Below are positions 1 through 64,000 of a DNA stretch of 64,000 bases, piece by piece. Source of the DNA: Acidobacteriota bacterium (lineage in GTDB: Bacteria > Acidobacteriota > Terriglobia > Bryobacterales > Bryobacteraceae); contig JAPKZB010000006.1 in NCBI GenBank assembly GCA_026393985.1, positions 79,891-143,890 of the forward strand, in the 5' to 3' direction. A program made the position numbers and the translations under genes. The notes beneath the pieces were generated by a model that saw nothing but the letters and a program-made list of their open reading frames with translations, had not been told where the DNA came from and did not search any database. Each line of letters begins with the position of its first letter. Position 1 is the stretch's first letter.

Positions 1-995
1 ATGGGCCACCAGGAGTAGACGATGGCCTGGACCATGGAGGCGGGGATGAAGGTGGCGATGAGCCAGCGGGTGCCGTAGCTCATGGCGATGCCGCAAAGCG
101 AGCCGATGATGGCGAGCAGGACGGTTTCGCGGAGCAGAATGCCGAGGACGTAGCCGGGTCCGGCGCCGAGGGCTTTGAGAATGCCGATTTCGCGGGTGCG
201 TTCGAGCACGGCGGTGTACATGGCGAGGAAGACGACCAGGAAGCCGAACAGAACGGCGAGGGAGACGACGACGCCGATGAAGGCCTTCAGCTCCGGCAGG
301 TTGTTGACGGAAAACTGCTTGATGAGCTCTTCCATGGCGTAGATGGGATACTCGGGCAGGTCCTGCTTCATCGCGTTGATGACGGCCTGGGTGTTGGCCG
401 GGTTGTCGAGCTTGACATAGATCATGGTGATCTTGCCGTTGGCGCTGGCGAGTTCCTGCAGGACGGTGAGCGGGATCATGACGCGGGCCAGTTTGCCGGA
501 GGCGAAGATGCCGGAGACGCGCCAGTCGCGGTTCATGGTGTGGAGCAGGGAGCCGACCTTGAGCTTCTTTTCGCGGGCGTAGAGGTCGTCGATGATGACA
601 TCGTCGGGGGCGGTGAGCTTGCCGCCTTCGCGGAAGCGGAAGCCGCCACTCATGGCGGCGAACTCGTCGTAGTTGATGCCCATGATGGAGCTGACGCCGC
701 CGGTGGAGTGGACGCCGATGGGAGTGGCGAGGGTGACTTGTTTTTGGGCGCGGACGTAGTCGAGAATCTTCTGATTCATCGAAAGCGAACCCATGCCGAC
801 GACGGAGCTGCCCGGGGCGCGGACGACGAGATCGGCGCCAACGCCGCGGGCGCGGTTGGCCTGATCTTCGAGCATTCCTTCGCCTACGCCTACCAAGGCA
901 AGCATCATCGTCACGCCCAGGCCGATGGCGAGCGAGCTCAGCAGCGTCCGGACGGGACGGTGCTTCAGGTTTTCGTAAACCAGCTTATAGACCAA
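1..995 (-). CDS. ABC transporter permease, FtsX/MacB-like (3' end outside window)
   Basis: Inner-membrane permease of the MacB/FtsX type, which with a separate ATPase moves lipids, peptides or drugs or works mechanically on the periplasm. About 331 codons are visible. A TTG start at 995 gives MVYKLVYENLKHRPVRT, followed by a hydrophobic segment near residues 17-40, a periplasmic core domain, and a second membrane segment near 232-256 leading into the typical FtsX motif REIGILKALGAG. At least one further C-terminal segment lies beyond the window edge. It starts 9 bp after the aminotransferase stop and is probably co-transcribed with it. No strong ribosome binding site precedes the TTG, so the start is less certain than the family call. 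Confidence 0.85.
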   Translation of the reverse strand, partial: MVYKLVYENLKHRPVRTLLSSLAIGLGVTMMLALVGVGEGMLEDQANRARGVGADLVVRAPGSSVVGMGSLSMNQKILDYVRAQKQVTLATPIGVHSTGGVSSIMGINYDEFAAMSGGFRFREGGKLTAPDDVIIDDLYAREKKLKVGSLLHTMNRDWRVSGIFASGKLARVMIPLTVLQELASANGKITMIYVKLDNPANTQAVINAMKQDLPEYPIYAMEELIKQFSVNNLPELKAFIGVVVSLAVLFGFLVVFLAMYTAVLERTREIGILKALGAGPGYVLGILLRETVLLAIIGSLCGIAMSYGTRWLIATFIPASMVQAIVYSWWP

Positions 996-1004
996 CTGAT
1001 TATT

Positions 1005-2306
1005 CTACAGGGCGTTGGCCGCCGCGGCTAGCGTGGCGTCAATATCGGCTTCCGTGTGGGCACCGCTGAGGTACCAGCGGCCGTCGGGGAGGACGAGCAC
1101 GCCCTGGTTGAGGAGGCCGAGGGCGAAGTCGCTGTACAGAGCCTTGTCGGCCGCCATGGTCTGGCGGTAGTTGCGGGGCACGTCGGACTGGAAGGCGAGT
1201 TGGAAGACGGGACCATCGCCGGTGGTGACCACGGCGTGGCCTTTGGCGCGGAGCAGGGATTCGAGGCCGGAGCGGAGACGGTTGCCGAGGACGTGGAGGC
1301 GGTCGTAGAAGCCGGGGACGGCCAGTTGGTCGAGCGCGGCGGCGGCGGCGGCGAGCACGAGGGGGTTGCCGTTGAGGGTGCCGGCGTGGACGACTTCGCC
1401 GCGGCTGATCAAGTCCATGTATTCGCGCTTGCCGGCGAGGACGCTGAGCGGGGTGCCGGCGCCGACGGCCTTGGCGAAGGTGGCGAGGTCCGGGGTGACG
1501 CCGTAGCGTCCCTGGCCGCCGTCGAGGGCGACGCGGAAGCCGGTGATGACCTCGTCGAACAGCAGGAGGGCTCCGTGCTGCGTGGTGATGTCGCGGAGGA
1601 ATTGAAGGAAGCCGGGTTCGGCGGGGATACAGCCGGAGTTGGCCAGCAGCGGCTCGCAGGCCACCATGGAGATTTCGGCGCCGTGCGCGGCGAAGAGGGC
1701 TTCGACGGCCGCGCGGTCGTTCCATTCGGCCACCAGGACATGATCGTGCGGCAATTGTCCTTTGCCGACGGGTTCGGGGTGGCCGAGCGGCAGATTGGCG
1801 CCGAAGCGGTAGCTGACGAGGGCCTGGTCGCCCCAGCCGTGGTAGTGGCCTTCGAACTTGAGGTACTTGGGGCGGCCGGTGAAGGCGCGGGCGAGGCGGA
1901 GGGCGAGGTTGACGACGTCGGTGCCGGCGTTGGAAAAGGCCACGAGATCGGCGCAGGGGAGGATGGAGGTGAGCCGTTCGGCGACGAGGTATTCGAGTTC
2001 GTGCTGGGCGCCGAAGGTGAGCCCCTTGGCGGCCTGCGCGGTGATGGCGGCCGAGACGGCGGGCGGCGCATGGCCGAGAATCAGAGGCCCCCAGGCCAGG
2101 CCATAGTCGGTGTACTCGTTGCCGTCCACATCCCACATGTGGCTTCCCGCCCCGCGGTCAAAAAAGAGGGGGTAGGGCCGGGCGGATCGCCGCAGGCCGC
2201 TCGATACTCCCCCGGCTAAAGACCGCTGGCTGCGCTCGTAGCGAGCCAAAGATCCGGCGGTCTTGGCGCGGACCTCTTTTTCGTGTATGTCAGTTGGGAA
2301 ACCCAC
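1005..2306 (-). CDS. Glutamate-1-semialdehyde aminotransferase-like class III aminotransferase
   Basis: PLP-dependent class III aminotransferase, closest in appearance to glutamate-1-semialdehyde 2,1-aminomutase (HemL), 433 residues as usual for the family. Visible landmarks are the N-terminal GGVSSGLR segment, DVDGNEYTDYGLAWGP, SNAGTDVVNLALRLAR (cofactor phosphate cup), LLFDEVITGFR (aspartate that contacts the pyridine nitrogen) and the Schiff-base lysine at about K279 in FAKAVGAG. True HemL normally has FGK with a glycine-rich stretch after it, so a paralogue acting on another amino-ketone is possible. Divergent from the IclR-type regulator, which may control it, and followed closely by a permease gene. 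Confidence 0.85.
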   Translation of the reverse strand: MGFPTDIHEKEVRAKTAGSLARYERSQRSLAGGVSSGLRRSARPYPLFFDRGAGSHMWDVDGNEYTDYGLAWGPLILGHAPPAVSAAITAQAAKGLTFGAQHELEYLVAERLTSILPCADLVAFSNAGTDVVNLALRLARAFTGRPKYLKFEGHYHGWGDQALVSYRFGANLPLGHPEPVGKGQLPHDHVLVAEWNDRAAVEALFAAHGAEISMVACEPLLANSGCIPAEPGFLQFLRDITTQHGALLLFDEVITGFRVALDGGQGRYGVTPDLATFAKAVGAGTPLSVLAGKREYMDLISRGEVVHAGTLNGNPLVLAAAAAALDQLAVPGFYDRLHVLGNRLRSGLESLLRAKGHAVVTTGDGPVFQLAFQSDVPRNYRQTMAADKALYSDFALGLLNQGVLVLPDGRWYLSGAHTEADIDATLAAAANAL

Positions 2307-2365
2307 GACTCCCTATTGAACCAAAGTCCTGCCGGGAAGTGTGGCATACTTCGGAGTCTCCCTCT

Positions 2366-3127
2366 GTGAATAGTACTTCGACACGCTATCTGGTGCCGGT
2401 TCTGCAGAGCGCCTTCCGGCTGCTCGAAGAGGTGTCGCGCGCCGGGGCGCTGACGCTGCAGGAGGCGGTGCGGCGGACGGGCATTCCGAAGTCGACCGTG
2501 TTTCGCGTCTTCAGCACGCTGCAGCATCTCGGGGTGCTGATTCGCGATGAGAGTGAGAAAAGCTACCGGCTGGGCTACGGCGTGCCGGGGCTGTTGACGG
2601 CGGGCGAGGATCTGGAAACGCTGCGCCGGGCCGCGCTGCCGCAGATGATCCGGCTGCGCGATCAGTTTGGCGAGACAGTAAATCTGGGTAAGCTGCAGCA
2701 CGATAAGGTCGTCTATCTCGAGGTAGTGCCGAGTGAGTCGGCGCTGCGTTTCTCGGAGCGTCCCGGGGCGACCGTGGCCGTGCACGCTTCGTCGCTCGGG
2801 CGGGCGATTCTGGCGTTTTCTCCCGCCACGGTGGTGGATGGGCTGATTGCCGGCCGCCCGCTGGCGGCGCTGACGGCACGGACGATTACCACCGAAGCAG
2901 AGTTGCGCAAGGAGCTTGCCGCCGTTCGCCGGCACGGTTACAGCCTGGAGGTGGAGGAGTCCGCGCTGCAGGCGGTTTGCGTGGGGGCGCCGATCCTCGG
3001 CCGGAACGGCGAGGCCGTCGCCGCGTTGAGCCTGTCGGGGCCTATTCACCGGTTCCGGCCGCAGAAGGATGGCACGATTATCGTGGCGCTGCGAGCGGCG
3101 GCGGCGGAGATTAGCGGGGTCCGTTAG
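2366..3127 (+). CDS. IclR family transcriptional regulator
   Basis: DNA-binding regulator of 253 residues with an N-terminal winged helix-turn-helix (about residues 8-70, including TLQEAVRRTGIPKSTVFRV) and a C-terminal ligand-binding IclR domain (RCVAAP-like motif seen as VCVGAPI, then GEAVAALSLSGP). The GTG at 2366 was chosen because the family normally starts just before the helix-turn-helix. An in-frame ATG at 2294 would add 24 residues of atypical sequence and overlap the divergent aminotransferase start. With the GTG start the 59 bp between the two genes can hold the shared promoter and operator, so control of the aminotransferase is a reasonable inference. Confidence 0.88.
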   Translation: MNSTSTRYLVPVLQSAFRLLEEVSRAGALTLQEAVRRTGIPKSTVFRVFSTLQHLGVLIRDESEKSYRLGYGVPGLLTAGEDLETLRRAALPQMIRLRDQFGETVNLGKLQHDKVVYLEVVPSESALRFSERPGATVAVHASSLGRAILAFSPATVVDGLIAGRPLAALTARTITTEAELRKELAAVRRHGYSLEVEESALQAVCVGAPILGRNGEAVAALSLSGPIHRFRPQKDGTIIVALRAAAAEISGVR

Positions 3128-3157
3128 GCCCGCCGGAATTGCATACTATGGAACGAC

Positions 3158-4327
3158 ATGCGCCGCCGTCAGTTCCTTTCTTTGCTTGCTCCGGACCCGC
3201 GGAAGAAGATCGCCGCCATCGTTACCGAATATCGTTGGTTCTCCCACGCTGATGTCATCTGCGGACGGCTGCTGGGGGGGCACTCGGCGAATAACGTCTG
3301 GACGCCGCCGCGCCTGAACCTGGTTTCGCTCTACACTGAGCAGGTGCCGAAGAACGATATGTCGCGCGACCTGGCGGCGCGGCATGGCTTCCGGATCCAC
3401 CCGACCATTCGGGAGGCGCTGACGCTGGGCACGGGAAAATTGGCAGTGGACGGCGTGGTGTTTGTCGGCGAACACGGCGACTACCCGACCAACGCCGACG
3501 GCCAGAAGCTCTATCCCCGCTTTGAACTCTTCAACCAGATTCTCGATGTGTATGAGCAGTCCGGCCGCAGCGTTCCCACGTTTTTCGACAAACATTTTTC
3601 CTACGACTGGACCAAGGCCGAAGCGCTCTTCCGCCGCGCCCGGCGGTTGCAGACGCCGCTGCTGGCCGGTTCCTCGCTGCCGGTGACGAGCCGGGCGCCG
3701 CATCTGCAGCCGAAGCTCGAAACCCGGATGACGCACGCGGCGGCTATCGGCTACGGGCCGCTCGATGCGTACGGCTTCCATCTGCTCGAAACGCTGCAGT
3801 GTTTGGTGGAACGGCGCGCGGGCGGCGAGACGGGCGTGACGCAGGTGCACACGATCAGCGGCGAAGCCATTTGGCAGTGGCTGCCCGCGCACGCGTGGGC
3901 GCGGCCGCTGCTCGAGGCCGCCTGGAAGCTCGACCCGGCCTCGCGGAAGGGTTCGATGGAGGCGCAGGCGAAGTCGCCCGTGCTGTTTCACGTGCGCCAT
4001 CGCGATGGGTTTGAGTCCGTGGCGCTGATGCTTTCGCCTTCGGGCAATGACCGCACGGTGGCCCTTGCAACGCCCGCCGGCGTTTTGACCACGCTGTTCG
4101 GGCCGCCTTCGGTGACCCGGCCGCTGCCGCACTTCGACGGGCTCGTCCATTGCATTGAAGACCTGATCGTGACCGGCCGCGAGCCGTACCCGCCGGAGCG
4201 CACGCTGCTTACCACCGGCATCCTCGCGCAGGCCTTTGCCTCGAAACGCACCGGCCAGCCGGTAGCCAACAACGACCTGCTGATCTCCTACCGCGCCCCC
4301 GCCGAACCGTTTCTCCAAACCGCATGA
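3158..4327 (+). CDS. Uncharacterised protein with Tat-like leader, possibly oxidoreductase-related
   Basis: A 389-residue protein starting MRRRQFLSLL, which resembles a twin-arginine leader but lacks a long hydrophobic stretch. The first part (AAIVTEYRWFSHADVI) suggests a nucleotide-binding or Rossmann-like strand. A conserved-looking block VFVGEHGDYPTN and later FDKHFSYDW follow. I recall similar proteins next to hydrolases in acidobacteria and planctomycetes but cannot name a reaction. It overlaps the downstream dipeptidase by 4 bp (ATGA), so the two are translationally coupled and probably act on the same substrate class. Confidence 0.7.
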   Translation: MRRRQFLSLLAPDPRKKIAAIVTEYRWFSHADVICGRLLGGHSANNVWTPPRLNLVSLYTEQVPKNDMSRDLAARHGFRIHPTIREALTLGTGKLAVDGVVFVGEHGDYPTNADGQKLYPRFELFNQILDVYEQSGRSVPTFFDKHFSYDWTKAEALFRRARRLQTPLLAGSSLPVTSRAPHLQPKLETRMTHAAAIGYGPLDAYGFHLLETLQCLVERRAGGETGVTQVHTISGEAIWQWLPAHAWARPLLEAAWKLDPASRKGSMEAQAKSPVLFHVRHRDGFESVALMLSPSGNDRTVALATPAGVLTTLFGPPSVTRPLPHFDGLVHCIEDLIVTGREPYPPERTLLTTGILAQAFASKRTGQPVANNDLLISYRAPAEPFLQTA

Positions 4328-5502
4328 ATCGCCGCCAGTTTCTCTCCTCCGCCCTCGCGCTCACCCCGCGCCAACTGCACGACCCGCGCCAACTGCACGA
4401 AAAGATGTTCGTTTTTGACGCGCACCTGCACGTCATCAACCGCCAGTTCTACCGCGGCGGCGACATCGGCCAGCGTGTCGAGGACGGCCACTTTGATCTG
4501 GCGCGCGCCAAAGAGGGCGGCCTGGACGCGCTCTTCTTCACCCTGTTCATCACCGAAGACTACTATCCGGGCCACTATGAAACCAAGCAGGCGCTGCGGC
4601 TGATCGACCTCGCCTACCGGCAGGTGGAGAAGAACGCCCGCACCATCGGCATCGCCCGCAACGCGGCTGAAATTCAGGCGCTGCGCAAGCAGGGCCGCCT
4701 GGCCGCCGTGCTCGATCTCGAAGGCGGCTTCGACATGGACGGCGACCTGGGCGTCCTGCGCGCTCTGCATCAGTTGGGCGTGCGGTCCATCCAGCTTCCC
4801 GCCCACAACTTCGCCAACAACTTCGCCGACTCCTGCTGCGCCATCACGCGCTTCAACGGCCTGACCGCGCACGGCCGCGCCGTGGTGGCGGAGTGCAACC
4901 GACTCGGCATCGTCATCAACATCGCCCATGCGTCCACCGAAACCGCCGAGCAGGCGATTGCCGCGTCCGAGCACCCGGTTGTTTCCACCCACGACGGCCT
5001 TCGCTCCCGCAACAATATCCCGCGGCTGATGACCGAAGCCACGCTCGAAAAGCTGGCCCGCAAGGGTGGACTGATCGGCTTCCACATCGGCAACGAGTTC
5101 CACAACCGCGCGCTGTTTGACTACCGCACGCGGAAGGCCGGCAAGCCCTTCTGGGACCGCAGCGACGTGAAAAAAGACCGGGCGGAGATGACGATCGCCG
5201 AGGTGGACAAGCTGGTCGGCCGCGGCTTTTCGATGACCGGCATTCAGGCGCCCGAGGAGCTGAAGTACACGACCGACCAGTGGTTTGAAGTGGTCGAACG
5301 CGCGACGGCCATCGCCGGCGAAGACCATGTGATGCTCGGGACGGACTTCGACGGCGGCCCCACGCTGCCGCGCGGCATGCGCGACTGCCGGGACTACCCG
5401 ATGCTGACCGAAGCCATGCTGCGCCGCGGCTGGAAGCCCGGCCGCATTGAAAAGTTCCTGGGCGGGAACCTGCTGCGGGTGTTCGGCCGGATCGCTACTT
5501 GA
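4324..5502 (+). CDS. Membrane dipeptidase-like metallohydrolase (peptidase M19)
   Basis: Renal dipeptidase family zinc hydrolase of the amidohydrolase fold, 392 residues. Visible metal-site motifs are FDAHLH near the N-terminus, the bridging glutamate in LDLEGGFDMDGDL, NIAHAS and VVSTHDGLRS for the histidine ligands, and MLGTDFDGG near the C-terminus. These are the usual landmarks of M19. The protein starts MNRRQFLSSALAL, a short Tat-like leader. Just after it a 17-18 bp segment encoding PRQLHD/PRQLHE is tandemly repeated (4366-4402). It overlaps the preceding gene by 4 bp and runs into the convergent M81 gene with 8 bp of overlap. Confidence 0.87.
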   Translation: MNRRQFLSSALALTPRQLHDPRQLHEKMFVFDAHLHVINRQFYRGGDIGQRVEDGHFDLARAKEGGLDALFFTLFITEDYYPGHYETKQALRLIDLAYRQVEKNARTIGIARNAAEIQALRKQGRLAAVLDLEGGFDMDGDLGVLRALHQLGVRSIQLPAHNFANNFADSCCAITRFNGLTAHGRAVVAECNRLGIVINIAHASTETAEQAIAASEHPVVSTHDGLRSRNNIPRLMTEATLEKLARKGGLIGFHIGNEFHNRALFDYRTRKAGKPFWDRSDVKKDRAEMTIAEVDKLVGRGFSMTGIQAPEELKYTTDQWFEVVERATAIAGEDHVMLGTDFDGGPTLPRGMRDCRDYPMLTEAMLRRGWKPGRIEKFLGGNLLRVFGRIAT

Positions 5503-7027
5503 TGCCCCACATGTCTTTGCGGGCCTGCTTGAACTCGTAGCGGCCGGGGTTGACGCTGGTGGCGCCGGGGGTGTCCACCATGACGATCTCGGCGGCCACC
5601 GGTTCGTAGGCGGCGCGGGGTGCGATGGTGCCTTTGGCGACGAGGATCTTCTGGCGCTCCGGGTAGATGCCGAGCGAGACAATCTGGTGGATCGAGTTCG
5701 GACTCGAACGTTCGCTCGTGACGACGAGGTAGTTGGCAAGGTCGCGCGTGGAGCCTTCGGCTTCGATCACGGCCGTGTGGCCCAGGTTCCAATAGCGGCC
5801 GCCACCGTGGCGCACGGCCGTTTCGATATAGCGGCCCGCGTGGAGGCTGCGTACCTTGCCTTGGACGCGGACGGGCTTGCCGTGGGCGTTGTCGGACTTG
5901 CCGCCCACCAGTTGATTAAACGCGCCATCGAGACCGGCTTTCTGCGCGGCGTCGAAGGCCGCCGGGTCGTACAGGACGACCACCCAGCCGGTGGCCTTCT
6001 GCGCGAGCAGTTGCTCGAGCAGAAACGTCGAATCGCCGGCGGAGCCGCCGCCGACGTTATCGCCGATGTCGAACAGCGCGACGGGGAACTTCGGCGCGGC
6101 CAGGGCGTTTTTGACGGCGGTGGCCGCGTCGGGCAGGTTGAGCTTCAAACGGTCGCGCTGCTCCCACATCAGGTTGCTGAGGCGCTTGGCTTCGCGTTCG
6201 GCCAGGTTGCGGTCGTCGTCGGTGACGACGATGATGCTGGGGCCCATGTGCGGGGAGTCGTTGTACTGGTAGCCGCCCATGACGCTGGCGGCCAGGATCT
6301 TCGGGTTGTCCCGCTCGAGGCGGAAGGTCTCCTGGGTGAGCGGCTTCATGGGGTCGCCGTAGGTGTTCTGGAAGACGATGTTATAGACCATATCGGGCTT
6401 GATGATGGTCTGCACGGGCTTGACCTCGCCGCGCAGCATTCGGCCGAGAATGTTGGCGGCCTGGATGCCGCGTTCTTTCGTGTCCAGGTGCGGATTCTGT
6501 TTGTACGAGACGAGCACGTTGGTCATCTCGACAATCGCCGGCGAGGTGTTGCCGTGGAAGTCGTGGGTCAGCACGATGGGGAAGGGCTTGGGGAACTTGG
6601 CCCGCAGACGGCGGATGAGCTCTTCGTCGCCCTGCGGGTAGGACTCGGCGTACATGGCGCCGTGGAGGGCGATCAGGATGGCGTCGAAGGGCTTCACCTT
6701 CTCGAAGCCTTCGACGAGGCGCTTGGCCAACTCTTCAAAGGCCGCTTTGCTGACGGCGCCCCGGGGCATGGCGTGGGAGTAGACCGTCGGCAGCATGGTC
6801 CACTTCTGCCGCCGGCCCTCTTCGATGAAGCCGGCCACCTCGGTGCTGCCCGCGGCCCAGCGGTCGAGCGACGGCTCCACCCAGTCAAAATCGGCCAACT
6901 CCGTCTTTGCCGGATTGAACGAGTTTGACTCGTGCATAATCGAGCCGAGCGCCACCCGGAAACCGCCCCCGCTCTGCGCCGCCAACGGCCCTGCCGCCAT
7001 CACCGCCATCGCTTCCCGCCGATTCAT
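5495..7027 (-). CDS. M81 family metallopeptidase (MlrC/microcystinase C-like)
   Basis: Metallopeptidase of the M81 family, about 510 residues, whose characterised member MlrC degrades linearised microcystin peptides. Visible motifs include IMHESNSFNP near the N-terminus, DAILIALHGAMYAE, VLTHDFHGNTSP and the later DIGDNVGGGSAGDST, which supply metal ligands in this family. The start at 7027 gives MNRREAMAVMAAG, a Tat-like leader, and has GAAGG about 9 nt upstream. ATG at 7036 in the same frame lies directly on that site and is less likely. Substrate in this organism is unknown. The gene is divergent from the FGE-like gene with only 34 bp between start codons. Confidence 0.88.
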   Translation of the reverse strand: MNRREAMAVMAAGPLAAQSGGGFRVALGSIMHESNSFNPAKTELADFDWVEPSLDRWAAGSTEVAGFIEEGRRQKWTMLPTVYSHAMPRGAVSKAAFEELAKRLVEGFEKVKPFDAILIALHGAMYAESYPQGDEELIRRLRAKFPKPFPIVLTHDFHGNTSPAIVEMTNVLVSYKQNPHLDTKERGIQAANILGRMLRGEVKPVQTIIKPDMVYNIVFQNTYGDPMKPLTQETFRLERDNPKILAASVMGGYQYNDSPHMGPSIIVVTDDDRNLAEREAKRLSNLMWEQRDRLKLNLPDAATAVKNALAAPKFPVALFDIGDNVGGGSAGDSTFLLEQLLAQKATGWVVVLYDPAAFDAAQKAGLDGAFNQLVGGKSDNAHGKPVRVQGKVRSLHAGRYIETAVRHGGGRYWNLGHTAVIEAEGSTRDLANYLVVTSERSSPNSIHQIVSLGIYPERQKILVAKGTIAPRAAYEPVAAEIVMVDTPGATSVNPGRYEFKQARKDMWGIK

Positions 7028-7061
7028 GATTTGCATCCTTCGACGATATAGCCTAGAAGGA

Positions 7062-7781
7062 ATGGCGACCACCCGGCGATCTTTTCTCGCGTTCCCGTTC
7101 GCCTTCCCGGCGGCGCTCGACCGGCAGAGCCGCGTCACCCGCGTCGAGAACCGCACTGCCGAAGGCTTTGCCGATGCGCTGCCCGGCGCCCCCGCGCTCG
7201 AAATGCTGACGATTCCCGCCGGGCCGCTCGTCCTGCCCAATGGACGGGAGACGATCGTGTCGTCCTTCGCCCTTGGCCGCTACGAGGTGACCGTGGCGCA
7301 GTGGAACGCCGCGGCCCGGCTGCCGAAGCACCGGCGGGCGCTGCCGCCGTTCTCTACCGGCAGGGAGTCGCCGTTCGGCTGGCAGCCGGAGCAGGCGGTG
7401 GAGACGGTCTCGTTCCGCGACTGCCTGGAATTCTGCGCCCGCCTCAGCCGGCTGACCGGCCGGGCCTACCGTCTGCCCACCGACCGCGAATGGGAGTACG
7501 CCTGCCGCGCCGGCACCCGCACCGCTTTCTGGTGGGGCGACCGCTTCGCGCCGGCACTCGCCGTACTGCCGCGCGAGGGCGAAGCGCCGAAGGCTCCCGC
7601 CTCCACTGGCTACGCCAACCCCTTCGGCCTGTACGACATCATTGGGAACGTCGATGAGTGGGTGGCCGATGCCGACCCGAAGCGCAACGACTTCCACCTG
7701 TTTCGGGTTTCGGCCGCCGAGAACGACTGGCTGAGCGAAAAATTCAGCCGGACAGGACTCGGGTTCCGGGTCGCTGTATGA
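7062..7781 (+). CDS. Formylglycine-generating enzyme (SUMF1) family protein, reduced
   Basis: A 239-residue protein with the FGE-sulfatase fold signature: PLVLPNGRE, GRYEVTVAQWNAAAR, ETVSFRDCLEFCARLS, YRLPTDREWEYACRAGT and GLYDIIGNVDEWVAD, ending GLGFRVAV. The leader MATTRRSFLAFPFAFP resembles a Tat signal, so it is probably exported. Family members usually carry an RGGSW block and a cysteine pair before the final GFR; here that segment is shortened and both are missing, so formylglycine synthesis is unlikely and a binding or structural role more plausible. AGAAGG lies only 1 nt before the ATG, which leaves the start or the initiation mode uncertain. Confidence 0.8.
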   Translation: MATTRRSFLAFPFAFPAALDRQSRVTRVENRTAEGFADALPGAPALEMLTIPAGPLVLPNGRETIVSSFALGRYEVTVAQWNAAARLPKHRRALPPFSTGRESPFGWQPEQAVETVSFRDCLEFCARLSRLTGRAYRLPTDREWEYACRAGTRTAFWWGDRFAPALAVLPREGEAPKAPASTGYANPFGLYDIIGNVDEWVADADPKRNDFHLFRVSAAENDWLSEKFSRTGLGFRVAV

Positions 7782-7842
7782 CACAAGTTCTACGGGCCCT
7801 CTGCTATCGTTGAGTTTTCGCCCTGCTTTCGTATTTCCCTCT

Positions 7843-10392
7843 ATGCCGTATCAGATTCGCCCCCACAAGGAATTTCTCGTTCAGCCCGCTTTACCGCCCG
7901 CTCTTCGCCGTCTCTCGGAACTCGCGTATAACCTGCTGTGGGTGTGGGATGGCAATTTGCGGGGTATGTTCCGCCGCCTCGATCCCACGGCGTGGCGCAA
8001 CAGCGGCCACAACCCGATCCTGATGCTGGGGCAGGTGCCGCAGGCGAGCCTTGAAAAAGCCGCCTCGGATCCGCGCCTCCTGGCGCTATATAAGAAAGCG
8101 TGCGAAGGGCTCGATTCCTACATGGACGCTTCGACGGCGGCCCAGTCCGAGAAGCTGATCGCCTATTTTTCGATGGAGTACGGCTTGGCCGAGTGCCTGC
8201 CGGTTTACTCGGGCGGCCTTGGGGTGCTGTCGGGCGATCACTTGAAAGCCTCCTCGGACCTCGATCTGCCCCTCGTTGGCGTCGGACTGCTCTACCAGAA
8301 GGGTTACCTGCGCCAGTCGCTGAACCAGGACGGCTGGCAGATTGAAAAATCGCCCGAAAACGACTTTTACACGCTCCCGATTCAGCCCGTCCACCGCGCC
8401 GACGGCTCGGATCTGGTCGTCTCCGTTCAGATGCCTACCGGGGAAGTCTTCGTCAAGGCGTGGGTGATCCGTGTTGGCCGCGTCAAGCTCTATCTGCTCG
8501 ACACCAACATCCCGCAGAACACGGCGCCGGAGAACCGGAACATTACCGATCAGCTCTACGGCGGCGACTCGCATACCCGCATCCGCCAGGAGATTGTCCT
8601 CGGCATTGGCGGCATGCGCGTACTCTCGGCGCTGGGTCTGGCCCCGACGGTGTTCCATATGAACGAGGGCCATTCGGCCTTCCTCGGCATCGAACGCATC
8701 CGGCTCAAGATGGCGGAAAACGGCCTGTCCTTTGACGAAGCCGTGGAAGCCGTCCGCGCCAACAACGTTTTCACAACGCACACCCCGGTGCCAGCCGGCA
8801 TCGATCTGTTCGACGCCGGCCTGCTGCACTACTATTTCGCCGATTACTGCGCCGCCGCCGGCATCCCCTACGAAGCGTTCTACAGCCTGGGGCGCCGCAA
8901 CCCGCACGATGGCGGCGAAGCGTTTTCGATGGCGATTCTCGCCATCAAGACGAGTTGCTGGCGCAACGGTGTCTCGGCGCTCCACGGCGTCGTCTCCCGC
9001 GAGATGTGGCAGGACCTATGGCCCCAGTTGCCTCCCGCCGAAGTACCCATCACTTCGGTCACCAACGGCGTCCACGTCTCCACCTGGCTCAACGGCGACC
9101 TCGCCAGCGTCTATGACAACTTTCTGCAGCCGGACTGGCGCGAGCATAGTGAGAACAAAGCCACCTGGGACCTGATTGACGACATCCCGGATCAAGAGAT
9201 CTGGGAGGCGCACAAGAAGCGCAAACGGCAGCTGATCGTCTTTGTCCGCAACCGCGCCACGGCCGCAGCGGTCGCCCGCAAGTCGTCGGCTTCCGAAGTC
9301 CGGCGCCTCTCCGACATCCTCGACCCCGAAGCCTTCACCGTCGGCTTTGCGCGCCGCTTTGCCACCTACAAGCGCGCTACGCTGATTTTCAAGGATCTTC
9401 CGCGCCTGAAGCGGCTGCTCACGAACAACCGCATGCCGGTGCAGATCCTCATCTCCGGCAAGGCCCACCCGAAGGACATCCCCGGAAAAACGCTCATCCG
9501 CGAAATCGTCCAACTCTCGCGTGACCCCGAGATCTCCCGCCGCCTCGTTTTCGTCGAGGACTACTCGATGCAGGTCGCCCGCGAACTCGTGCAGGGCGTT
9601 GATTTGTGGTTGAACAACCCGCGACGCGGCGAAGAGGCCTGCGGCACCTCCGGCATGAAGGCCGCTCTCAACGGCAACCCGAATCTTTCGGTGCTCGACG
9701 GCTGGTACGACGAGGCCTACGAGACGTCGGGCGGCTGGGCGATCGGCGACCGCGAGCCGTATTCCGAAGACCAGGAGGAGATGCACACGGCGGCGATTCT
9801 TTCGCTGCTCGAAAACGAGATTGTGCCGCTGTACTACTCCTCCCGCTCCGACGAGGTGCCGCACGAATGGGTCCGGCGCATGAAGCTGAGCCTCAAAAAC
9901 GTCACCCCGCAGTACGACGCCAAGCGGATGCTGCTTGAGTACTCCAAGCTTCTCTACGACCCCGCTCACGCCCACATGAAAGAGACGACCGCCAATGAGT
10001 ACGCGGCCGCCCGGCGATTGGCAGTCTGGGATAAGGAAGTGCACCGCGTCTGGAACCACATCCGGTTTGTCGAGATCGACGGCGGGGCGGCATCTACCAT
10101 TCAGACCGGTGGCGTGGTGCCGCTGCGGGCCGCTGTCGAACTGGCCGGGCTGACGCCGAACGATGTGCGTGTCGAAGCCGTCGTGGGCCGGGTTGACTCC
10201 GATGGCAACCTGGAAGACACCACGGTGATTCCGCTGCCGGTCATTGAAGAGCGCGGCGGCGTGCATCTGTTCGGCCAGGAGTATGCGCCCCGCCGCACCG
10301 GCCGCCTCGGCTTCTCCTTCCGGATCAGTTCGAACCACTATCGCGACCCCTTGACCCGGCCCACCAACGCCCTGCTCAAGTGGTCGGACTGA
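7843..10392 (+). CDS. glgP: Alpha-glucan phosphorylase (glycogen/maltodextrin phosphorylase)
   Basis: Phosphorolyses alpha-1,4-glucans to glucose-1-phosphate, PLP-dependent, 849 residues from the ATG at 7843. The N-terminal DUF3417 domain (about residues 10-110, RRLSELAYNLLWVWDGN) marks the long bacterial/archaeal alpha-glucan phosphorylase type. The GT35 core includes YSGGLGVLSGDHLKASSD, FHMNEGHSAF, FTTHTPVPAG and the cofactor lysine K606 in GTSGMKAALNGN. An extra C-terminal beta domain follows. An in-frame TTG at 7810 would add 11 residues not typical of the family. Its product would feed phosphoglucomutase, also encoded in this window. Confidence 0.95.
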   Translation: MPYQIRPHKEFLVQPALPPALRRLSELAYNLLWVWDGNLRGMFRRLDPTAWRNSGHNPILMLGQVPQASLEKAASDPRLLALYKKACEGLDSYMDASTAAQSEKLIAYFSMEYGLAECLPVYSGGLGVLSGDHLKASSDLDLPLVGVGLLYQKGYLRQSLNQDGWQIEKSPENDFYTLPIQPVHRADGSDLVVSVQMPTGEVFVKAWVIRVGRVKLYLLDTNIPQNTAPENRNITDQLYGGDSHTRIRQEIVLGIGGMRVLSALGLAPTVFHMNEGHSAFLGIERIRLKMAENGLSFDEAVEAVRANNVFTTHTPVPAGIDLFDAGLLHYYFADYCAAAGIPYEAFYSLGRRNPHDGGEAFSMAILAIKTSCWRNGVSALHGVVSREMWQDLWPQLPPAEVPITSVTNGVHVSTWLNGDLASVYDNFLQPDWREHSENKATWDLIDDIPDQEIWEAHKKRKRQLIVFVRNRATAAAVARKSSASEVRRLSDILDPEAFTVGFARRFATYKRATLIFKDLPRLKRLLTNNRMPVQILISGKAHPKDIPGKTLIREIVQLSRDPEISRRLVFVEDYSMQVARELVQGVDLWLNNPRRGEEACGTSGMKAALNGNPNLSVLDGWYDEAYETSGGWAIGDREPYSEDQEEMHTAAILSLLENEIVPLYYSSRSDEVPHEWVRRMKLSLKNVTPQYDAKRMLLEYSKLLYDPAHAHMKETTANEYAAARRLAVWDKEVHRVWNHIRFVEIDGGAASTIQTGGVVPLRAAVELAGLTPNDVRVEAVVGRVDSDGNLEDTTVIPLPVIEERGGVHLFGQEYAPRRTGRLGFSFRISSNHYRDPLTRPTNALLKWSD

Positions 10393-10420
10393 TTTTTATC
10401 ATGCAGCGAGAACCAGCCTG

Positions 10421-10885
10421 ATGGACGGCGACCGCAAATACCGACAACCCGGCTACCAGGAGCGGCGCGAGGCCGACCGCCCCGCCCCGCGCACCGGCGG
10501 CGAGGGTCCGGCCACGCCGCGCTTCGTCCGTAGCGTGGCGGCGAGCCGCTGTTTCAACTGCTCGAACGTCCTGCCCGCGGGCTTTGATTTCACAACGCCA
10601 TGCCCGAAATGCGCCGCTGCTTTGCACTGCTGCAGTCAGTGCGCTCACCTCGACTCCTCGGCCCGTTTTCAGTGCCTGCAGCCGATTCCGGAGCGGATGC
10701 CGTATAAGGATCGCGCCAACGAATGCGCCAGTTTTTCGCCGCGCATTACCGTCGCCCGGGACACGGCCGCCCCGGTGGCGCCGAGGGCGGCCGGCGCGCC
10801 GCTCGTGGCCGCGCCCAACGTCCCGCGCAAAGTGCAGGACGCCCGCGCCGCCTTCGACAATCTCTTCAAGAAAACTTCGGAATAG
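10421..10885 (+). CDS. Small zinc-ribbon protein, function unknown
   Basis: A 154-residue soluble protein with three cysteine pairs in its centre: CFNC, CPKC and CSQC, plus further cysteines (CLQ, NECASF), which should form at least one zinc ribbon. The N-terminal 35 residues are charged and probably disordered, and the C-terminal part is Ala/Pro-rich before a short helix DARAAFDNLFKKTSE. No catalytic motif is visible. It sits between the phosphorylase and the alcohol dehydrogenase on the same strand with short gaps, suggesting one transcription unit. A nucleic-acid-binding or protein-interaction role is possible but not shown. Confidence 0.75.
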   Translation: MDGDRKYRQPGYQERREADRPAPRTGGEGPATPRFVRSVAASRCFNCSNVLPAGFDFTTPCPKCAAALHCCSQCAHLDSSARFQCLQPIPERMPYKDRANECASFSPRITVARDTAAPVAPRAAGAPLVAAPNVPRKVQDARAAFDNLFKKTSE

Positions 10886-10890
10886 CTCCC

Positions 10891-11901
10891 GTGCGCCTTG
10901 CTCAGTTAATCGCCCAACACCGCTTCACCGTCGCTGACGCTCCGCCTCCGCCCATGCCCGGCCCCGGCGAGGTGCAGGTGCGCGTCCACGCCGTCGGTAT
11001 CTGTGGCTCCGACCTGCATAACTTCTCGGAGGGCTCGGTGGGCGATACCCCCAGCGTCTTTCCCATGGTGCTTGGCCACGAACCCACCGGGACCATCGTC
11101 GGCACCGGCGAACGGGTGATTCTCGAACCGGCCGTCTACTGCTACCACTGCGAGATGTGCCGGAGCGGCCGCCACAATCTCTGCGTCCACATTCGCTTCT
11201 ATAGCGCCGGGCCGGACCCGGGCTTCTTCCGCGACATCGTGAATCTGCCGGAGCACAACGTGCTGCCGCTGCCCGCCGGCCTCGGGTTTGCCGAGGGGAC
11301 GCTGTTTGAACCGCTCGCCATCGCCCTGCACAGCATGCAGTTCGTCAAACTGACGCCGGGCGAGACCGTGGCCGTCTGGGGCTGCGGTCCGATCGGCGTG
11401 CTGACGATTGCCGTGCTGCGGATGCAGGGCGCCCGCCGCATCTACGCCATCGACCCGGTGCCCCACCGGCGCGCCATGGCCACCGCCTACGGCGCCGATG
11501 TCGTGCTCACCCCGGGCGAGGCGCTGCCGGAGATCAAGAGCGCCTCGGGCGACCGCGGGGTCGACGTCGCCATCGACTGCGTCACCCGCGACGGCTCACT
11601 CGATGCCTGTTGTCTGGCCGTGGCGCGGGGCGGACGGGTGGTGGTCACCGGCATCCCCTCGGACCCCATGCCGGTAATCCACTTCCATGAACTCCGCCGC
11701 AAAGAGGTGCCCTTGTTCCCGGTCCGCCGCAGCAATCACGAAACACCGCTCGCGCTCGACCTGCTCCGCGAACGCCCCACGCTGTTCGGGCCCCTGGTGA
11801 CCCATCAGCGGCCACTCGAGGCCATCGAAGACGCGTTCCTGATGCTCGAGCACTACCGCGACAACGTCGGCAAAGCGGTCATCGATCTTACTGCTTCGTA
11901 G
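10891..11901 (+). CDS. Zinc-dependent alcohol/polyol dehydrogenase (MDR family)
   Basis: Medium-chain dehydrogenase/reductase of 336 residues that oxidises an alcohol or polyol with NAD(P). The catalytic zinc site is marked by C38 in GICGSD and by GHEPTG. The structural zinc lobe is present as four cysteines in CYHCEMCRSGRHNLC. The dinucleotide-binding motif is WGCGPIGVLT, followed by an acidic residue in YAIDPVP that favours NAD. Layout resembles sorbitol or threonine dehydrogenases, but the substrate cannot be fixed. The GTG at 10891 was chosen because it aligns with the family N-terminus and lies 5 bp after the previous stop. It ends with a 14 bp convergent overlap with the next gene. Confidence 0.88.
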   Translation: MRLAQLIAQHRFTVADAPPPPMPGPGEVQVRVHAVGICGSDLHNFSEGSVGDTPSVFPMVLGHEPTGTIVGTGERVILEPAVYCYHCEMCRSGRHNLCVHIRFYSAGPDPGFFRDIVNLPEHNVLPLPAGLGFAEGTLFEPLAIALHSMQFVKLTPGETVAVWGCGPIGVLTIAVLRMQGARRIYAIDPVPHRRAMATAYGADVVLTPGEALPEIKSASGDRGVDVAIDCVTRDGSLDACCLAVARGGRVVVTGIPSDPMPVIHFHELRRKEVPLFPVRRSNHETPLALDLLRERPTLFGPLVTHQRPLEAIEDAFLMLEHYRDNVGKAVIDLTAS

Positions 11902-12259
11902 CTGACCAGTCGATCTTCTGCATCTGTCCGCCCATCTCGGTCTCGGCCGCGCCCTTGATCTTGGCGCCGTCCACTTCCCCGGACATCTTGTAGGTCATCG
12001 ACCCACCATCCTGCCGATCCCGCTTCACCACGAAGGTGATCTTCTTGCCGTCGACTGCTCCCTCGGTGATCTTCAGCACCCGAGCCCCCGGGAATTCAAC
12101 GTTCCCGGTGAACTTCCCATCCGCCTCGGTGAGGGTCATCTTGGCGTCAACATTCTGTCCGCCCGGCCCCGCCATCGAGAACGTCCAGTTCCCATTCAGC
12201 AGATCAGCGCCGAAGGCCGCCACCGCCAGTCCCAATCCCAAGCCGATTCGCAATAACAT
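11888..12259 (-). CDS. Small exported beta-rich protein, function unknown
   Basis: A 123-residue protein with a clear signal peptide (MLLRIGLGLGLAVAAFGAD, cleavage probably after AFG) and then alternating polar/hydrophobic strands: GNWTFSMAG, AKMTLTEADGKFTGNVEFPG, KKITFVVKRDRQ, TYKMSGEVDGAKIKG. The pattern recalls the small lipocalin-like exported proteins that are common in acidobacteria, in which a strand measures or binds a ligand. No enzyme motif is seen. It overlaps the 3' end of the alcohol dehydrogenase gene by 14 bp on the opposite strand. Confidence 0.75.
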   Translation of the reverse strand: MLLRIGLGLGLAVAAFGADLLNGNWTFSMAGPGGQNVDAKMTLTEADGKFTGNVEFPGARVLKITEGAVDGKKITFVVKRDRQDGGSMTYKMSGEVDGAKIKGAAETEMGGQMQKIDWSATKQ

Positions 12260-12298
12260 CGCTTCAACGGATTACTGACCCGGCTCCAAGGATCTAAA

Positions 12299-13150
12299 TT
12301 ACTTTGCCCCCCGTGCCAACTCGAGCGCCCCCCACAAGACGCTGTCATCCCCCAGTTCCGCCGGCACGACATCCACCCGCGCCCGGCTCCACGCCGTAAT
12401 CTGCCGGCCCAACTCCGCCCGCAGCGGCCCAAACAACCGCTCCCCCGCCTTCGGGATCCCCCCGCCAATTACAATCCGCGCCGGGTTCAGCAGCATAATC
12501 CCCGCCTTCAACCCTCGCGCAAGGTCCACCACGTACCGCTCCACAAACGCCGGATCCTCAAGCAGTTCCCTGGCCGGCTTGCCGTAATCCCGCTCGAGCC
12601 ACAGCCCGCAGCACATCCGCTCAAAACACCCGTTCGACCCGCACAAACAGTCCGGCCCGTCCGGCCGCACCGTCAGGTGCCCGATCTCCCCGGCATAGGA
12701 ATCCGCCCCGCGGTACAACCCGTGCTCGGTCAAAATCCCCCCGCCGATTCCCGTCGACAGCGTCATGTAGAACAGCGGCCGCTTCCCCCGCCCCGCGCCC
12801 CAGATCCCTTCCCCCAGCGCCCCCACGTTCGCGTCGTTATCCATCACGACCGGCACGCCTAACTCCGCCCGCACAAACCCCGGCAGGTCCACGCCCGTCC
12901 ACCCGCCCACGTGCGTCGACAGCGTCACCCGCTGCGTCGGCCAGTCCACCGGACCGCCAAACCCAATCCCGCAGCGCTCCACCGGGAACTCCTCGCACCA
13001 CCCCTTACCAATCTCGGCAATCCGGGCCAGCATCCATTCGCTGCCCCCCTCCCGGTTCGTCGCCCGGCTCTCGCGCCGCACCATGCGGTCCCCGGCAAAC
13101 ACCGCCATTGTGAACTTCGTCCCGCCGATATCAATCGCGATCGTGTGCAT
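12299..13150 (-). CDS. ROK family sugar kinase
   Basis: ROK (repressor/ORF/kinase) family protein of 283 residues without a DNA-binding domain, hence a sugar kinase such as glucokinase or fructokinase. The phosphate-binding loop is IAIDIGGTKFTMAVF; the catalytic aspartate lies in MDNDANVGALGEG; LSTGIGGGI is the second ATP motif. The ROK zinc site is present: GHLTV histidine and the cysteine cluster CLCGSNGCFE. It starts 20 bp inside the 3' end of the PfkB-type kinase gene, so it is the last gene of a HAD-PfkB-ROK operon. The sugar substrate cannot be told from sequence. Confidence 0.9.
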   Translation of the reverse strand: MHTIAIDIGGTKFTMAVFAGDRMVRRESRATNREGGSEWMLARIAEIGKGWCEEFPVERCGIGFGGPVDWPTQRVTLSTHVGGWTGVDLPGFVRAELGVPVVMDNDANVGALGEGIWGAGRGKRPLFYMTLSTGIGGGILTEHGLYRGADSYAGEIGHLTVRPDGPDCLCGSNGCFERMCCGLWLERDYGKPARELLEDPAFVERYVVDLARGLKAGIMLLNPARIVIGGGIPKAGERLFGPLRAELGRQITAWSRARVDVVPAELGDDSVLWGALELARGAK

Positions 13151-14087
13151 CCCGCAGCAGCTCCTCCGGCGACGCCGTCCCCGTCCCCTTCTTCATAATC
13201 GTGATCGCCGCCACCTGGTTGCCGAACTGCGCCGCCCGCACCTGTTTCCCCGTTACCGCCAGCGCGCACACCGCGCCCGCCGTAAAGCTATCGCCCGCCC
13301 CGCAGATATCCACCGGCTTCTCCACCGGACGCGTTGCCACCCACGTATCGCCTTCGGCCGTAAACAGCCGCGCCCCGCGCCCCCCGTGCGTCACCAGCAG
13401 CAGCGGCGATGCCGTCCACTCCCGCAGCCGCGCGAAGTCCACCTCGCCGAACGCCCGCCGGCAAGCCTCGACGGCCTCCTGCTCATTCGGCTTCAGAATC
13501 ACCCCGCGGAAGTGCTCGGCCCGCGCCCGCGAATCCACCCATACGAGCTTGCCGCGGATGGCCTCCCGCACCGCCGGGGTCACCACGCCCCCCGCCGCCG
13601 TCTCGGCCTGGTCGGAGACGATGACCGCGTCCCACTCCCCGTCCAACTGCGCGATCAGCGCCCGCTCCACCTCGGCCCCCAGCGGCCGGTTCCTGATGAA
13701 GTCCAGCCGCGGCTGGTCCTCCTCGCCCGTTGCGCCGTTGATCACCTTCGTGTAGGTGAAAGTCTGCACCTCCGGGGCCTCCACCAGCCGCGAGCCGTCA
13801 ATGCCGCGCGCGGCGAGCGCCTGCCGCAGCTCCCAGCCGAAGCCGTCGCGGCCCACCACGCCCACCACCGAAATCTGCCCCACCCCCAGCGCCGCCAGGT
13901 TGTTCGCAATCGTGCCGCCCGCCCCCGGCGTCACCTCGACGCTCGTCACGGCCACGCGCGGAATGCCCGTCTCGGCCGAAGGCAGCGCTTCGGCCGGGTC
14001 GTAGTGGCACCAGCGGTCCAGGCAGATATCGCCGACCACGAGCACGCGCAGGGCTCGCAGCCGATCGAGAATCTCCGCCGTCTTCAT
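13131..14087 (-). CDS. PfkB family carbohydrate kinase, HldE/RfaE N-domain-like
   Basis: Ribokinase-family sugar kinase of 318 residues. It begins RVLVVGDICLDRWCHYDP, the pattern seen in the kinase half of HldE (D-glycero-D-manno-heptose-7-phosphate kinase). The diglycine hinge is GAGGTIANNLAALG and the catalytic signature is DICGAGDSFTAGAVCAL, whose aspartate is the base. No adenylyltransferase domain follows. The ATG at 14087 overlaps the stop of the HAD gene (ATGA) and replaces a longer upstream possibility. With the phosphatase and ROK neighbours this looks like a sugar-phosphate salvage or heptose-type pathway; the assignment to heptose is an inference. Confidence 0.85.
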   Translation of the reverse strand: MKTAEILDRLRALRVLVVGDICLDRWCHYDPAEALPSAETGIPRVAVTSVEVTPGAGGTIANNLAALGVGQISVVGVVGRDGFGWELRQALAARGIDGSRLVEAPEVQTFTYTKVINGATGEEDQPRLDFIRNRPLGAEVERALIAQLDGEWDAVIVSDQAETAAGGVVTPAVREAIRGKLVWVDSRARAEHFRGVILKPNEQEAVEACRRAFGEVDFARLREWTASPLLLVTHGGRGARLFTAEGDTWVATRPVEKPVDICGAGDSFTAGAVCALAVTGKQVRAAQFGNQVAAITIMKKGTGTASPEELLRDAHDRD

Positions 14088-14890
14088 TGCGGAAACAGGC
14101 TGCTCAGCAGTAGTTCCGTGTTGGCGTAGTGCGGCACAATCCAATCCGCGCCCACCCCCACCAGGCGGTTCCGCTTCCAGTCGTCCACTTTCTCGCAGGC
14201 CGGCTCGTCGGAGGCCACGCCCACGGCCACCCCGCCTACTTCCTTCACCACCTGCACCTCGACGTACCCGTCGCCGAAGGCCAGAAACTCCTCGCCCCGG
14301 TGTTCGGCCGAATCGACGATTTTCTTAACAAGAATTGCCTTTGAAAACGCCTTCAAATCGTCGAGCGCGCCGAATACGCCGCCGTCGAAATAATCGTGAA
14401 TACCCAGCAGCTTGGCCTCCCGCACCACGTCGGCGTGGTCGGTGCCGCTCGCCAGATAGAGCTTCAAGCCCCGCTCCTTCAGGCTGTCCAGCAGCGCCCG
14501 GCTGCCCGGCACCAGCCACTCCTCGGGCGCCGTCCGCCCGCTCTCTAGGCCCTCGAGGCGCCCCTTGATGCGCTCCATCAGCGCGTCCAGGTACATTTTC
14601 TTATAGACCTTCGGCTCCGCCGGCGTCCCGCCGCGCTTAGCGATCTGCTCGGCGAACTCCATCATCTGGTAGATCGTCTCTTTGCCCGTCAGCCGGCCGA
14701 CGTACTCTTTGACAATCTCGGTCAGCTCCGCCTCGGTCTCGCCGGTCTTGAGGTCTGTCAGAATCTCGACCATCATCGGCACCATGATCTCCACCCAGCC
14801 GGAGCGGATGGTCGACAGGGTCCCATCAAAATCAAATAGCACCACCCGGGCGCTGTGAGCGGTTACGCCGGGGCGCAAATGTTCAATCAT
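14084..14890 (-). CDS. HAD-superfamily phosphatase
   Basis: Haloacid dehalogenase-type phosphohydrolase of 268 residues. Motif I is LFDFDGTLS with the nucleophilic and acid/base aspartates, motif II is LYLASGTDH, motif III lysine lies in the region LKAFSKAILVKK, and motif IV is FGDGYVEVQ. An inserted helical cap domain occupies about residues 30-130. It is the first gene of a three-gene unit with a PfkB and a ROK kinase, joined by a 4 bp overlap to the PfkB gene, and probably dephosphorylates a sugar phosphate in the same pathway. Confidence 0.85.
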   Translation of the reverse strand: MIEHLRPGVTAHSARVVLFDFDGTLSTIRSGWVEIMVPMMVEILTDLKTGETEAELTEIVKEYVGRLTGKETIYQMMEFAEQIAKRGGTPAEPKVYKKMYLDALMERIKGRLEGLESGRTAPEEWLVPGSRALLDSLKERGLKLYLASGTDHADVVREAKLLGIHDYFDGGVFGALDDLKAFSKAILVKKIVDSAEHRGEEFLAFGDGYVEVQVVKEVGGVAVGVASDEPACEKVDDWKRNRLVGVGADWIVPHYANTELLLSSLFPQ

Positions 14891-14918
14891 GCTTCCCTCA
14901 GTTTAGCGAACGCTCCCC

Positions 14919-15653
14919 CTACCAGGGGAGTGTTTCGGCCATATGGAAGTAGCCGCCGGTGGGTCCGTCCTCGGGCAGCGTCGCCAGCCAGACGCTGGTT
15001 TTGGCTCCATCGGCCAGCTCCATTGGCGCCTCCGGGCCGCCCATATCGGTCTTCACCCAGCCCGGGTGCGCGCTGTTGACCTTGATCGCGGTATCCCGCA
15101 GCGCGTGCGCCAGGTGCACCGTGTAACCGTTCAGCGCCGTCTTCGACACGTTATAGGCAAACGCCTTCGAGCCATAGATGGGCGAATCGGGCGTAGCGTG
15201 CAGGGTGAGCGAGGCGAGAATACTCGACACGTTCACAATCCGCCCCGCCTCGCTCTTCCGCAGCAGCGGCAGCATCGCCTGCGTCAGCGCAATCACCCCG
15301 AAAAAGTTGCTGTCAAAAGTCTCCCGCACCGTCACGAGCGGTACTGACAAGGTCGTGTTCACGCCGAAGCCACCCTCATCGAGCAGCACCCCGGCGTTGT
15401 TTACCAGTATGTCCAGCCGTCCGAACCGGCTTTCAATCACATGTGCCGCGTTGAAGATATCCGCCGCGCTGGTCACATCGAGCGCAATGCCCTCCACCGG
15501 CCATCCCTCGGCCAACAACGCCCGGGCGGCCGCATCGCTCTTGTTCAGGTCGCGCGCCCCGACGATGACGTGGATCCCCTGCTGCGCCAACTGGCGCGCC
15601 GTCTCGAGGCCGATCCCTTTGCCGGCCCCGGTCACTAACGCAATTTTCCGCAT
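14919..15653 (-). CDS. Short-chain dehydrogenase/reductase
   Basis: Classical SDR of 244 residues with the cofactor motif TGAGKGIG near the N-terminus, NNAG at the fourth strand, catalytic serine in IVNVSSILASL and the YxxxK pair in AYNVSKTAL. The arginine in VGARD after the second strand favours NADPH. Resembles carbonyl-reductase-like SDRs. Substrate unknown. It stands alone between the HAD operon and the DUF1552 gene, all on the minus strand. Confidence 0.9.
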   Translation of the reverse strand: MRKIALVTGAGKGIGLETARQLAQQGIHVIVGARDLNKSDAAARALLAEGWPVEGIALDVTSAADIFNAAHVIESRFGRLDILVNNAGVLLDEGGFGVNTTLSVPLVTVRETFDSNFFGVIALTQAMLPLLRKSEAGRIVNVSSILASLTLHATPDSPIYGSKAFAYNVSKTALNGYTVHLAHALRDTAIKVNSAHPGWVKTDMGGPEAPMELADGAKTSVWLATLPEDGPTGGYFHMAETLPW

Positions 15654-15692
15654 ACAGGTCTGATGTCGCAGACCTGCTGCGGGATGCAGCCG

Positions 15693-17027
15693 CTAGATCT
15701 CCACAATCCGCGTCGACGCATCGCCGAACTTCTCGAGCTGCACGCCCATCCGGTCCATCAGCGCCAGATAGAGGCTGCAGGCCCGGCGGTTGTCGTCGCC
15801 CTTTTCAAGGTAATCCAGGTTCCGGCCCGGCCGCAGCGAACCGCCGCCCTTGCCCGCCAGCAGAATCGGCAGCTGGTCGGCACCGTGCGAATCGCCGTCG
15901 AACAGGCTCGACGCCAGCGTCAGCATCGAACTGTCGAGAATCGACTGTCCGCCTTCGTCAATCTGCTTCAACCGGTCCACCAGATAAGCGAACTGCGCCA
16001 CGTGATACTGGTTCGTCTTCAGATACATCGCCTCGGCCGCCGGGGCCTTCTGGTTGTGCGTCAGGTCCAGGTGCAGCGCGCCCTTGACGCCTTCGACAAA
16101 CCGGAAGTTCATCTGCGACAGGTCGTTGTTCAGCATCAGCGTAATGATGCGGGTCTTGTCCATCTGGAAGGCCAGCACCATCAGGTCCAGCATCAGCTTC
16201 ATGTGCTGCGGCACGTCCTGCGGCAGCGCCTCGGCCGGCCGCTCCATGTTCGGCTTGTCCAGCGTCGGCCGCCAGCCTTCCAGGCGCTCGTCCTTGGCCG
16301 CCCGCTCAATCCGCTTCTCGATGTCGCGGATTGATTCGAGATACTCGCCCAGCTTGGTCCGGTCGCCGCCGTTGATCTTCGGCTGCAGGTCCCGCGCCTC
16401 CTGCCGCACGGCGTCGAGAATGCTGCGGTCCACCTTCCGGCCCGTCCCGTCGCCCACCAGCAGGTCGAACGTCCGCGCCGGATAGATCTCCTTGGTCGCC
16501 GGCCGCGAAGGGGTCGCCCACGAGATGCAGGATCCATAGATCATCGAGAGGCCGTCTTCGAGGCGCAGTTCGTTCGGCTCAATCCCCAGCGCCAGACTCG
16601 GCACCGCCGTCTGCCCGCCAATCCGCTGCGAGAGAATCTGGTCAAAACTCGTACCGACGCGTATGTCCGCCGGGTCCAGGCTCACCTTCGCGCCCGAAAG
16701 CAGATTGGGCGAACGGCCCAGATGCGGGCTCGTCGAAATGAACGCCTGATGGTGGTAGAGGCCTTTGATGAAGGTGTAGTCGCCCGCGTGCGGCGCCATC
16801 GGAGCCAGCGCCGGGCCGATCTTCATCTCCCGCCCTTCGCCCTTCGCCCACCAGTGCTCCGGCTCCACGCCGTTCGAGAAGTAGATCGTCGCAAAGCGCA
16901 CCGGCGGCTTGGCCGCCTTCGTCTGCGCTCCGGCCAGCGACTCCATCCACGGCAGCGCCAACGCCACGCCCGCCCCTCGCAGAAAACGCCGCCGCGAAGT
17001 TTCCGGCCTGCTGGTCCTGATGATCAT
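15693..17027 (-). CDS. DUF1552 exported protein
   Basis: A 444-residue protein with a clear twin-arginine signal peptide ([18 protein letters not shown]) and a DUF1552 body, recognised from the order [39 protein letters not shown], and the ending IVEI. It belongs to the sulfatase/alkaline-phosphatase-like superfamily of secreted proteins found in planctomycetes and acidobacteria, with no established reaction. It is coupled by a 4 bp ATGA overlap to the DUF1592-type cytochrome protein upstream, and the two are a constant pair in these phyla, so a periplasmic partnership is likely. Confidence 0.9.
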
Positions 17028-20000
17028 CTTCTGCTACTCCCTTCTTTGTTGACGGCCTGCGCCACCACCCGGGTTACGGCGCTCTGCTTCGTTTCCGGCT
17101 CAACACGGTAACGGAACTGCTTGCTCGCTACAATCTCGGTTGCCAGCTGCGCGAAGGTCGCCTCGCCCCCGGCCGCGGCCAGCTTGCGAATCAAAACCTG
17201 GTCGCCCGGCAGCATCGTCCGGCCCAGCGCGTAGCCGAGCAGCTTCTGCGCCATGTTCTTCTGCACCTGGCTTTCCTGCGTCCGCAGATACTGAATCAGC
17301 CCCTCGACGCCGGCGCCGGTCTTGCTCGCATCGTCAATCGCCATGCCGTCGGCGTCCGCCGTCCGCACCCGGCCCACCGGATCGTACTTCTCAAACGGGA
17401 AACCCAGCGGATCAATCCGCGCGTGGCACCCCGCGCAGGTCGCATTCCGTTGATGCGCCGCCAGCCGCTCCCGGATCGACTTGCCGGCAAAGGCCTTATC
17501 GTCCGCCGGCAGCGTGCCCGCGTTTGGCGGCGGCGGCGGGGTGGGTGTGCCCAGCACGCGCCGCAACACCCAGTCGCCCCGCTTAACGGGACTCGTCCGC
17601 AGCGGCGCCGAAGTCGCCGTCAGCACCGCGCCCAAACGCAGCAAGCCGCCGCGGCCCGCCACGCCCTTCACCATCTCCACCTCCCGCGCCGACTTTACCT
17701 CCGCCGTCACCCCGTAGTGCTTCGCCAGCGGCTGGTTCAGGAAGGTGTAGTCCGCCGTGAGAATCTCCTTCACCGGCCGATTCTGCCGCACGATGTGGTC
17801 AAAGAACGCTACCGCTTCGGCGTACATTCCGGCCTTCACATCGGCCGTGAATTCGGGGAAGCGGCTCGTATCCACCCCCGTGTACTCCCCGAACCGGTAG
17901 AAGCCCAGCCACTGCCCGAAAAACTCCTCGGACATCCGCTTCGCCTTCGGGTCCCGCACCATCCGCTGCACCTGCGCCGCCAGCTTGGCCGGGTTGTTCA
18001 ACTCGCCCGCCTGCGCCGCCCGCCGCAGCTCCTCGTCCGGCATCGAAGACCACAGGAAATAGCTCATCCGGCTGGCCAGTTCGAACCCGTTCAGCGGTCC
18101 GCTCGACTGCTCGATCCGGTAGAGAAAAGCCGGCGCGACGAACATCCGCGCCAGCAGTGCCCGCATCGCCTGCTCGTGGTCCATCTTCCCGATCTCGCGC
18201 GAAGTGGTATAGAACGCCCGCAGCTTGTCTTTCTCGGCCGGCAGCAGCGGCCGCCGCCACGCCAGGCTCGCCAGCTTCAGCGCGTCCTCCACATGCCCGG
18301 GCTGCGCCGCCAACTGCGCCTTCTGCACGGCCTCGTAGTCGGCCGTCCACTCTTTGATGAACGGGGCCGCCTTGGCCGGGTCGTTCTTGAACTTGTTCCG
18401 GACAAAGGTCAGATAGTTGTCGTGGTAGGCAAACGAGGCCTTCAGGTCCGCCCATGCGTGGTCGAGCTGCTTCCGCGTCGCGTCATCGAGCATCTTCTCC
18501 ATCAAGAACCGATCCGAACGGTAGTACTTCACTTTGATGTGGAACTCGTCCCGCTCTGGCTGGTTATAGACGTTATTGTAGGGCTCGGGAATCGGGTCCT
18601 TATCGGCCGGGTTGGCCTCTCCCTGCGAGTTCTGCGGCAGCTCGTCGGCGAACTGCATCACCCCCGCCTGCCACTTGGTGAAGCCCGGGGTTTTCGGGAA
18701 GCCGAGCAGCACCGAAAATGGCCGCCCGGTGAACAACCGCGGCTGGTCGGAGACGGTCACGCGCATCACGGCGTCCTTCGCTCCGCCCGCCACCATCTCA
18801 ACATCCGCCTGCACGTCCACGCCCCGCGCCCCTTTGGGTGCCGTCAGGTCGAACGTCAACACCGCATCGCCTTCGACAGCAAAATCCATCGGGTCAATCG
18901 CTACCCCGTCCGGCCGCTTGCCGAAGACCACCTTCGCCCGCGACGCCTCGCTCAACACCCCCACCAGCGGTTGCGGCGCCGACACCGACCGGTCCGCCAT
19001 CCGGAAACGCACCGTCACGTTGCGGAACACCACAATCGGCTTATCGGCCGAGCTCGGGTTTACTGCCGCAATCAGAAAGTTCACCGCCGGCGCCTTCTCG
19101 CTCCGGTTGAAGAGATTAAAACGCAGCTTCTGCGCCGGTTTGGCGTCGAGCGTCTCTTCGTTGATCACCAGCGCCCGCTCATCGCCCTGGCCGCCCGCGG
19201 CGTCCGCCCCGGCGCCAAACAGCATCCGCGGCCAGTCCACCACCGCCTTCTGCACCTGCGCCGCGCCTTCGCGCGTCCCCGGCATCCTCTTCCACCTCTC
19301 GACGATCGTCGAGGTCGGATAGGCCGGATTCGGCTGGTTGACCACCGCCGCAATGTGCGCAAGAAACCGCTCGGTAATCCCTTCTTCCCGCGCAATCTTC
19401 GCTACCGTCGCGCCCTTTTCGTGCTTCAGCCGGTAGGCCCCATAAAACGCCTTGCCGTAAAGATCGAGGCCATACGGCTTACCGCCCTCGCCCGACACCG
19501 ACCGGAACCCGTACGTCGTATAAATGGCCTGTATCCGGTTGATCGCCGACAGCTCCCGCCCACTCTTGCCCGGGTCCACGTAGAACTGCAGCGGCCCGGC
19601 CCCAATCACCGCGTGCGAAGCAATCTTCTTGGCCGCCTGCAGATACCGTTCGAGGCTCGCATCGGCCATGAACTGCACATCCCCATAGTTCGTAAAGCCC
19701 TCGCCGCCCACCGCGTCCGGCACGAAATCCCGCGCCGTATCGACGTCAATCCCGGTCAGATCCTTTACCGTGTAGGCGTACTCGCCGCTCGTCAGTCGCC
19801 GCAGCGCCACGCGCCCCGGTTCGCCCGCGTGCCGCACGGCAATTTCGTTCAACCGCGCCCGTACCCACCGCGCCGCCTCCTGCCGCTCGGCATCTTTCGG
19901 CTGCGGCATCTGCGCAGGCGGCATGTGCTTCGTCTCGATGGCGTCCGCCACCTTCTCCCACGCCGGGAAATGGTCGCCCATCGAGGCGGCGGTCATCAGC

Positions 20001-20146
20001 TTATCGAAGCTGATTCCTCCCGTCGCCGCCTTGCCATGGCAGGAGAAACAGTATTGCTTGAACGTGCCGGGAGCCCCGGTCGCCGACTCATCCGCGGCAA
20101 ACGCCAAACGGCCGGCAACCACGCCCAGAAGCAGTGCGTAACGCAT
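17024..20146 (-). CDS. PSD-type multidomain cytochrome c protein (DUF1587/1592/1588/1585)
   Basis: A 1040-residue exported protein. After a signal peptide ([17 protein letters not shown]) there is a haem site CFSCH (C33, C36, H37) in a cytochrome c-like domain. Family knowledge places DUF1587, DUF1595, DUF1592, DUF1588 and DUF1585 domains after it. Visible landmarks are [38 protein letters not shown] split over the DUF1595/1592 border, and a second motif CAGCH (C904, C907, H908) followed by [15 protein letters not shown] in DUF1588. A GAGGG ribosome site lies just before the ATG. The role is unknown; electron transfer or polysaccharide-linked oxidation in the periplasm has been proposed for such proteins. 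Confidence 0.9.
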
Positions 20147-20194
20147 AAACCCTCAGATTAAAGAACGCCAATATCCGCTTAGAAATTAACACAG

Positions 20195-21820
20195 CTAAGC
20201 GCTGAGTGCATCCGCCACCATGGCCTGTGCCTCCATCTGCACCTGGCGCAGATGCGCCTGCCCATGGAAGCTTTCCGCGTAAATCTTATAGATGTCTTCC
20301 GTACCCGACGGCCGCGCCGCAAACCACGCGTTCTCCGTCACCACCTTCAATCCGCCCAGCGCGTTGCCGTCCCCCGGCGCCTTCGTCAGGATCTGCTGAA
20401 TCGGCTCCCCGCCCAGCACGGAAGCCTTCACGTCCTCCGGCGCCAATCGCGCCAGCCGTGCCTTCTGCGCCGCATTCGCCGGCGCCTCGATCCGCTCGTA
20501 CGTCGAACGCCCCAGCGCCTCCTCGCACGACGCGTACACCTCACCGAGATCCCGCTGCCAGCGCGCCGTCATCTCCGCGCTCAACAAACACGCGATGATC
20601 CCGTCCTTATCCGTGGTCCATACCCGCCCGTCCCGCCGCAAAAACGACGCTCCCGCGCTCTCCTCGCCCACAAAACCGAGCGAGCCATCCATCAACCCCG
20701 GCACAAACCACTTGAAGCCCACCGGCACCTCGTACAGCCGCCGCCCCAGCCGCGCCGCCACCCGGTCAATCATGCTGCTGCTCACCGCTGTCTTGCCCAC
20801 CGCTGTCGCGGCGCCCCACTGCGGCCGGTGCGTAAACAGATACTCAATGCAAAGCGCCAGATAGTGATTCGGCGGCAGCAGCCCGGCGCTCCGCGTCACA
20901 ATCCCGTGCCGGTCATGGTCCGTATCGCAGGCAAACGCCATGTCGAACCGCTCGCGCAGCGCAATCAACGGCTCCATGACGTGTGGCGACGAAGGGTCCA
21001 TCCGGATCTTCCCGTCCCAGTCCAGACTCATGAAACGGAACGTCGCATCGACCAGCGGATTTACCACCGTCAGATTCAGCTTGTACCGCTCGGCAATCCG
21101 CGGCCAGTACGCCACCCCCGCGCCGCCCAGCGGGTCTACCCCCAGCGACGCATCCATCGCCCCGAAATCAATCACCTGATCGAGATCGTTCACATACTGC
21201 GTCAGGTAGTCGTGCCGGTGCGTCGTCGCCGCCTGCAGCGCCGCCCGGTAGGGCATCCGCCGCACCCCATCGAGCCCCGCTTCCAACATCCGGTTGGCTT
21301 CGTTTTGTATCCAGGATGTCGCGCCGCTGTCTGCCGGCCCCCCGTTCGTCCCGTTGTACTTAAAGCCCCCATCCCCCGGTGGGTTATGCGACGGCGTGAC
21401 GACAATCCCGTCGGCCAGTCCTGTCGTCCGCCCGGCGTTGTAGGTCAAAATCGCATGCGACACGGCCGGCGTCGGCGTATAGTCGGTCCCCTCGGCAATC
21501 ATCGTCTCGACGCCGTTGGCCGCCAACACCTCCAGCGCCGTCGCCGCCGCCGGCTCGGACAACGCATGTGTATCGATGCCCAGAAACAGCGGCCCGTCCA
21601 CCCGCCGCGCCGCGCGGTAGCGGCAAATCGCCTGCGTAATCGCCAGAATGTGCCATTCGTTGAACGCCTGCTGCAGCGCCGACCCCCGATGGCCCGACGT
21701 GCCAAACGAAACCCGCTGCTCCGGCACCGCCGGGTCCGGGCGCTCCGCGTAATAAGCGGTAATCAGTTTCGCCACATTCACAAGGCGGGAGGGTTCTAAC
21801 AGCATCGCTGCCAACATCAT
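20195..21820 (-). CDS. pgm: Phosphoglucomutase, alpha-D-glucose phosphate-specific
   Basis: Interconverts glucose-1-phosphate and glucose-6-phosphate. The 541-residue product follows the E. coli Pgm pattern closely: VNVAKLITAYY at the N-terminus, VSFGTSGHRGSAL, DTHALSEPAA, the phosphoserine loop in VVTPSHNPPGDGGFKYN, the metal site CDTDHDRHGI, VGFKWFVPGLMDG, GEESAGASFLRRDG and the phosphate-binding end ARPSGTEDIYKIY. Starts at 21820, 21817 and 21805 are all possible; none has a good ribosome site. It is divergent from the lactonase gene across 33 bp that consist almost wholly of a 15 bp tandem repeat. It can process the product of the glucan phosphorylase. Confidence 0.95.
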   Translation of the reverse strand: MMLAAMLLEPSRLVNVAKLITAYYAERPDPAVPEQRVSFGTSGHRGSALQQAFNEWHILAITQAICRYRAARRVDGPLFLGIDTHALSEPAAATALEVLAANGVETMIAEGTDYTPTPAVSHAILTYNAGRTTGLADGIVVTPSHNPPGDGGFKYNGTNGGPADSGATSWIQNEANRMLEAGLDGVRRMPYRAALQAATTHRHDYLTQYVNDLDQVIDFGAMDASLGVDPLGGAGVAYWPRIAERYKLNLTVVNPLVDATFRFMSLDWDGKIRMDPSSPHVMEPLIALRERFDMAFACDTDHDRHGIVTRSAGLLPPNHYLALCIEYLFTHRPQWGAATAVGKTAVSSSMIDRVAARLGRRLYEVPVGFKWFVPGLMDGSLGFVGEESAGASFLRRDGRVWTTDKDGIIACLLSAEMTARWQRDLGEVYASCEEALGRSTYERIEAPANAAQKARLARLAPEDVKASVLGGEPIQQILTKAPGDGNALGGLKVVTENAWFAARPSGTEDIYKIYAESFHGQAHLRQVQMEAQAMVADALSA

Positions 21821-21823
21821 AAC

Positions 21824-21853
21824 GTTAGAATCGAAGGCGTTAGAATCGAAGGC
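21824..21853. repeat. Two tandem copies of a 15 bp unit between divergent genes
   Basis: The unit GTTAGAATCGAAGGC occurs at 21824-21838 and 21839-21853 without mismatch and ends exactly at the ATG of the lactonase gene, supplying a GAAGG just before it. It fills nearly all of the 33 bp between the pgm and lactonase starts. It may be a duplicated operator or a recent slippage product. Confidence 0.9.
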
Positions 21854-22846
21854 ATGACCAAGGCCGCCCCCCTGCTCACCCTCCTGCTCACCCTCCTGCT
21901 CCTTGCCGCCTGCTCCTCCACCCCGCCGGCCGCCCCACCGCCCGCCCCCGCTTCCACGCCGGTTCCTGCCCCGGACCCAGCCTTCCAGGCCCTCTTCCCC
22001 CCCAACGCCCCAATCGAAAAACTCGCCTCCGGCTTCCAGTTCATCGAAGGCCCCGTCTGGCTCCCCGGCGACCGCCTTCTGTTCTCTGATATCCCCGCCA
22101 ACGTCGTCAACCAATGGTCCGCCGCCGACAACTCCGTCAAAGAGTTCCTCCGCCCGTCGGAAAACTCCAACGGCCTCCTCGCCGGCCCCAACAACTCCCT
22201 CCTGCTCTGCCAGCACTCGGGCCGTCGCATCGCCATGCGCTCCGCGAGCGGCGTCATCACCACCCTCACCGACCGCTTCGAAGGCCGCAAACTCAACAGT
22301 CCCAACGACGCCGTCTACCACTCCGACGGCTCCCTCTACTTCACCGATCCCCCCTACGGCCTCGATAAACAGGACGAAGACCCCGGCAAAGAACTCGCCT
22401 TCAACGGTGTCTACCGCCTCGCCAAAGGCAAGCTCCAACTCCTATCGAAAGACCTCTCCCGCCCCAACGGCATCGCCTTCTCCCCCGACGAGAAGTTCCT
22501 GTACGTCGCCAATTCCGACCCCGCCCGCAAGCTCTGGATGCGCTATCCCGTCCTCCCCGATGGCGCCCTCGGTCCCGGTCGCGTCTTCGCCGATGTCACC
22601 GCCGAAAAAGCCGACGGCCTCCCCGACGGCCTCAAAGTCGACGAAAAGGGCAACCTCTGGGCCACCGGACCCGGCGGCGTCTGGGTCTTCTCCCCGGAAG
22701 GCAAACACCTCGGCACGCTCCAACCCGCCGAAGTCCCCGCCAACCTCGCCTTCGGTGGCCCCGACGGCAAAACCCTCTTCCTGACCGCCCGCACCGGTCT
22801 CTATCGCATCGCCACCGCCGTCGCCGGCAAAAAGGCGGTTTACTAA
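21854..22846 (+). CDS. SMP-30/gluconolactonase family lipoprotein
   Basis: A 330-residue lipoprotein: signal peptide with lipobox LLAAC, a proline/alanine linker, then a six-bladed propeller of the SMP-30/regucalcin family. Landmarks are FIEGPVWLPGDRLLFSDI (metal-binding glutamate), LNSPNDAVYHSDGSLYFTDPPYG and RPNGIAFSPDEKFLYVANSD. Family enzymes hydrolyse aldonolactones to aldonic acids. It is the first gene of a tight plus-strand operon with a Ser/Thr kinase, a DUF1537 acid-sugar kinase and a PdxA-like dehydrogenase, which supports an acid-sugar role. The leader contains a short CTCCTGCTCACC duplication. Confidence 0.9.
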   Translation: MTKAAPLLTLLLTLLLLAACSSTPPAAPPPAPASTPVPAPDPAFQALFPPNAPIEKLASGFQFIEGPVWLPGDRLLFSDIPANVVNQWSAADNSVKEFLRPSENSNGLLAGPNNSLLLCQHSGRRIAMRSASGVITTLTDRFEGRKLNSPNDAVYHSDGSLYFTDPPYGLDKQDEDPGKELAFNGVYRLAKGKLQLLSKDLSRPNGIAFSPDEKFLYVANSDPARKLWMRYPVLPDGALGPGRVFADVTAEKADGLPDGLKVDEKGNLWATGPGGVWVFSPEGKHLGTLQPAEVPANLAFGGPDGKTLFLTARTGLYRIATAVAGKKAVY

Positions 22847-22847
22847 C

Positions 22848-25419
22848 GTGATCCCCGCCCCGCCGGACCAATTCGGGCCCTACAAGGTCCTCGCCTCCCT
22901 CGGCGCCGGCGGCATGGGCGAAGTGTGGAAAGCCCGCGACACCCGCCTCGACCGCATCGTCGCCGTCAAAGCCTCCAAAGCCGCCTTCGACGACCGCTTC
23001 GAACGCGAAGCCCGCGCCGTCGCCGCCCTCAACCATCCCAACATCGTCGCCCTCTACGACGTCGGCCGCGACGCCGGCGTCTCCTACCTCGTCACCGAAC
23101 TCGTGGATGGCGACTCCCTCCGCACTCTCCTCACCCGCGGCCCCCTCCCCCTCCGCCGCACCCTCGAAATCGCCTCCCAAATCGCCGCCGGCCTCGCCGC
23201 CGCCCACCAAATCGGCATCATCCACCGCGATCTCAAACCCGAAAACATCATGGTTACCCGCGAAGGCCACCCCAAAATCCTCGATTTCGGCCTCGCCAAA
23301 CGCGAAGAACCCGCCTCCGCCGATACCCAAACCCACTCCGGGCCCCTCACCCACGAAGGCTCCGTCATGGGCACCGTCGGCTACATGTCCCCCGAACAAG
23401 CCCGCGGCCGCGCCGCCGACCACCGCAGCGATATCTTCTCCTTCGGCGCCGTCCTCTACGAAATGCTCGCCGGCCACCGCGCCTTCGAGGCCCCCTCCAC
23501 CCCGGAAACCCTCACCGCCATTCTCAAAAACGAACCCGCCGACCTCCCGCCCCACCTCCCCGCCGCCGTCCGCAACTGCGTCCTCCACTGCCTCGAAAAA
23601 GAGCCCAACAACCGCTTCCAATCCGCCAAGGATCTCGCCTTCGCCCTCCAGGCCCTGGCCTCCCCCTCCTCGCCCCACGGCCCCGCCCCCCGCCCCCCCC
23701 CCGCCCCCCCCCCCCCCCCCCCTCTGGAATCTCGCCCGCAACGCACCCTCCCCCACGGAACATCTCCGCTTCCTCTCCTTCCTCGCCGACTCGGATGCCG
23801 AAGTCGCCCCCGCCTTCTCCCCCGATGGCCGCTCCATCGCCTACTGGCGCCTTCGCCCCGCCGGCCGCGCTCTCTATCTCAAATCCTTCGACAGCCCCGA
23901 ACCCGTCGAACTCTGGCTCGACGCCGGCCGCTTCGCCGGTCCGCAAATCGCCTCCCTCTTCTGGGCCCCCGACAGCGCCCGCATCTTCTTCCTCAGCGGT
24001 CGCGCCTTCTACGCCATCGGCGCCGCCGGCGGCACCCCCCAACTCGTCCTCGACAACGTCGAAACCGCCGTCCTCTCCCCCGATGGCGCTCAACTCCTCC
24101 TCGCCAATCGCACCGAACAAGGCTACCGCCTCGCCCGCAGCGCCCCGCCCGGCGCCCCGCCCCAACCCCTCCCCTACGACCTCAAAAGCCTCGGCACCAG
24201 CCAAATCCAACTCCTCGCCTTCGCTCCTAATCAACAGCGCCTCGCCCTCCGCGCCCGCTCCGAACTCTGGATCCTCCCCTATCCCGCCGGCCAGCCCCGC
24301 CGCGTCGAGAACATCGACCAACTCGGCTCCGTCAGCTGGTTCCCCGATAGCCGCCACCTCCTCCTCACCGGCAGTTGGCGCGGCGCCGTCTCCCGCCTCC
24401 TCGCCCTCAACCTCGACTCCGGAGAACTCCTCGCCCTCGACCAGGGCACCCAAGGCGTCGGCTCGGCCCACCTCGCTCCCGAAGGCTCCCGCGCCATCGC
24501 CGCCCTTGGCGTCTCCATCCGTGACATCGTTGAACTCGGCGCCGACGGCAAGTTCCTCCGCGATCGCCTCGCCACCTCCCTGCCCGAAGCCGCCCCCGCC
24601 TGGTCCCCTGCCGGCGACCGCTTCGCCTACGTAGTCGCTCTTGGCGAAGGCACCCAGATCCGCATCGCCGAAGCCCTCACCGACCAGACCACCATCCTCG
24701 CCTCCGGCCTCCGCGGCAATCCCCAGCCCGCGTTCTCCCCCGACGGCCGCCGCCTCGCCTACGCCGAATCCCGCCAGATCTGGGTCGCTCCCGCCTCCGG
24801 CGGCCGACCCGTCGGACTTCTCCCCAAAGACTACGACAATGCCGTCCTCGCTCTCGCCTGGTCCCCCGACGGCAATTGGATCGCCTTCGTCGAAGGCTTC
24901 AACGGCCGCCCCCGCCTCCGCAAAGTCTCCACCAGCGGCGGCGCCCAACCCCTCACCCTCGAAGCCACGGTCGCTCGTCCCCTCGTCTCCTGGTCCGCCA
25001 ACGGCAAATGGCTCGCCTACCCCGACCCGGAAGGCCTCCGCGTCATCTCCCCCGATGGCGCCCACAGCAAACTCCTCTCCACCAATCCCCCCCTCGCCCT
25101 CCAATTCGCCCAAACCGGCGCTCTCCTCTACCTCCTCAGCCGCGCCGACGATGACCGCACCCTTCTCACCACCCTCGATGTCGACTCCGGCCGCGAACTC
25201 CGCTCGGTCCTCGCCCAAATCGACCCCAAAACCACCCCCCGCACCTTCAGCCCCTCCCCCGACGGCTCCCGCTTCCTCCTCGAAGTCTTCCGCCCCAACT
25301 CCGACCTCTGGCTCATCGAAGGCGTCCCCCAACCCGCCGCCGGCCTCGCCCGCCTCTGGACCCGCTGGACCGCCCCCGCCCCCTCCCGCATGGCCGGCGA
25401 AACCAGCCCGAACTTCTAA
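22848..25419 (+). CDS. Serine/threonine protein kinase with PD40 propeller, frame broken at a poly-C run
   Basis: Hanks-type kinase domain (about residues 10-270) with [18 protein letters not shown], catalytic [14 protein letters not shown] and [13 protein letters not shown], then a proline-rich linker and a WD40-like PD40 propeller ([38 protein letters not shown]). The kinase is in one frame to about 23720 and the propeller continues in the +1 frame from about 23722 to the stop at 25419. The switch falls in a run of 19 C (23704-23722) preceded by a run of 10 C (23693-23702). In the kinase frame translation runs on to 24230 with arginine/proline-rich nonsense. No membrane segment is visible in the linker. 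GTG start lies 1 bp after the lactonase stop. Full length if joined is about 856 residues. Confidence 0.85.
23693..23722. repeat. Homopolymeric C10-G-C19 tract in kinase linker
   Basis: Ten C residues (23693-23702), one G, then nineteen C residues (23704-23722), encoding prolines between the kinase and propeller halves. The two halves lie in different frames on each side of this tract, so tract length decides whether the full protein is made. Confidence 0.9.
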
Positions 25420-25420
25420 C

Positions 25421-26434
25421 ATGTCCTCCTCCGGACTCATCCTCGCCGACGATGCCACCGGCGCCCTCGAGTGCGGCTCCCTCCTCGCCACCCTCGGCCT
25501 CGCCGCCACCGTCACCCTCTCGCCTCACCCCGTCGCTCCCCAAAATGGCGTCCTCATCGTCGACACCAACACACGCCACGCCACGCCCGCGGAAGCCCAC
25601 GCCCTCATCCAATCCTGGGCCGCCGCCCCCGTCCCCCTCTACAAGAAAACCGACTCCACCCTCCGCGGCAACATCCCCGCCGAACTCAGCGCTCTCCCCC
25701 CGCCCGTTCTCTACCTCCCCGCCTACCCCGCCGTCGGCCGCACCGTCCTCGACGGCGTCCTCCACGTCCACGGCACCCCAGTCCACCTCACCGAATTCGC
25801 CGCCGACCCCCGCCAGCCCGTCCGCTCCTCAAACCTCCGCGATCTCCTTCCCTCCGCCCAACTCCTCACCCACCCCCGCCAGCTCACCGAGCCCCTCCCC
25901 CCGCTCGCCATCGCCGACGCCGCCACCAACGACGACCTCGCCGCCTGGGCCGCCGCCCTCGCCCAACTTCCCCATCTCCCCACCCTCGCCGGACCCGCCG
26001 GCTTCCTCCCCCACTGGGCCCGCCTCCACGCCTTTCCCCCGCAGCCTCCCGCCCCCCGCCCCCAACTCAAACAATGGCTCGTCCTCTGCGGCAGCCTTCA
26101 CCCCCAATCCCGCCGCCAGGCCGAACTCTCCGAAAGCCCCGTCCTGACCACTCCTCTCGCACGGACCAACCCGGAATCCGCCGCCCAAACCCTCGCCGCC
26201 CAAGCCCGCGCCCACATTCTAAAGCACCATCCCGACGCCGTCCTCATCATGGGCGGCGACACTGCTCGCGCCCTCTGGCAAACCCTCGGCGTCACCACGC
26301 TCGAACCCCTGCCCGAACTCCTCCCCGGCGTCGCCGCCTGCCGCTCCCCGCAGTCGCCCCTCATCTTTGTCACCAAAGCCGGCGGCTTCGGCCCCCCCAC
26401 GCTGGTACAACAGGTAAAGGAACTCTTCGCATGA
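25421..26434 (+). CDS. Four-carbon acid sugar kinase family protein (DUF1537)
   Basis: ATP-dependent kinase of 337 residues for acid sugars such as threonate, erythronate or related four-carbon acids. N-terminal substrate domain shows LILADDATGALECG and YKKTDSTLRGN; the C-terminal nucleotide domain shows VLCGSLHPQSRRQ, MGGDTARAL and the ending VTKAGGFGPPTLV, which is the usual DUF1537 tail. The family is established as the kinase that works before a PdxA2-type dehydrogenase. Here the pdxA-like gene follows with a 4 bp overlap, which strongly supports that pathway. ATG at 25421 lies 1 bp after the previous stop. Confidence 0.9.
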   Translation: MSSSGLILADDATGALECGSLLATLGLAATVTLSPHPVAPQNGVLIVDTNTRHATPAEAHALIQSWAAAPVPLYKKTDSTLRGNIPAELSALPPPVLYLPAYPAVGRTVLDGVLHVHGTPVHLTEFAADPRQPVRSSNLRDLLPSAQLLTHPRQLTEPLPPLAIADAATNDDLAAWAAALAQLPHLPTLAGPAGFLPHWARLHAFPPQPPAPRPQLKQWLVLCGSLHPQSRRQAELSESPVLTTPLARTNPESAAQTLAAQARAHILKHHPDAVLIMGGDTARALWQTLGVTTLEPLPELLPGVAACRSPQSPLIFVTKAGGFGPPTLVQQVKELFA

Positions 26435-27411
26435 ACTCCCCCCTGTTCGGCATCACCATGGGCGACTCCTCCGGCGTCGGCCCCGAAATCCTCCTCCTCG
26501 CCGCCCACGCCGGTCGCATCCCCGTCCCCTACGTCGTCTATGGAGACCTCGCCCCCCTCGCCCGGCTCAACGCCCAGCTCAACCTCGGACTCACCCTCCG
26601 CCCCATCGCCAGCCCCGCCGACTACGCCCCCGGCCCCGTCAACATCCTCGACGCCCAACTCCTCGCCGACGCCGACCTCACCCCCGGCCAGATCAACGCC
26701 CGCTCCGGCCACGCCGCCCGCGAATACGTCATCCGTGCCACCCGCGCCGCCCTCGCCGGAGACATCGCCGCCTTCGTCACCCTCCCCATGAACAAGGAGG
26801 CCACCCAACTCTCCGACCCCCGCTTCACCGGCCACACCGAACTCATCGGCGAACTCTGCGGCAGCGACGACGTGACGATCATGCTGGCGTCACCGGACCT
26901 GATCGTCACCCACGTATCCACCCACTGCTCCCTCCGCCAAGCCATCGACCGCTGCCGCCAACCCCGCATCCAAACCATCATCGAACTCACCTGGCACGCT
27001 GTCCGCCGCCTCAAGCCCAACGCCCGCGTCGCCGTCGCCGGCCTCAACCCCCACGCCGGCGAAAACGGCCTGTTCGGCCGCGAAGAGATCGACCAGATCC
27101 GCCCCGCCGTCCAGTGGGCCCAGGCCCAGGGCTGGAACGTCGACGGCCCCTTCCCCCCCGATACGCTCTTCTACCTCGCCGTTCGCCGCCAGAAGTTCGA
27201 CGCCATCGTCTGCATGTACCACGACCAGGGCCACATCCCCTCGAAACTCCTCGACTTTGAAGGCGGTGTCAACATCGCCCTCGGCCTGCCCATCATCCGC
27301 ACCTCCGTCGACCACGGCACGGCGTTCGATATCGCCTGGAAGGGCCAGGCCTCCACCCGCAGCTTTGAAGCCGCCCTTGACATGGCCGTCCGCCTGGCAG
27401 TGTTACCCTGA
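26431..27411 (+). CDS. PdxA family 4-phosphate dehydrogenase (PdxA2-like)
   Basis: Metal- and NAD-dependent dehydrogenase/decarboxylase of 326 residues. Landmarks are [13 protein letters not shown] at the N-terminus, [36 protein letters not shown] (metal-binding histidine) and [15 protein letters not shown]. PdxA itself acts in pyridoxal phosphate synthesis on 4-phosphohydroxythreonine. Because the gene overlaps a DUF1537 kinase by 4 bp, the PdxA2 role in oxidising a phosphorylated four-carbon acid sugar, with loss of CO2, is more likely. A PLP role cannot be excluded without knowing whether another pdxA exists in the genome. Confidence 0.88.
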
Positions 27412-27418
27412 TCGTTTC

Positions 27419-28963
27419 ATGCCACCAGATCGTGTAGCGAACGCCCGAGTCGCCGAACTCCGCCGCCGCCAGGCCACCGCCCTCGCCGGAGGCGGCCCCC
27501 AACGCCAGGCCCGCCAGCACTCCGAAGGCAAACTCTCCGCTCGCGAACGCGTCACCCTCCTCCTCGACCCCGATACCTTCGAAGAGCTCGACCAACTCGT
27601 CCGCCACCGCTGCCGCGACTTCGGCATGGACGACCAGGTCGTCGACGGCGACGGCTTCGTCACCGGCTACGGTCTCATCCACGGCCGCCTGGCCTACGTC
27701 TTCGCCCAGGACTTCACCGTCTTCGGCGGCTCCCTCTCGGCCACCAACGCCCAGAAGATCTGCAAGATCATGGACCTCGCCCTGCAGAACGGTGCCCCCG
27801 TCATCGGCCTCAACGACTCCGGCGGTGCCCGCATTCAGGAAGGCGTCCTGTCGCTCGGCGGCTACGCCGATATCTTCCTCCGCAACACCATCGCCTCCGG
27901 CGTCATTCCGCAGATCTCGGCCATCCTGGGCCCCTGCGCCGGCGGCGCCGTCTACTCGCCCGCCCTCACGGACTTCATCTTCATGGTGGACCACACGGCC
28001 CACATGTTCGTCACCGGTCCCGACGTCATCAAGACGGTCACCCACGAAGACGTCTCGAAGGAGGACCTCGGCGGCGCCCAGACGCACAACTCCCGCTCCG
28101 GCGTCGCCCACTTCCTCGCCCCCTCCGATCAGGAGTGCCTCGCCCACATCCGCGAACTGCTCCGCTATCTGCCCCAGAACAACGCCGAAGACCCGCCCCA
28201 GCTCCCGTCGACCGATCCCATCGACCGCGCCGCGCCCGAACTCGACACGTTAGTCCCCGCCGCCTCGAACCAGCCGTATGACATCAAGGAGGCGATCCGC
28301 CTGACGGTCGATGACGGCGAGTTTCTCGAAGTGCACGAGCATTTCGCCCAGAACATCGTGATCGGGCTCGCCCGCCTCGACGGCCGCAGCGTCGGCATTG
28401 TCGCCAACCAGCCCGCGGTTCTGGCCGGTTGTTTGGATATTAACTCCTCGACGAAAGCCGCCCGTTTTGTCCGCTTCTGCGATGCGTTCAACATCCCGAT
28501 CATTACGTTTGAGGATGTGCCCGGCTTTCTGCCCGGCACCGAGCAGGAGTGGGGAGGCATCATCAAGCATGGAGCGAAGCTGCTCTACGCCTATGCCGAG
28601 GCCACGGTCCCCAAGATCACGGTGATTACGCGCAAGGCCTACGGCGGCGCGTATTGCGTGATGGGGTCCAAGCATCTGCGCACGGATCTGAACTTCGCCT
28701 GGCCCTCGGCCGAGATCGCGGTGATGGGGGCGGAAGGAGCGGTGAACATTCTCTCCCGCCGCGACGACCCGGCGGGCCGGCAGGCCAAGATCGATGATTA
28801 CAACGAGCGTTTCGCCACGCCCTTTGTCGCGGCCGAGAACGGCTTCATCGACGCGGTGATTGAGCCCCGCCAGACCCGTGCCAAGCTGATCCGCGGCCTG
28901 CGGATGCTGGAGAACAAGAAGGTCGCCACTCCGCGCAAGAAGCACGGCAACATCCCGTTGTAG
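27419..28963 (+). CDS. Acyl-CoA carboxylase beta (carboxyltransferase) subunit
   Basis: Biotin-dependent carboxyltransferase subunit of 514 residues, PccB/MmdA type, which moves a carboxyl group between carboxybiotin and propionyl-CoA or acetyl-CoA. N-terminal half: [57 protein letters not shown]-terminal half: [32 protein letters not shown] and [12 protein letters not shown]. Biotin carboxylase and carrier subunits are not in the window. It starts 7 bp after the pdxA-like stop and may share its transcript. Its second half (from about 28250) has visibly lower C bias than its first half. Confidence 0.92.
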
Positions 28964-29142
28964 CTTGTTCTGCGCCCGCCGCCGCTTGAAAACACCGGTT
29001 CTCCGCCGCCCCGCCCGCCCCCGTCGCCTCACCTTGGCCATGTAGGTGCCGACAAGTTCGCCTGAGGAGGAAACGCTGCGGCCAGACGTTATTAACAGCG
29101 TTTATTGGTGTCTGTCCGATTGCGGCCTGCGCCCGCCATAAC
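28964..29142. other. Short intergenic region before the peptidase remnant
   Basis: No gene is seen in these 179 bp. A short imperfect palindrome (AACAGCGTTTATTGG region near 29092-29108) is present, but no convincing terminator stem with a T run was found. Confidence 0.4.
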
Positions 29143-29640
29143 CGAGCCCCGCGCCACCGCCGCCACTACCTACTCCCACCCCAACTGCTGCGTCAAAAAC
29201 GCCAACTCATCCGCCAGATTCGCCACCCGCTTACCCAGCGGCAACCCCTGCGTGTGCCCCCCTCCGTGTCATAGTGCAAAATCACCGGCCGCCCCGACCC
29301 CGTCGCCGCCTGCAGCCGCGCCGCCATCTTCCGCGCGTGCAGCGGATCCACCCGCGTATCCGCATCCCCCGTAATCAAAATCGTCGCCGGATACTTCACC
29401 CCGTCTTTTACTTTCTGATACGGCGAGTAACTCAAAATATTCCGAAACTGCCCCGCCTCCTCCGCCGACCCGTACTCCGGCACCCAGAACCGCGCCACTT
29501 TGAATAAGTGATACCGCACCATATCGAGCAGCGGCACCGCGCAACTCACCACCCCGAATAACTCCGGCCGCTGCGTCATCGCCGCCCCCACCAACAACCC
29601 CCCGTTCGATCCCCCCCGGATCGCCAGCTTCTCCGGCCGC
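29143..29640 (-). pseudogene. Duplicated 3' fragment of the prolyl oligopeptidase gene
   Basis: About 498 bp nearly identical to the 3' end and downstream flank of the intact peptidase gene (31722-32220), in the same orientation. It encodes the last 160 or so residues, including GGSNGGLLVG (catalytic serine) and DADTRVDPLHARK, but is frameshifted by one missing C in the run near 29262-29267, so the GGH histidine end is lost. By eye there are about a dozen mismatches over the copy. The 5' two thirds of the gene are absent; homology stops abruptly at 29640. It marks the left end of the segment that carries the DUF2075 gene. Confidence 0.9.
29143..29640. repeat. Left copy of a ~498 bp direct repeat
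   Basis: Direct repeat partner of 31722-32220, spacing 2579 bp between equivalent bases. Recombination between the copies would remove the DUF2075 gene and leave a full peptidase gene. Confidence 0.9.
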
Positions 29641-29710
29641 AATCTGCCCCGGTTAATAGTCGCAAGGATCGTGCCGGGCTAAGTTTCTTCCCTATGTTAG
29701 GGTGATTGAT

Positions 29711-31695
29711 ATGAGCGCATTCTATGTCGAGTCCTTGCTGAAATTTGTTCGCGCGAATCCCGACGAAATCATGGGGCGGTTAGCCAAGGGACTGGCCGAT
29801 GCGGGGCTTGGCAATACCAAGGAAAACGTGCATTCCTGGGCGACAGAGATTGCGGAATTGCAAGCCGCCCTTGCCGGCTTGTTGAGTGATTGGCCGGAAT
29901 CGTCGGGCTGGCCTGTGCTGCTTGAGTACGTTATCCCCGTCATGAGAAAGCGGATCGATTGCGTTCTTCTCGCTGGCGATCTGGTCTACGTAATCGAATA
30001 CAAAGGAGGTCACTCCGCTAGTGCTTTGTCCGCCTTGAGGCAAGCGCAGGAGTATGCGCTGAGCCTGTTGGACTTCCATGAGGAGTCTCGTGGTCGAACA
30101 ATTGTTCCCATTGCCATTGGTTCATTCAAAACCAAAATCGGACTGAAGGTTCATCTCCTGCACGAAGGTGCGGCGATGGGCCCTTCCTTCTTGGCCAATG
30201 CAATTCTAACCATTCAGCGCGCCGCGGGAAATCAACGCGCTAAGCTGAATCCCGAGACGTGGAACAATTCGCGCTACTTCCCGGTTCCCTCCATCATTGA
30301 AGCGGCTTCGGCGATTTACCACAGTCATAACGTCGAAGATCTATCCAGTTTCCGGGCTGGTAAAGACGATCTCGACGCTACCGAGAGCGCAATCGTTCGG
30401 GCAGTGGACGACGCGATTCAGCGGCGAGCCAAAAAACTACTGATCCTGACCGGTGTCCCCGGCGCCGGGAAAACACTGGCAGGCTTAAACGCGGTGCATC
30501 AGATTGTGCAGAAGCTGAACCTCGGTCTGGACCAGGCCGCCTTCCTTTCGGGAAATGGCCCGCTGGTCAAAGTCCTCCAGGAGGCCTTGAAGCGAAGCTG
30601 TGGCCCGCGCCGGCGTGGCGCAGCGCGCGCGGTGGGATCCAGGATCGGAGAAGTCCATCGGTTCATCGCGGATAGTTACCGGGGAAGCCGTCCTCCCGCG
30701 AACCGCCTCGTTGTCTTCGACGAAGCCCAACGTGCCTGGACAGCGGCCAAGAACGACAAGAAGTTTAATCGGAATATCTCTGAGCCGGAGATGGTTCTTG
30801 AGGTAATGGGGCGCCATGAAGGCTGGGCTGTTGTCGTCGCGCTCGTCGGTGGTGGCCAGGAGATTCACGGTGGGGAAGCGGGTCTTGCCGCGTGGGGCGA
30901 TGCGATACAAAACATCTCGATTGGGAATTGATCACCTCTCCGGAGGCTCTCGTGGGCGGCGCCTCTGTGGCCGGTGCTCGGCTGTTTCGTGATGGCAGAG
31001 TCGAGGGATGCAAGCTTGAGCAGGAACCCCGGCTTCACTTGCGTACGTCAAAGCGGTCCTACGAGTCCAGGGTGACGGCAGCCTGGGTCAACGCTGTGCT
31101 GGAAGGCAGGAAAGCCGATGCGGCATCGCTTGCCAACGAGGGTCTCCCCATCACCATCACCAGGGAGTTGCCGGCGGCGCGTACTTGGCTAAACACGCAC
31201 GTCCAGAGTGGGCGTCGCGCCGGTCTGATTGCCAGTTCCGGTGCGGCCAGATTACGCGCCGAAGGTGTGGAAACCCCGACATTCAAAATCCTCGGAGGAA
31301 TCGATTACGTGAAATGGTTTCTTGAGCCGCTTGGCGACCATCGGTCCTCCAACCAACTCGAAGTTGCGCTTAGCGAGTTTGAGGTCCAAGGGCTCGAGCT
31401 TGATGTCTGTGCCCTGCTCTGGGGCGGTGACTTGGTCTTTCCGGAAGGTCGTATTGAGGCAAGGCGACTCGCCGGAACAAAATGGCGAGCGGTCTCCGGA
31501 CTAGGTGATCCGCAACTGGCCGCGGACGACTCAAAGACCAGGATCCTCAACAAATACCGCGTTCTGCTGACCCGATTTCGTAAGGCGATGACCATATACG
31601 TGCCCAAAGGGTCCGCCGAGGATGAAACGCGCCGGGCCGGCGACTTTGACGCCGTCTATTGCTATCTGACCGACTGTGGCGTTCGCCCGCTCTGA
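29711..31695 (+). pseudogene. DUF2075 helicase with PD-(D/E)XK-like N-terminus, one frameshift
   Basis: ATPase/helicase-like protein of about 660 residues if restored. The N-terminal region shows RIDCVLLAGDLVYVIEYKGG with a downstream Q-x3-YA, consistent with a PD-(D/E)XK nuclease core (D, then ExK). Walker A is TGVPGAGKTLAG and Walker B is LVVFDEAQRAW. Later motifs GGGQEIHGGEAGL and VLLTRFRKAMTIYVPKG are typical of DUF2075. The first frame ends at a TGA at 30929-30931, while the homologous continuation WELITSPEALVGG lies one frame over, so one base appears lost near 30915-30925. ATG at 29711 has AGGGTGA upstream. The segment is less GC-rich than its flanks, suggesting transfer. It may be a lesion or a sequencing error. 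Confidence 0.82.
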
Positions 31696-31721
31696 TCCCC
31701 CACCGCGGCGTCGCGGGGCCT

Positions 31722-32220
31722 CGAGCCCCGCGCCACCGCCGCCACTACCTACTCCCACCCCAACTGCTGCGTCAAAAACGCCAACTCATCCGCCAGATTC
31801 GCCACCCGCTTACCCAGCGGCAGCCCCTGCGTATGCCCCCCCTCCGTGTCGTAGTGCAAGATCACCGGCCGCCCCGACCCCGTCGCCGCCTGCAGCCGCG
31901 CCGCCATCTTCCGCGCGTGCAGCGGGTCCACCCGCGTATCCGCATCCCCCGTTATCAAGATCGTCGCCGGATACTTCACCCCGTCTTTTACTTTCTGATA
32001 CGGCGAGTAACTCAAAATATTCCGCAACTGCGCCGCGTCCTCCGCCGACCCGTACTCCGGCACCCAGAACCGCGCCACTTTGAATAAGTGATACCGTACC
32101 ATATCGAGCAGCGGCACCGCGCAACTCACCACCCCGAATAACTCCGGCCGCTGCGTCATCGCCGCCCCCACCAACAGTCCCCCGTTCGATCCCCCCCGGA
32201 TCGCCAGCTTCTCCGGCCGC
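31722..32220. repeat. Right copy of the ~498 bp direct repeat
   Basis: Covers the 3' end of the intact prolyl oligopeptidase gene plus about 27 bp beyond its stop. Partner copy at 29143-29640. Confidence 0.9.
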
Positions 32221-33776
32221 GTGTAACCCTTCGCCACCAACCACTCCGCCGCCGCAATAAAGTCGTCAAACGTGTTCTGCTTCTTAGCGAGCATCCCGCC
32301 CTGATGCCACGCCTCCCCAAACTCACTCCCCCCGCGCAGATTCGGCAGCGCCACCACCCCGCCCTGCTCAATCCACCACGCCATCAGCGCCGAAAACCCC
32401 GGCGTCATCGTCACCGTAAACCCGCCATAACCCGTCAGCAGCGTCGGATTGCTCCCGTCGAGCTTTCGGTCCCGCCGGTGCGCCACAAACATCGGCACCT
32501 TCGTCCCGTCCTTCGACGTATACCAAACCTGCTCCACCTTCACATCCACCCGCTCCACCGGCACCCGCTCCCGCGCAAATTCCGCCTGCGTTCCCTTGCC
32601 CACCGCGTACGAGTAAATCGTGTTCGGCTGATAAAACGAGTTATAACTCAAAAATGCCAGATCGTTCGTCCACTCCCCGTACAGATTCGTCGCCGTGCCC
32701 AGCCCCGGCGCCGCCAGCTCCCGTACTAACTTTCCCTGTAAGTCTACTAACTTGATCTTCGATTGTACGTTCTCGAGATACTGCAGCGCAATCCGCCCGC
32801 CCACCAGCGAAACGCCCTCCAACTGCCACGCCGTCTGCGGCACAATCTCCCGGGCCTTCGCCAACTCCGGCGCCCCCGCCGGTACCGTCAACACCCGCTG
32901 CCGCGGCGCCTTCCAATCCGTCGTAAAAACAATCGTCTCCTCCCCCGCAAACGCCCCCCGGAACCGCGCGTCAATCTCCTTGTTCACCGTCGTCACCTGC
33001 TTGGAAGCCAGGTCCATCAGATAAACCTCGTCCTTGCTCCCCGCCGACCCCAGCAGCACCGTCAACAGCAGCCGCTTCCCGCCCGGCGAAAGCTCGATGC
33101 CGATAATGTTCTGCGCCGTCAACCGGTCGCCGAACAGCCGCTCCGGCGCCTGCCCCTCCCGCTGCCGGTACACCGCCGGGCCCTGGTCTTCAAACTTCGA
33201 CAGGTACAGCGTCCGGTTATCCGGCGCGATCTCCACCCCCATGTACCGCCCCCGCGGCAGCCGCGCCCCCACGTCCTTGCCCGTCCCCACGTCGAGCAGC
33301 TGCACCTCCGTCTCGTCCTCCCCGCCCTTCCGCAGCCCGTACGCCAACACCGTCCCGTCCGCGTTTACCCCCTGTAGCGATACCGAAATACTCCCGCCCC
33401 GCGCGTTCGGGTCCACCAGCATCCGCTCCTTGCCCTGTAGTCCCTCCCTGACGTACAACACCGGCTGGCTCTGCTCCGGCGCCCGCCGCGTGTAGAACAC
33501 CCGCTGCTTCCGCACCGTCGGGAACGATACCGTCTCTACCCGCATCAACTCTTCAACGCGCTTGCCAATCGCCGCCCGTCGCGGCGCCGCGTCAATCCAG
33601 CTCCGGGCATACTTCTCCTGCGCCGCCAGCCACTCTCGCGTCTCCGGCGCCTCCTGATTCTCGAGCCACCGGTAGGGGTCCACCACCTCCACCCCGTGCA
33701 GCGTCTCCACTACCTTCTCCACCTTCGTCGTCGGAATCATCATTGCCGCAAATGCCACCAAAGTCAAAATTTTCAT
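31749..33776 (-). CDS. Prolyl oligopeptidase family serine peptidase (S9A)
   Basis: Exported serine peptidase of 675 residues that cleaves short proline-containing peptides. A short signal peptide (MKILTLVAFAAMMI) is followed by the N-terminal S9 propeller starting VEVVDPYRWLENQEAPETREWL. The catalytic domain shows the serine in RGGSNGGLLVG, aspartate in GDADTRVDPLHARKM and histidine in TEGGHTQG. Length agrees with the family. It lies 4 bp downstream of the HpnK-type gene in the mla-containing operon. Its 3' third was copied to 29143-29640. Confidence 0.93.
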   Translation of the reverse strand: MKILTLVAFAAMMIPTTKVEKVVETLHGVEVVDPYRWLENQEAPETREWLAAQEKYARSWIDAAPRRAAIGKRVEELMRVETVSFPTVRKQRVFYTRRAPEQSQPVLYVREGLQGKERMLVDPNARGGSISVSLQGVNADGTVLAYGLRKGGEDETEVQLLDVGTGKDVGARLPRGRYMGVEIAPDNRTLYLSKFEDQGPAVYRQREGQAPERLFGDRLTAQNIIGIELSPGGKRLLLTVLLGSAGSKDEVYLMDLASKQVTTVNKEIDARFRGAFAGEETIVFTTDWKAPRQRVLTVPAGAPELAKAREIVPQTAWQLEGVSLVGGRIALQYLENVQSKIKLVDLQGKLVRELAAPGLGTATNLYGEWTNDLAFLSYNSFYQPNTIYSYAVGKGTQAEFARERVPVERVDVKVEQVWYTSKDGTKVPMFVAHRRDRKLDGSNPTLLTGYGGFTVTMTPGFSALMAWWIEQGGVVALPNLRGGSEFGEAWHQGGMLAKKQNTFDDFIAAAEWLVAKGYTRPEKLAIRGGSNGGLLVGAAMTQRPELFGVVSCAVPLLDMVRYHLFKVARFWVPEYGSAEDAAQLRNILSYSPYQKVKDGVKYPATILITGDADTRVDPLHARKMAARLQAATGSGRPVILHYDTEGGHTQGLPLGKRVANLADELAFLTQQLGWE

Positions 33777-33780
33777 GCCC

Positions 33781-34557
33781 TTATAACTCCCGATACCCGG
33801 CCAGCTGAATCCCCGCCGCCTCCACCGCCGCCCGCGTCGCCGGATGAGTCAGCGCCCGCAACTCCTGCATCCGGCTCGCCTTCAGCCGCGTGTTCGCTCC
33901 CGCCAGCTCCCCACCCAGCCGGCCCGGATGACACATGAACTCCGTCACCCCCTCCGGCAGCGCCGGCAGCAGCCGCCCCAAATCCTTCTCCGTAAACGTC
34001 CCCGTCCACGCAAAGCCCGTAAAGGCGTCCGTCGTCCGCAGCCCCGCCTCCGCAATCGTCCGGCGCATGGCCCGCCGGCGCCACCGCATCACCCGGCTCA
34101 CTAATCCCTTCCGGCCGTAGGAAAACGGAAAATCGCCCGGAGAGCGAACCCAGCCGATCCCAAACTCCTCGGCCACCGTGCAGACCGCCCGCAGCACCGG
34201 CGGCAGCAGATGCGTATGCTTGTGCGTGTCCACATGCGTCGGCCGGATCCCCGCCGCCAGCACCTTCCGCACCTGCCCTGCAAAGATCTCGTACACGTCC
34301 AGCTGGCCGCTGTACACCGCCGTCGTGCAGCCCGCCAGCGACGCGGGCAGCCCCGGCATCCCCACCAGCGTCAAATGTACCCCAACGTCGAGCCCCGGGT
34401 GCTCGCCCGCCAGCCGCACCGCGTCCGCGAAGGCGTCTCCGTCAGCCATCAGCGTCGTCGCGGTCAAAATCCCCCGCTCGTAAGCCTCGATAATCCCGGC
34501 GTTCACGTCTCGGGTAAACCCGAAATCGTCGGCGTTCACCACTAACCGGCGCGGCAT
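33781..34557 (-). CDS. ChbG/HpnK (YdjC) family carbohydrate deacetylase
   Basis: Metal-dependent deacetylase of 258 residues. Landmarks are the start RLVVNADDFGFTRDVNAGI (metal-binding aspartates), DVGVHLTLVG and THVDTHKHTHLLP with histidine ligands. The family includes ChbG (chito-oligosaccharide deacetylase) and HpnK (hopanoid glucosamine deacetylase). It shares one base with the mlaD-like gene (TAATG), so it belongs to the Mla lipid-transport operon; this supports a hopanoid or envelope-lipid substrate, by inference only. Confidence 0.9.
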   Translation of the reverse strand: MPRRLVVNADDFGFTRDVNAGIIEAYERGILTATTLMADGDAFADAVRLAGEHPGLDVGVHLTLVGMPGLPASLAGCTTAVYSGQLDVYEIFAGQVRKVLAAGIRPTHVDTHKHTHLLPPVLRAVCTVAEEFGIGWVRSPGDFPFSYGRKGLVSRVMRWRRRAMRRTIAEAGLRTTDAFTGFAWTGTFTEKDLGRLLPALPEGVTEFMCHPGRLGGELAGANTRLKASRMQELRALTHPATRAAVEAAGIQLAGYREL

Positions 34558-35630
34558 TAAAACAGCTTGAGCTGAATCGTCAGGAACTTCTTCGGATTGG
34601 CCCGGAAGTCTTTCATGAAGGAGTTCATCTCCTTCATCGTGCCGTTCATCGACTCATACAGCTGCGGGTTCACCATCAGCTGCCCCATCGTGCCCTGGCC
34701 GCTCTGCAGCCGCTCCACCACCGCGTCGAGTCGTACCACCAGCTGGTTCAGGTTCTTGTACAGCGCCTCGTCCTTCATCAGCTTCCCGGCCGTGCCTTCG
34801 CCGCGGTTGATCCCGTCGATCGTCTTCCGCATCTCGGCAATCGTCTGCTTGGTCTCATCGTAAAGCGCCGGATCTTTGAGCAACTTTCCGGCGCTGCCCT
34901 TGCCCGCCTGCAGGTCGTCGATCACCGCATCGGTCTTCTTCAACGTGGTCCGCAAATCCTCGTAAATAGCATCGTCGTTCAGTAACTTACCAATCGTCCC
35001 GCGCCCGCTGCCGAGGTTGGCTGTGATGCTCTGCACCTCCGCCACCGTACTGACCAGCCGCGTGTAAAGCTCATCATCGGACAGCAGCTTCCCGATCGAC
35101 CCCTGCCCCTTCTCCACCATGCCGACGATGTTATCCACCCGTTCGACGATCTTCTGCAAAGACTGCAGCGACGGATAGGCCGCATTGACCAGGTCCTGGA
35201 ACTCACGGGTGTCGAGGCTCTTAAGCTCTCCGCCCGCTTTGAGCGCCGTCCCCGCTTTGCCCTTCTTGATGTTGATGTACTTGGTGCCCAGCAGGTTCTC
35301 GGCCCCGACCGCCGCCACCGAATCCGACGGAATTGCAGCCAGCTTGTCGGCATCGATGGCCAGTTCTAACCGAATGATCCGGTTGGGTGTGTTTTCGCCG
35401 CTCAGGGCAACTTTTGAAATTTTTCCGACAAGAATTCCATTTAGGCGAACGGCCGAGCCTTCGGTGATCGCCGCCGAGTCGTCAAGCAGGGTGTAGACCA
35501 TCAGCTCTTTGCTGAAAAGGCTTTTGTTTCCAGTCAGAAGGAACACGAGGAGAAAAAGGATGGCAAGCGCGACGAACGCCATCACTCCGACTCGAAGTTG
35601 TGCCCACGACACTTTGCTAGCTGATGGCAT
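34557..35630 (-). CDS. mlaD: MCE family phospholipid-transport protein, MlaD-like
   Basis: Periplasmic lipid-binding component of an Mla-type ABC system, 357 residues. One N-terminal membrane anchor (residues about 14-34), then an MCE domain (VYTLLDDSAAITEGSAVRLNGILVGK... LGTKYINI). The C-terminal half is unusual: five units of the pattern G-x-G-(S/T)-x-G-(K/Q)-L-(L/M)-x(3)-x-(L/I)-Y spaced roughly 42-47 residues apart (GQGSIGKLLSDDELY, GRGTIGKLLNDDAIY, GKGSAGKLLKDPALY, GEGTAGKLMKDEALY, GQGTMGQLMVNPQLY), likely a helical extension or tunnel. Located directly after the ATPase gene. Confidence 0.92.
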   Translation of the reverse strand: MPSASKVSWAQLRVGVMAFVALAILFLLVFLLTGNKSLFSKELMVYTLLDDSAAITEGSAVRLNGILVGKISKVALSGENTPNRIIRLELAIDADKLAAIPSDSVAAVGAENLLGTKYINIKKGKAGTALKAGGELKSLDTREFQDLVNAAYPSLQSLQKIVERVDNIVGMVEKGQGSIGKLLSDDELYTRLVSTVAEVQSITANLGSGRGTIGKLLNDDAIYEDLRTTLKKTDAVIDDLQAGKGSAGKLLKDPALYDETKQTIAEMRKTIDGINRGEGTAGKLMKDEALYKNLNQLVVRLDAVVERLQSGQGTMGQLMVNPQLYESMNGTMKEMNSFMKDFRANPKKFLTIQLKLF

Positions 35631-35648
35631 ATCGATTATTTCTGGCTT

Positions 35649-36512
35649 TTATGACGCTTTTCTGGCAGGATTCATGGAGAATTTGCTGATGTAGGGATCC
35701 TGGGAAGCGTCGAGTGCGGATTCTGACCCTTCGAAAACGAGCCTGCCTTCGTTCATCACCATGAATTTGGTTCTTTCGCGGATGGGGGAGTCGGCGGCCA
35801 GTTTTTCAAGGCAATCCTTCTCCGGATTGTAGCGAAAATTCGCCATCAGGTGCCCGTCCTGAAAGCGGTGGGTGATGATCGCTGCCGTGCTGTTCCGCAT
35901 TTCGCGGTCTTTGATCAGCAGGGCGATGATCGTGTTGGCGGTGATGGGGTCGAGCCCGGCGGTGGGCGAGTCGTAGAGGAACAGGTCGGGGTCGGCGACG
36001 CTGCCGCGCGCGATGCCGACGCGGCGGCGCATGCCTCCGGAAAGTTCGGAGGGAAACTTAGTCAGCGTATTGCCGAGTTCGACGAAGTTCAGGGCTTCCT
36101 GCACGTCGGGGCGGACGGAGTCGAGGGTAGGTTTCTTGCCGGCTGTCATGAAGCGCGCCTGGTTGAGGAGAGGATAGGCGACGTTTTCTTCAATGGTGAG
36201 GGAGTCGAACAGCCCGCCCTCCTGAAAGAGGACGCCGATGTGCGAGCGAACGTCATACCATTGGCGTTCATCGAAGTGGGTGACATCCTGTTCCATGACC
36301 GAGACGCGGCCGCTGGTGGGTTTGAGGAGGCCGAGGGCGATCTTCATGATCACGGTCTTGCCGGAGCCGGCGGCGCCGAGGATGATGCGGGTTTCGCCGC
36401 TCCAGATTTCGAACGAAACGCGGTCGAGTGCCGGTCTTGGTTGGTCGAACTGCAGCGAGACGTCCTCGAATTTTAGAATGCAGCGGGGCGCATTGGCTTT
36501 TGGGCGGGCCAT
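35649..36512 (-). CDS. mlaF: ABC transporter ATPase, MlaF-like
   Basis: ATP-binding subunit of the Mla system, 287 residues from the ATG at 36512, which shares one base with the mlaE stop. Walker A is ILGAAGSGKTVIM, the Q-loop lies in VLFQEGGLFDSLT, the signature is ELSGGMRRRVGIAR, Walker B is LFLYDSPTAGLDP and the switch histidine is in ITHRFQDG. The EGGLFDSLT after the Q-loop is characteristic of MlaF. A longer frame upstream is not needed. It would energise lipid movement through MlaE between inner membrane and MlaD. Confidence 0.93.
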   Translation of the reverse strand: MARPKANAPRCILKFEDVSLQFDQPRPALDRVSFEIWSGETRIILGAAGSGKTVIMKIALGLLKPTSGRVSVMEQDVTHFDERQWYDVRSHIGVLFQEGGLFDSLTIEENVAYPLLNQARFMTAGKKPTLDSVRPDVQEALNFVELGNTLTKFPSELSGGMRRRVGIARGSVADPDLFLYDSPTAGLDPITANTIIALLIKDREMRNSTAAIITHRFQDGHLMANFRYNPEKDCLEKLAADSPIRERTKFMVMNEGRLVFEGSESALDASQDPYISKFSMNPARKAS

Positions 36513-37270
36513 TAGAGGTTGACGAAGATGCGCGTGACGAGCGCGGTGACGATGAAAATCCAGACGCTGGCGACGACGACCGCCTGTGTTGTCGCGCGCC
36601 CGACGCCCTGGGTTCCGCCGGTGGTCCGCATGCCGTAGAGGCAGCCGACGAGGGCGATGATGAAGGCAAACAGCAGCGGTTTGATGAGGCCCTGGGCGAT
36701 GTCGTTGTACTCGAGCGAGCGCCACGCATTATTCCAGTATTGGGATCCGGTGGTGAGACGGAGCAGCGGCACGGCGACCATGTAACCGCCGACGATACCG
36801 ACAAAGTCGGCAATGATGGTGAGTAGGGGCAGGGTGACGCACATGGCCAGGAGCCGGGGCGTCACGAGCTTCTTGACGGGGTCGGTGCCGAGGGCGCGCA
36901 TCGCGTCGATCTGCTCGGAGACCTTCATCGAGCCGAGTTCGGAGGCGATGCCGGAGGCGTTGCGCCCGGCGATGAGCAGGGCGGTGAGCACGGGGCCCAT
37001 TTCGCGGACGAGGGTGATCGCGGTGATCTGTCCGACCTGGCCGGTGGCGCCGTATTGCGAGAGGGCGCGGGACATTTGGAGCGCCATGATGACGCCGGAG
37101 AAGAAGCCGATGAGGACGGTAATGGGGAGGCTGCCAACACCAATCGTGTCCATTTGGAGGAAAAGGTCCTGGCCGTAGAAAGGGCGGCGTACGGCGTTAA
37201 CGGTGGCGCGACCGGCTAGGAGGACGAACTCTTGAAAGGTAAGGAAGGGCGATTTGAGCCAGTCCAGCAT
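36512..37270 (-). CDS. mlaE: ABC transporter permease, MlaE-like
   Basis: Inner-membrane permease of 252 residues from the ATG at 37270 (a GTG at 37288 would add six residues). Landmarks of the MlaE family are QMDTIGVGSLPITVLIGFF, LVREMGPVLTALLIAGR and SELGSMKVSEQIDAMRALGTDP, with about five hydrophobic segments. First gene of the minus-strand mlaE-mlaF-mlaD-hpnK-like-peptidase series with 1 bp overlaps or short gaps. The 43 bp between its start and the divergent P1 peptidase gene should hold both promoters. Confidence 0.93.
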   Translation of the reverse strand: MLDWLKSPFLTFQEFVLLAGRATVNAVRRPFYGQDLFLQMDTIGVGSLPITVLIGFFSGVIMALQMSRALSQYGATGQVGQITAITLVREMGPVLTALLIAGRNASGIASELGSMKVSEQIDAMRALGTDPVKKLVTPRLLAMCVTLPLLTIIADFVGIVGGYMVAVPLLRLTTGSQYWNNAWRSLEYNDIAQGLIKPLLFAFIIALVGCLYGMRTTGGTQGVGRATTQAVVVASVWIFIVTALVTRIFVNL

Positions 37271-37313
37271 CCGTTTCGATGCTAGCACAGGCGGCTTATG
37301 CCACTCTGGAGGG

Positions 37314-38249
37314 ATGACTGAGATCGCTGGGATTAAGGTGGGGCATGCGTCGGATTATGAGGCGTTAACGGGTTGTACGGTGGTGTTGTGCGAGGGCGGG
37401 GCGGTAGCCGGCGTGGATATCGGGGGGGCGGCCACGGGGACGCAGGAGTTCGACACGTTGAGTCCGCTGCATGTGACGGGCCTGGTGCATGGCGTGGTGT
37501 TTGCGGGGGGGAGCGCGTTTGGCCTCGAGGCGGCGTGCGGGGTGCGGAACTATCTGGAGGCCAAGGGCGTGGGGTTTGCCGTGGGCGAGTTGCGGGTGCC
37601 CATTGTGCCGTCGGCGATTTTGTTTGACCTGCGGATGGGGCGGAGCGACGTGCGTCCGACGCGGGAGATGGGGGCGGCGGCCGCGGCGGCGGCGACGGCG
37701 GGACCGGTGGTGGAAGGCAGCGTCGGCGCGGGGACGGGCGCGACGGTGGGGAAGTTGTTGGGGATGGGCCAGGCGATGAAGGGCGGGGTGGGCGTAGCGT
37801 CACACGGGATGGGGAAGGTGAAGGTGGCGGCGCTGGCGGTGGTGAATGCGTTTGGGGATGTGCGGGATCCGCGGACGGGTCGGTTGGTGGCGGGGGCGCG
37901 GCATTCGCCATCGAGCACGGAGTTGGCGGATACGGAGATGTTGATGCGTGGGGGCAGGGAAGGCGGATTGACGGGAGGGAATACGACGTTGGTGGTGGTG
38001 GCGACGAACGCGAAGTTGAGCAAGGTGGGCGCGACGCGGTTGGCGCGGATGGCGCAGGCGGGGGTTTTACGGGCGTTGAGTCCGGGGCACACGATGAGCG
38101 ACGGGGACATTGTAATTGCGCTGTCTCTGGGGGAGGAGACGGTGAACCTGAGCGCGCTGGGGGTGGCGGCGGCGGATGTGGTGGGGCAGGCGATTGTGCG
38201 GGGGGTGACGACGGCGAAGGGTTTAGGCGGGGTGCCGGGGTTGGGGTAA
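37314..38249 (+). CDS. P1 family peptidase (DmpA/NylC-like, Ntn hydrolase)
   Basis: Self-processing aminopeptidase/amidase of 311 residues. Start region GIKVGHASDYEALTGCTVVLCEGGAVAGVDI and FAGGSAFGLEAACGV are typical of family S58/P1. The expected autocleavage site is between N223 and T224 in GGNTTLVVVATNAKL, where T224 becomes the N-terminal nucleophile. GGAGGG lies immediately before the ATG with no spacer, so the effective start could be slightly different. Natural substrate unknown; known relatives act on D-amino acid amides, beta-peptides or nylon oligomers. The gene is extremely G-rich on its coding strand. Confidence 0.9.
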   Translation: MTEIAGIKVGHASDYEALTGCTVVLCEGGAVAGVDIGGAATGTQEFDTLSPLHVTGLVHGVVFAGGSAFGLEAACGVRNYLEAKGVGFAVGELRVPIVPSAILFDLRMGRSDVRPTREMGAAAAAAATAGPVVEGSVGAGTGATVGKLLGMGQAMKGGVGVASHGMGKVKVAALAVVNAFGDVRDPRTGRLVAGARHSPSSTELADTEMLMRGGREGGLTGGNTTLVVVATNAKLSKVGATRLARMAQAGVLRALSPGHTMSDGDIVIALSLGEETVNLSALGVAAADVVGQAIVRGVTTAKGLGGVPGLG

Positions 38250-38261
38250 TCTGGAGGGAAG

Positions 38262-39290
38262 ATGTTGCTGGGAATGGATTTGACGGAGTTGCAGGGGGCG
38301 TTGGGCGGGGCCCCGGCATTCCGGGCCAAACAACTGTATGATGCTCTGTACCGGCAGCGCGTCGAGAGCCTTGAGGCCGTCACGGCGCTGCCCGCGGCAA
38401 TGCGGGAAGGGCTGGCCATCGGGAGCCTGACGGCGAGCGAAACGTATACGTCGGCAGATGGGACGACGCGGTATCTCCTTTCTTTGCCTACAGATGGGAA
38501 GACCGTCGAGACCGTTCTCATGCCAGACGAGCGGCGGGATACGCTCTGCATCTCATCGCAGGTGGGGTGTCCGGTGGACTGCCAGTTTTGTCTCACGGCC
38601 AAGATGGGCCTGGAGCGGAACCTCACGGCCGGCGAGATCGTCGGCCAAGTTCTTTACATTTGTAGTAAACACGGGCTCGATCCGAAGTCCCAGCACGTGA
38701 ACATCGTCATGATGGGCATGGGTGAACCGCTGTTGAATTTGAAAAACGTTATCAAAGCAACAAAAATAATTTGCGATGATAAAGGCGTTGGTTTTTCGCC
38801 TCGCCGCATGACAATTTCAACATCTGGAATCATACCTAAGATTGAAGAATTAGGCAAGGAGAATATTCGTCCGAAGCTTGCGATCTCTTTAAACGCTTCG
38901 ACGGAGGAGCAGCGGCGGGAGATCATGCCGATCACGCGGAAGTACCATCTGGCTGATTTATTAGAGGTTTGCCGGGGTTTTCCGCTGAAGCCGCGGGAGC
39001 ACATCACGTTTGAATACGTGTTGCTGGGCGGGGTGAATGATTCGATTGCGGATGCGAAACGCGTGGCGAAAATGCTCGCGAATATTCGGGCGAAAGTGAA
39101 TTTAATTGCTTTGAATCCGGGTCCGGGGATTCCATACGCAACGCCAAGCGAGGAAAAAGTGGCTTTATTTCACGCTGCGGTGATGGAAAAGATGCCGTGT
39201 TTCGTCCGGAAGCCGCGCGGGAGGGATATTTACGCGGCGTGCGGGCAATTGAAGAAAATGGCGGCGTCGGAGTTCGTGCAGATTCAGTAG
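38262..39290 (+). CDS. rlmN: 23S rRNA (adenine-C2)-methyltransferase RlmN
   Basis: Radical-SAM enzyme of 342 residues that methylates A2503 of 23S rRNA and A37 of some tRNAs. The 4Fe-4S motif CxxxCxxC is C103, C107, C110 in [15 protein letters not shown]. Further landmarks are [42 protein letters not shown] and the C-terminal [12 protein letters not shown], whose cysteine carries the methyl intermediate; C337-region length fits RlmN. GGAGG lies 6-7 nt before the ATG. Codons between about 38730 and 38890 are much richer in A and T than the rest of the gene. Confidence 0.96.
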
Positions 39291-40228
39291 GGCGTTATCT
39301 CGATTTTGTGGATGATGAGGACGCCTTGGATTTTGTTGTCGAACTTCATGGAAGGGCGTCGGATTACCGTGACGGGGGCGACGGGATTGCCGGGAGAGAT
39401 TACAAAATCCACATGATTTGTAATACGCGCGTTCGTGCCCAAGAGCGCCGGCAGCGCCTGGTCGGCAACCTGGACGAAAGGCCCTTCGTTGGTCGAGATT
39501 CGCTCTGATTCCCAATCTACGTGCAGGCGATACCGGCCGGGCGGCAGAATGTAGTTCCGAGTGACGTGACGGAAGTCGGAGTTGAAGGTTCCGTCAAAGC
39601 GGAGGGTGAGCGGATCGCGCGTGACTTCGACGTGGTCGTGCGGGGTGTAGCGCCAGTCGAGGAGCGAGGGTTCGGCGAACGGCGCGTACTTTTTCCAGAC
39701 GGTGTGAGCGTCGATGTATCGGTGATTAGAGAATTGGTAGTTGACCCAATTGCGGGCTAAATCGGGGTCGACTTTCGTAGATTTGTCGATGGCTTGCCAG
39801 ACGGTGGGGGCATCAGGGTGCCGGTTGGACATGAGGTGGTAGAGAAAAGCGGCGGATTGTTTCGGTTCTTCCGGAATCAGCGTCGCGAGCGGGACGCCGG
39901 CGCGGAGGTAGTAGTTGAAGACGATGCCGTTGTAGGCCTGGGTGAGGGAGAGGACGCGGCGAAGGTAGGGGATGGCGCCGCGGTAGTCATCGCGGCCGAC
40001 GTAGAAGTTGGCGACGCGGATCAGAATGGCGGGTTGGTGGGGGGCGAGGCGGGCGGCTTTGAGAAATTTTTCTTCAGAATTTTCCGCTTCGGCGGCGTCG
40101 GCCCAGCGAAACGGGTTAAGCGGGTCGGTAGTTGTGTCGTCGGGCTTATCTGGTCCCACGATGAAGAAGATAGCAGCCGCCGCTGCTATGGATAGGGTAG
40201 AGAAAAGGAGTCCGGCTAAGCGTTTCAT
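39284..40228 (-). CDS. Exported TPR-like protein of unknown function next to EPS genes
   Basis: A 314-residue protein with an N-terminal membrane anchor or signal ([20 protein letters not shown]) and helical repeats in the first half ([33 protein letters not shown] is TPR-like, [15 protein letters not shown] follows). The second half looks beta-rich ([30 protein letters not shown]), perhaps a carbohydrate- or ligand-binding domain. Similar proteins are seen beside exopolysaccharide operons. It overlaps rlmN by 7 bp tail to tail and is divergent from the antiterminator gene. A TTG at 40255 would extend it by nine residues; no ribosome site decides the question. Confidence 0.7.
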
Positions 40229-40274
40229 GGTGGGAGGAGTAGTACAAATTTGCAATTCGGTCTAAGAAATTTGA

Positions 40275-40304
40275 TTGACAGATGGCATACGTGACGGCTA
40301 CAAA
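40275..40304 (+). promoter_or_regulatory. Candidate sigma-70 promoter of the EPS operon
   Basis: TTGACA at 40275-40280, 18 bp spacer, TACAAA at 40299-40304, ahead of the UpxY-type gene. The -35 box is perfect; the -10 is fair. Confidence 0.55.
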
Positions 40305-40307
40305 AGA

Positions 40308-40325
40308 GGGTACCTCAGTTTACCC
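40308..40325 (+). promoter_or_regulatory. Small inverted repeat in the EPS leader
   Basis: GGGTA (40308-40312) and TACCC (40321-40325) can pair around an 8 nt loop, just downstream of the candidate -10 box and before the antiterminator start. It could be an operator or an RNA hairpin. Confidence 0.35.
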
Positions 40326-40339
40326 ATGTGGCCGAAAGA

Positions 40340-40843
40340 ATGGGACTGAAAGGGGCGAAGCCTGTCGTGATTTCGCAAGAGTGGTTTGCCGTGCGCGTCA
40401 AGAGCCGGGGCGAGAAGAGCTGCGCGGCGAATTTTGATGCGCGGGGGATCGAATGTTTCCTGCCCACGTACGAGACGAAGCGGCGGTGGAGCGACCGGGT
40501 GAAGGTGATCGAAGAGCCGCTGTTTAGCGGTTACGTCTTTTGCCAGATGGCCGAGGGGCGAACGCTACCGGTGATTTCGACGCCTGGTGTGTTGCAGGTG
40601 GTGGGCGCGGTGGAAACGCACGAGATGGCGGCGATGCGGAAGTTGGTGGAAGGCGGGACCGCAATGCCGTGGCCGTACTTGCGCGAGGGTCAGCGGGTGA
40701 GGCTGCGGACGGGGGCGTGGACGGGCGTGGAGGGGTTGTTGCAATCGTGCGAGGGGCGGGACCGCGTGGTGGTGAACATTGAGACGTTGCAGAGAGCGGT
40801 GGCGGTGGAAGTGGACAGGAACTGGATTGAACCATGCCGATGA
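40340..40843 (+). CDS. NusG-like transcription antiterminator, UpxY/LoaP type
   Basis: A 167-residue NusG paralogue. N-terminal NGN domain: WFAVRVKSRGEKSCAANFDARGIECFLPTYETKRRWSDR and LFSGYVFCQM. C-terminal KOW motif: EGQRVRLRTGAWTGVEGLL. Such specialised NusG proteins (RfaH, UpxY, LoaP) act in cis on long polysaccharide or antibiotic operons by suppressing termination. Its place as first gene of the exporter/tyrosine kinase/glycosyltransferase locus fits that role. Start is ATG 40340; a GTG at 40328 in frame would add four residues. The next small gene overlaps its end by 10 bp. Confidence 0.88.
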   Translation: MGLKGAKPVVISQEWFAVRVKSRGEKSCAANFDARGIECFLPTYETKRRWSDRVKVIEEPLFSGYVFCQMAEGRTLPVISTPGVLQVVGAVETHEMAAMRKLVEGGTAMPWPYLREGQRVRLRTGAWTGVEGLLQSCEGRDRVVVNIETLQRAVAVEVDRNWIEPCR

Positions 40844-41076
40844 TTAAGCGCCGGACGAAGATTGTGAGCATACGCCTTCTGGACGAAGAGTACAGCCAGC
40901 TGAAGCGGCTGTGCGAGAAGAAAGGGGCGCGGAGTGTGAGCGATCTGGCGCGGGACGCGATGTTTGGGTTGATGCAGAGGTCGAGTTCGATTGAGGGAAA
41001 GGTGGAGGATTTGGACGTGCAGCTTTCCGCGTTGCGGGAAGAGGTGGCGCGGCTAAGCCGGATGGTGCAAGCGTGA
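40834..41076 (+). CDS. Small ribbon-helix-helix-like protein with coiled coil
   Basis: An 80-residue basic protein. Residues 6-48 (KRRTKIVSIRLLDEEYSQLKRLCEKKGARSVSDLARDAM split here only for description) match the strand-helix-helix layout of Arc/MetJ-type DNA-binding proteins, and residues 50-78 (SIEGKVEDLDVQLSALREEV) form a heptad coiled coil. It overlaps the antiterminator gene by 10 bp and the exporter gene by 4 bp, so the three are translationally coupled. A regulator of the EPS operon is a fair inference. Confidence 0.8.
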   Translation: MPMIKRRTKIVSIRLLDEEYSQLKRLCEKKGARSVSDLARDAMFGLMQRSSSIEGKVEDLDVQLSALREEVARLSRMVQA

Positions 41077-42059
41077 GTTTGGCGCGGGGGCGGATGATGG
41101 GTATGCGGGTTTGGGCTTTGAGTTTGCTGGTGGGGTTTGGCGTTGGGTTGGCGCAGGAGCCGGCGCCGGCGGCGCTCTATACTTTGGGGCCGGATGATCA
41201 GATCGTGATTCGGGTGCTGGACCTCGAAGAGTTTGGCGCAGGGAATACCGCGGCCGCTGCCGATAAACCTTACCGGATTGATTTACGGGGCTTTTTGAAT
41301 CTCCCTTTGATTGGGCGGGTGCGCGCGGGGGGGAGAACGATTGAAGCGTTTGAAATGGAATTGGTGGAAAAGTTGCGCCAGTTCGTGAAAGAGCCGCAGG
41401 TGACGGTGATGGTGACCGAATATCGTTCGCAGCCGATTTCGATTTTGGGTCAAGTCACCTCTCCGGGGGTGCATCAGTTACAGGGCAGAAAAACTCTGCT
41501 CGAGGTGATCTCGCAGGCGGGTGGGTTTAAGCCGGAAGCGGGGTACATCATCAAGATCGTCCGGAAAAAACATTACGGAGCGATACCGCTGGCTTCGGCG
41601 AAAGGGGATCCGTCGGGGGAATTCTCGGTCGCCGAGGTCAGTGTGAAAGGAATCATGAACGCGGAACACCCGGAAGAGAATCTGCTGATCCAGCCGTTTG
41701 ACGTGATTACGGTGCCGAAGGCAGAGATGGTGTACGTGGTGGGGACCGTGAAGAAGTCGGGCGGGTTTACGCTGGCCGAACGCGAGAACGTGACCGTGCT
41801 GCAGGCGCTGAGCATGGCGGAAGGGTTTGGGCCTCAGCCGGCGGATCGAGAGTGTAAGATTCTGCGGCGGAACGGGACGAACGACCGCATTGAGATTGCC
41901 GTGAATCTGAACGCGATTCTGAAAGGGAAGGCGCCGGACGTGCCCATGAAGAGCGACGACATCCTATTTGTCCCGTCGAGCACGAGCAAGAAGGTGCTGG
42001 CGCGGACCGCGGAGTCGGCCATTGCGTTGACGACCGGGATGTTGATCTGGAGGCGGTAA
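41073..42059 (+). CDS. Polysaccharide export protein, Wza-like, with SLBB domains
   Basis: Outer-membrane polysaccharide export component of 328 residues. Signal peptide in MRVWALSLLVGFGVGLAQ, then the Poly_export domain (LYTLGPDDQIVIRVLDLEEFG ... LRGFLNLPLIGRV ... PQVTVMVTEYRSQPISILGQV) and SLBB repeats (PGVHQLQGRKTLLEVISQAGG; VVGTVKKSGGFTLAERENVTVLQAL). A C-terminal hydrophobic stretch (SAIALTTGMLIW) may insert into the outer membrane. No lipobox cysteine is evident, unlike E. coli Wza. The GTG start at 41073 overlaps the previous stop; ATGs at 41094 and 41103 are alternatives. Confidence 0.88.
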   Translation: MSLARGRMMGMRVWALSLLVGFGVGLAQEPAPAALYTLGPDDQIVIRVLDLEEFGAGNTAAAADKPYRIDLRGFLNLPLIGRVRAGGRTIEAFEMELVEKLRQFVKEPQVTVMVTEYRSQPISILGQVTSPGVHQLQGRKTLLEVISQAGGFKPEAGYIIKIVRKKHYGAIPLASAKGDPSGEFSVAEVSVKGIMNAEHPEENLLIQPFDVITVPKAEMVYVVGTVKKSGGFTLAERENVTVLQALSMAEGFGPQPADRECKILRRNGTNDRIEIAVNLNAILKGKAPDVPMKSDDILFVPSSTSKKVLARTAESAIALTTGMLIWRR

Positions 42060-42062
42060 GCG

Positions 42063-44429
42063 ATGGAACACCCACAACAGAAGGCGTTGCCCCAGATTGT
42101 TGATTTGCAGCCGGGGGTGCAGTACCGGGGATACGTCGTGCCGCCGGGTTACGGCGCAGCGGGCCCAGAGCCGGGGCAGGAGGAGCAGGACGGACCGGGG
42201 TTAGTCGAGTACTGGCGCGTACTGCAGCGGCGGAAAGGGACCGTGATCCTGATCAGCGTGCTGGGGCTGCTGCTGGCGGTGCTGATTACGCTGCCGATGA
42301 CGCCGGTGTACCAGGCGAAGGCGCTGGTGGAGGTGCAGGACGTCAACAACGACTTTCTGAACATGCGGGCGGTGCAGCAGTTTGCCAACGGGCAGGGCTT
42401 CAACGCGATGATGGACATTCAGACGCAGATCAAGATTCTGCAGAGCGATAGCCTGCTTGAGCGCGTGACCAATAAATTGAAGGTGGTGAAGCCCGGGCAG
42501 ATTGAGCAGGAAGGAGACCGCGTGAGCGCGTGGCGGCGGGCGCTGAACCTGCCGGAAGAGGAGAGCAACGACACGCACGCCGCAGCGCTGCGGATGGCGA
42601 AGAACAACCTGAAGGTGCGGGCGAGCGGACAGACGCGCATTGTGGAAGTGCTGGTGGAGAGTACGGACCGGCAACTGGCGAGCGACTACGCGAACACGCT
42701 GACCAATGAGTTTATAGAGCAGAACATGGAAGCGCGGTGGCAGCAGACGCAGAAGACGGGAGAATGGTTGTCGCGGCAGTTGGACGAGATGAAGGTGAAG
42801 CTCGAGAAGAGCGAGGAGATGCTGCAGGCTTACGCGCGGCAGAGCGGGCTGCTGTTTACGCAGGAGAAGGCGAGCGTGAGCGAGGAGAAGCTGAAGCAGT
42901 TGCAGAGCGGGCTTTCGGCAGCGACGGCGGAGCGGATCAGCAAGCAGAGCCGCTGGGAGATGGCGGAGACGGCGAGCCCGGAGACGCTGCCGGATGTGCT
43001 GAACGATTCCACGCTGCGGGAGTATTCGACGAAGCTGACGGAGCTGCGGCGGCAGTTGGCGGAGCTGAAGGCGACGTACACGGCGAGCTACCCGAAGGTG
43101 CAGAAGCTGGAGCCGCAGTTAGCGACCATTGACGCGGCGTACCAGCGGGAGCGCGGGGCGATACTGAAGCGGATCAGGAACGAGTTCGAGGAGGCGCAGC
43201 GGCGGGAGAAGCTGCTGGCGGCGGACTATGCGAAGCAGACGAGCCTGGTGCGCGATGAGGGAGAGAAGGGGATTCAGTACGGGATTTACAAGCGCGAGGT
43301 GGACAGCAACCGGACGCTGTACGAGGCGATGCTTTCGAAGGTGAAGGAGGCGAGCATTGCGGGGGCGATTCGGGCGAGCAACGTGCGGATTGTGGACCCG
43401 GCGAAGCCGCCGAAGCGGCCGAGCCGGCCGGTGCTGCCGCTGAACGCGGCGCTGGGGTTGCTGGCGGGCGTCTTTGCGGGGGTAGGATTCGTGGTGACGA
43501 CGGACCGGGCGAACAAGACGCTGCGGGATCCGGGGGATGCGCAGTTCTATTTGAACCTGCCGGAGTTGGGGGTGATTCCGAGTGACCGGGTGGCAGGCGG
43601 CGGGAAGGCTAGCAAGAAGGTGAAGGCGGCGATCCACAACGAGCGGCTGCTGGGGGAGGCGCCGGGAAAGGCGCTGGCGGAGCGCGTGGAGCTGGTGGTG
43701 CACCAGCAGAAGCCGAGCATGATGGCGGAGAGCTTTCGGGCGGCGTTGACGAGTATTCTGTTTGCGGGGCAGAACGCGGCGGGGCTGCAGGGCGAGGGGC
43801 GGCCGAAGGCGCTGGTGTTTACATCGGCGGGGCCGGGCGAGGGGAAGAGCACGGTGGTGAGCAACATGGCGACGGCGCTGGCAGAGATTAACCAGCGGGT
43901 GTTGCTGATTGACGCGGACACGCGGAAGCCGCGGCAGCACAGCATTTACGGGGTGGGGAACGAGCGGGGGCTGACGACGCTGCTGCTGGACGCGACGGTG
44001 AAGCCGAGCGAGGTGATTGCGGAGTCGACGGTGCCGGGGGTGTGGGTGCTGCCGGCGGGTCCGGGGGTGGCGTCGGCGACGAACCTGCTTTACGGGACGG
44101 CGATGGCGCGGCTACTGGAGGCGCTGCGGGAGGAGTACGACGTGGTGCTGATTGACACGCCGCCGATGTTACAGATTCCGGATGCGCGCATTTTGGCGCG
44201 GATGGCCGGGGGGGTGATTCTGGTGTTGCGGGCGGGGAAGACGACGCGGGACGCGGCGAAGGCGATGCGGAACCAGTTGCAGCAGGACGGGACGAAGATT
44301 ATCGGGACGATTCTGAACGACTGGAACCCGAAGGCGAGCCCGGGGGGGTACTACGGGTATGCGGGCGGCTACTACAAGCGGTACAAGGGTTACTACGGGG
44401 GGACGGAGCGGAACGGGGAGAAGGGCTGA
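42063..44429 (+). CDS. Wzc-like polysaccharide co-polymerase and BY-type tyrosine kinase
   Basis: A 788-residue inner-membrane protein that controls chain length and export. After a cytoplasmic start, membrane segment 1 is near residues 62-82, a large periplasmic coiled-coil domain (Wzz/GNVR type) follows, and membrane segment 2 lies near residues 457-478 after the proline-rich motif PAKPPKRPSRPVLP. The cytoplasmic BY-kinase has Walker A in SAGPGEGKSTVVSNMA (K595), Walker A' in LLIDADTRKPRQH and Walker B in VVLIDTPPMLQI. The tail carries a tyrosine cluster (YYGYAGGYYKRYKGYYGG), the usual autophosphorylation site. It follows the Wza-like gene by 3 bp. Confidence 0.94.
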   Translation: MEHPQQKALPQIVDLQPGVQYRGYVVPPGYGAAGPEPGQEEQDGPGLVEYWRVLQRRKGTVILISVLGLLLAVLITLPMTPVYQAKALVEVQDVNNDFLNMRAVQQFANGQGFNAMMDIQTQIKILQSDSLLERVTNKLKVVKPGQIEQEGDRVSAWRRALNLPEEESNDTHAAALRMAKNNLKVRASGQTRIVEVLVESTDRQLASDYANTLTNEFIEQNMEARWQQTQKTGEWLSRQLDEMKVKLEKSEEMLQAYARQSGLLFTQEKASVSEEKLKQLQSGLSAATAERISKQSRWEMAETASPETLPDVLNDSTLREYSTKLTELRRQLAELKATYTASYPKVQKLEPQLATIDAAYQRERGAILKRIRNEFEEAQRREKLLAADYAKQTSLVRDEGEKGIQYGIYKREVDSNRTLYEAMLSKVKEASIAGAIRASNVRIVDPAKPPKRPSRPVLPLNAALGLLAGVFAGVGFVVTTDRANKTLRDPGDAQFYLNLPELGVIPSDRVAGGGKASKKVKAAIHNERLLGEAPGKALAERVELVVHQQKPSMMAESFRAALTSILFAGQNAAGLQGEGRPKALVFTSAGPGEGKSTVVSNMATALAEINQRVLLIDADTRKPRQHSIYGVGNERGLTTLLLDATVKPSEVIAESTVPGVWVLPAGPGVASATNLLYGTAMARLLEALREEYDVVLIDTPPMLQIPDARILARMAGGVILVLRAGKTTRDAAKAMRNQLQQDGTKIIGTILNDWNPKASPGGYYGYAGGYYKRYKGYYGGTERNGEKG

Positions 44430-44493
44430 GGCTGGGCTTTCCGGCGCCGGTACCACTGGGAGCGCGTTGCGGCGGACGCCGCCGGAGGGAGAG

Positions 44494-44706
44494 ATGAGCA
44501 ACCCAGACGAAACGATGCGGCCAGACGGGGAGAGCCTAGACGAAGGGGCGGACTCCGGGCTGGGGTTGGGTTCCGGGATCGCGGCCCGGTTTGCGGGGGT
44601 GGGCCTGGAGTTCGAGATCCTCGAGTGGCGGGGCCACGTGATCGAACCCATGCAGTTCGCTGAGGGCGATTTTTCCGATGCCGGGGGCGCGGAGGGTGCC
44701 CCATGA
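44494..44706 (+). CDS. Small acidic hypothetical protein
   Basis: A 70-residue acidic protein starting MSNPDETMRPDGESLDEG, rich in Gly and Glu, with a more ordered centre LEFEILEWRGHVIEPMQF. GGAGGGAG precedes the ATG at good spacing, which is the main reason to accept it. It overlaps the truncated DUF433 gene by 4 bp. Position before a DUF433 fragment suggests a small component of a toxin-antitoxin-like unit, but I do not recognise the family. Confidence 0.5.
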   Translation: MSNPDETMRPDGESLDEGADSGLGLGSGIAARFAGVGLEFEILEWRGHVIEPMQFAEGDFSDAGGAEGAP

Positions 44707-44790
44707 CGGGGCCCTCGCTGATTGAGATTCGCCCGGACGTGATGCTGGGCAAACCTTGCCTGGCGGGCACCCGGATTCCCGTCTCTTCTG
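44703..44790 (+). pseudogene. DUF433 antitoxin-like gene, truncated
   Basis: Encodes MTGPSLIEIRPDVMLGKPCLAGTRIPV, which matches the first 27 residues of the intact DUF433 protein at 46332 almost residue for residue. After TRIPV the coding sequence departs from the family and runs into the hairpin repeat pair at 44794-44970. The remaining helix-turn-helix half is absent. Reading continues through the repeats only as arginine/alanine-rich noise. Confidence 0.75.
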
Positions 44791-44793
44791 AGG

Positions 44794-44970
44794 AATCGCG
44801 CACAACGGACTCGCTTCGGCCCGGCAGGGTGGGCGTGTTCCTCGCCCTTTGGTGCCGGGCCTGCGCGGCCTGTGCGCTCTTTTTGGAACCGCGCACAACG
44901 GACTCGCTTCGGCCCGGCAGGAGGGGCGAGTTCCTCGCCCGTTGGAGCCGGGCCTGCGCGGCCTGTGCGC
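44794..44970 (+). mobile_element. Hairpin repeat pair, copy 1 (80-13-80 bp)
   Basis: Two 80 bp units (44798-44877 and 44891-44970) joined by a 13 bp spacer TCTTTTTGGAACC. Each unit starts GCGCACA and ends TGTGCGC, with nested arms GGCCCGGC/GCCGGGCC and a central stem GGGCGAG/CTCGCCC, so each can fold into a long hairpin. The octamer TTCTGAGG flanks the element at 44786-44793 and 44971-44978, as expected for a target-site duplication. No gene is inside, so it would be mobilised in trans if mobile. Confidence 0.85.
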
Positions 44971-44993
44971 TTCTGAGGGTCACCCGGATGCCC

Positions 44994-45695
44994 TTAGGCC
45001 AGGCGGGTTTGGCCGGTGAAGGCTGCGGTGGGGGCGACCAGGAGGTCTTTTTCGTGGCGGGCGGCCCACCAGAGGGCGAGGCAGAGGGCCATGGCGAGGT
45101 CGTCGTGCTTGGCGGTACTTTGGCCGTTTTGCCGGAGGCCGGCCAGTTCGGCAAACAGATCCTCCGCCAGAGGCAGGCGCCGGGGAATGAGCAACGTCTG
45201 CGCTTCCACCGCGGCGCGGATGGCCGTAAACAGGTCTCGCTTCGGCACCGTGTAACAGCCCGTGGCCGTCTGGCCAGGCTCCTGACCGGAAGAGGTAAAC
45301 ACCGGCACCAGGGTGAGCGACGGGAGATAGCGCGTGGATTGCGCGTCTCGTATGATGTCCAAGACGCCGCCGCCGACGCCGCCGGCGTCGACAATGAGGT
45401 CCCGGTAGGTTTTGACCGCGACGCCATACGGGGAGGCCGCTTCGTAGCGGGTGAAGAGGTTTTTGATTTCCTGGGGGATGCGGGTATAGGCCGTGCTTAA
45501 CGGCAGGCGCACCAGGCTGCGCAGGACCAGGACCGGGCGACGGGCATGATCGTGATGGGCAGCCGACCACTCGCCGAGTTGCCATTTCCGCTCACAAAGG
45601 GCGAGAACGGTGTGGTCCCTCTCCTTGCCCAAGTCGAGGCCAAGATAGAGCAGTGGGACGAAAAGCGGCGCCTGCGGATTTTGCTTATAAATCAT
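44994..45695 (-). CDS. Terminase large-subunit nuclease domain-like protein (RNase H fold)
   Basis: A 233-residue protein resembling only the C-terminal nuclease half of phage large terminases. YLGLDLGKERDHTVLAL gives the first acidic metal ligand of the RNase H fold, DLIVDAGGVGGGVLDII the second strand with its aspartate, and KHDDLAMALCLALWWA the final acidic pair. No ATPase domain is attached. GGAG lies 6 nt before the ATG, so it can be translated on its own. The matching ATPase half is encoded 2 kb upstream on the same strand (47660-48502), with toxin-antitoxin genes between. Confidence 0.75.
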   Translation of the reverse strand: MIYKQNPQAPLFVPLLYLGLDLGKERDHTVLALCERKWQLGEWSAAHHDHARRPVLVLRSLVRLPLSTAYTRIPQEIKNLFTRYEAASPYGVAVKTYRDLIVDAGGVGGGVLDIIRDAQSTRYLPSLTLVPVFTSSGQEPGQTATGCYTVPKRDLFTAIRAAVEAQTLLIPRRLPLAEDLFAELAGLRQNGQSTAKHDDLAMALCLALWWAARHEKDLLVAPTAAFTGQTRLA

Positions 45696-45954
45696 GGCGG
45701 CTCCGTTTGATCGCGAAAAATTTGCAATTTTGTTTGGGGCCGGATTTTTCGGTGCGCATGTTGTCTCTCTGCTTCCACGATCTCGTTGGTTTGGGTGGCG
45801 CCCAGATGGTCGATTTTGGAAGTGCTTGCAAGCAGGGGAAATATAAATTTGAATGGCTTGTGATTCGCGTTTCCGGGTGAGTCGGATTTCCGAATGCCGG
45901 GTGTGTGGGCAACTGGCGATTCGGGTCGAATTGGGTGAGATCTACCTTTTGAAG
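45696..45954. other. Intergenic region before repeat copy 2
   Basis: About 260 bp of lower GC with no convincing gene. It contains the ribosome site of the minus-strand nuclease gene near 45700-45705 and probably its promoter. Confidence 0.4.
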
Positions 45955-46131
45955 AACCGCGCACAACGGACTCGCTTCGGCCCGGCAGGATGGGCGAGTC
46001 CCTCGCCCGTTGGTGCTGTGCCTGCGCGGCCTGTGCGCTCTTTTTGGAACCGCGCACAACGGACTCGCTTCGGCCCGGCAGGAGGGGCGAGTTCCTCGCC
46101 CGTTGGAGCCGGGCCCGCGCGGCCTGTGCGC
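45955..46131 (+). mobile_element. Hairpin repeat pair, copy 2 (80-13-80 bp)
   Basis: Units 45959-46038 and 46052-46131 with the same 13 bp spacer as copy 1. The first units of both copies share variants (TGGG, TTGGTGC) and the second units share others (GAGGGG, TTGGAGC), so the pair moves or is copied as a whole. Terminal GCGCACA/TGTGCGC arms are intact in both units. No target duplication could be seen around this copy. It abuts the HicA remnant. Confidence 0.85.
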
Positions 46132-46276
46132 TTATCAGAAAGGTAAACACCCCTACATGGTGAAAGGAGATCGTCGGCTACCGGTTCCCAATTCGCATGG
46201 TTCTGTGATTTCGTCCGAGTTGCTGCGCGAGATTCTGAACCGGGCAGGTATCTCCGTCGACGATTGGAATCGGTAG
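46132..46276 (+). pseudogene. HicA-type toxin remnant (C-terminal half)
   Basis: Encodes QKGKHPYMVKGDRRLPVP and then NSHGSVISSELLREILNRAG followed by ISVDDWNR, which matches the C-terminal half of HicA mRNA interferases (KGSHHY... H-G... LLR-ILRQAGIS). The N-terminal half with the start and first strand is missing and its place is taken by the hairpin repeat. No HicB antitoxin gene follows. Confidence 0.7.
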
Positions 46277-46331
46277 AGGTTGCCCGATTTGTGGGCCGGC
46301 ACTCTGGTACACTTTGCAGGGCAAATTCGAT

Positions 46332-46535
46332 ATGCAACTTCCAGCGCTGATTGCTATTCGTAGCGACGTGATGCTGGGAAAGCCTTGTCTGGAAGGTACG
46401 CGAATTCCTGTGTATCTCATTCTTGAGAAGCTGGGCGCTGGCGAAACCGTGGACGAAATCGTCGCAAGCTACGGCTACATTACGCGAGAGCATGTGCTAG
46501 CGGCGATTCAATATGGGGCAGGGTTAGCGTCGTGA
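46332..46535 (+). CDS. DUF433 antitoxin-like protein
   Basis: A 67-residue DUF433 protein: IRSDVMLGKPCLEGTRIPVYLILEKLG with the usual GKPxxxGTRIPV start and the helix-turn-helix VDEIVASYGYITREHVLAAI. DUF433 proteins usually sit before a DUF5615 PIN-like gene and are thought to be antitoxins. Here the following toxin gene (46532 onward) is frameshifted. ATG 46332 is preferred over 46314, which adds MQGKFD. Extended -10-like TGGTACACT lies about 30 bp upstream. Confidence 0.85.
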   Translation: MQLPALIAIRSDVMLGKPCLEGTRIPVYLILEKLGAGETVDEIVASYGYITREHVLAAIQYGAGLAS

Positions 46536-46680
46536 AGTTTCCGTTCGACGCCCCACATCCCTCGTCGACTCTGCGGCGTCTTGCGGAAAAATGGGTTTCG
46601 ACGTGATCGGAGTGGCGGAACCGGGGGTAGGTTGTCGGCAGGGTGACACGGCAGATCATTTTCGCTATTGTGTCAGTGTG
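46532..46680 (+). pseudogene. DUF5615 PIN-like toxin remnant, frameshifted
   Basis: GTG at 46532 overlaps the DUF433 stop and encodes MKFPFDAPHPSSTLRRLAEK, a DUF5615-like start. After a run of five A the homologous continuation GFDVIGVAEPGVGC appears one frame over, where DUF5615 has GHDVVHVRELG. Similarity then fades, and the second half of the domain is not found. The pair has lost its toxin. Confidence 0.65.
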
Positions 46681-46737
46681 AGGTTGCTGACGGCAGAACG
46701 TTTGGCCGCTGGCGAATCCAATCGAGGGAACAAGACA

Positions 46738-47016
46738 ATGGAAGTGCAACTGACAGACGACCAAAAGTGTTTTGTCCGGGACGGGATTGCCGATGGCCGA
46801 TTCCAGCGTGAGGAAGATGCGCTCCAAGAAGCCTTGTTGCTCTGGGAGGAGCGTGAACGTCGGCGAGCGGAAATTATGGCGGCAGTCGATGCGGCGGAGG
46901 CCTCGTTGGCCCGGGGCGAAGGGCTGGTTATCACAGAGGAATCGATGCGACAACTTGCCAGCGAAGTTAAAGCCAGGAGTCGTGAGCGTTGGCTCCGTGA
47001 CGTGCAAGGGCTGTGA
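46738..47016 (+). CDS. ParD-like antitoxin, orphan
   Basis: A 92-residue ribbon-helix-helix antitoxin of the ParD/CC2985 type: MEVQLTDDQKCFVRDGIADG, then FQREEDALQEALLLWEERER, with an acidic helical tail that would wrap the toxin. GAGGGA lies 8 nt before the ATG. No ParE gene follows; the next genes are a DUF433-DUF5615 pair. Either an orphan antitoxin that protects against a toxin elsewhere or the leftover of a broken pair. Confidence 0.8.
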   Translation: MEVQLTDDQKCFVRDGIADGRFQREEDALQEALLLWEERERRRAEIMAAVDAAEASLARGEGLVITEESMRQLASEVKARSRERWLRDVQGL

Positions 47017-47071
47017 TTCGTTTCAACGTGACAGTACTCAGTTAGGATAAGAATAGTAGGAGACCCGAACA

Positions 47072-47338
47072 ATGACATTGCTCGATTGGTCGCAATGCCC
47101 GGCAGTAGAGAGTGTTCCCGGTAGGGTAGGCGGCGCTTGGGTGTTTCGTGACACCCGAATGCCCGTAGCGATTGTGTTTCAGAATCTGGAAGTCGGGGCC
47201 ACTATTGAAGAAATCATGGATTGGTTTGATTTGACCCGAGAGCAGATTGTTACGGTGATCGCCTTCGCCGCGCAAAGTCTTCAAGCTCCACCTTCTGCGC
47301 TGCCAAATAAAGTCGATGCGCATATTGCTAGACCATAG
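47072..47338 (+). CDS. DUF433 antitoxin-like protein, pair 2
   Basis: An 88-residue DUF433 protein: DWSQCPAVESVPGRVGGAWV, FRDTRMPVAIVFQNLEVGAT, IEEIMDWFDLTREQIVTVI. GGAG at the right spacing precedes the ATG. It overlaps the DUF5615 gene by 23 bp, the usual arrangement of this toxin-antitoxin pair. It is clearly paralogous to the protein at 48531 (same opening DWSQC...VESVPGR), so the pair has been duplicated locally. Confidence 0.88.
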   Translation: MTLLDWSQCPAVESVPGRVGGAWVFRDTRMPVAIVFQNLEVGATIEEIMDWFDLTREQIVTVIAFAAQSLQAPPSALPNKVDAHIARP

Positions 47339-47642
47339 CGTTCCTGCACCGTTGCGGCATTACTTGAGGGGCCATGAAGTGCGTCAAGCAAAGGAACTAG
47401 GCTGGGACCGCCTCGCCAATGGTGAACTGCTGAAAGAAGCCGAATCGGCCGGAGTTGATCTGCTGATTACTGCTGACAAGAACCTTCAGTACCAGCAAGA
47501 CCTGCGGGGCCGGAGGATTTCCTTAATCATTGTTGGGAATGCTCAGTGGCCCGTCCTTCGGCGTACTGTAGATAAGGTACTCGTCGCGGTGGATGATGCG
47601 TCGCCCGGAAGTTTTGCGGAAGTTCCAATTCCGTACGAATGA
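47316..47642 (+). CDS. DUF5615 PIN-like toxin candidate, pair 2
   Basis: A 108-residue protein of the Mut7-C/DUF5615 PIN-like fold: MRILLDHSVPAPLRHYLRGH with the first acidic residue, LGWDRLANGELLKEAESAGV and DLLITADKNLQYQQDL with the second acidic site. PIN-type nucleases act as RNases in many toxin-antitoxin pairs; toxicity of this family is presumed. Overlaps its DUF433 partner by 23 bp. Confidence 0.87.
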   Translation: MRILLDHSVPAPLRHYLRGHEVRQAKELGWDRLANGELLKEAESAGVDLLITADKNLQYQQDLRGRRISLIIVGNAQWPVLRRTVDKVLVAVDDASPGSFAEVPIPYE

Positions 47643-47659
47643 GGCTCGGCCTGCGGGGT

Positions 47660-48502
47660 TCATAAAGGCTCGACTTGGTCACTGAGTAGGCCTAGAAGTG
47701 ATTCTCGGCTGAAGAGGGCCGCATCGTCGCTGAGGAATTCGCAGCAGTATTCGCGGCGGAAATTGGCGGGGTTGCGCCGCTGTTCTTCGGCGAGAAACGC
47801 GGCGGGGATCCGATCGGGAATTTCGGCGGCGGTGACGCGGCGGCGCTGCCACGGGCCGCCGGGGGCATGCCAGAGATCGTAGAAGAAGCCGGACTGCCCT
47901 TTGGGGGTGGACATGAGCCAGAGGACGCCATCGGGCCGCGTGGCTAACATGGGGAGGACGGCATCGAGGATTTCGCTGCCTTTGAAGAAGGCGGCTTCAT
48001 CGACGAGGATGAGCGCCGGGGCGGAGAGGCCGCGGACATGATCTGGCACTTCGGAGAGGCCGACGATGCGGGAGCCGTTGGGAAAGTGGACGGCGAGAGA
48101 GCCGCGGCCGCCGCCATGGACGGGGAGGCCGAGCCGTTCGACAAAGTGGTAGATTTTGCGGTTGAGTTCCGAGGCCTGGTTTTCGACGGGTCCGACGACG
48201 ACGATGAGCGAGCCCGGGAAGAAGAGGGCTTGCCAGACGGCGCGGACGGCGGCGACGACGGACTTGCCCCACTGGCGGGAGGTGAGGAGCAGGAGCCGGC
48301 GGGAGCTGCCATCGAGGATTTCGCGCTGGACGGGGTCCGGATGGAAGGCGAGTTTTTCGGCGGCCCAGAGGGAGCAGCGCGGCGGCGGCCCGCTGTGGAC
48401 GGTGGCCGGCGGGGCGGGCGGCCGGGGCGCCGGAGGGCTTTCCGCCGGCCAAACGGCCTGCAGATCGCGCAAAGTTGGCTTGGTGCGGCGTGTTTTTCTC
48501 AT
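47660..48502 (-). CDS. Terminase large-subunit ATPase domain-like protein
   Basis: A 280-residue protein resembling the N-terminal motor half of phage large terminases. HPDPVQREILDGSSRRLLLL leads to Walker A TSRQWGKS (K80), SLIVVVGPVENQASELNRK is a motif-like strand, Walker B is ALILVDEAAFF, and WLMSTPKGQSGFFYDLWH gives coupling motif III. NFRREYCCEFLSD and DQVEPL form the usual link to the nuclease domain, but the gene stops there. The nuclease-like half lies at 44994-45695 on the same strand. Start ATG 48502 leaves 28 bp to the divergent DUF433 gene. Confidence 0.78.
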   Translation of the reverse strand: MRKTRRTKPTLRDLQAVWPAESPPAPRPPAPPATVHSGPPPRCSLWAAEKLAFHPDPVQREILDGSSRRLLLLTSRQWGKSVVAAVRAVWQALFFPGSLIVVVGPVENQASELNRKIYHFVERLGLPVHGGGRGSLAVHFPNGSRIVGLSEVPDHVRGLSAPALILVDEAAFFKGSEILDAVLPMLATRPDGVLWLMSTPKGQSGFFYDLWHAPGGPWQRRRVTAAEIPDRIPAAFLAEEQRRNPANFRREYCCEFLSDDAALFSRESLLGLLSDQVEPL

Positions 48503-48530
48503 ACGATAAACTGGAAGAGAGAGGTGCCCC

Positions 48531-48794
48531 ATGGTCAGAGGTTCGCTGGATTGGTCCCAGTGTGCGAGCGTGGAGAGCGTACCCGGCCGGCTGAGCGGCG
48601 CCTGGGTTTTGCGGGATACGCGGATGCCGGTTTCGATTATTTTCGAGAATCTCGAATATGGCGCAAGCATTGAAGAGATCATGGCGAACTATGGGTTGAC
48701 CCGGGAGCAGATTCAGTCGGTGTTAGATTTTGCGGCCCGCAGCGCGGCGCCGTCGATGGATGCCGGCTTAGCGACCGATGCACATCCTTCTTGA
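48531..48794 (+). CDS. DUF433 antitoxin-like protein, pair 3
   Basis: An 87-residue DUF433 protein: DWSQCASVESVPGRLSGAWV, LRDTRMPVSIIFENLEYGAS, IEEIMANYGLTREQIQSVL. GAGAGAGG lies 6 nt before the ATG. Paralogue of the protein at 47072. It overlaps the DUF5615 gene by 17 bp and is divergent from the terminase ATPase gene. Confidence 0.88.
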   Translation: MVRGSLDWSQCASVESVPGRLSGAWVLRDTRMPVSIIFENLEYGASIEEIMANYGLTREQIQSVLDFAARSAAPSMDAGLATDAHPS

Positions 48795-49128
48795 CAAGAG
48801 CGCGCCGTACGGATTGCGCCCTCACTTAAAAGGTTGCTCGATCGTTACCGCAGAAGAGCGTGGGTGGGGTCGCCTTGAGAATGGTCTCCTTTTGGCCGCG
48901 GCCGAAGAGGCCGGTTTTGAAGTTTTTCTGACAGCCGATAAGAATCTTCGATACCAACAGAACCTATTGACTCGGAAGATCGCTATTGTGGTACTCGGCA
49001 ATTCGCCATGGCCGCTGGTCCGTCTGCACATCGCCGCCGTCGTGGAGGCAGTTCACGCCGCAAAGCCGGGTAGCTATGTGACGGTGGATATCCCCTTGCC
49101 GCCGAGAGATCCCTTTCTTCCTTCCTAG
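48778..49128 (+). CDS. DUF5615 PIN-like toxin candidate, pair 3
   Basis: A 116-residue DUF5615 protein: MHILLDKSAPYGLRPHLKG, ERGWGRLENGLLLAAAEEAG, FEVFLTADKNLRYQQNLL and IAIVVLGNSPWPLVRLHI. Acidic residues D6 and the one in LTAD fit the PIN-like active site. Paralogue of the protein at 47316 and paired in the same way with a DUF433 gene. Confidence 0.88.
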   Translation: MHILLDKSAPYGLRPHLKGCSIVTAEERGWGRLENGLLLAAAEEAGFEVFLTADKNLRYQQNLLTRKIAIVVLGNSPWPLVRLHIAAVVEAVHAAKPGSYVTVDIPLPPRDPFLPS

Positions 49129-49139
49129 CGGCCAGTGGC

Positions 49140-49362
49140 TACACTTCCGATTTTTCCAATCCCATCGTGCCGGTTTGGCTTCGTTCGTAAGGTTTTTCGC
49201 ATGGTGTTTGGGCCGGTAGCGAGTCCGTTGTCGAGCAATAAGCGATTCTTTTCCAACCGCTTACGGACTTTTTAGTTTGGCGGCCGACCGCGGGAAAGTG
49301 GCTTCGTTCGTCGTTTTTTTGCAAAATTGGGCCGTGCGGCCAACGGCAGAAACGATAAGTCT
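49140..49362 (-). pseudogene. Disconnected C-terminal tail of the KSTGP-type protein
   Basis: Reading on in the same frame past the TGA at 49363-49365 gives more protein-like sequence with further TNEA motifs (TNEATFPRSAAKLKSP, then after a TAA at 49261-49263, KNLTNEAKPARWDW). The two stops have cut off this tail. The motif GGCTTCGTTCGT (reverse TNEA) occurs at 49177-49188 and 49300-49311 here. Confidence 0.6.
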
Positions 49363-50073
49363 TCAGTTTTCAAGCAGTTCGAAAATTTCGGGGTTGGCCA
49401 AAGGGTCGAAACCGGTGGCTTCGTTTGTAAAAATGGCTTCGTTCGTTAGCGAAACGTCGTCATCACCCAATTCGGGGCACAGATCGGGATGGGCTCGATA
49501 GAACTCCCGTTTTTCCCGGTCGAAGTCGCGCCGTTCGATGGCCGTGGAGTTAGACGGAAAGTTGCGCCGCAGATTGACGAGGCGCTTTTCGTTGGTAGCG
49601 ACCGTGTTTTGCAGGGCCCGCTTGACGCGATGATGCAGCCGATCGACGTGGGGCCGATTCGCCTGGTCTTCATACGCCAGGAGTTGGGCGAGCAGTTCGG
49701 CCATTTCCGGGCCTAAGTCCTGCCGGCCGGCGTATTTTTCGACGAGTTGTTTGTTCCAGAAGGCCGTGAAAAGTTGATCGAAGGTGGCTTCGCGCCATTC
49801 GGCATCGGCGATTTTTTTGACGATGAGGGCTTCCGTGGCGGTGTGCGGCTCATAGGTGGCGATGAGCTTTTCGTGGAGCCGGAAATAAAGGTGGCGGTCC
49901 TGATGGCAGAGGACGGCGCTATGCGGCGGGATGAGGTTTTTGATCAGTTGGGAGCGATGGCCGTGTTTGAAGGCGTTTCTCCTACTGCGGGCCTTTCCGG
50001 CGGCTGACGTGGGTCCGGTGCTTTTTTGGGCGTTGGCGCGATTCTTGGCCGCCCGCTGTTCTTCAGTTAGCAT
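49363..50073 (-). CDS. KSTGP-motif protein of unknown function
   Basis: A 236-residue protein starting MLTEEQRAAKNRANAQKSTG followed by PTSAAGKARSRRNAFKHGH, a lysine/arginine-rich N-terminus that I recognise as a large family in Bryobacterales and relatives and that often lies near terminase-like genes. The middle is a charged helical region (WREATFDQLFTAFWNKQLVEKY). The end carries two TNEA motifs (VSLTNEAIFTNEATGFDP). AGGAGG lies 4 nt before the ATG at 50073. DNA binding, perhaps as a small-terminase-like partner, is a guess based on basic charge and neighbours. Confidence 0.75.
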   Translation of the reverse strand: MLTEEQRAAKNRANAQKSTGPTSAAGKARSRRNAFKHGHRSQLIKNLIPPHSAVLCHQDRHLYFRLHEKLIATYEPHTATEALIVKKIADAEWREATFDQLFTAFWNKQLVEKYAGRQDLGPEMAELLAQLLAYEDQANRPHVDRLHHRVKRALQNTVATNEKRLVNLRRNFPSNSTAIERRDFDREKREFYRAHPDLCPELGDDDVSLTNEAIFTNEATGFDPLANPEIFELLEN

Positions 50074-50387
50074 GTGACCTCCTATTGAGATTGTGGCGAG
50101 TCGGATGGCGCGGGGCGGTGCCGGGAGCTGGTAAGTGACTGAAAAAAAGCCACAAAAATAATTAAATGCCCTGTCAATGGTCATGCCGGGCTTATGTGGA
50201 CGCACAAGCGAAGGATAAAAATCGGCCGCGGCCTGAGCGATTCTGGAGTACGTTGCGGGGAAGCAGGACGGTTTGGACTGCGGAGGGGCGGATTTGGGGA
50301 CTTTCCGTACTTTCGTTCGAGATGCCCAGCGATTGTCATGGTTTCCATAAGCCTTCATTCGGGCGCTCTTGGAGTCTTAATGGGCTC
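50074..50387. other. Intergenic region without a recognisable gene
   Basis: About 310 bp with mixed composition. Short frames exist on both strands but none resembles a known family or has a good ribosome site. Confidence 0.4.
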
Positions 50388-50972
50388 TTACAGTCCAGTC
50401 GCCGGCCGTAAAGGCTGCGAATGTCGCTTCCCGTAGAGGACGTGCCCCGGTTGCCGATTAATAATCCGGCCCTCGGTGCCGCTTAGCTTCCTTCTGATTG
50501 TCGAGCTTGGGATAGTCTGGCAAAGTGTGCGCCATTGGTACTTGTCAGAAAAGCAGTTAAGCGGTGCCAAGATCAGGTTAGAGTCGTGAAATTCCTCAGC
50601 CCGGTAGACAGCGGCTTCGTGGGGAAGTTGGTCGGGGGGCCTAGCACAAAGTTGACGGAGGCTGTGGTCGGTTTTGAGGGTGTCCAGGAGTTGGCGCGTG
50701 TGGGCCAAGCCTTAGATGCTCTTGGCGAGAGGGGCCCGGGCGATAGCGAGGCGGTCTTTACTAGGCCGACCGGGCCACCTGCCTTGGGGCAGCAGGGGGC
50801 GAAGGGGGACCATGGCGCAGACGGCGATGAAGAGGGCGGCGCGAGCGATGATGGGGCCGAGGGTAGGGAGAAGGATAGGGAAGAGCTGCTGTTGAAGGAC
50901 GTTAGAGAATTGGGAGAGTTGCTCGAAGAAGAACCTTCGGTAACAGCCGAACCTGTTGAGGCGCCCCATCAC
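50388..50972 (-). pseudogene. Transposase remnant (IS4/DDE type)
   Basis: The minus strand encodes PTLGPIIARAALFIAVCAM, VPLRPLLPQG, GRPSKDRLAIARA and, after an in-frame TAA, GLAHTRQLLDTLKTDHSLRQ, LCARPPDQLPHEAAVYRA, a pattern known from DDE transposases (RPSKDR-x-A-RAF-AKA, LLDTLKTD-x-LR-LCG, PHE-x-x-FSRAF). The DDE catalytic end is missing and the later sequence is scrambled, so the element is dead. It lies at the border between the GC-rich island and the GC-poorer glycosyltransferase cluster. Confidence 0.65.
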
Positions 50973-51587
50973 ACTTGTTGTGCTCGGAATTTTCCGTGGC
51001 GCCTTACCCGTCAGAACACCCCCGCTACTGTGGAGGCAGTCAGCACGACCGTTACTGGAAGCTTCGTTTGGTTGGACTTATCTCCGCCGCCTACGGCTCG
51101 TTTGTACGGCCCCGACGACCGCGCGGTTGCGCGTGCGGACCCGTCGGCGCTCCTTGGGCTGAAGGCCCTCAGCGCATTGACCCTCATCGGCTTCTTTGAT
51201 CTGGTAGCGGAGAATGGGACTGATGCTGACCCGCCCGTAGGCCGCGCGATCCCTGTGTCGGCGTTGTCACGCTACTTCTCGTTGCTCCCAAGTGGTGTCT
51301 GTTCGGGTGGGATGTAGCAACCGGTCGAAGCGTTCTGTTACCTCGGCATCGGTCGCCCTATGTTAGCCAATGCACCCAATCTCCTGTCTCGCTTCAATTC
51401 TTCCTCCCATCTACTGCCAATTCCACATCAGCTGTTCGCTGCCGCATCCTTCGTTGCAATGCGATTGACGCTTGACCTTTCGGCCAGCTAAAAGCACTAA
51501 AGATCTGTCCATAATTAATTGCGGGCCTCATCTACAGCTTTCCAATACTTAATTCTCCAATCTCATCTTTTTTTATAGGACTCGAAC
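50973..51587. other. Border region without a confident gene
   Basis: About 615 bp. The first 340 bp are GC-rich and open on the plus strand (stop at 51315-51317), but the translation matches nothing I recognise. From about 51340 the sequence is AT-richer with short T runs and TTGACG/TTGACC near 51467-51480, which may be promoter material for the cluster that follows. Confidence 0.4.
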
Positions 51588-52223
51588 ATGAAGGGCAATT
51601 TCTTTACTCGGAGTGCCGCAGCATTCGGCAGTTTGGCATCTCACCCTGACCTCATCGGTAGCTATTTCTCAAAAAGCATAGCGGCTGCAACTCCGATCGA
51701 ATTGCGCTTGCCTTGGTTTTCATGGACTGCTATTCAGCATCTGCGGCAGAAGATTGGCCCGCAACAACAGATTTTGGAGTGGGGCGGGGGGGGCTCATCC
51801 CTGTTTTTTGTCGATCTGCGGGCCAACCTACTGACCATCGAGACTGACCCTGATTGGCACCAAAAGCTTGCGGAAACTAAATCACAATTGCCTGAAGAAT
51901 CGCGGGGGCGCTGGAACTTGATGAAGCTTTCTGAGCCGACTGAAGCTCAGTCGCGACAGAACTACCTTGCGCCGGCAACCAACACTGCGTGGGATTACGT
52001 CATTGTTGACGGTCCTGAGAACAAGATCTTTAGTCGAATGGACTGCGTACAGAAGTTGAGTGAGCTTCCAATCAAGCCCCACGCAATCATCTTGGACGAC
52101 GCCTGGAGGGAGGAGTATTCCGAAGCGCCTCATATACTCGCCAACTACGATCGACACATCTTTCGTAGTGTTGGCCCCGCAAGGCTAGGTGTCACCCAGA
52201 CAGATATCTACTACCGTAAGTAG
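51588..52223 (+). CDS. SAM-dependent methyltransferase-like protein
   Basis: A 211-residue protein with a class I methyltransferase core: ILEWGGGGSSLFF (motif I), LLTIETDPDW (acidic residue at the end of the second strand), YVIVDGPENK (motif near the fourth strand) and AIILDDAWREEY. It resembles small methyltransferase-like proteins of capsule clusters. First gene of the GC-poorer glycosyltransferase block, 40 bp before the flippase. The sugar or protein target is unknown. Confidence 0.75.
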   Translation: MKGNFFTRSAAAFGSLASHPDLIGSYFSKSIAAATPIELRLPWFSWTAIQHLRQKIGPQQQILEWGGGGSSLFFVDLRANLLTIETDPDWHQKLAETKSQLPEESRGRWNLMKLSEPTEAQSRQNYLAPATNTAWDYVIVDGPENKIFSRMDCVQKLSELPIKPHAIILDDAWREEYSEAPHILANYDRHIFRSVGPARLGVTQTDIYYRK

Positions 52224-52264
52224 TGGAAGCATTCGCCGATCTGGGTATCTAGTGTTTTCTTCCT

Positions 52265-53527
52265 GTGTTTCTCAAAAACCAACCCATCGCTGTCCTCTTT
52301 CTGCTGGAGCGTATGCTGCGGGGAACGTCGACAATCGCCTCAGCCATGTTGTTAGCAAGGCACAGTACTCTTTTGGAATACGGAGAATTTGCCTCAGCGT
52401 TTTCTTTTTCACAACTCGTAGGGATGAGCGCCTCACTCGGTCTTGACCAAATCATTCAAGGCAAAGGTCCCTCATCCAGGCACCGGAGAGCTACTGTCAG
52501 CGCGGCATTGAAGCTTCGCGCTGTCACTGCATTTTTCGGGGCCTTCCTGTTCTATGCGATCTACTTATATGCGATCAACCCGAAGTCTTCTACGGTCCAA
52601 TTCGCCCTATCTGCTTTCGTCGCACTTCAGTTCGCCGATATTCTCAGCGCAATCGCCATATACTCAGATGGAGCGAGGTTATTTGTTAACAAGAAGCTCG
52701 CAATTACTGTACTCTTCAGCTGTTTTAAGGTTGGGGCTGCTGTAGCAGGCGCCAACGTTGCGTCGTATGTTATCCTCCTGTGTTTTGAACAGCTTTTGTC
52801 AGGTGTTGTCTTTTCTCGATACGCCAGAACGTTTTGGTCGCGGCCCTTTAACTTGCCATACTGTTCAATTATTCGAGACGGCACCCAGATGTCATTCGCT
52901 CAAATCGTCGTTCTGGCGTACAGCCGCCTGGACGGCCTGCTTATCCTGCAGATACTCGGCGCCGAGAGAGCAGGGGCGTTCCTTGCGGTATCTCGAATCA
53001 CGGAGGCCAGCTCGTTTATCTCTCAAGCTGTGTTATCAGGTACGTTGTCGTCACGCGCGACCCTTTTCGCGAAGAGTCCGGCGGACGCGGAATCCCTCCA
53101 TGTCGTCTCCGGCAGGCAACTGGTCACGATCTATTTCTCGTTGGGTGTTCTCGCGCTTGTGTTCGGACCAACCATTATCGATGCCACCATCGGTCCGAAG
53201 TATCGTTCCTACAGCTCCGTGTTGGTCGTCGGGCTATTTGCAAACGCTTTCGTAAGTTTGGGCCTGCTAAAGGATCAGTGGCTGCTGGCGTCCGGTAAAA
53301 TCAGGCAAATCGGGAAGACGAATCTGATTACTTTGTTTGCTAATGTGGTTGTCCTCCTAGTTCTTGTCTATCCTTTCGGCGTACTGGGCGCGTCGTATGC
53401 ATTCCTGTTGACCCAGTTTTGCTCGGCCATTCTCTCGCTCTACATAGTGGGAGAAGCGAAACTCCTACAAATGCAGTTAAGGTGTGCTGTTCCGATCATG
53501 GTGGCAAAAGGCGGCATCTTTCGGTGA
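52265..53527 (+). CDS. wzx: Oligosaccharide flippase, Wzx-like
   Basis: A 420-residue integral membrane protein of the MATE/polysaccharide transporter type, with about 12 hydrophobic segments from FASAFSFSQLVGMSASLGLD to LLTQFCSAILSLYIVG. It would turn undecaprenyl-linked repeat units across the inner membrane. The GTG start at 52265 gives MFLKNQPIAVLFLLERMLRG, a usual Wzx opening. It ends with a GTGA overlap into the next glycosyltransferase gene. Confidence 0.85.
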   Translation: MFLKNQPIAVLFLLERMLRGTSTIASAMLLARHSTLLEYGEFASAFSFSQLVGMSASLGLDQIIQGKGPSSRHRRATVSAALKLRAVTAFFGAFLFYAIYLYAINPKSSTVQFALSAFVALQFADILSAIAIYSDGARLFVNKKLAITVLFSCFKVGAAVAGANVASYVILLCFEQLLSGVVFSRYARTFWSRPFNLPYCSIIRDGTQMSFAQIVVLAYSRLDGLLILQILGAERAGAFLAVSRITEASSFISQAVLSGTLSSRATLFAKSPADAESLHVVSGRQLVTIYFSLGVLALVFGPTIIDATIGPKYRSYSSVLVVGLFANAFVSLGLLKDQWLLASGKIRQIGKTNLITLFANVVVLLVLVYPFGVLGASYAFLLTQFCSAILSLYIVGEAKLLQMQLRCAVPIMVAKGGIFR

Positions 53528-54462
53528 AGTCTAGTGCTACAGAATCTCATGACGCGTTGATTACAACGGCAGATCACGGCATTCTATTTGAAAAGTGCCT
53601 CGAATCTGTTCGCAGTCAGGTAGGAATGACGTTCTCGCAGGTCGTGATCGTAGACGACTCCCGGCATCGTCCCCTTTGTGTTGAGCCACTCCCCAATGAA
53701 ATCATAATGAGTGGCGCACGATGTGGTCAGAGCGCTGCGATCAATCTAGGACTGCGGAAGGCTACTGGCCACTACGTTCACTTGATGGATGGAGACGATC
53801 AGTGGGCAGAGTGTAAGTTGCGACGTGTTGCAAGCGCATTTAGCGAACACGCTGTGGACGTCGTATCTCATAATTTGACCTACTTTACTTTTGCTGACGG
53901 GCGCGAGTTGGGCACCGTCAGGACCGGCCCTAGCCAAAGTGGCCCTCGATCGAACATTGGCCCGACGAGTGCGATGTCATTTCGACGGAGCGCGTTACAG
54001 AGTATCGGGCCAATACCCGAGAGTATTCAAATCTGTAGCGACCAATACCTGATTTCATTGACGAACATTCTCGGGCTTCGTCGTATATACCTTGCCGAGT
54101 CCTTGGGGCGATATGTGCTGCACGGCAAGAATGGTTTCACAGGCGAGCTCACGCCGGACAGGCTAGCTAGGCGCCTAGCAGCCTTTCATTCTATCCGAGA
54201 TTCCTTAAGTGCCATAATCGGAGAAGATAGGTTTTCAGGGAACCGTAATGACGGAATGGTAAGGCACGCAGTTCGGCACATGGACCGCGAGATCACGCGA
54301 TTAATCGTGCAGAGAGAGAAGTCTGTCGCCGGCCTGATCCGCGCGCTACTTGACCGGGCCCAGAACCAGAATCCTATTGATACTTTGTACGCGGCCACCG
54401 CCGAGTTACTCTCAGCCACAAGATCAGCCGCCCGTAAGTCTCAATTCCGGCCAAACAATTAA
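53524..54462 (+). CDS. Glycosyltransferase family 2 protein
   Basis: A 312-residue inverting GT-A glycosyltransferase. N-terminal ALITTADHGILFEKCLESVRSQ, acidic strand end VVIVDDS, SGARCGQSAAINLGLRKATG and the metal-binding DXD-like MDGDDQWAE. The C-terminal half is less conserved. GTG at 53524 overlaps the flippase stop and is preferred to a longer frame that begins inside wzx. Donor and acceptor cannot be predicted. Confidence 0.85.
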   Translation: MKSSATESHDALITTADHGILFEKCLESVRSQVGMTFSQVVIVDDSRHRPLCVEPLPNEIIMSGARCGQSAAINLGLRKATGHYVHLMDGDDQWAECKLRRVASAFSEHAVDVVSHNLTYFTFADGRELGTVRTGPSQSGPRSNIGPTSAMSFRRSALQSIGPIPESIQICSDQYLISLTNILGLRRIYLAESLGRYVLHGKNGFTGELTPDRLARRLAAFHSIRDSLSAIIGEDRFSGNRNDGMVRHAVRHMDREITRLIVQREKSVAGLIRALLDRAQNQNPIDTLYAATAELLSATRSAARKSQFRPNN

Positions 54463-54497
54463 ACCTAGATATGGCAATTTGTGATACTAGAATAACC

Positions 54498-55391
54498 ATG
54501 TCAGCGAAGCCACTTATATCGGTTATAGTTCCTGTATTTAACGGAATGCCATATTTGGAAGAGTGTCTGGTGAGTATCGTTAGCCAGTCAAGAGATGGCG
54601 ACGTCGAGCTAATTGTTGTAGATGGTATGTCTACAGATGGTACAGACGAGTTGGTGAAACGGTTTGAGTCTGCGATTACCCACTACATTCGTGAAGCCGA
54701 TAATGGTCAGCTGGATGCGATTCGAAAGGGTTTAGCGATGGCCTCGGGGCAGTTTGTCTGTTATCAGTGCGCGGACGACTACTATCTCCCGGGTGGCTTT
54801 GACGAAATCCGCAAAGCAGTGGGCGGGAACTCCGGCGCGGATCTAATCTACGGCGATTTACTTCTCATTGATACGCACGGCTCACACCTTAGGACCGTTC
54901 GACATGTGGACGCAAGCCTGGAGGCACTAAGGTACAGTGCCTTTCATACGACAAGCCAAGTTACATTCTGGAGTAGGAAGGTAAATGCACGCCTGATTGA
55001 AGTATTGCCTATGATTGATCTCACCTTGGGCATGGAACGGTTTATTTTCTCAGTAGTCCTTTATCACGCCACATCGTTTGTGCGAATCCGCGCGGTCTTA
55101 GGTGCCTTTCGAGTTCACGCGGGATCCAAAACGCTCATTTCCAGGCACGATGCCGCGCTACGCGAGGCGGAACACCATTTGATGAACCGAACATTATCCG
55201 ATCTTGGCATCATCCCCAAACTGAGTGCTGTCAGGTTCTGTACTCTGCATTTCAAGAAACTGTGGCAATTGGCAAGCGAAGGGCACTGGTCTGAATTGTG
55301 GTATTTGATGAGAAATATCGTCAAGGTTCCCAAGTTCTTTGGGTACGAATTTCGCGGATGGGGCAGAGAGCCGGAATCGAAACAGCCGTGA
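54498..55391 (+). CDS. Glycosyltransferase family 2 protein
   Basis: A 297-residue GT-A enzyme: LISVIVPVFNGMPYLEECLV, LIVVDGMSTDGTDELV, IREADNGQLDAIRKGLAMAS and the DXD-like CADDYYLPGG. The block ADNGQLDAIRKG is frequent in enzymes of O-antigen clusters. ATG 54498 lies directly at the conserved strand; ATG 54471 would add nine residues. Follows the previous glycosyltransferase within 36 bp. Confidence 0.86.
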   Translation: MSAKPLISVIVPVFNGMPYLEECLVSIVSQSRDGDVELIVVDGMSTDGTDELVKRFESAITHYIREADNGQLDAIRKGLAMASGQFVCYQCADDYYLPGGFDEIRKAVGGNSGADLIYGDLLLIDTHGSHLRTVRHVDASLEALRYSAFHTTSQVTFWSRKVNARLIEVLPMIDLTLGMERFIFSVVLYHATSFVRIRAVLGAFRVHAGSKTLISRHDAALREAEHHLMNRTLSDLGIIPKLSAVRFCTLHFKKLWQLASEGHWSELWYLMRNIVKVPKFFGYEFRGWGREPESKQP

Positions 55392-55495
55392 TTAAAGTGA
55401 CTCTTCAACCTAATCAAAAATCAAGACTAAAGATTCACCGCCAAAGCGATTCGGCCAATGGTAAATGTTCGGATTAAGACGATCGGACCCCTGAC

Positions 55496-56875
55496 GTGTT
55501 CTTTGTCTCCCTCATCTTATTCGTCTGCGTCTTGATTTGCCTAGCCTTTAGGTATCGAGATCTTCTTCACCCGATGTTCTTTATCGGATGCTTTTGGTTC
55601 CATTTGTACTTTCTTCAACCCCTGATCGAGGAATCGCTAGGGCGCACACAGGCGGGCGAATATGCAGCCGGGGCGTTTTTGACGGCGCTAAGCCTTCCGG
55701 CGCTCTGGTTTGGGTTTTGGCTGTACGAATCATATGCCGGGAACCGTTTTCGATCCCAAGTGAATTCTCGACAACAGTCTTGGGATGTCTATCAAGTTGA
55801 GCGCGTAGCGGTTGTATGGTTAGCAGTTACCGATCTTGTACGAGCGTTCTTATTCAGTCGCGGCGCCTTCGTCCAAGGAAGTACCTCCAGCTTGGACGGG
55901 CCGATAAATCTAAGTGCCCCTGAAAAACTAGTGGGGCAGTTCGTGTTTAGTTCCGGCGCGGGCGGAAACGCTTTGATAGTGATGTCAGTATTGATGATTA
56001 TGTACCTGCGCCAAGGTGCTGCCGGCTTTCAAGCGAAAAGGTCCTACTTTCTCCTCGGTGTGACGCTTGCTCATGAATTTTTGTGGTCGGTTATCGGGGG
56101 ATGGCGATCGTTTCTGCCAATTTCTGCCCTACTCCTGGGATACATCGCCATTAGGCAGGGCAGTAGGGTAAGGCTCTGGCGGGTCGCAGTGTCCTTCGCT
56201 CTTTTGTACGTTTTGTTTGTCCCGCTGAGGCCGATCTTACTTGGTTACAGGGTTGGAGTTGGAGTGTTGGGCATACGTGAGTTTGGTGACATTCCCGATC
56301 TCATTGCCCGAAGCGTCGCGGAAGCGGAGACAATAACAAGAGATGAGTCCGGGTTTGTTGCGGCGCTAGAAAACTTTCTCATTCTCGATGCGCACCAAAA
56401 TCTTCGGTCATTCTTGGAGATAGTTCCAAACCAAGTGGACTGGTATTTCGGTAGGACTATTTTCCTCCAGCTTCTCCGATACCCACTTCAGTGGCTTGGT
56501 ATGACTGACAATGCGCTTTACCTTGATACTGGTGTCCAAAACTGGCTCTTTCGGGATCTAGGTGTCATTCCACCAAACGAGACCGCATCGTTCTTGACTA
56601 CACCTTTTCACGGCGAATTGTACATTAATTTTGGAATCCTAGCGTTTCCTGGGCTGATGCTTTTGGGCTTCGTGGGCTCGTGGACATGGTCCAAGACATC
56701 GTCTCCTAATTGCGACCGTACAGTCTTCTTGGAGCTAATGTTCCTATATTACTTTGTCTATCAAGGGTCCTATTACAGCATTGGCACACTGGCTGTGCTT
56801 TTGATTACGAAGGCTCTGTTTGTTCTGCCCTTGCTTTCGCTTGTCGGCGGAAGACCAACTGTATCTAAAGTCTAA
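55496..56875 (+). CDS. wzy: Wzy-like oligosaccharide repeat polymerase
   Basis: A 459-residue protein with about 10-12 membrane segments, beginning FFVSLILFVCVLICLAF, and a large loop between segments in the second half (residues about 265-350, rich in acidic residues). This layout and its place between flippase and glycosyltransferases fit a Wzy polymerase or an O-antigen-ligase-like protein. Motif conservation is weak in this family, so the call rests on topology and context. GTG start at 55496; no clear ribosome site. Confidence 0.75.
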   Translation: MFFVSLILFVCVLICLAFRYRDLLHPMFFIGCFWFHLYFLQPLIEESLGRTQAGEYAAGAFLTALSLPALWFGFWLYESYAGNRFRSQVNSRQQSWDVYQVERVAVVWLAVTDLVRAFLFSRGAFVQGSTSSLDGPINLSAPEKLVGQFVFSSGAGGNALIVMSVLMIMYLRQGAAGFQAKRSYFLLGVTLAHEFLWSVIGGWRSFLPISALLLGYIAIRQGSRVRLWRVAVSFALLYVLFVPLRPILLGYRVGVGVLGIREFGDIPDLIARSVAEAETITRDESGFVAALENFLILDAHQNLRSFLEIVPNQVDWYFGRTIFLQLLRYPLQWLGMTDNALYLDTGVQNWLFRDLGVIPPNETASFLTTPFHGELYINFGILAFPGLMLLGFVGSWTWSKTSSPNCDRTVFLELMFLYYFVYQGSYYSIGTLAVLLITKALFVLPLLSLVGGRPTVSKV

Positions 56876-57136
56876 CCGTCTTGATGGCAAGCGGCTTTGT
56901 TTGACTGATGCAATCGGCATTCAAACCTCACTTGAAAAAATGGTGTCATTGAAAACTTCTACGCTATATCCCACCTGCTTGTATCTCTCTTTTCCATCAT
57001 GCGTTTGCGATAGCTTGGCCAGTTCGGCTCTATGGGGCACGACTGGCCATTTCAAAACGCCGTGACGTTTGGGCTGTGCTTCTTACCGGTCCATTCTCTA
57101 ATAGTCAGTTGTTGGCGAAAACTTGTTGAGGTATCT
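56876..57136. other. Spacer within the EPS cluster
   Basis: About 260 bp with no recognisable gene. GAGG at 57128-57131 is the ribosome site of the next gene. Confidence 0.4.
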
Positions 57137-58294
57137 TTGCGAATTACAATTGTTACGGGGCCGTTTCTGTCAGTGCCTCCCGGACGAGCCGGATCGGTAG
57201 AGCGCCGCTGGTTTTATTTCGCTCACTTGCTTGCCTCAAGTGGTCATGAAGTAAACCTCATCTCGAAACATCCGGAGACCGGCGGAAGTGTCGTGCCGAC
57301 GATTTCTCCTAGCGGAGACTCTCGGACGCCCGGCAGAATACCTTCCGTGATAACGATCGACGGTTATGACCGTGGGCGCACGATCTTGGTGGACTTGTAC
57401 TTCGACCTGCTTTATTCGCTTCGATGTCTTCGCGTTCTAGGGAAGTGCGATGTAATAGTTACGAATACATTTTGGCTGCCAATCCTTCTTGGCTTTCTCG
57501 TAGACCCCGGACGTGTTATGGTCGACGTGGCTCGAAGGCCCAAGTGGCAGTTGTTACTCTATTGGAGAGTATCCGGTTTTCGAGTCGCAAGCGAGTCGGT
57601 CCGGAGAGCCATAATCAAGCAATCACCTTGGTTGCGTCGTCGAATTGTGAAAATCCCAAATCCAATAGATGTTGCCACGTTTAACGCTGAGTCCAGAACT
57701 TGCTCGACCTCCGAGTTCACTGTGATGTACGGTGGCCGCATTCATCCTGAGAAGGGAATTCATCTTCTAGTGAGCGCGATGCACCTCGTTGCTGCTGCCC
57801 GTCCGAACATCGTGACAAATTTAATCGTGGTCGGCGTGATCTCTCGCTCGGATGGCGGGGGAGGGGACAGTTATCTCGAAGACCTTCGGACCCTCGGGCA
57901 AGGGCTTCGGCTTGAGTTTTTGCCACCGATTTATGACCGCTCTGGATTCGCAGAACTGCTTCGTCGCGTGACTGTGTTTTGCTATCCTTCACTCGCGGAG
58001 AAAGGCGAGTCTTTCGGCGTTGCACCTTTAGAAGCCATGGCTTGTGGTGCGGTGCCCATCGTATCTGATCTTCCGTGTTTTAAAGAATACGTGATCCACG
58101 GGTCAAATGGACTTGTTTTCGACCACCGCCGTGATGGAGCGTCAGCACTGGCGATGCAACTGATTTGGCTCATCGATAACAAAGACAAGCGTGAGCAACT
58201 TCGGCTAGCTGGCCAGGCGCATGCGGGTGCCTTTGGTTTCGCTGAATGTGCAATGATCCTGGAAGAGAAATTGGAGGGAATGTGCAAGGCGTGA
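57137..58294 (+). CDS. Glycosyltransferase family 4 protein
   Basis: A 385-residue retaining GT-B enzyme. N-terminal RITIVTGPFLSVPPGRAGSV; C-terminal donor domain with VMYGGRIHPEKGIHLLVSA, PPIYDRSGFAELLRRV and the E-x7-E region GESFGVAPLEAMACGAVPIV. The TTG at 57137 has GAGG five bases upstream and aligns with the paralogue that starts MKIAIVLGPF, so it is preferred to an ATG at 57032. Similar in sequence to the next gene along its whole length, a tandem duplication. Confidence 0.88.
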   Translation: MRITIVTGPFLSVPPGRAGSVERRWFYFAHLLASSGHEVNLISKHPETGGSVVPTISPSGDSRTPGRIPSVITIDGYDRGRTILVDLYFDLLYSLRCLRVLGKCDVIVTNTFWLPILLGFLVDPGRVMVDVARRPKWQLLLYWRVSGFRVASESVRRAIIKQSPWLRRRIVKIPNPIDVATFNAESRTCSTSEFTVMYGGRIHPEKGIHLLVSAMHLVAAARPNIVTNLIVVGVISRSDGGGGDSYLEDLRTLGQGLRLEFLPPIYDRSGFAELLRRVTVFCYPSLAEKGESFGVAPLEAMACGAVPIVSDLPCFKEYVIHGSNGLVFDHRRDGASALAMQLIWLIDNKDKREQLRLAGQAHAGAFGFAECAMILEEKLEGMCKA

Positions 58295-59448
58295 CATTGC
58301 CCACTATGAAGATTGCAATTGTGTTGGGCCCATTCATGTCTATTCCTCCGGAAAATAGCGGGGCGGTCGAAAAGGTGTGGTCTAGCTTTGCGGAGAAGTT
58401 TGTTGCCTTAGGTCATGAGGTAACTCTGTTCGCCAAGAGGCCTTGCAGGAGAGAGGTCCAGTCGGTTATTCCTGGCCACGTTGTGTGGATTCCAGGCTTT
58501 GAACGATCTCGCATTATCGCGTGGGATATCGTGAGAGATTTCGTCTACTCTTGTCGAGTGCTTGCTCGTATGCCGGATGCTGACGTAATTGTGACCAATA
58601 CATTCTGGATGCCGGTTTTGCTTTCTGTATTTGGCGACAGGGAAAGCAAGATTTGGGTCAATGTAGATCGTCGACCACGAGCACACTTGGTGCTGTACCT
58701 CGGCGCTTCCAAGTTGCGGGTACCGAGCAGTGCAATGCGCGAACTGGTGCCCTCATGGCCACGCAGTTTACGCAGCAAAACCATCGTAGTGCCTAATGCT
58801 ATTGAGTTACAGTACTTTTCTGATTTAAAGGAGAAAGTGGAGGGTTGTATGCCCGTGATCACTTTTGCCGGTCGCCTTCACCCCGAAAAGCAAGTACACC
58901 TTGTCGCTGCGGCATATCGGAAAGTTCGCGATTCAGGTGTGGACTGCAGGCTCGAATTGATCGGGTCCGCCGAACCTGCACTCGGTGGTGGGGGCGAGAG
59001 CTATCTTTCGGACATTCGCTCCGCCGCAGGGCCGTATCCAATCTCAGAGGTTGGATATCTTGCAGATAAGGCTCAACTAGCTAACTTCTTAGGAAAGGCG
59101 CACCTGTTCGTGTACCCGAGCGCGAAAGATAGCGGGGAGACCTTTGGCGTGGCGCCACTAGAAGCGATGGCGGCGGGCTGCGTCCCGATCGTTTCGGCTC
59201 TAAAGTGTTTTTCAGATTTTGTTCGAAATGGTGTCAACGGCTATGTTGGCGACTTCACTGGCCCAGAGGCGGCCGATAGCCTTGCTTCGGTGATCTTGGG
59301 CGCTCTTGCTCTCCCCGGCAAACTCAACGCGATGTCGAGAGAGGCTAGGCTGTCCGCTGCACAATTTGGTGTATCTGCGATCTCGGAAAGGGTTTTGTGT
59401 GAGTTTGAGAAGTTGTTGTCTGATGATGGAGAGGTTATCGTAGAATGA
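58291..59448 (+). CDS. Glycosyltransferase family 4 protein, paralogue of the preceding gene
   Basis: A 385-residue GT-B enzyme: MKIAIVLGPFMSIPPENSGA, DVIVTNTFWMPVLLSVFG, ITFAGRLHPEKQVHLVAAA and GETFGVAPLEAMAAGCVPIV. GTG 58291 overlaps the stop of the previous gene (GTGA), while ATG 58306 is the homology-based alternative that removes five residues. The shared TNTFW block and the GGGGxSYL loop with the preceding enzyme show recent common origin, with probable use of related donors. Confidence 0.88.
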   Translation: MTLPTMKIAIVLGPFMSIPPENSGAVEKVWSSFAEKFVALGHEVTLFAKRPCRREVQSVIPGHVVWIPGFERSRIIAWDIVRDFVYSCRVLARMPDADVIVTNTFWMPVLLSVFGDRESKIWVNVDRRPRAHLVLYLGASKLRVPSSAMRELVPSWPRSLRSKTIVVPNAIELQYFSDLKEKVEGCMPVITFAGRLHPEKQVHLVAAAYRKVRDSGVDCRLELIGSAEPALGGGGESYLSDIRSAAGPYPISEVGYLADKAQLANFLGKAHLFVYPSAKDSGETFGVAPLEAMAAGCVPIVSALKCFSDFVRNGVNGYVGDFTGPEAADSLASVILGALALPGKLNAMSREARLSAAQFGVSAISERVLCEFEKLLSDDGEVIVE

Positions 59449-60317
59449 CATCGCCAGAGACGCCGCTTATTGGGGTGATCATCCTAACCAAGAACGAGGG
59501 CATACATATCGAGCGCGCAATACGCTCTATCGTGGAACAACGTGTTCGGGTCCTTGTTATTGATTCCGGTAGTACGGACGCCACAAGGGAGTTGGCGGTC
59601 GCGTTAGGCGCGACGGTCATCGAACGCCCCTTTCGGAACTATGCTGATCAGTTTCAGTTTGGCATTGATAACTTTCCATGGGAAGTGGATTGGTTGGTTC
59701 GTCTAGATGCTGATGAGTTTGTTGAGCCTGGCTTTGTTTCCGAACTGGTTTCAAGGATTAGAGAGTGCGATAGCGATGTAACCGCTTTCGTGGTGAAAAG
59801 AAAAATGTATTTTTTGGGTCGTTGGATTCGGTATGGCGGAATGCATCCCCTTTGGATGCTCAGGGTCTGGCGACAGGGGATGGGTAGAATCGAAGGCCGC
59901 TGGATGGACGAGCATATCCTTGTGCGTGAAGGTACAGTGGCACGGCTTCAAAGTTCAATTGTCGATGATAACCGCAAGGGATTGGGGTTTTTCGTAGAGA
60001 AGCATGTCGGTTATTCGGAGCGCGAAGCACGGGATCTAGGTGTCCAAAGCACGAGAACCACTGACGTTGGTCTTGTCGGACAAGCACTAATGAAACGCAG
60101 ACTAAAGGGCGTTTACGCTGGATGCCCGCTCTTGTTCCGCGCCTTTGCATTCTGGGCCGTCCGGTACTTTATCCTATTTGGATTTTTAGATGGATACCCT
60201 GGTTTGATTTATCACTTTTTGCAGTGTTGTTGGTATAGATTCCTTGTAGATGCCCGACTCTTCGAGGTTGCCCAAGTTTCGGCTACGTTACAAGACAGCC
60301 GAGGGTCTCAACGTTGA
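59445..60317 (+). CDS. Glycosyltransferase family 2 protein, WaaE/KdtX-like
   Basis: A 290-residue GT-A enzyme: LIGVIILTKNEGIHIERAIR, VLVIDSGSTDATRELA, RNYADQFQFGID, and the DXD in RLDADEFVEP. The FRNYADQ pattern and RYGGMHPLWMLRVWRQG recall WaaE-type transferases. A hydrophobic region near the C-terminus (FRAFAFWAVRYFILFGF) suggests membrane contact. Coupled to the previous gene by a 4 bp ATGA overlap. Confidence 0.86.
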   Translation: MTSPETPLIGVIILTKNEGIHIERAIRSIVEQRVRVLVIDSGSTDATRELAVALGATVIERPFRNYADQFQFGIDNFPWEVDWLVRLDADEFVEPGFVSELVSRIRECDSDVTAFVVKRKMYFLGRWIRYGGMHPLWMLRVWRQGMGRIEGRWMDEHILVREGTVARLQSSIVDDNRKGLGFFVEKHVGYSEREARDLGVQSTRTTDVGLVGQALMKRRLKGVYAGCPLLFRAFAFWAVRYFILFGFLDGYPGLIYHFLQCCWYRFLVDARLFEVAQVSATLQDSRGSQR

Positions 60318-60357
60318 AGTACGCTTGGCGTTTCTTTGGTATCAGCTGATGCGCTAG

Positions 60358-60546
60358 ATGAGCGTATATCGCTATTTAGATATTGCCACTGACGGATGGC
60401 GGGTCAGGGCAGCAGCTGCATATGAGCCTATTTTCGGGAATCGGGTTGCCCGTAAGCTATGGATCGATTTGGTTGTTTTCGACAAAAGAGCCGGGGGATT
60501 AAAGTCGTTCGGTCCCAGCCCGCGGATGATCTCGTTGAGTTTCTAG
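60358..60546 (+). CDS. Short hypothetical frame, doubtful
   Basis: A 62-residue frame (MSVYRYLDIATDGWRVRAAAAY...) with no ribosome site and no family resemblance. It may be a degenerate gene fragment between a glycosyltransferase and a methyltransferase. Confidence 0.25.
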   Translation: MSVYRYLDIATDGWRVRAAAAYEPIFGNRVARKLWIDLVVFDKRAGGLKSFGPSPRMISLSF

Positions 60547-60562
60547 TAACAATGGAGAACAT

Positions 60563-61378
60563 ATGCTATTGGTTTTGAGCGAACTTATCAGCGCTAAAGT
60601 GGATAAGCGGGTTAAAGACCTTGAAAGGCGACTGATTGAATTTTATCAGACCGATGCTCAGTATCCTGCCTATCTGACCCCTCCTTCCAAGAACTGTTGG
60701 CATCAAGTAATACTATCCTCTATCCTTCGAAAAATTGACGATACCAAGGATCGAAAGATACGTGTTTTGGAAGTTGGAGCAGGATCGACTACCTTCTTGT
60801 CGTGCCTCGGCGAAATTGAGGATAGGGTAGAGTTCGTGGCGCATGATATTACCGATCGTAATCGATCGTACCTTTCATCGCACTCTCACCGCTCTGTCTT
60901 TGGTCCGCTTGAAGAGCTCGAAGAGGTAGGGAAGTTCGACATTATCTTCTCGCTCTTCGTGATGGAACATCTAGTTCGGCCGCTTGAGCACTGTAGGCTC
61001 ATCAGCAAAATGTTGATCAAGGGTGGGTCGCATATCGTTGTGTGTCCGAGATACGACCTCCCAGGTTATGTTTGCCCGTCGTTGCGCCGGGTTGGCGTGT
61101 TCGGAGTCGGCTTTGCGGAAATGCGTGCAAAGGCCTTGCTGTTGGGCTTGATTTGCTCTTTGCGAGCCGGTTACCTTGTCAACGCCAATCCGGCAGTACT
61201 GCGAGGCGCGTGGTTTAGGGATGCTGACGCGGTTCACCTGGTATCGGGCGTGCTATTGGATCGTTGGCATCGCCGGAATCGCTTCTCGATACTACGGCCC
61301 AAGCTAGAGTATTTCGGCGACGGCAATGCCTTGTTTCGGCGGTTGTGCGTGCTGGTGAGGGAGTATGTCCTCCGCTAG
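60563..61378 (+). CDS. Class I SAM-dependent methyltransferase
   Basis: A 271-residue protein with motif I VLEVGAGSTTFLSCLGE, VAHDITDRNR at the second strand, FDIIFSLFVMEHLVRPLEHC (the post-IV block of methyltransferase domain 11/12) and LIKGGSHIVVCPRYDLPGY. It probably methylates a sugar of the polysaccharide or a lipid intermediate. The C-terminal 90 residues are a less conserved cap. ATG 60563 follows GGAGAAC, a fair ribosome site. Confidence 0.85.
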   Translation: MLLVLSELISAKVDKRVKDLERRLIEFYQTDAQYPAYLTPPSKNCWHQVILSSILRKIDDTKDRKIRVLEVGAGSTTFLSCLGEIEDRVEFVAHDITDRNRSYLSSHSHRSVFGPLEELEEVGKFDIIFSLFVMEHLVRPLEHCRLISKMLIKGGSHIVVCPRYDLPGYVCPSLRRVGVFGVGFAEMRAKALLLGLICSLRAGYLVNANPAVLRGAWFRDADAVHLVSGVLLDRWHRRNRFSILRPKLEYFGDGNALFRRLCVLVREYVLR

Positions 61379-61798
61379 GTTACGCGCGTCTGTCACGTTC
61401 AGTTGCGAGGATCGGTTCGGCGATGAATTTACGGCGGGAAGATCTGAAGTTTTGAAAGTGGTTGTCATGGAGGAGCGTGCTTTGACCTTTAATCTTATGC
61501 CGTAAGTGTTGATTGTGAAGTCACACGGGTATCGATTTGTTTTACAAGTCCGTTCGATTCGAAGGAGGTACTGCTCTTCGATCCGATCATCTGTTGAATT
61601 AGGCGCTTGGTCGGCCTGAATAGTGTCGCTCACTGATTGAGCTTACCAGCCAAGGATAACGGTATGCGGGAGTGGCCTTTGCTAGTGAGTATTTGTAAAG
61701 GTGATGTTGTACAAAGTGGCGCTCAATCCTTGTAAGGGAAGTTGCCCGATGGTGTCTTTGTGTTGCGGCCAGAATGGTGTGGGATAGAGAGGCTGGTG
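61379..61798. other. Non-coding spacer in the EPS cluster
   Basis: About 420 bp, relatively AT-rich, without a recognisable gene. AGAGAGG at 61786-61792 serves the next gene. An ATG at 61742 in frame with that gene would read through the last part of the spacer but gives atypical residues. Confidence 0.45.
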
Positions 61799-62965
61799 GT
61801 GATTTATTTTATAAATCAGTACGGTTGGCCGGATGGCGCGGCTACAGGACAGATTCTATGCGATGTATTGAGGGCAGCCCCTAACAGCAAACGTTTAGTA
61901 CTTGTTCAAAGCGCGGTGCCCTATATTGCTGTTGCGGATAATCGATCTCCCCCTCCAGGAAAGATTCGCAGGCTTTGGGCACCAAGGCTCAAACGTGAGA
62001 AGACGTTTACAAAGTGTGTTGGGTTCTTGTCGTTTTACCTGCAGACGATGTTCGTGTTGCTACTAAGGGAAACCTCAAGTGACGTCGTTGTAATGACGAC
62101 GCCCCCTTTCTTGAATTGGTTGGGGGCCATCTCTAAGGTCGTTCGTGGTGGACGATTGATTGTTTGGGAGATGGACCTCTATCCCGAGATTCTTTTCTCT
62201 ACCGGTCTGATTTCTGACAAACGGCTGTTAGGGCGTTGTTTGGGTCGAGTCACCCGTTGGGCGAGGGGCCATACAGACTTGGCGGTAGTACTTGGGCCTT
62301 GCATGGGGGCGTTACTGACAAGAGGTGGTTCGGTGGCCGGACGTTTCGGTGAGTTGCAGAACTGGGCAGACGGGAAGGAGTTGTATCCTATTCAGGTACC
62401 TGGTACTGGTTCCTCGTTAAGGTTGCTTTATTCAGGTAATCTTGGCATCGCTCATGACGTCGAGACTATCGAAAGGACGCTGGCTTTGCTTGACGAGCCT
62501 GCTATAGAGTTTGTCTTTGCGGGTGGCGGCATCGGCATGGCGCGGATTAGGGGGCTAGATTCGATATTCGTGCGATTCCAGGGACCCTGCTCATACAGCG
62601 AATTGAACGCAGTACTTAATTCCGCCGATATCGGCTTAGTGACGCAAACGCGGGCCAGTCTGGGCTGTGTGGTGCCGAGCAAGTTTTACGGTATACTGGC
62701 AGCTGGGCGGGGGGTGCTCTATATTGGCCCGGAAGAGTCGACAGTGGCGCGGGTGATCCATGAGACCGGCTGCGGCTGGATCGTCAAATTGGGCGATAGC
62801 GAGGGCCTTGCTCGGCTGATATGCAAACTGCACGCCGATAGGGCCCGAGTACGGGAGGTAGGAGCGCGTGCACGGCACGTGTTTGAGGAGCGGTTTACGC
62901 GAGAGAAGGGCGTCGCCCGCTTTTGGCAACTGCTGGCGGGCCTCGACGATAAGATGACAAATTGA
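61799..62965 (+). CDS. Glycosyltransferase family 4 protein, WbuB-like
   Basis: A 388-residue GT-B enzyme: MIYFINQYGWPDGAATGQIL at the N-terminus, VVVMTTPPFLNWLGAISKVV, VWEMDLYPEILFSTGLI, LRLLYSGNLGIAHDVETI (donor-domain start), FVFAGGG and VPSKFYGILAAGRGVLYIG with the acidic donor-binding EES. GTG 61799 has AGAGAGG six bases upstream and starts at the conserved strand. From about 62650 the composition rises back towards the GC-rich host level. Confidence 0.87.
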   Translation: MIYFINQYGWPDGAATGQILCDVLRAAPNSKRLVLVQSAVPYIAVADNRSPPPGKIRRLWAPRLKREKTFTKCVGFLSFYLQTMFVLLLRETSSDVVVMTTPPFLNWLGAISKVVRGGRLIVWEMDLYPEILFSTGLISDKRLLGRCLGRVTRWARGHTDLAVVLGPCMGALLTRGGSVAGRFGELQNWADGKELYPIQVPGTGSSLRLLYSGNLGIAHDVETIERTLALLDEPAIEFVFAGGGIGMARIRGLDSIFVRFQGPCSYSELNAVLNSADIGLVTQTRASLGCVVPSKFYGILAAGRGVLYIGPEESTVARVIHETGCGWIVKLGDSEGLARLICKLHADRARVREVGARARHVFEERFTREKGVARFWQLLAGLDDKMTN

Positions 62966-63130
62966 GAGTGTGTTCGGGAAGACCGCAGAAAACATCTGTT
63001 TATCCTGTGCGTGGGTCACCAGGAGAGATTAAGCACTGGACACTATTGCAAGTGGTTCGGTGGGTTGTTAGGTTGCGCATTTCCAGATACGGCTGCTGTG
63101 CCGATTGTTTGAATCTGGGTCAGTTGTACT

Positions 63131-64000
63131 ATGGTTTCCGTGGCATTCGTGGCGCTTACTGTGTGTGGGTTTGCTTTTGTCATCACTCCGCTGGCGTGGA
63201 GGTTTGCCATTCGCCGCGAGGTGGTTGATACCTGCGACCACGGCCAAATTCGGGGCGCGGAAGCTGCACCGTTTTCGGATTCCGTGGCTGGGCGGCAGTG
63301 CGATTTTCGTTGGCTACAGCATTTCGTTTCTCGTCTTGATAGCTTCGCCGTTGAGCGGTGGGAGGCTTGTCGGGAACGAGCCAGGGCTGGTAGCGTGACC
63401 GCCTCCGGCTGCTTTGCTGATCAGGTTTCTGCTACGACATTGGCTCGCCGCGGGGGCGCGGCTGATGTGGTGGGGATGACGCTCGACGGGATTGGTGGCT
63501 ACGATCTGCCCAGCTGGGCCGAGCTGCCCGTGACGTTGGTTTGACTGGTGCTGGTGACGAACGCCGTCAACTTGATTGACGGCATGGATGGCCCGGCGAA
63601 GGGGGGTGGTGTTGTTCGCGGCTTTGACCATGCTTACCGTGGCGTTGCTAGCGGGGAATGTGCCGCTGGCGATGGTGACCGCGCCGCTTGCGGGGGCGCT
63701 GCTCGGGTTTCTGCGGCATAACCTTAACCCGACGACCATCTTTCTGGGCGATTACGGGTGCTCGCAGATCGGCTGTTGGTAGGGTGCTTCGGGATTATCT
63801 GGAGCCAAAAATCGGAGAGGCTACTGGGGGTGTCTGAACCCCGTTGTAGGCGCTGGCCTTTGCGCTCCTGGATGATGCGCTGACCTTGGTGCGCCACTTG
63901 TTTAAGAGGGATAGTATTTTGGGGGCCGATCGGCGCCATATCTATCTCCCGGCAGTGGCACTTGCTGATGCATAAGGGTTTTCGAGTTCGGCAGGCAGCG
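63131..64000 (+). pseudogene. WecA/MraY-family glycosyl-1-phosphate transferase, decayed
   Basis: Fragments of a polyprenyl-phosphate sugar-1-phosphate transferase lie in order but in changing frames: FVALTVCGFAFVITPLAWRF with EVVDTCDHG (63131 on), RIPWLGGSAIFVGYSISFLV (near 63270-63340), LVLVTNAVNLIDGMDG after an in-frame TGA at 63542-63544, LFAALTMLTVALLAGNVPLA to FLRHNLNPTTIFLGDYG (63610-63757), CFGIIWSQKS (63784-63813), then DSILGADRRHIY (63912-63952) and HLLMHKGFRVRQAA to the edge. NAVNLIDGMDG and FLGD are the family's metal-binding signatures. Several frameshifts and a stop make it non-functional as read. Confidence 0.85.

What the first reader, a model, noticed from the sequence alone, without database searches (positions are those of the whole stretch)
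44794..46131. Undescribed paired hairpin repeat (80-13-80 bp) in two copies
Four 80 bp units occur as two pairs (44798-44877/44891-44970 and 45959-46038/46052-46131), each pair joined by the same 13 bp T-rich spacer. Every unit has terminal GCGCACA/TGTGCGC arms, an inner GGCCCGGC/GCCGGGCC stem and a central GGGCGAG/CTCGCCC hairpin. First units share one set of variants and second units another, so the pair is the unit of copying. No encoded protein fits. This looks like a non-autonomous, REP-like or MITE-like family of this lineage.
Basis: seen in the sequence. Interest (0 to 1): 0.72.

Follow-up and report, generated by a model that had tools for sequence, protein, structure and literature searches.

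The report
Tandem hairpin repeats tied to IS110
A family of short folded DNA repeats, scattered through this Acidobacteria genome and its close relatives, inserts preferentially at one short motif and shares that motif and its end sequence with an RNA-guided jumping element, which suggests that the element moves the repeats or lives off them.

Summary
The four 80-bp units are real, but they are not just two pairs. The 80-mer has 76 matches in the window's genome, some partial, and a 31-bp core form has 52 (at least five counted twice). Related units occur in 14 of 18 other genomes of the genus and in 0 of 6 from other genera of the family. Units stand alone or head to tail with an 11-13 bp joint. 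Empty sites and copy-number differences in relatives fit insertion and array turnover. Insertion favours CT|TYTRA; a third of usable left junctions lie at an ORF's stop codon; no target duplication longer than about 2 bp is seen. No RAYT/Y1 gene was found beside units. Instead an IS110-family element has nearly the same joint (18 bases with the consensus), and its non-coding end holds two stretches that match target and donor sites, as bridge-RNA guides would. Best reading: palindromic repeats moved in trans by an IS110 recombinase (0.5). Main rival: IS110 merely lands in repeats that another enzyme moves. Nine repeat-bearing genomes show no such IS110.

The parts
44703..44784 (+). 5' part of a DUF433 gene split by pair 1
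   Evidence: PF04255 profile positions 1-22 of 56; uninterrupted homologue in G017; G010 has an array at the same place and keeps the 3' part
44785..44797 (+). leader (left joint) CTTCTGAGGAATC of pair 1
   Evidence: leader consensus
44798..44877 (+). 80-bp hairpin unit 1a
44878..44890 (+). 13-bp spacer (array joint) TCTTTTTGGAACC
44891..44970 (+). 80-bp hairpin unit 1b (79 of 80 identical to 2b)
44970..44977 (+). right joint CT|TCTGAG of pair 1
45946..45958 (+). leader CTTTTGAAGAACC of pair 2
45959..46038 (+). 80-bp hairpin unit 2a
46039..46051 (+). 13-bp spacer TCTTTTTGGAACC
46052..46131 (+). 80-bp hairpin unit 2b
46131..46138 (+). right joint CT|TATCAG of pair 2
46133..46276 (+). 3' part of a HicA-like gene; the 5' part does not stand on the other side of pair 2
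   Evidence: PF07927 profile positions 18-58 of 58, E 4e-5, below the curated cut-off; fuller homologue in G012 L299 over the cut-off

Best explanation
The repeats are a non-autonomous mobile family. The mobile unit is [TYTRAGGAACC + palindrome + GCGCT], with a palindrome of 80 bp or a 31-bp core. Shown: units sit preferentially at CT|TYTRA without a long target duplication; they stand head to tail with the same joint as the unit ends; orthologous sites can be empty or hold different numbers of whole units. Inferred: the joint is the attachment site of an IS110-family (bridge-RNA-guided, DEDD) recombinase. The IS110 element in the closest genomes would have nearly the same joint in its circular form, and its upstream non-coding region has two guide-like stretches that read the same site as target and as donor. 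The recombinase would then act on the repeats in trans, or carry them along in over-sized circles and excise later. Each insertion leaves a new joint that is itself a target, which would give ordered head-to-tail arrays.
For: (1) Mobility: an empty orthologous site in CoA2 C42 (L149) against a filled one in M025S2 (L138), and a less clean one (L059 empty, L142 filled). (2) Right flanks: 160 of 166 unique junctions have CT; in the 134 that are not leader-like 128 have CT, then consensus T, C/T, T, G, A; YYTRR in 45 of 134 against 12 of 1340 positions further down the same flanks. (3) Left and right flanks agree beyond shuffles only at +2 and +3, so no target duplication of usual length. (4) The IS joint of L140 and the repeat joint that I wrote as consensus share CGCTTCTGAGGAACCGCG, 18 bases. 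In L054 the IS end reads GGAACCGCG while the repeat beside it reads GGAACGCG, so the IS owns its copy. (5) TCAGAAG, a motif chosen after seeing it, occurs twice in the 252-nt IS upstream region, sense only; 9 of 20000 Markov shuffles reach that. The first stretch changes with the target side (CAGAAG in G000 and G016, CAAAAG in G006 and the L105 remnant), the second with the donor side where known (TCAGAAG in G000 and G016, TTAGAAG in G006). Target loop before donor loop is the order in IS621 (PMC11208160, passages). (6) Leader TTCTRA/TTTTRA is 4/15 in G006 (15 more without the motif) and 42/27 in G000+G010+G016 (30 more without), Fisher p 0.0036. (7) Internally deleted 187-bp forms of the IS exist beside units (L026, L060; L068 cut by a contig end). 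(8) A seekRNA of this family is needed for movement of the IS or of a cargo flanked by IS ends (PMC11187229, abstract and passages).
Against: IS110 protein relatives are found in only 6 of 19 genus genomes (close ones in G000, G006 and G016), while 15 of 19 have the repeat; nine repeat-bearing genomes, among them G007, G010 and G013 with 14, 44 and 13 matches, show none at E <= 1e-40 or 1e-30. A 93-bp or 43-bp double-stranded circle is physically implausible (own judgement). Identity at the supposed 2-bp core is far from strict (82 and 69 of 135), and the left dinucleotide is CT in only 82 of 132. The strict leader motif is in 93 of 145 left flanks. The G006 shift is not seen on the target side (p 0.59), and in G006 the repeat leader fits the target guide better than the donor guide, as expected if the IS only targets the repeats. 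No right-hand guides were recognised. The predicted folds of the four non-coding ends disagree in detail. Guide co-variation rests on two or three lineages. Most IS loci were fetched because they hold units; of the four close relatives found by protein, three adjoin a unit and the fourth (L203) shows none on its one visible side. The window's own T-rich joint shares only 9 bases with the IS joint.
Confidence: 0.5

Rival explanations
1. REP-like family moved by another enzyme, present or lost; the IS110 element only uses the repeat joint as its landing site, as other IS110-family elements use REP sequences.
For: IS elements that insert in REPs, IS110-family ones among them, are well known (PMC1525189, abstract; PMC11208160, passages; PMC8450116, passages). 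The repeat is far wider spread in the genus than this IS110. In G006 the target guide, not the donor guide, fits the repeat leader.
Against: The IS shares with the repeat not only the target motif but nine further bases of its own end (GGAACCGCG). The guide fits the general target motif of the repeats (TCAGAAG), not the leader-specific bases next to it. No other transposase gene was seen framed by units, but only Y1 and IS110 were searched for.
Confidence: 0.34
2. Classical RAYT/REPIN-type family moved by a Y1 (HUH) transposase.
For: Palindromic, many copies, no target duplication, singles and clusters.
Against: Y1 genes in 12 of 19 genomes; 0 of 30 fetched Y1 loci (45 matches in all; 20 of the 30 in the genus) has a unit within about 1.5 kb, less at contig ends. 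G010 has none yet is copy-rich. No GTAG or CGTC tag in the window units by reading. G012-G018 were not searched for Y1.
Confidence: 0.06
3. Structured 3'-end element (terminator or RNA stabiliser) kept by selection, spread by ordinary recombination and slippage.
For: 33 of 96 left junctions with motif and stop codon (136 examined) sit at the stop of an ORF of at least 100 codons, against 541 of 3791 background motifs; a T-rich joint follows the hairpin. With divergent units included, 29 compensatory cells against about 12 in shuffles.
Against: Insertions also split genes (DUF433 in the window). No excess of compensatory change in the 41 non-redundant close units. Precise joints and empty sites call for a recombinase.
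Confidence: 0.1

Closest known systems
REP/REPIN elements with RAYT transposases (PMC3733652, passages and section 16; PMC2817692, start of abstract only)
   Same: Short palindromes, high copy number, lineage-specific, single and clustered, often at gene ends
   Different: No GTAG/CGTC tag, no RAYT link found, head-to-tail rather than alternating orientation, 80-bp nested palindrome, 11-13 bp joint that resembles the insertion target
IS110/IS1111 elements that insert in REPs (IS621, ISPpu9, ISPa11; PMC11208160, PMC8450116, PMC11187229, PMC1525189)
   Same: IS110-family gene lies in palindromic repeats; non-coding upstream region with guide-like stretches
   Different: Here the IS joint and the consensus repeat joint share 18 bases and both guide-like stretches read the same site
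MITEs / mini-IS of IS110 type (general knowledge)
   Same: Non-autonomous, share end sequence with an IS in the same genome; 187-bp internally deleted IS copies occur beside them
   Different: The 31/80-bp unit shares only the joint with the IS and shows no usual target duplication
TIRtrons of Acidobacteria (PMC3733652, section 16)
   Same: Palindromic repeats of Acidobacteria, some in dimers and clusters
   Different: Those flank Y1-type transposase genes; no such link was found here

Membership tests
REP/RAYT | GTAG or CGTC tetranucleotide at the foot of a 20-40 bp palindrome | tested here: not met
   Absent from the window units by reading; core palindrome is 31 bp, full unit 80 bp
REP/RAYT | RAYT gene flanked by the repeat | tested here: not met
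   0 of 30 fetched Y1 loci of 45 matches in 19 genomes
REP/RAYT | High copy number of short palindromes in one lineage | tested here: met
MITE of a DDE transposon | Target-site duplication of several bp | tested here: not met
   Left/right agreement beyond shuffles only at +2 and +3; identical 5-mers 8 of 132, shuffled mean 5.5, 342 of 2000 shuffles reach it; matching positions 333 of 660 against 308
Non-autonomous IS110 satellite | Shares donor joint with an IS110 in the genome | tested here: met
   18 identical bases with the consensus joint; only 9 with the window's own T-rich joint
Non-autonomous IS110 satellite | Conservative insertion with a short identical core | tested here: inconclusive
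   CT on the right in 128 of 134 but on the left in 82 of 132
Non-autonomous IS110 satellite | Guide stretches matching target and donor | tested here: inconclusive
   Left guides found and co-varying in few lineages, right guides not found
Non-autonomous IS110 satellite | IS110 present wherever the repeat is | tested here: not met
   6 of 19 genus genomes against 15 of 19; these are drafts and break in repeats
Non-autonomous IS110 satellite | Mobilised in trans by the recombinase | not testable with these tools
   needs experiment
Rfam RNA families | Covariance-model match | tested here: not met
   0 matches at gathering in the window, 0 at E <= 1 in 44700-46200

The most novel reading that the evidence does not exclude
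A palindromic satellite family, down to a 31-bp core plus a 12-bp joint, is propagated and kept in ordered head-to-tail arrays by a bridge-RNA-guided IS110 recombinase whose target and donor guides read the same site, so that every insertion creates the next landing site. It would be a very small RNA-guided mobile unit and a natural case of array building by a bridge recombinase.
Probability: 0.3. Interest if true: 0.78.

Novelty: new variant of a known kind. Interest (0 to 1): 0.5.

Why it matters
REP-type palindromes are thought to be moved by RAYTs. A family with no RAYT link that shares joint, target motif and guide-like stretches with an IS110 element would give bridge-RNA recombinases their own satellites. 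It makes testable whether such recombinases build tandem arrays. It also accounts for a split gene in the window and for contig breaks in these assemblies.

Tried and rejected
RAYT/Y1 partner: rejected for lack of association. Segmental duplication of one pair: rejected. CRISPR: spacers are near-constant, 11-13 bp in 105 of 118. Known RNA family: none. Plasmid or phage origin: no match in either collection in distant mode. Structure kept by selection: no signal in 41 close units, moderate once 37 further ones were added. A first right-flank count had an offset error and is replaced. A notebook line giving 15 of 18 relatives is wrong; one search gives 14 of 18. Other IS110 loci: L206, L207, L209, L210, L214 and L215 carry no full unit and no good leader match; L208 adjoins a unit and L216 holds one inside the gene. 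One search printed 653 lines and was cut; I picked six cases by eye from the visible part, so they are examples and not a rate; case C is a paralogue, case A is not clean. One search mixed in chance matches and was cut; no number is taken from it. The right-junction count leaves out arrays whose last unit is partial or lacks TGTGCG within one mismatch. Genome handles were equated with named assemblies (G010 = M025S2, G016 = CoA2 C42, G006 = LacPavin) because contig lengths agree; this is inference. Papers: I saw passages of PMC3733652 and all of its section 16, passages of PMC11208160, PMC8450116 and PMC11187229, the abstract of PMC1525189 and search listings of the rest. A report of repeats moved by IS110 was not seen in the listings; this covers open-licence papers only and I did not open most of them.

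Full report
What is there. The four units at 44798-44877, 44891-44970, 45959-46038 and 46052-46131 exist as described, with the spacer TCTTTTTGGAACC in both pairs. Each folds to -47 to -54 kcal/mol; 0, 0, 1 and 0 of 200 shuffles do as well. The second units are 79 of 80 identical; the first units agree at only 74 of 80.

How many. The window's genome (5.9 Mb, 96 contigs) has 76 matches to one 80-mer at E <= 0.001, some partial (105 candidates, 40 scored), and 52 to the 31-bp form GCGCACAACGGCCTCGCTTCGGCCTGTGCGC at up to 3 mismatches, with 0 for the reversed control. At least five places appear in both lists. Several contigs begin or end inside a unit, so arrays are probably under-counted. The 80-mer looks like the 31-mer with a nested hairpin inside: both start GCGCACAACGG.CTCGCTTCGGCC and end TGTGCGC. 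Arrays can mix both forms.

Where else. The 173-bp pair matches in 16 of 41 genomes: the own genome, 14 of 18 others of the genus, and one weak match (E 7e-4) in another family of the order; 0 of 6 from other genera of the same family. No match in 72,556 plasmid or 50,697 phage records. Own, G010 and G016 genomes have many arrays, G006 mostly single units; in the loci examined G014 and G007 have single units of a diverged form.

Anatomy of arrays. In 174 distinct arrays or units from the fetched loci 104 are single, 35 double, 26 triple, 5 fourfold and 4 fivefold, partial units included; 105 of 118 joints are 11-13 bp. One gap-broken array has nine unit hits. The joint before the first unit and the joints inside arrays resemble TYTRAGGAAC(C); a strict form stands in 93 of 145 left flanks. 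The last unit ends GCGCT.

Insertion. Examples from a cut listing, aligned: M025S2 carries a unit in ..CTTCGCTTC/TGATAAC.. where CoA2 C42 has the uninterrupted CTTCGCTTCTGATAAC. CoA2 C42 carries a three-unit array where the own genome has none; the edges there are off by a base. Three orthologous arrays differ by whole units: three against one, two against one, and long-short-short against short. In 166 unique right junctions 160 have CT after the palindrome. In the 134 whose right side is not itself leader-like 128 have CT, and the next bases follow T, C/T, T, G, A; YYTRR stands at 45 of 134 against 12 of 1340 positions further down the same flanks. Over 135 loci with both sides, left and right bases agree clearly more than shuffled only at +2 (82, expected 75.6, 16 of 500 shuffles) and +3 (69, expected 55.3, 2 of 500). 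So there is no target duplication of ordinary length, but a strict 2-bp core is not shown either.

Sites. Of 136 left junctions with at least 400 bp upstream, 96 have the motif with a stop codon, and 33 of these lie at the stop of an ORF of 100 codons or more, against 541 of 3791 background motifs. One gene of this kind was tested: in L140, where the IS110 stands between gene and unit, it is an outer-membrane beta-barrel protein (PF25183). In the window pair 1 splits a DUF433 gene: the homologue in G017 is uninterrupted, and G010 has an array at the same point with other units and another spacer and still has the 3' half. In the own genome that half does not follow the array; I did not search the whole genome for it. 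Pair 2 abuts the 3' part of a HicA-like gene.

Partner. Y1 transposases occur in 12 of 19 genomes searched, but 0 of 30 fetched loci (of 45 matches) has a unit; 20 of the 30 are from the genus. A 1.7-kb element between units on contig C32 encodes an IS110-family protein (PF01548 E 2e-15, PF02371 E 2e-8). Copies or remnants: L054 (own), L140 (G016), L203 and L113 (G006), partial L178; 187-bp internally deleted forms L026 and L060, L068 cut by a contig end, and L150 (one IS end at a contig start, G010). Eight of these nine show a unit on at least one side and L203 shows none on its visible side, but most of the nine were fetched because they hold units. Of the four close relatives found by protein alone, three adjoin a unit. 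The L140 joint shares CGCTTCTGAGGAACCGCG with the repeat joint that I wrote as consensus; the window's own T-rich joint shares only 9 bases. In L054 the IS end (GGAACCGCG) differs from the neighbouring repeat (GGAACGCG), so it is not simply a copied flank.

Guides. The 252 nt between IS end and gene hold TCAGAAG twice, sense only (9 of 20000 Markov shuffles; the motif was chosen after seeing it). In the alignment of four ends the first stretch reads GTTCAGAAG, GTTCAGAAG, GTTCAAAAG and GATCAAAAG, and the target side of the joint changes in step (for G006 it is read on another contig end, L113); the second reads GATCAGAAG twice and GATTAGAAG in G006, in step with the donor side, while the L105 remnant reads GAATAAAAG and its donor side is lost. 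In IS621 the first loop reads the target and the second the donor (PMC11208160). The number of lineages is two or three. Right-hand guides were not found, and the individual folds differ.

Against. Only 6 of 19 genus genomes have a relative of this IS110 (G002, G005 and G014 at 44-48% identity), so nine repeat-bearing genomes lack a detected one (thresholds 1e-40 and 1e-30). The leader difference of G006 (4/15 against 42/27, p 0.0036; 15 and 30 leaders without the motif left out) fits the guides, but the target side does not differ (p 0.59), and the G006 leader fits the target guide better than the donor guide. This is what one expects if the IS only lands in the repeats. A double-stranded circle of 93 or 43 bp is hard to imagine; carriage with the IS in a larger circle followed by IS excision is an inference.

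Structure. Among 41 non-redundant close units compensatory change does not clearly exceed shuffles. After adding 37 from further loci of the genus there are 29 such cells against about 12. The control does not keep relatedness. The hairpin may be maintained, but its role is open.

Verdict. A real, lineage-specific palindromic repeat family with signs of mobility, not a RAYT/REP family by two tested features. Link with an IS110 element: shown by position, joint and target motif in the closest genomes. That the IS110 moves the repeats: inferred, about even odds.

Noticed in passing
window 44994-45695 (-) and 47660-48682 (-): A terminase-like protein: the part at 47660-48682 matches PF03237 (E 1e-12); the piece at 44994-45695 has no Pfam match and by eye reads like its C-terminal part, with DUF433/DUF5615-type genes between. 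DNA relatives of the second piece occur in G012, G017, G001 and G009.
   Followed up: partly
window 46314-47642 and 48531-49128: DUF433 genes (46314-46535 and 47072-47338 tested) and DUF5615-like genes (47316-47642 tested, below cut-off), like toxin-antitoxin modules; the pair at 48531-49128 looks alike but was not tested.
   Followed up: no
L298 (G010:C83): At the site of window pair 1 the relative carries a two-unit array with other units and spacer CTTCTGAGGAATC: turnover in place.
   Followed up: partly
L064 2024-2543 (G000:C78): Array of the 31-bp short unit at 43-44 bp period, with a gap of Ns, ending in one 80-bp unit.
   Followed up: partly
L208/L103 and L169/L216 (G016): A second IS110 subfamily: one copy adjoins a unit, another copy has a unit inserted inside its gene.
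   Followed up: partly
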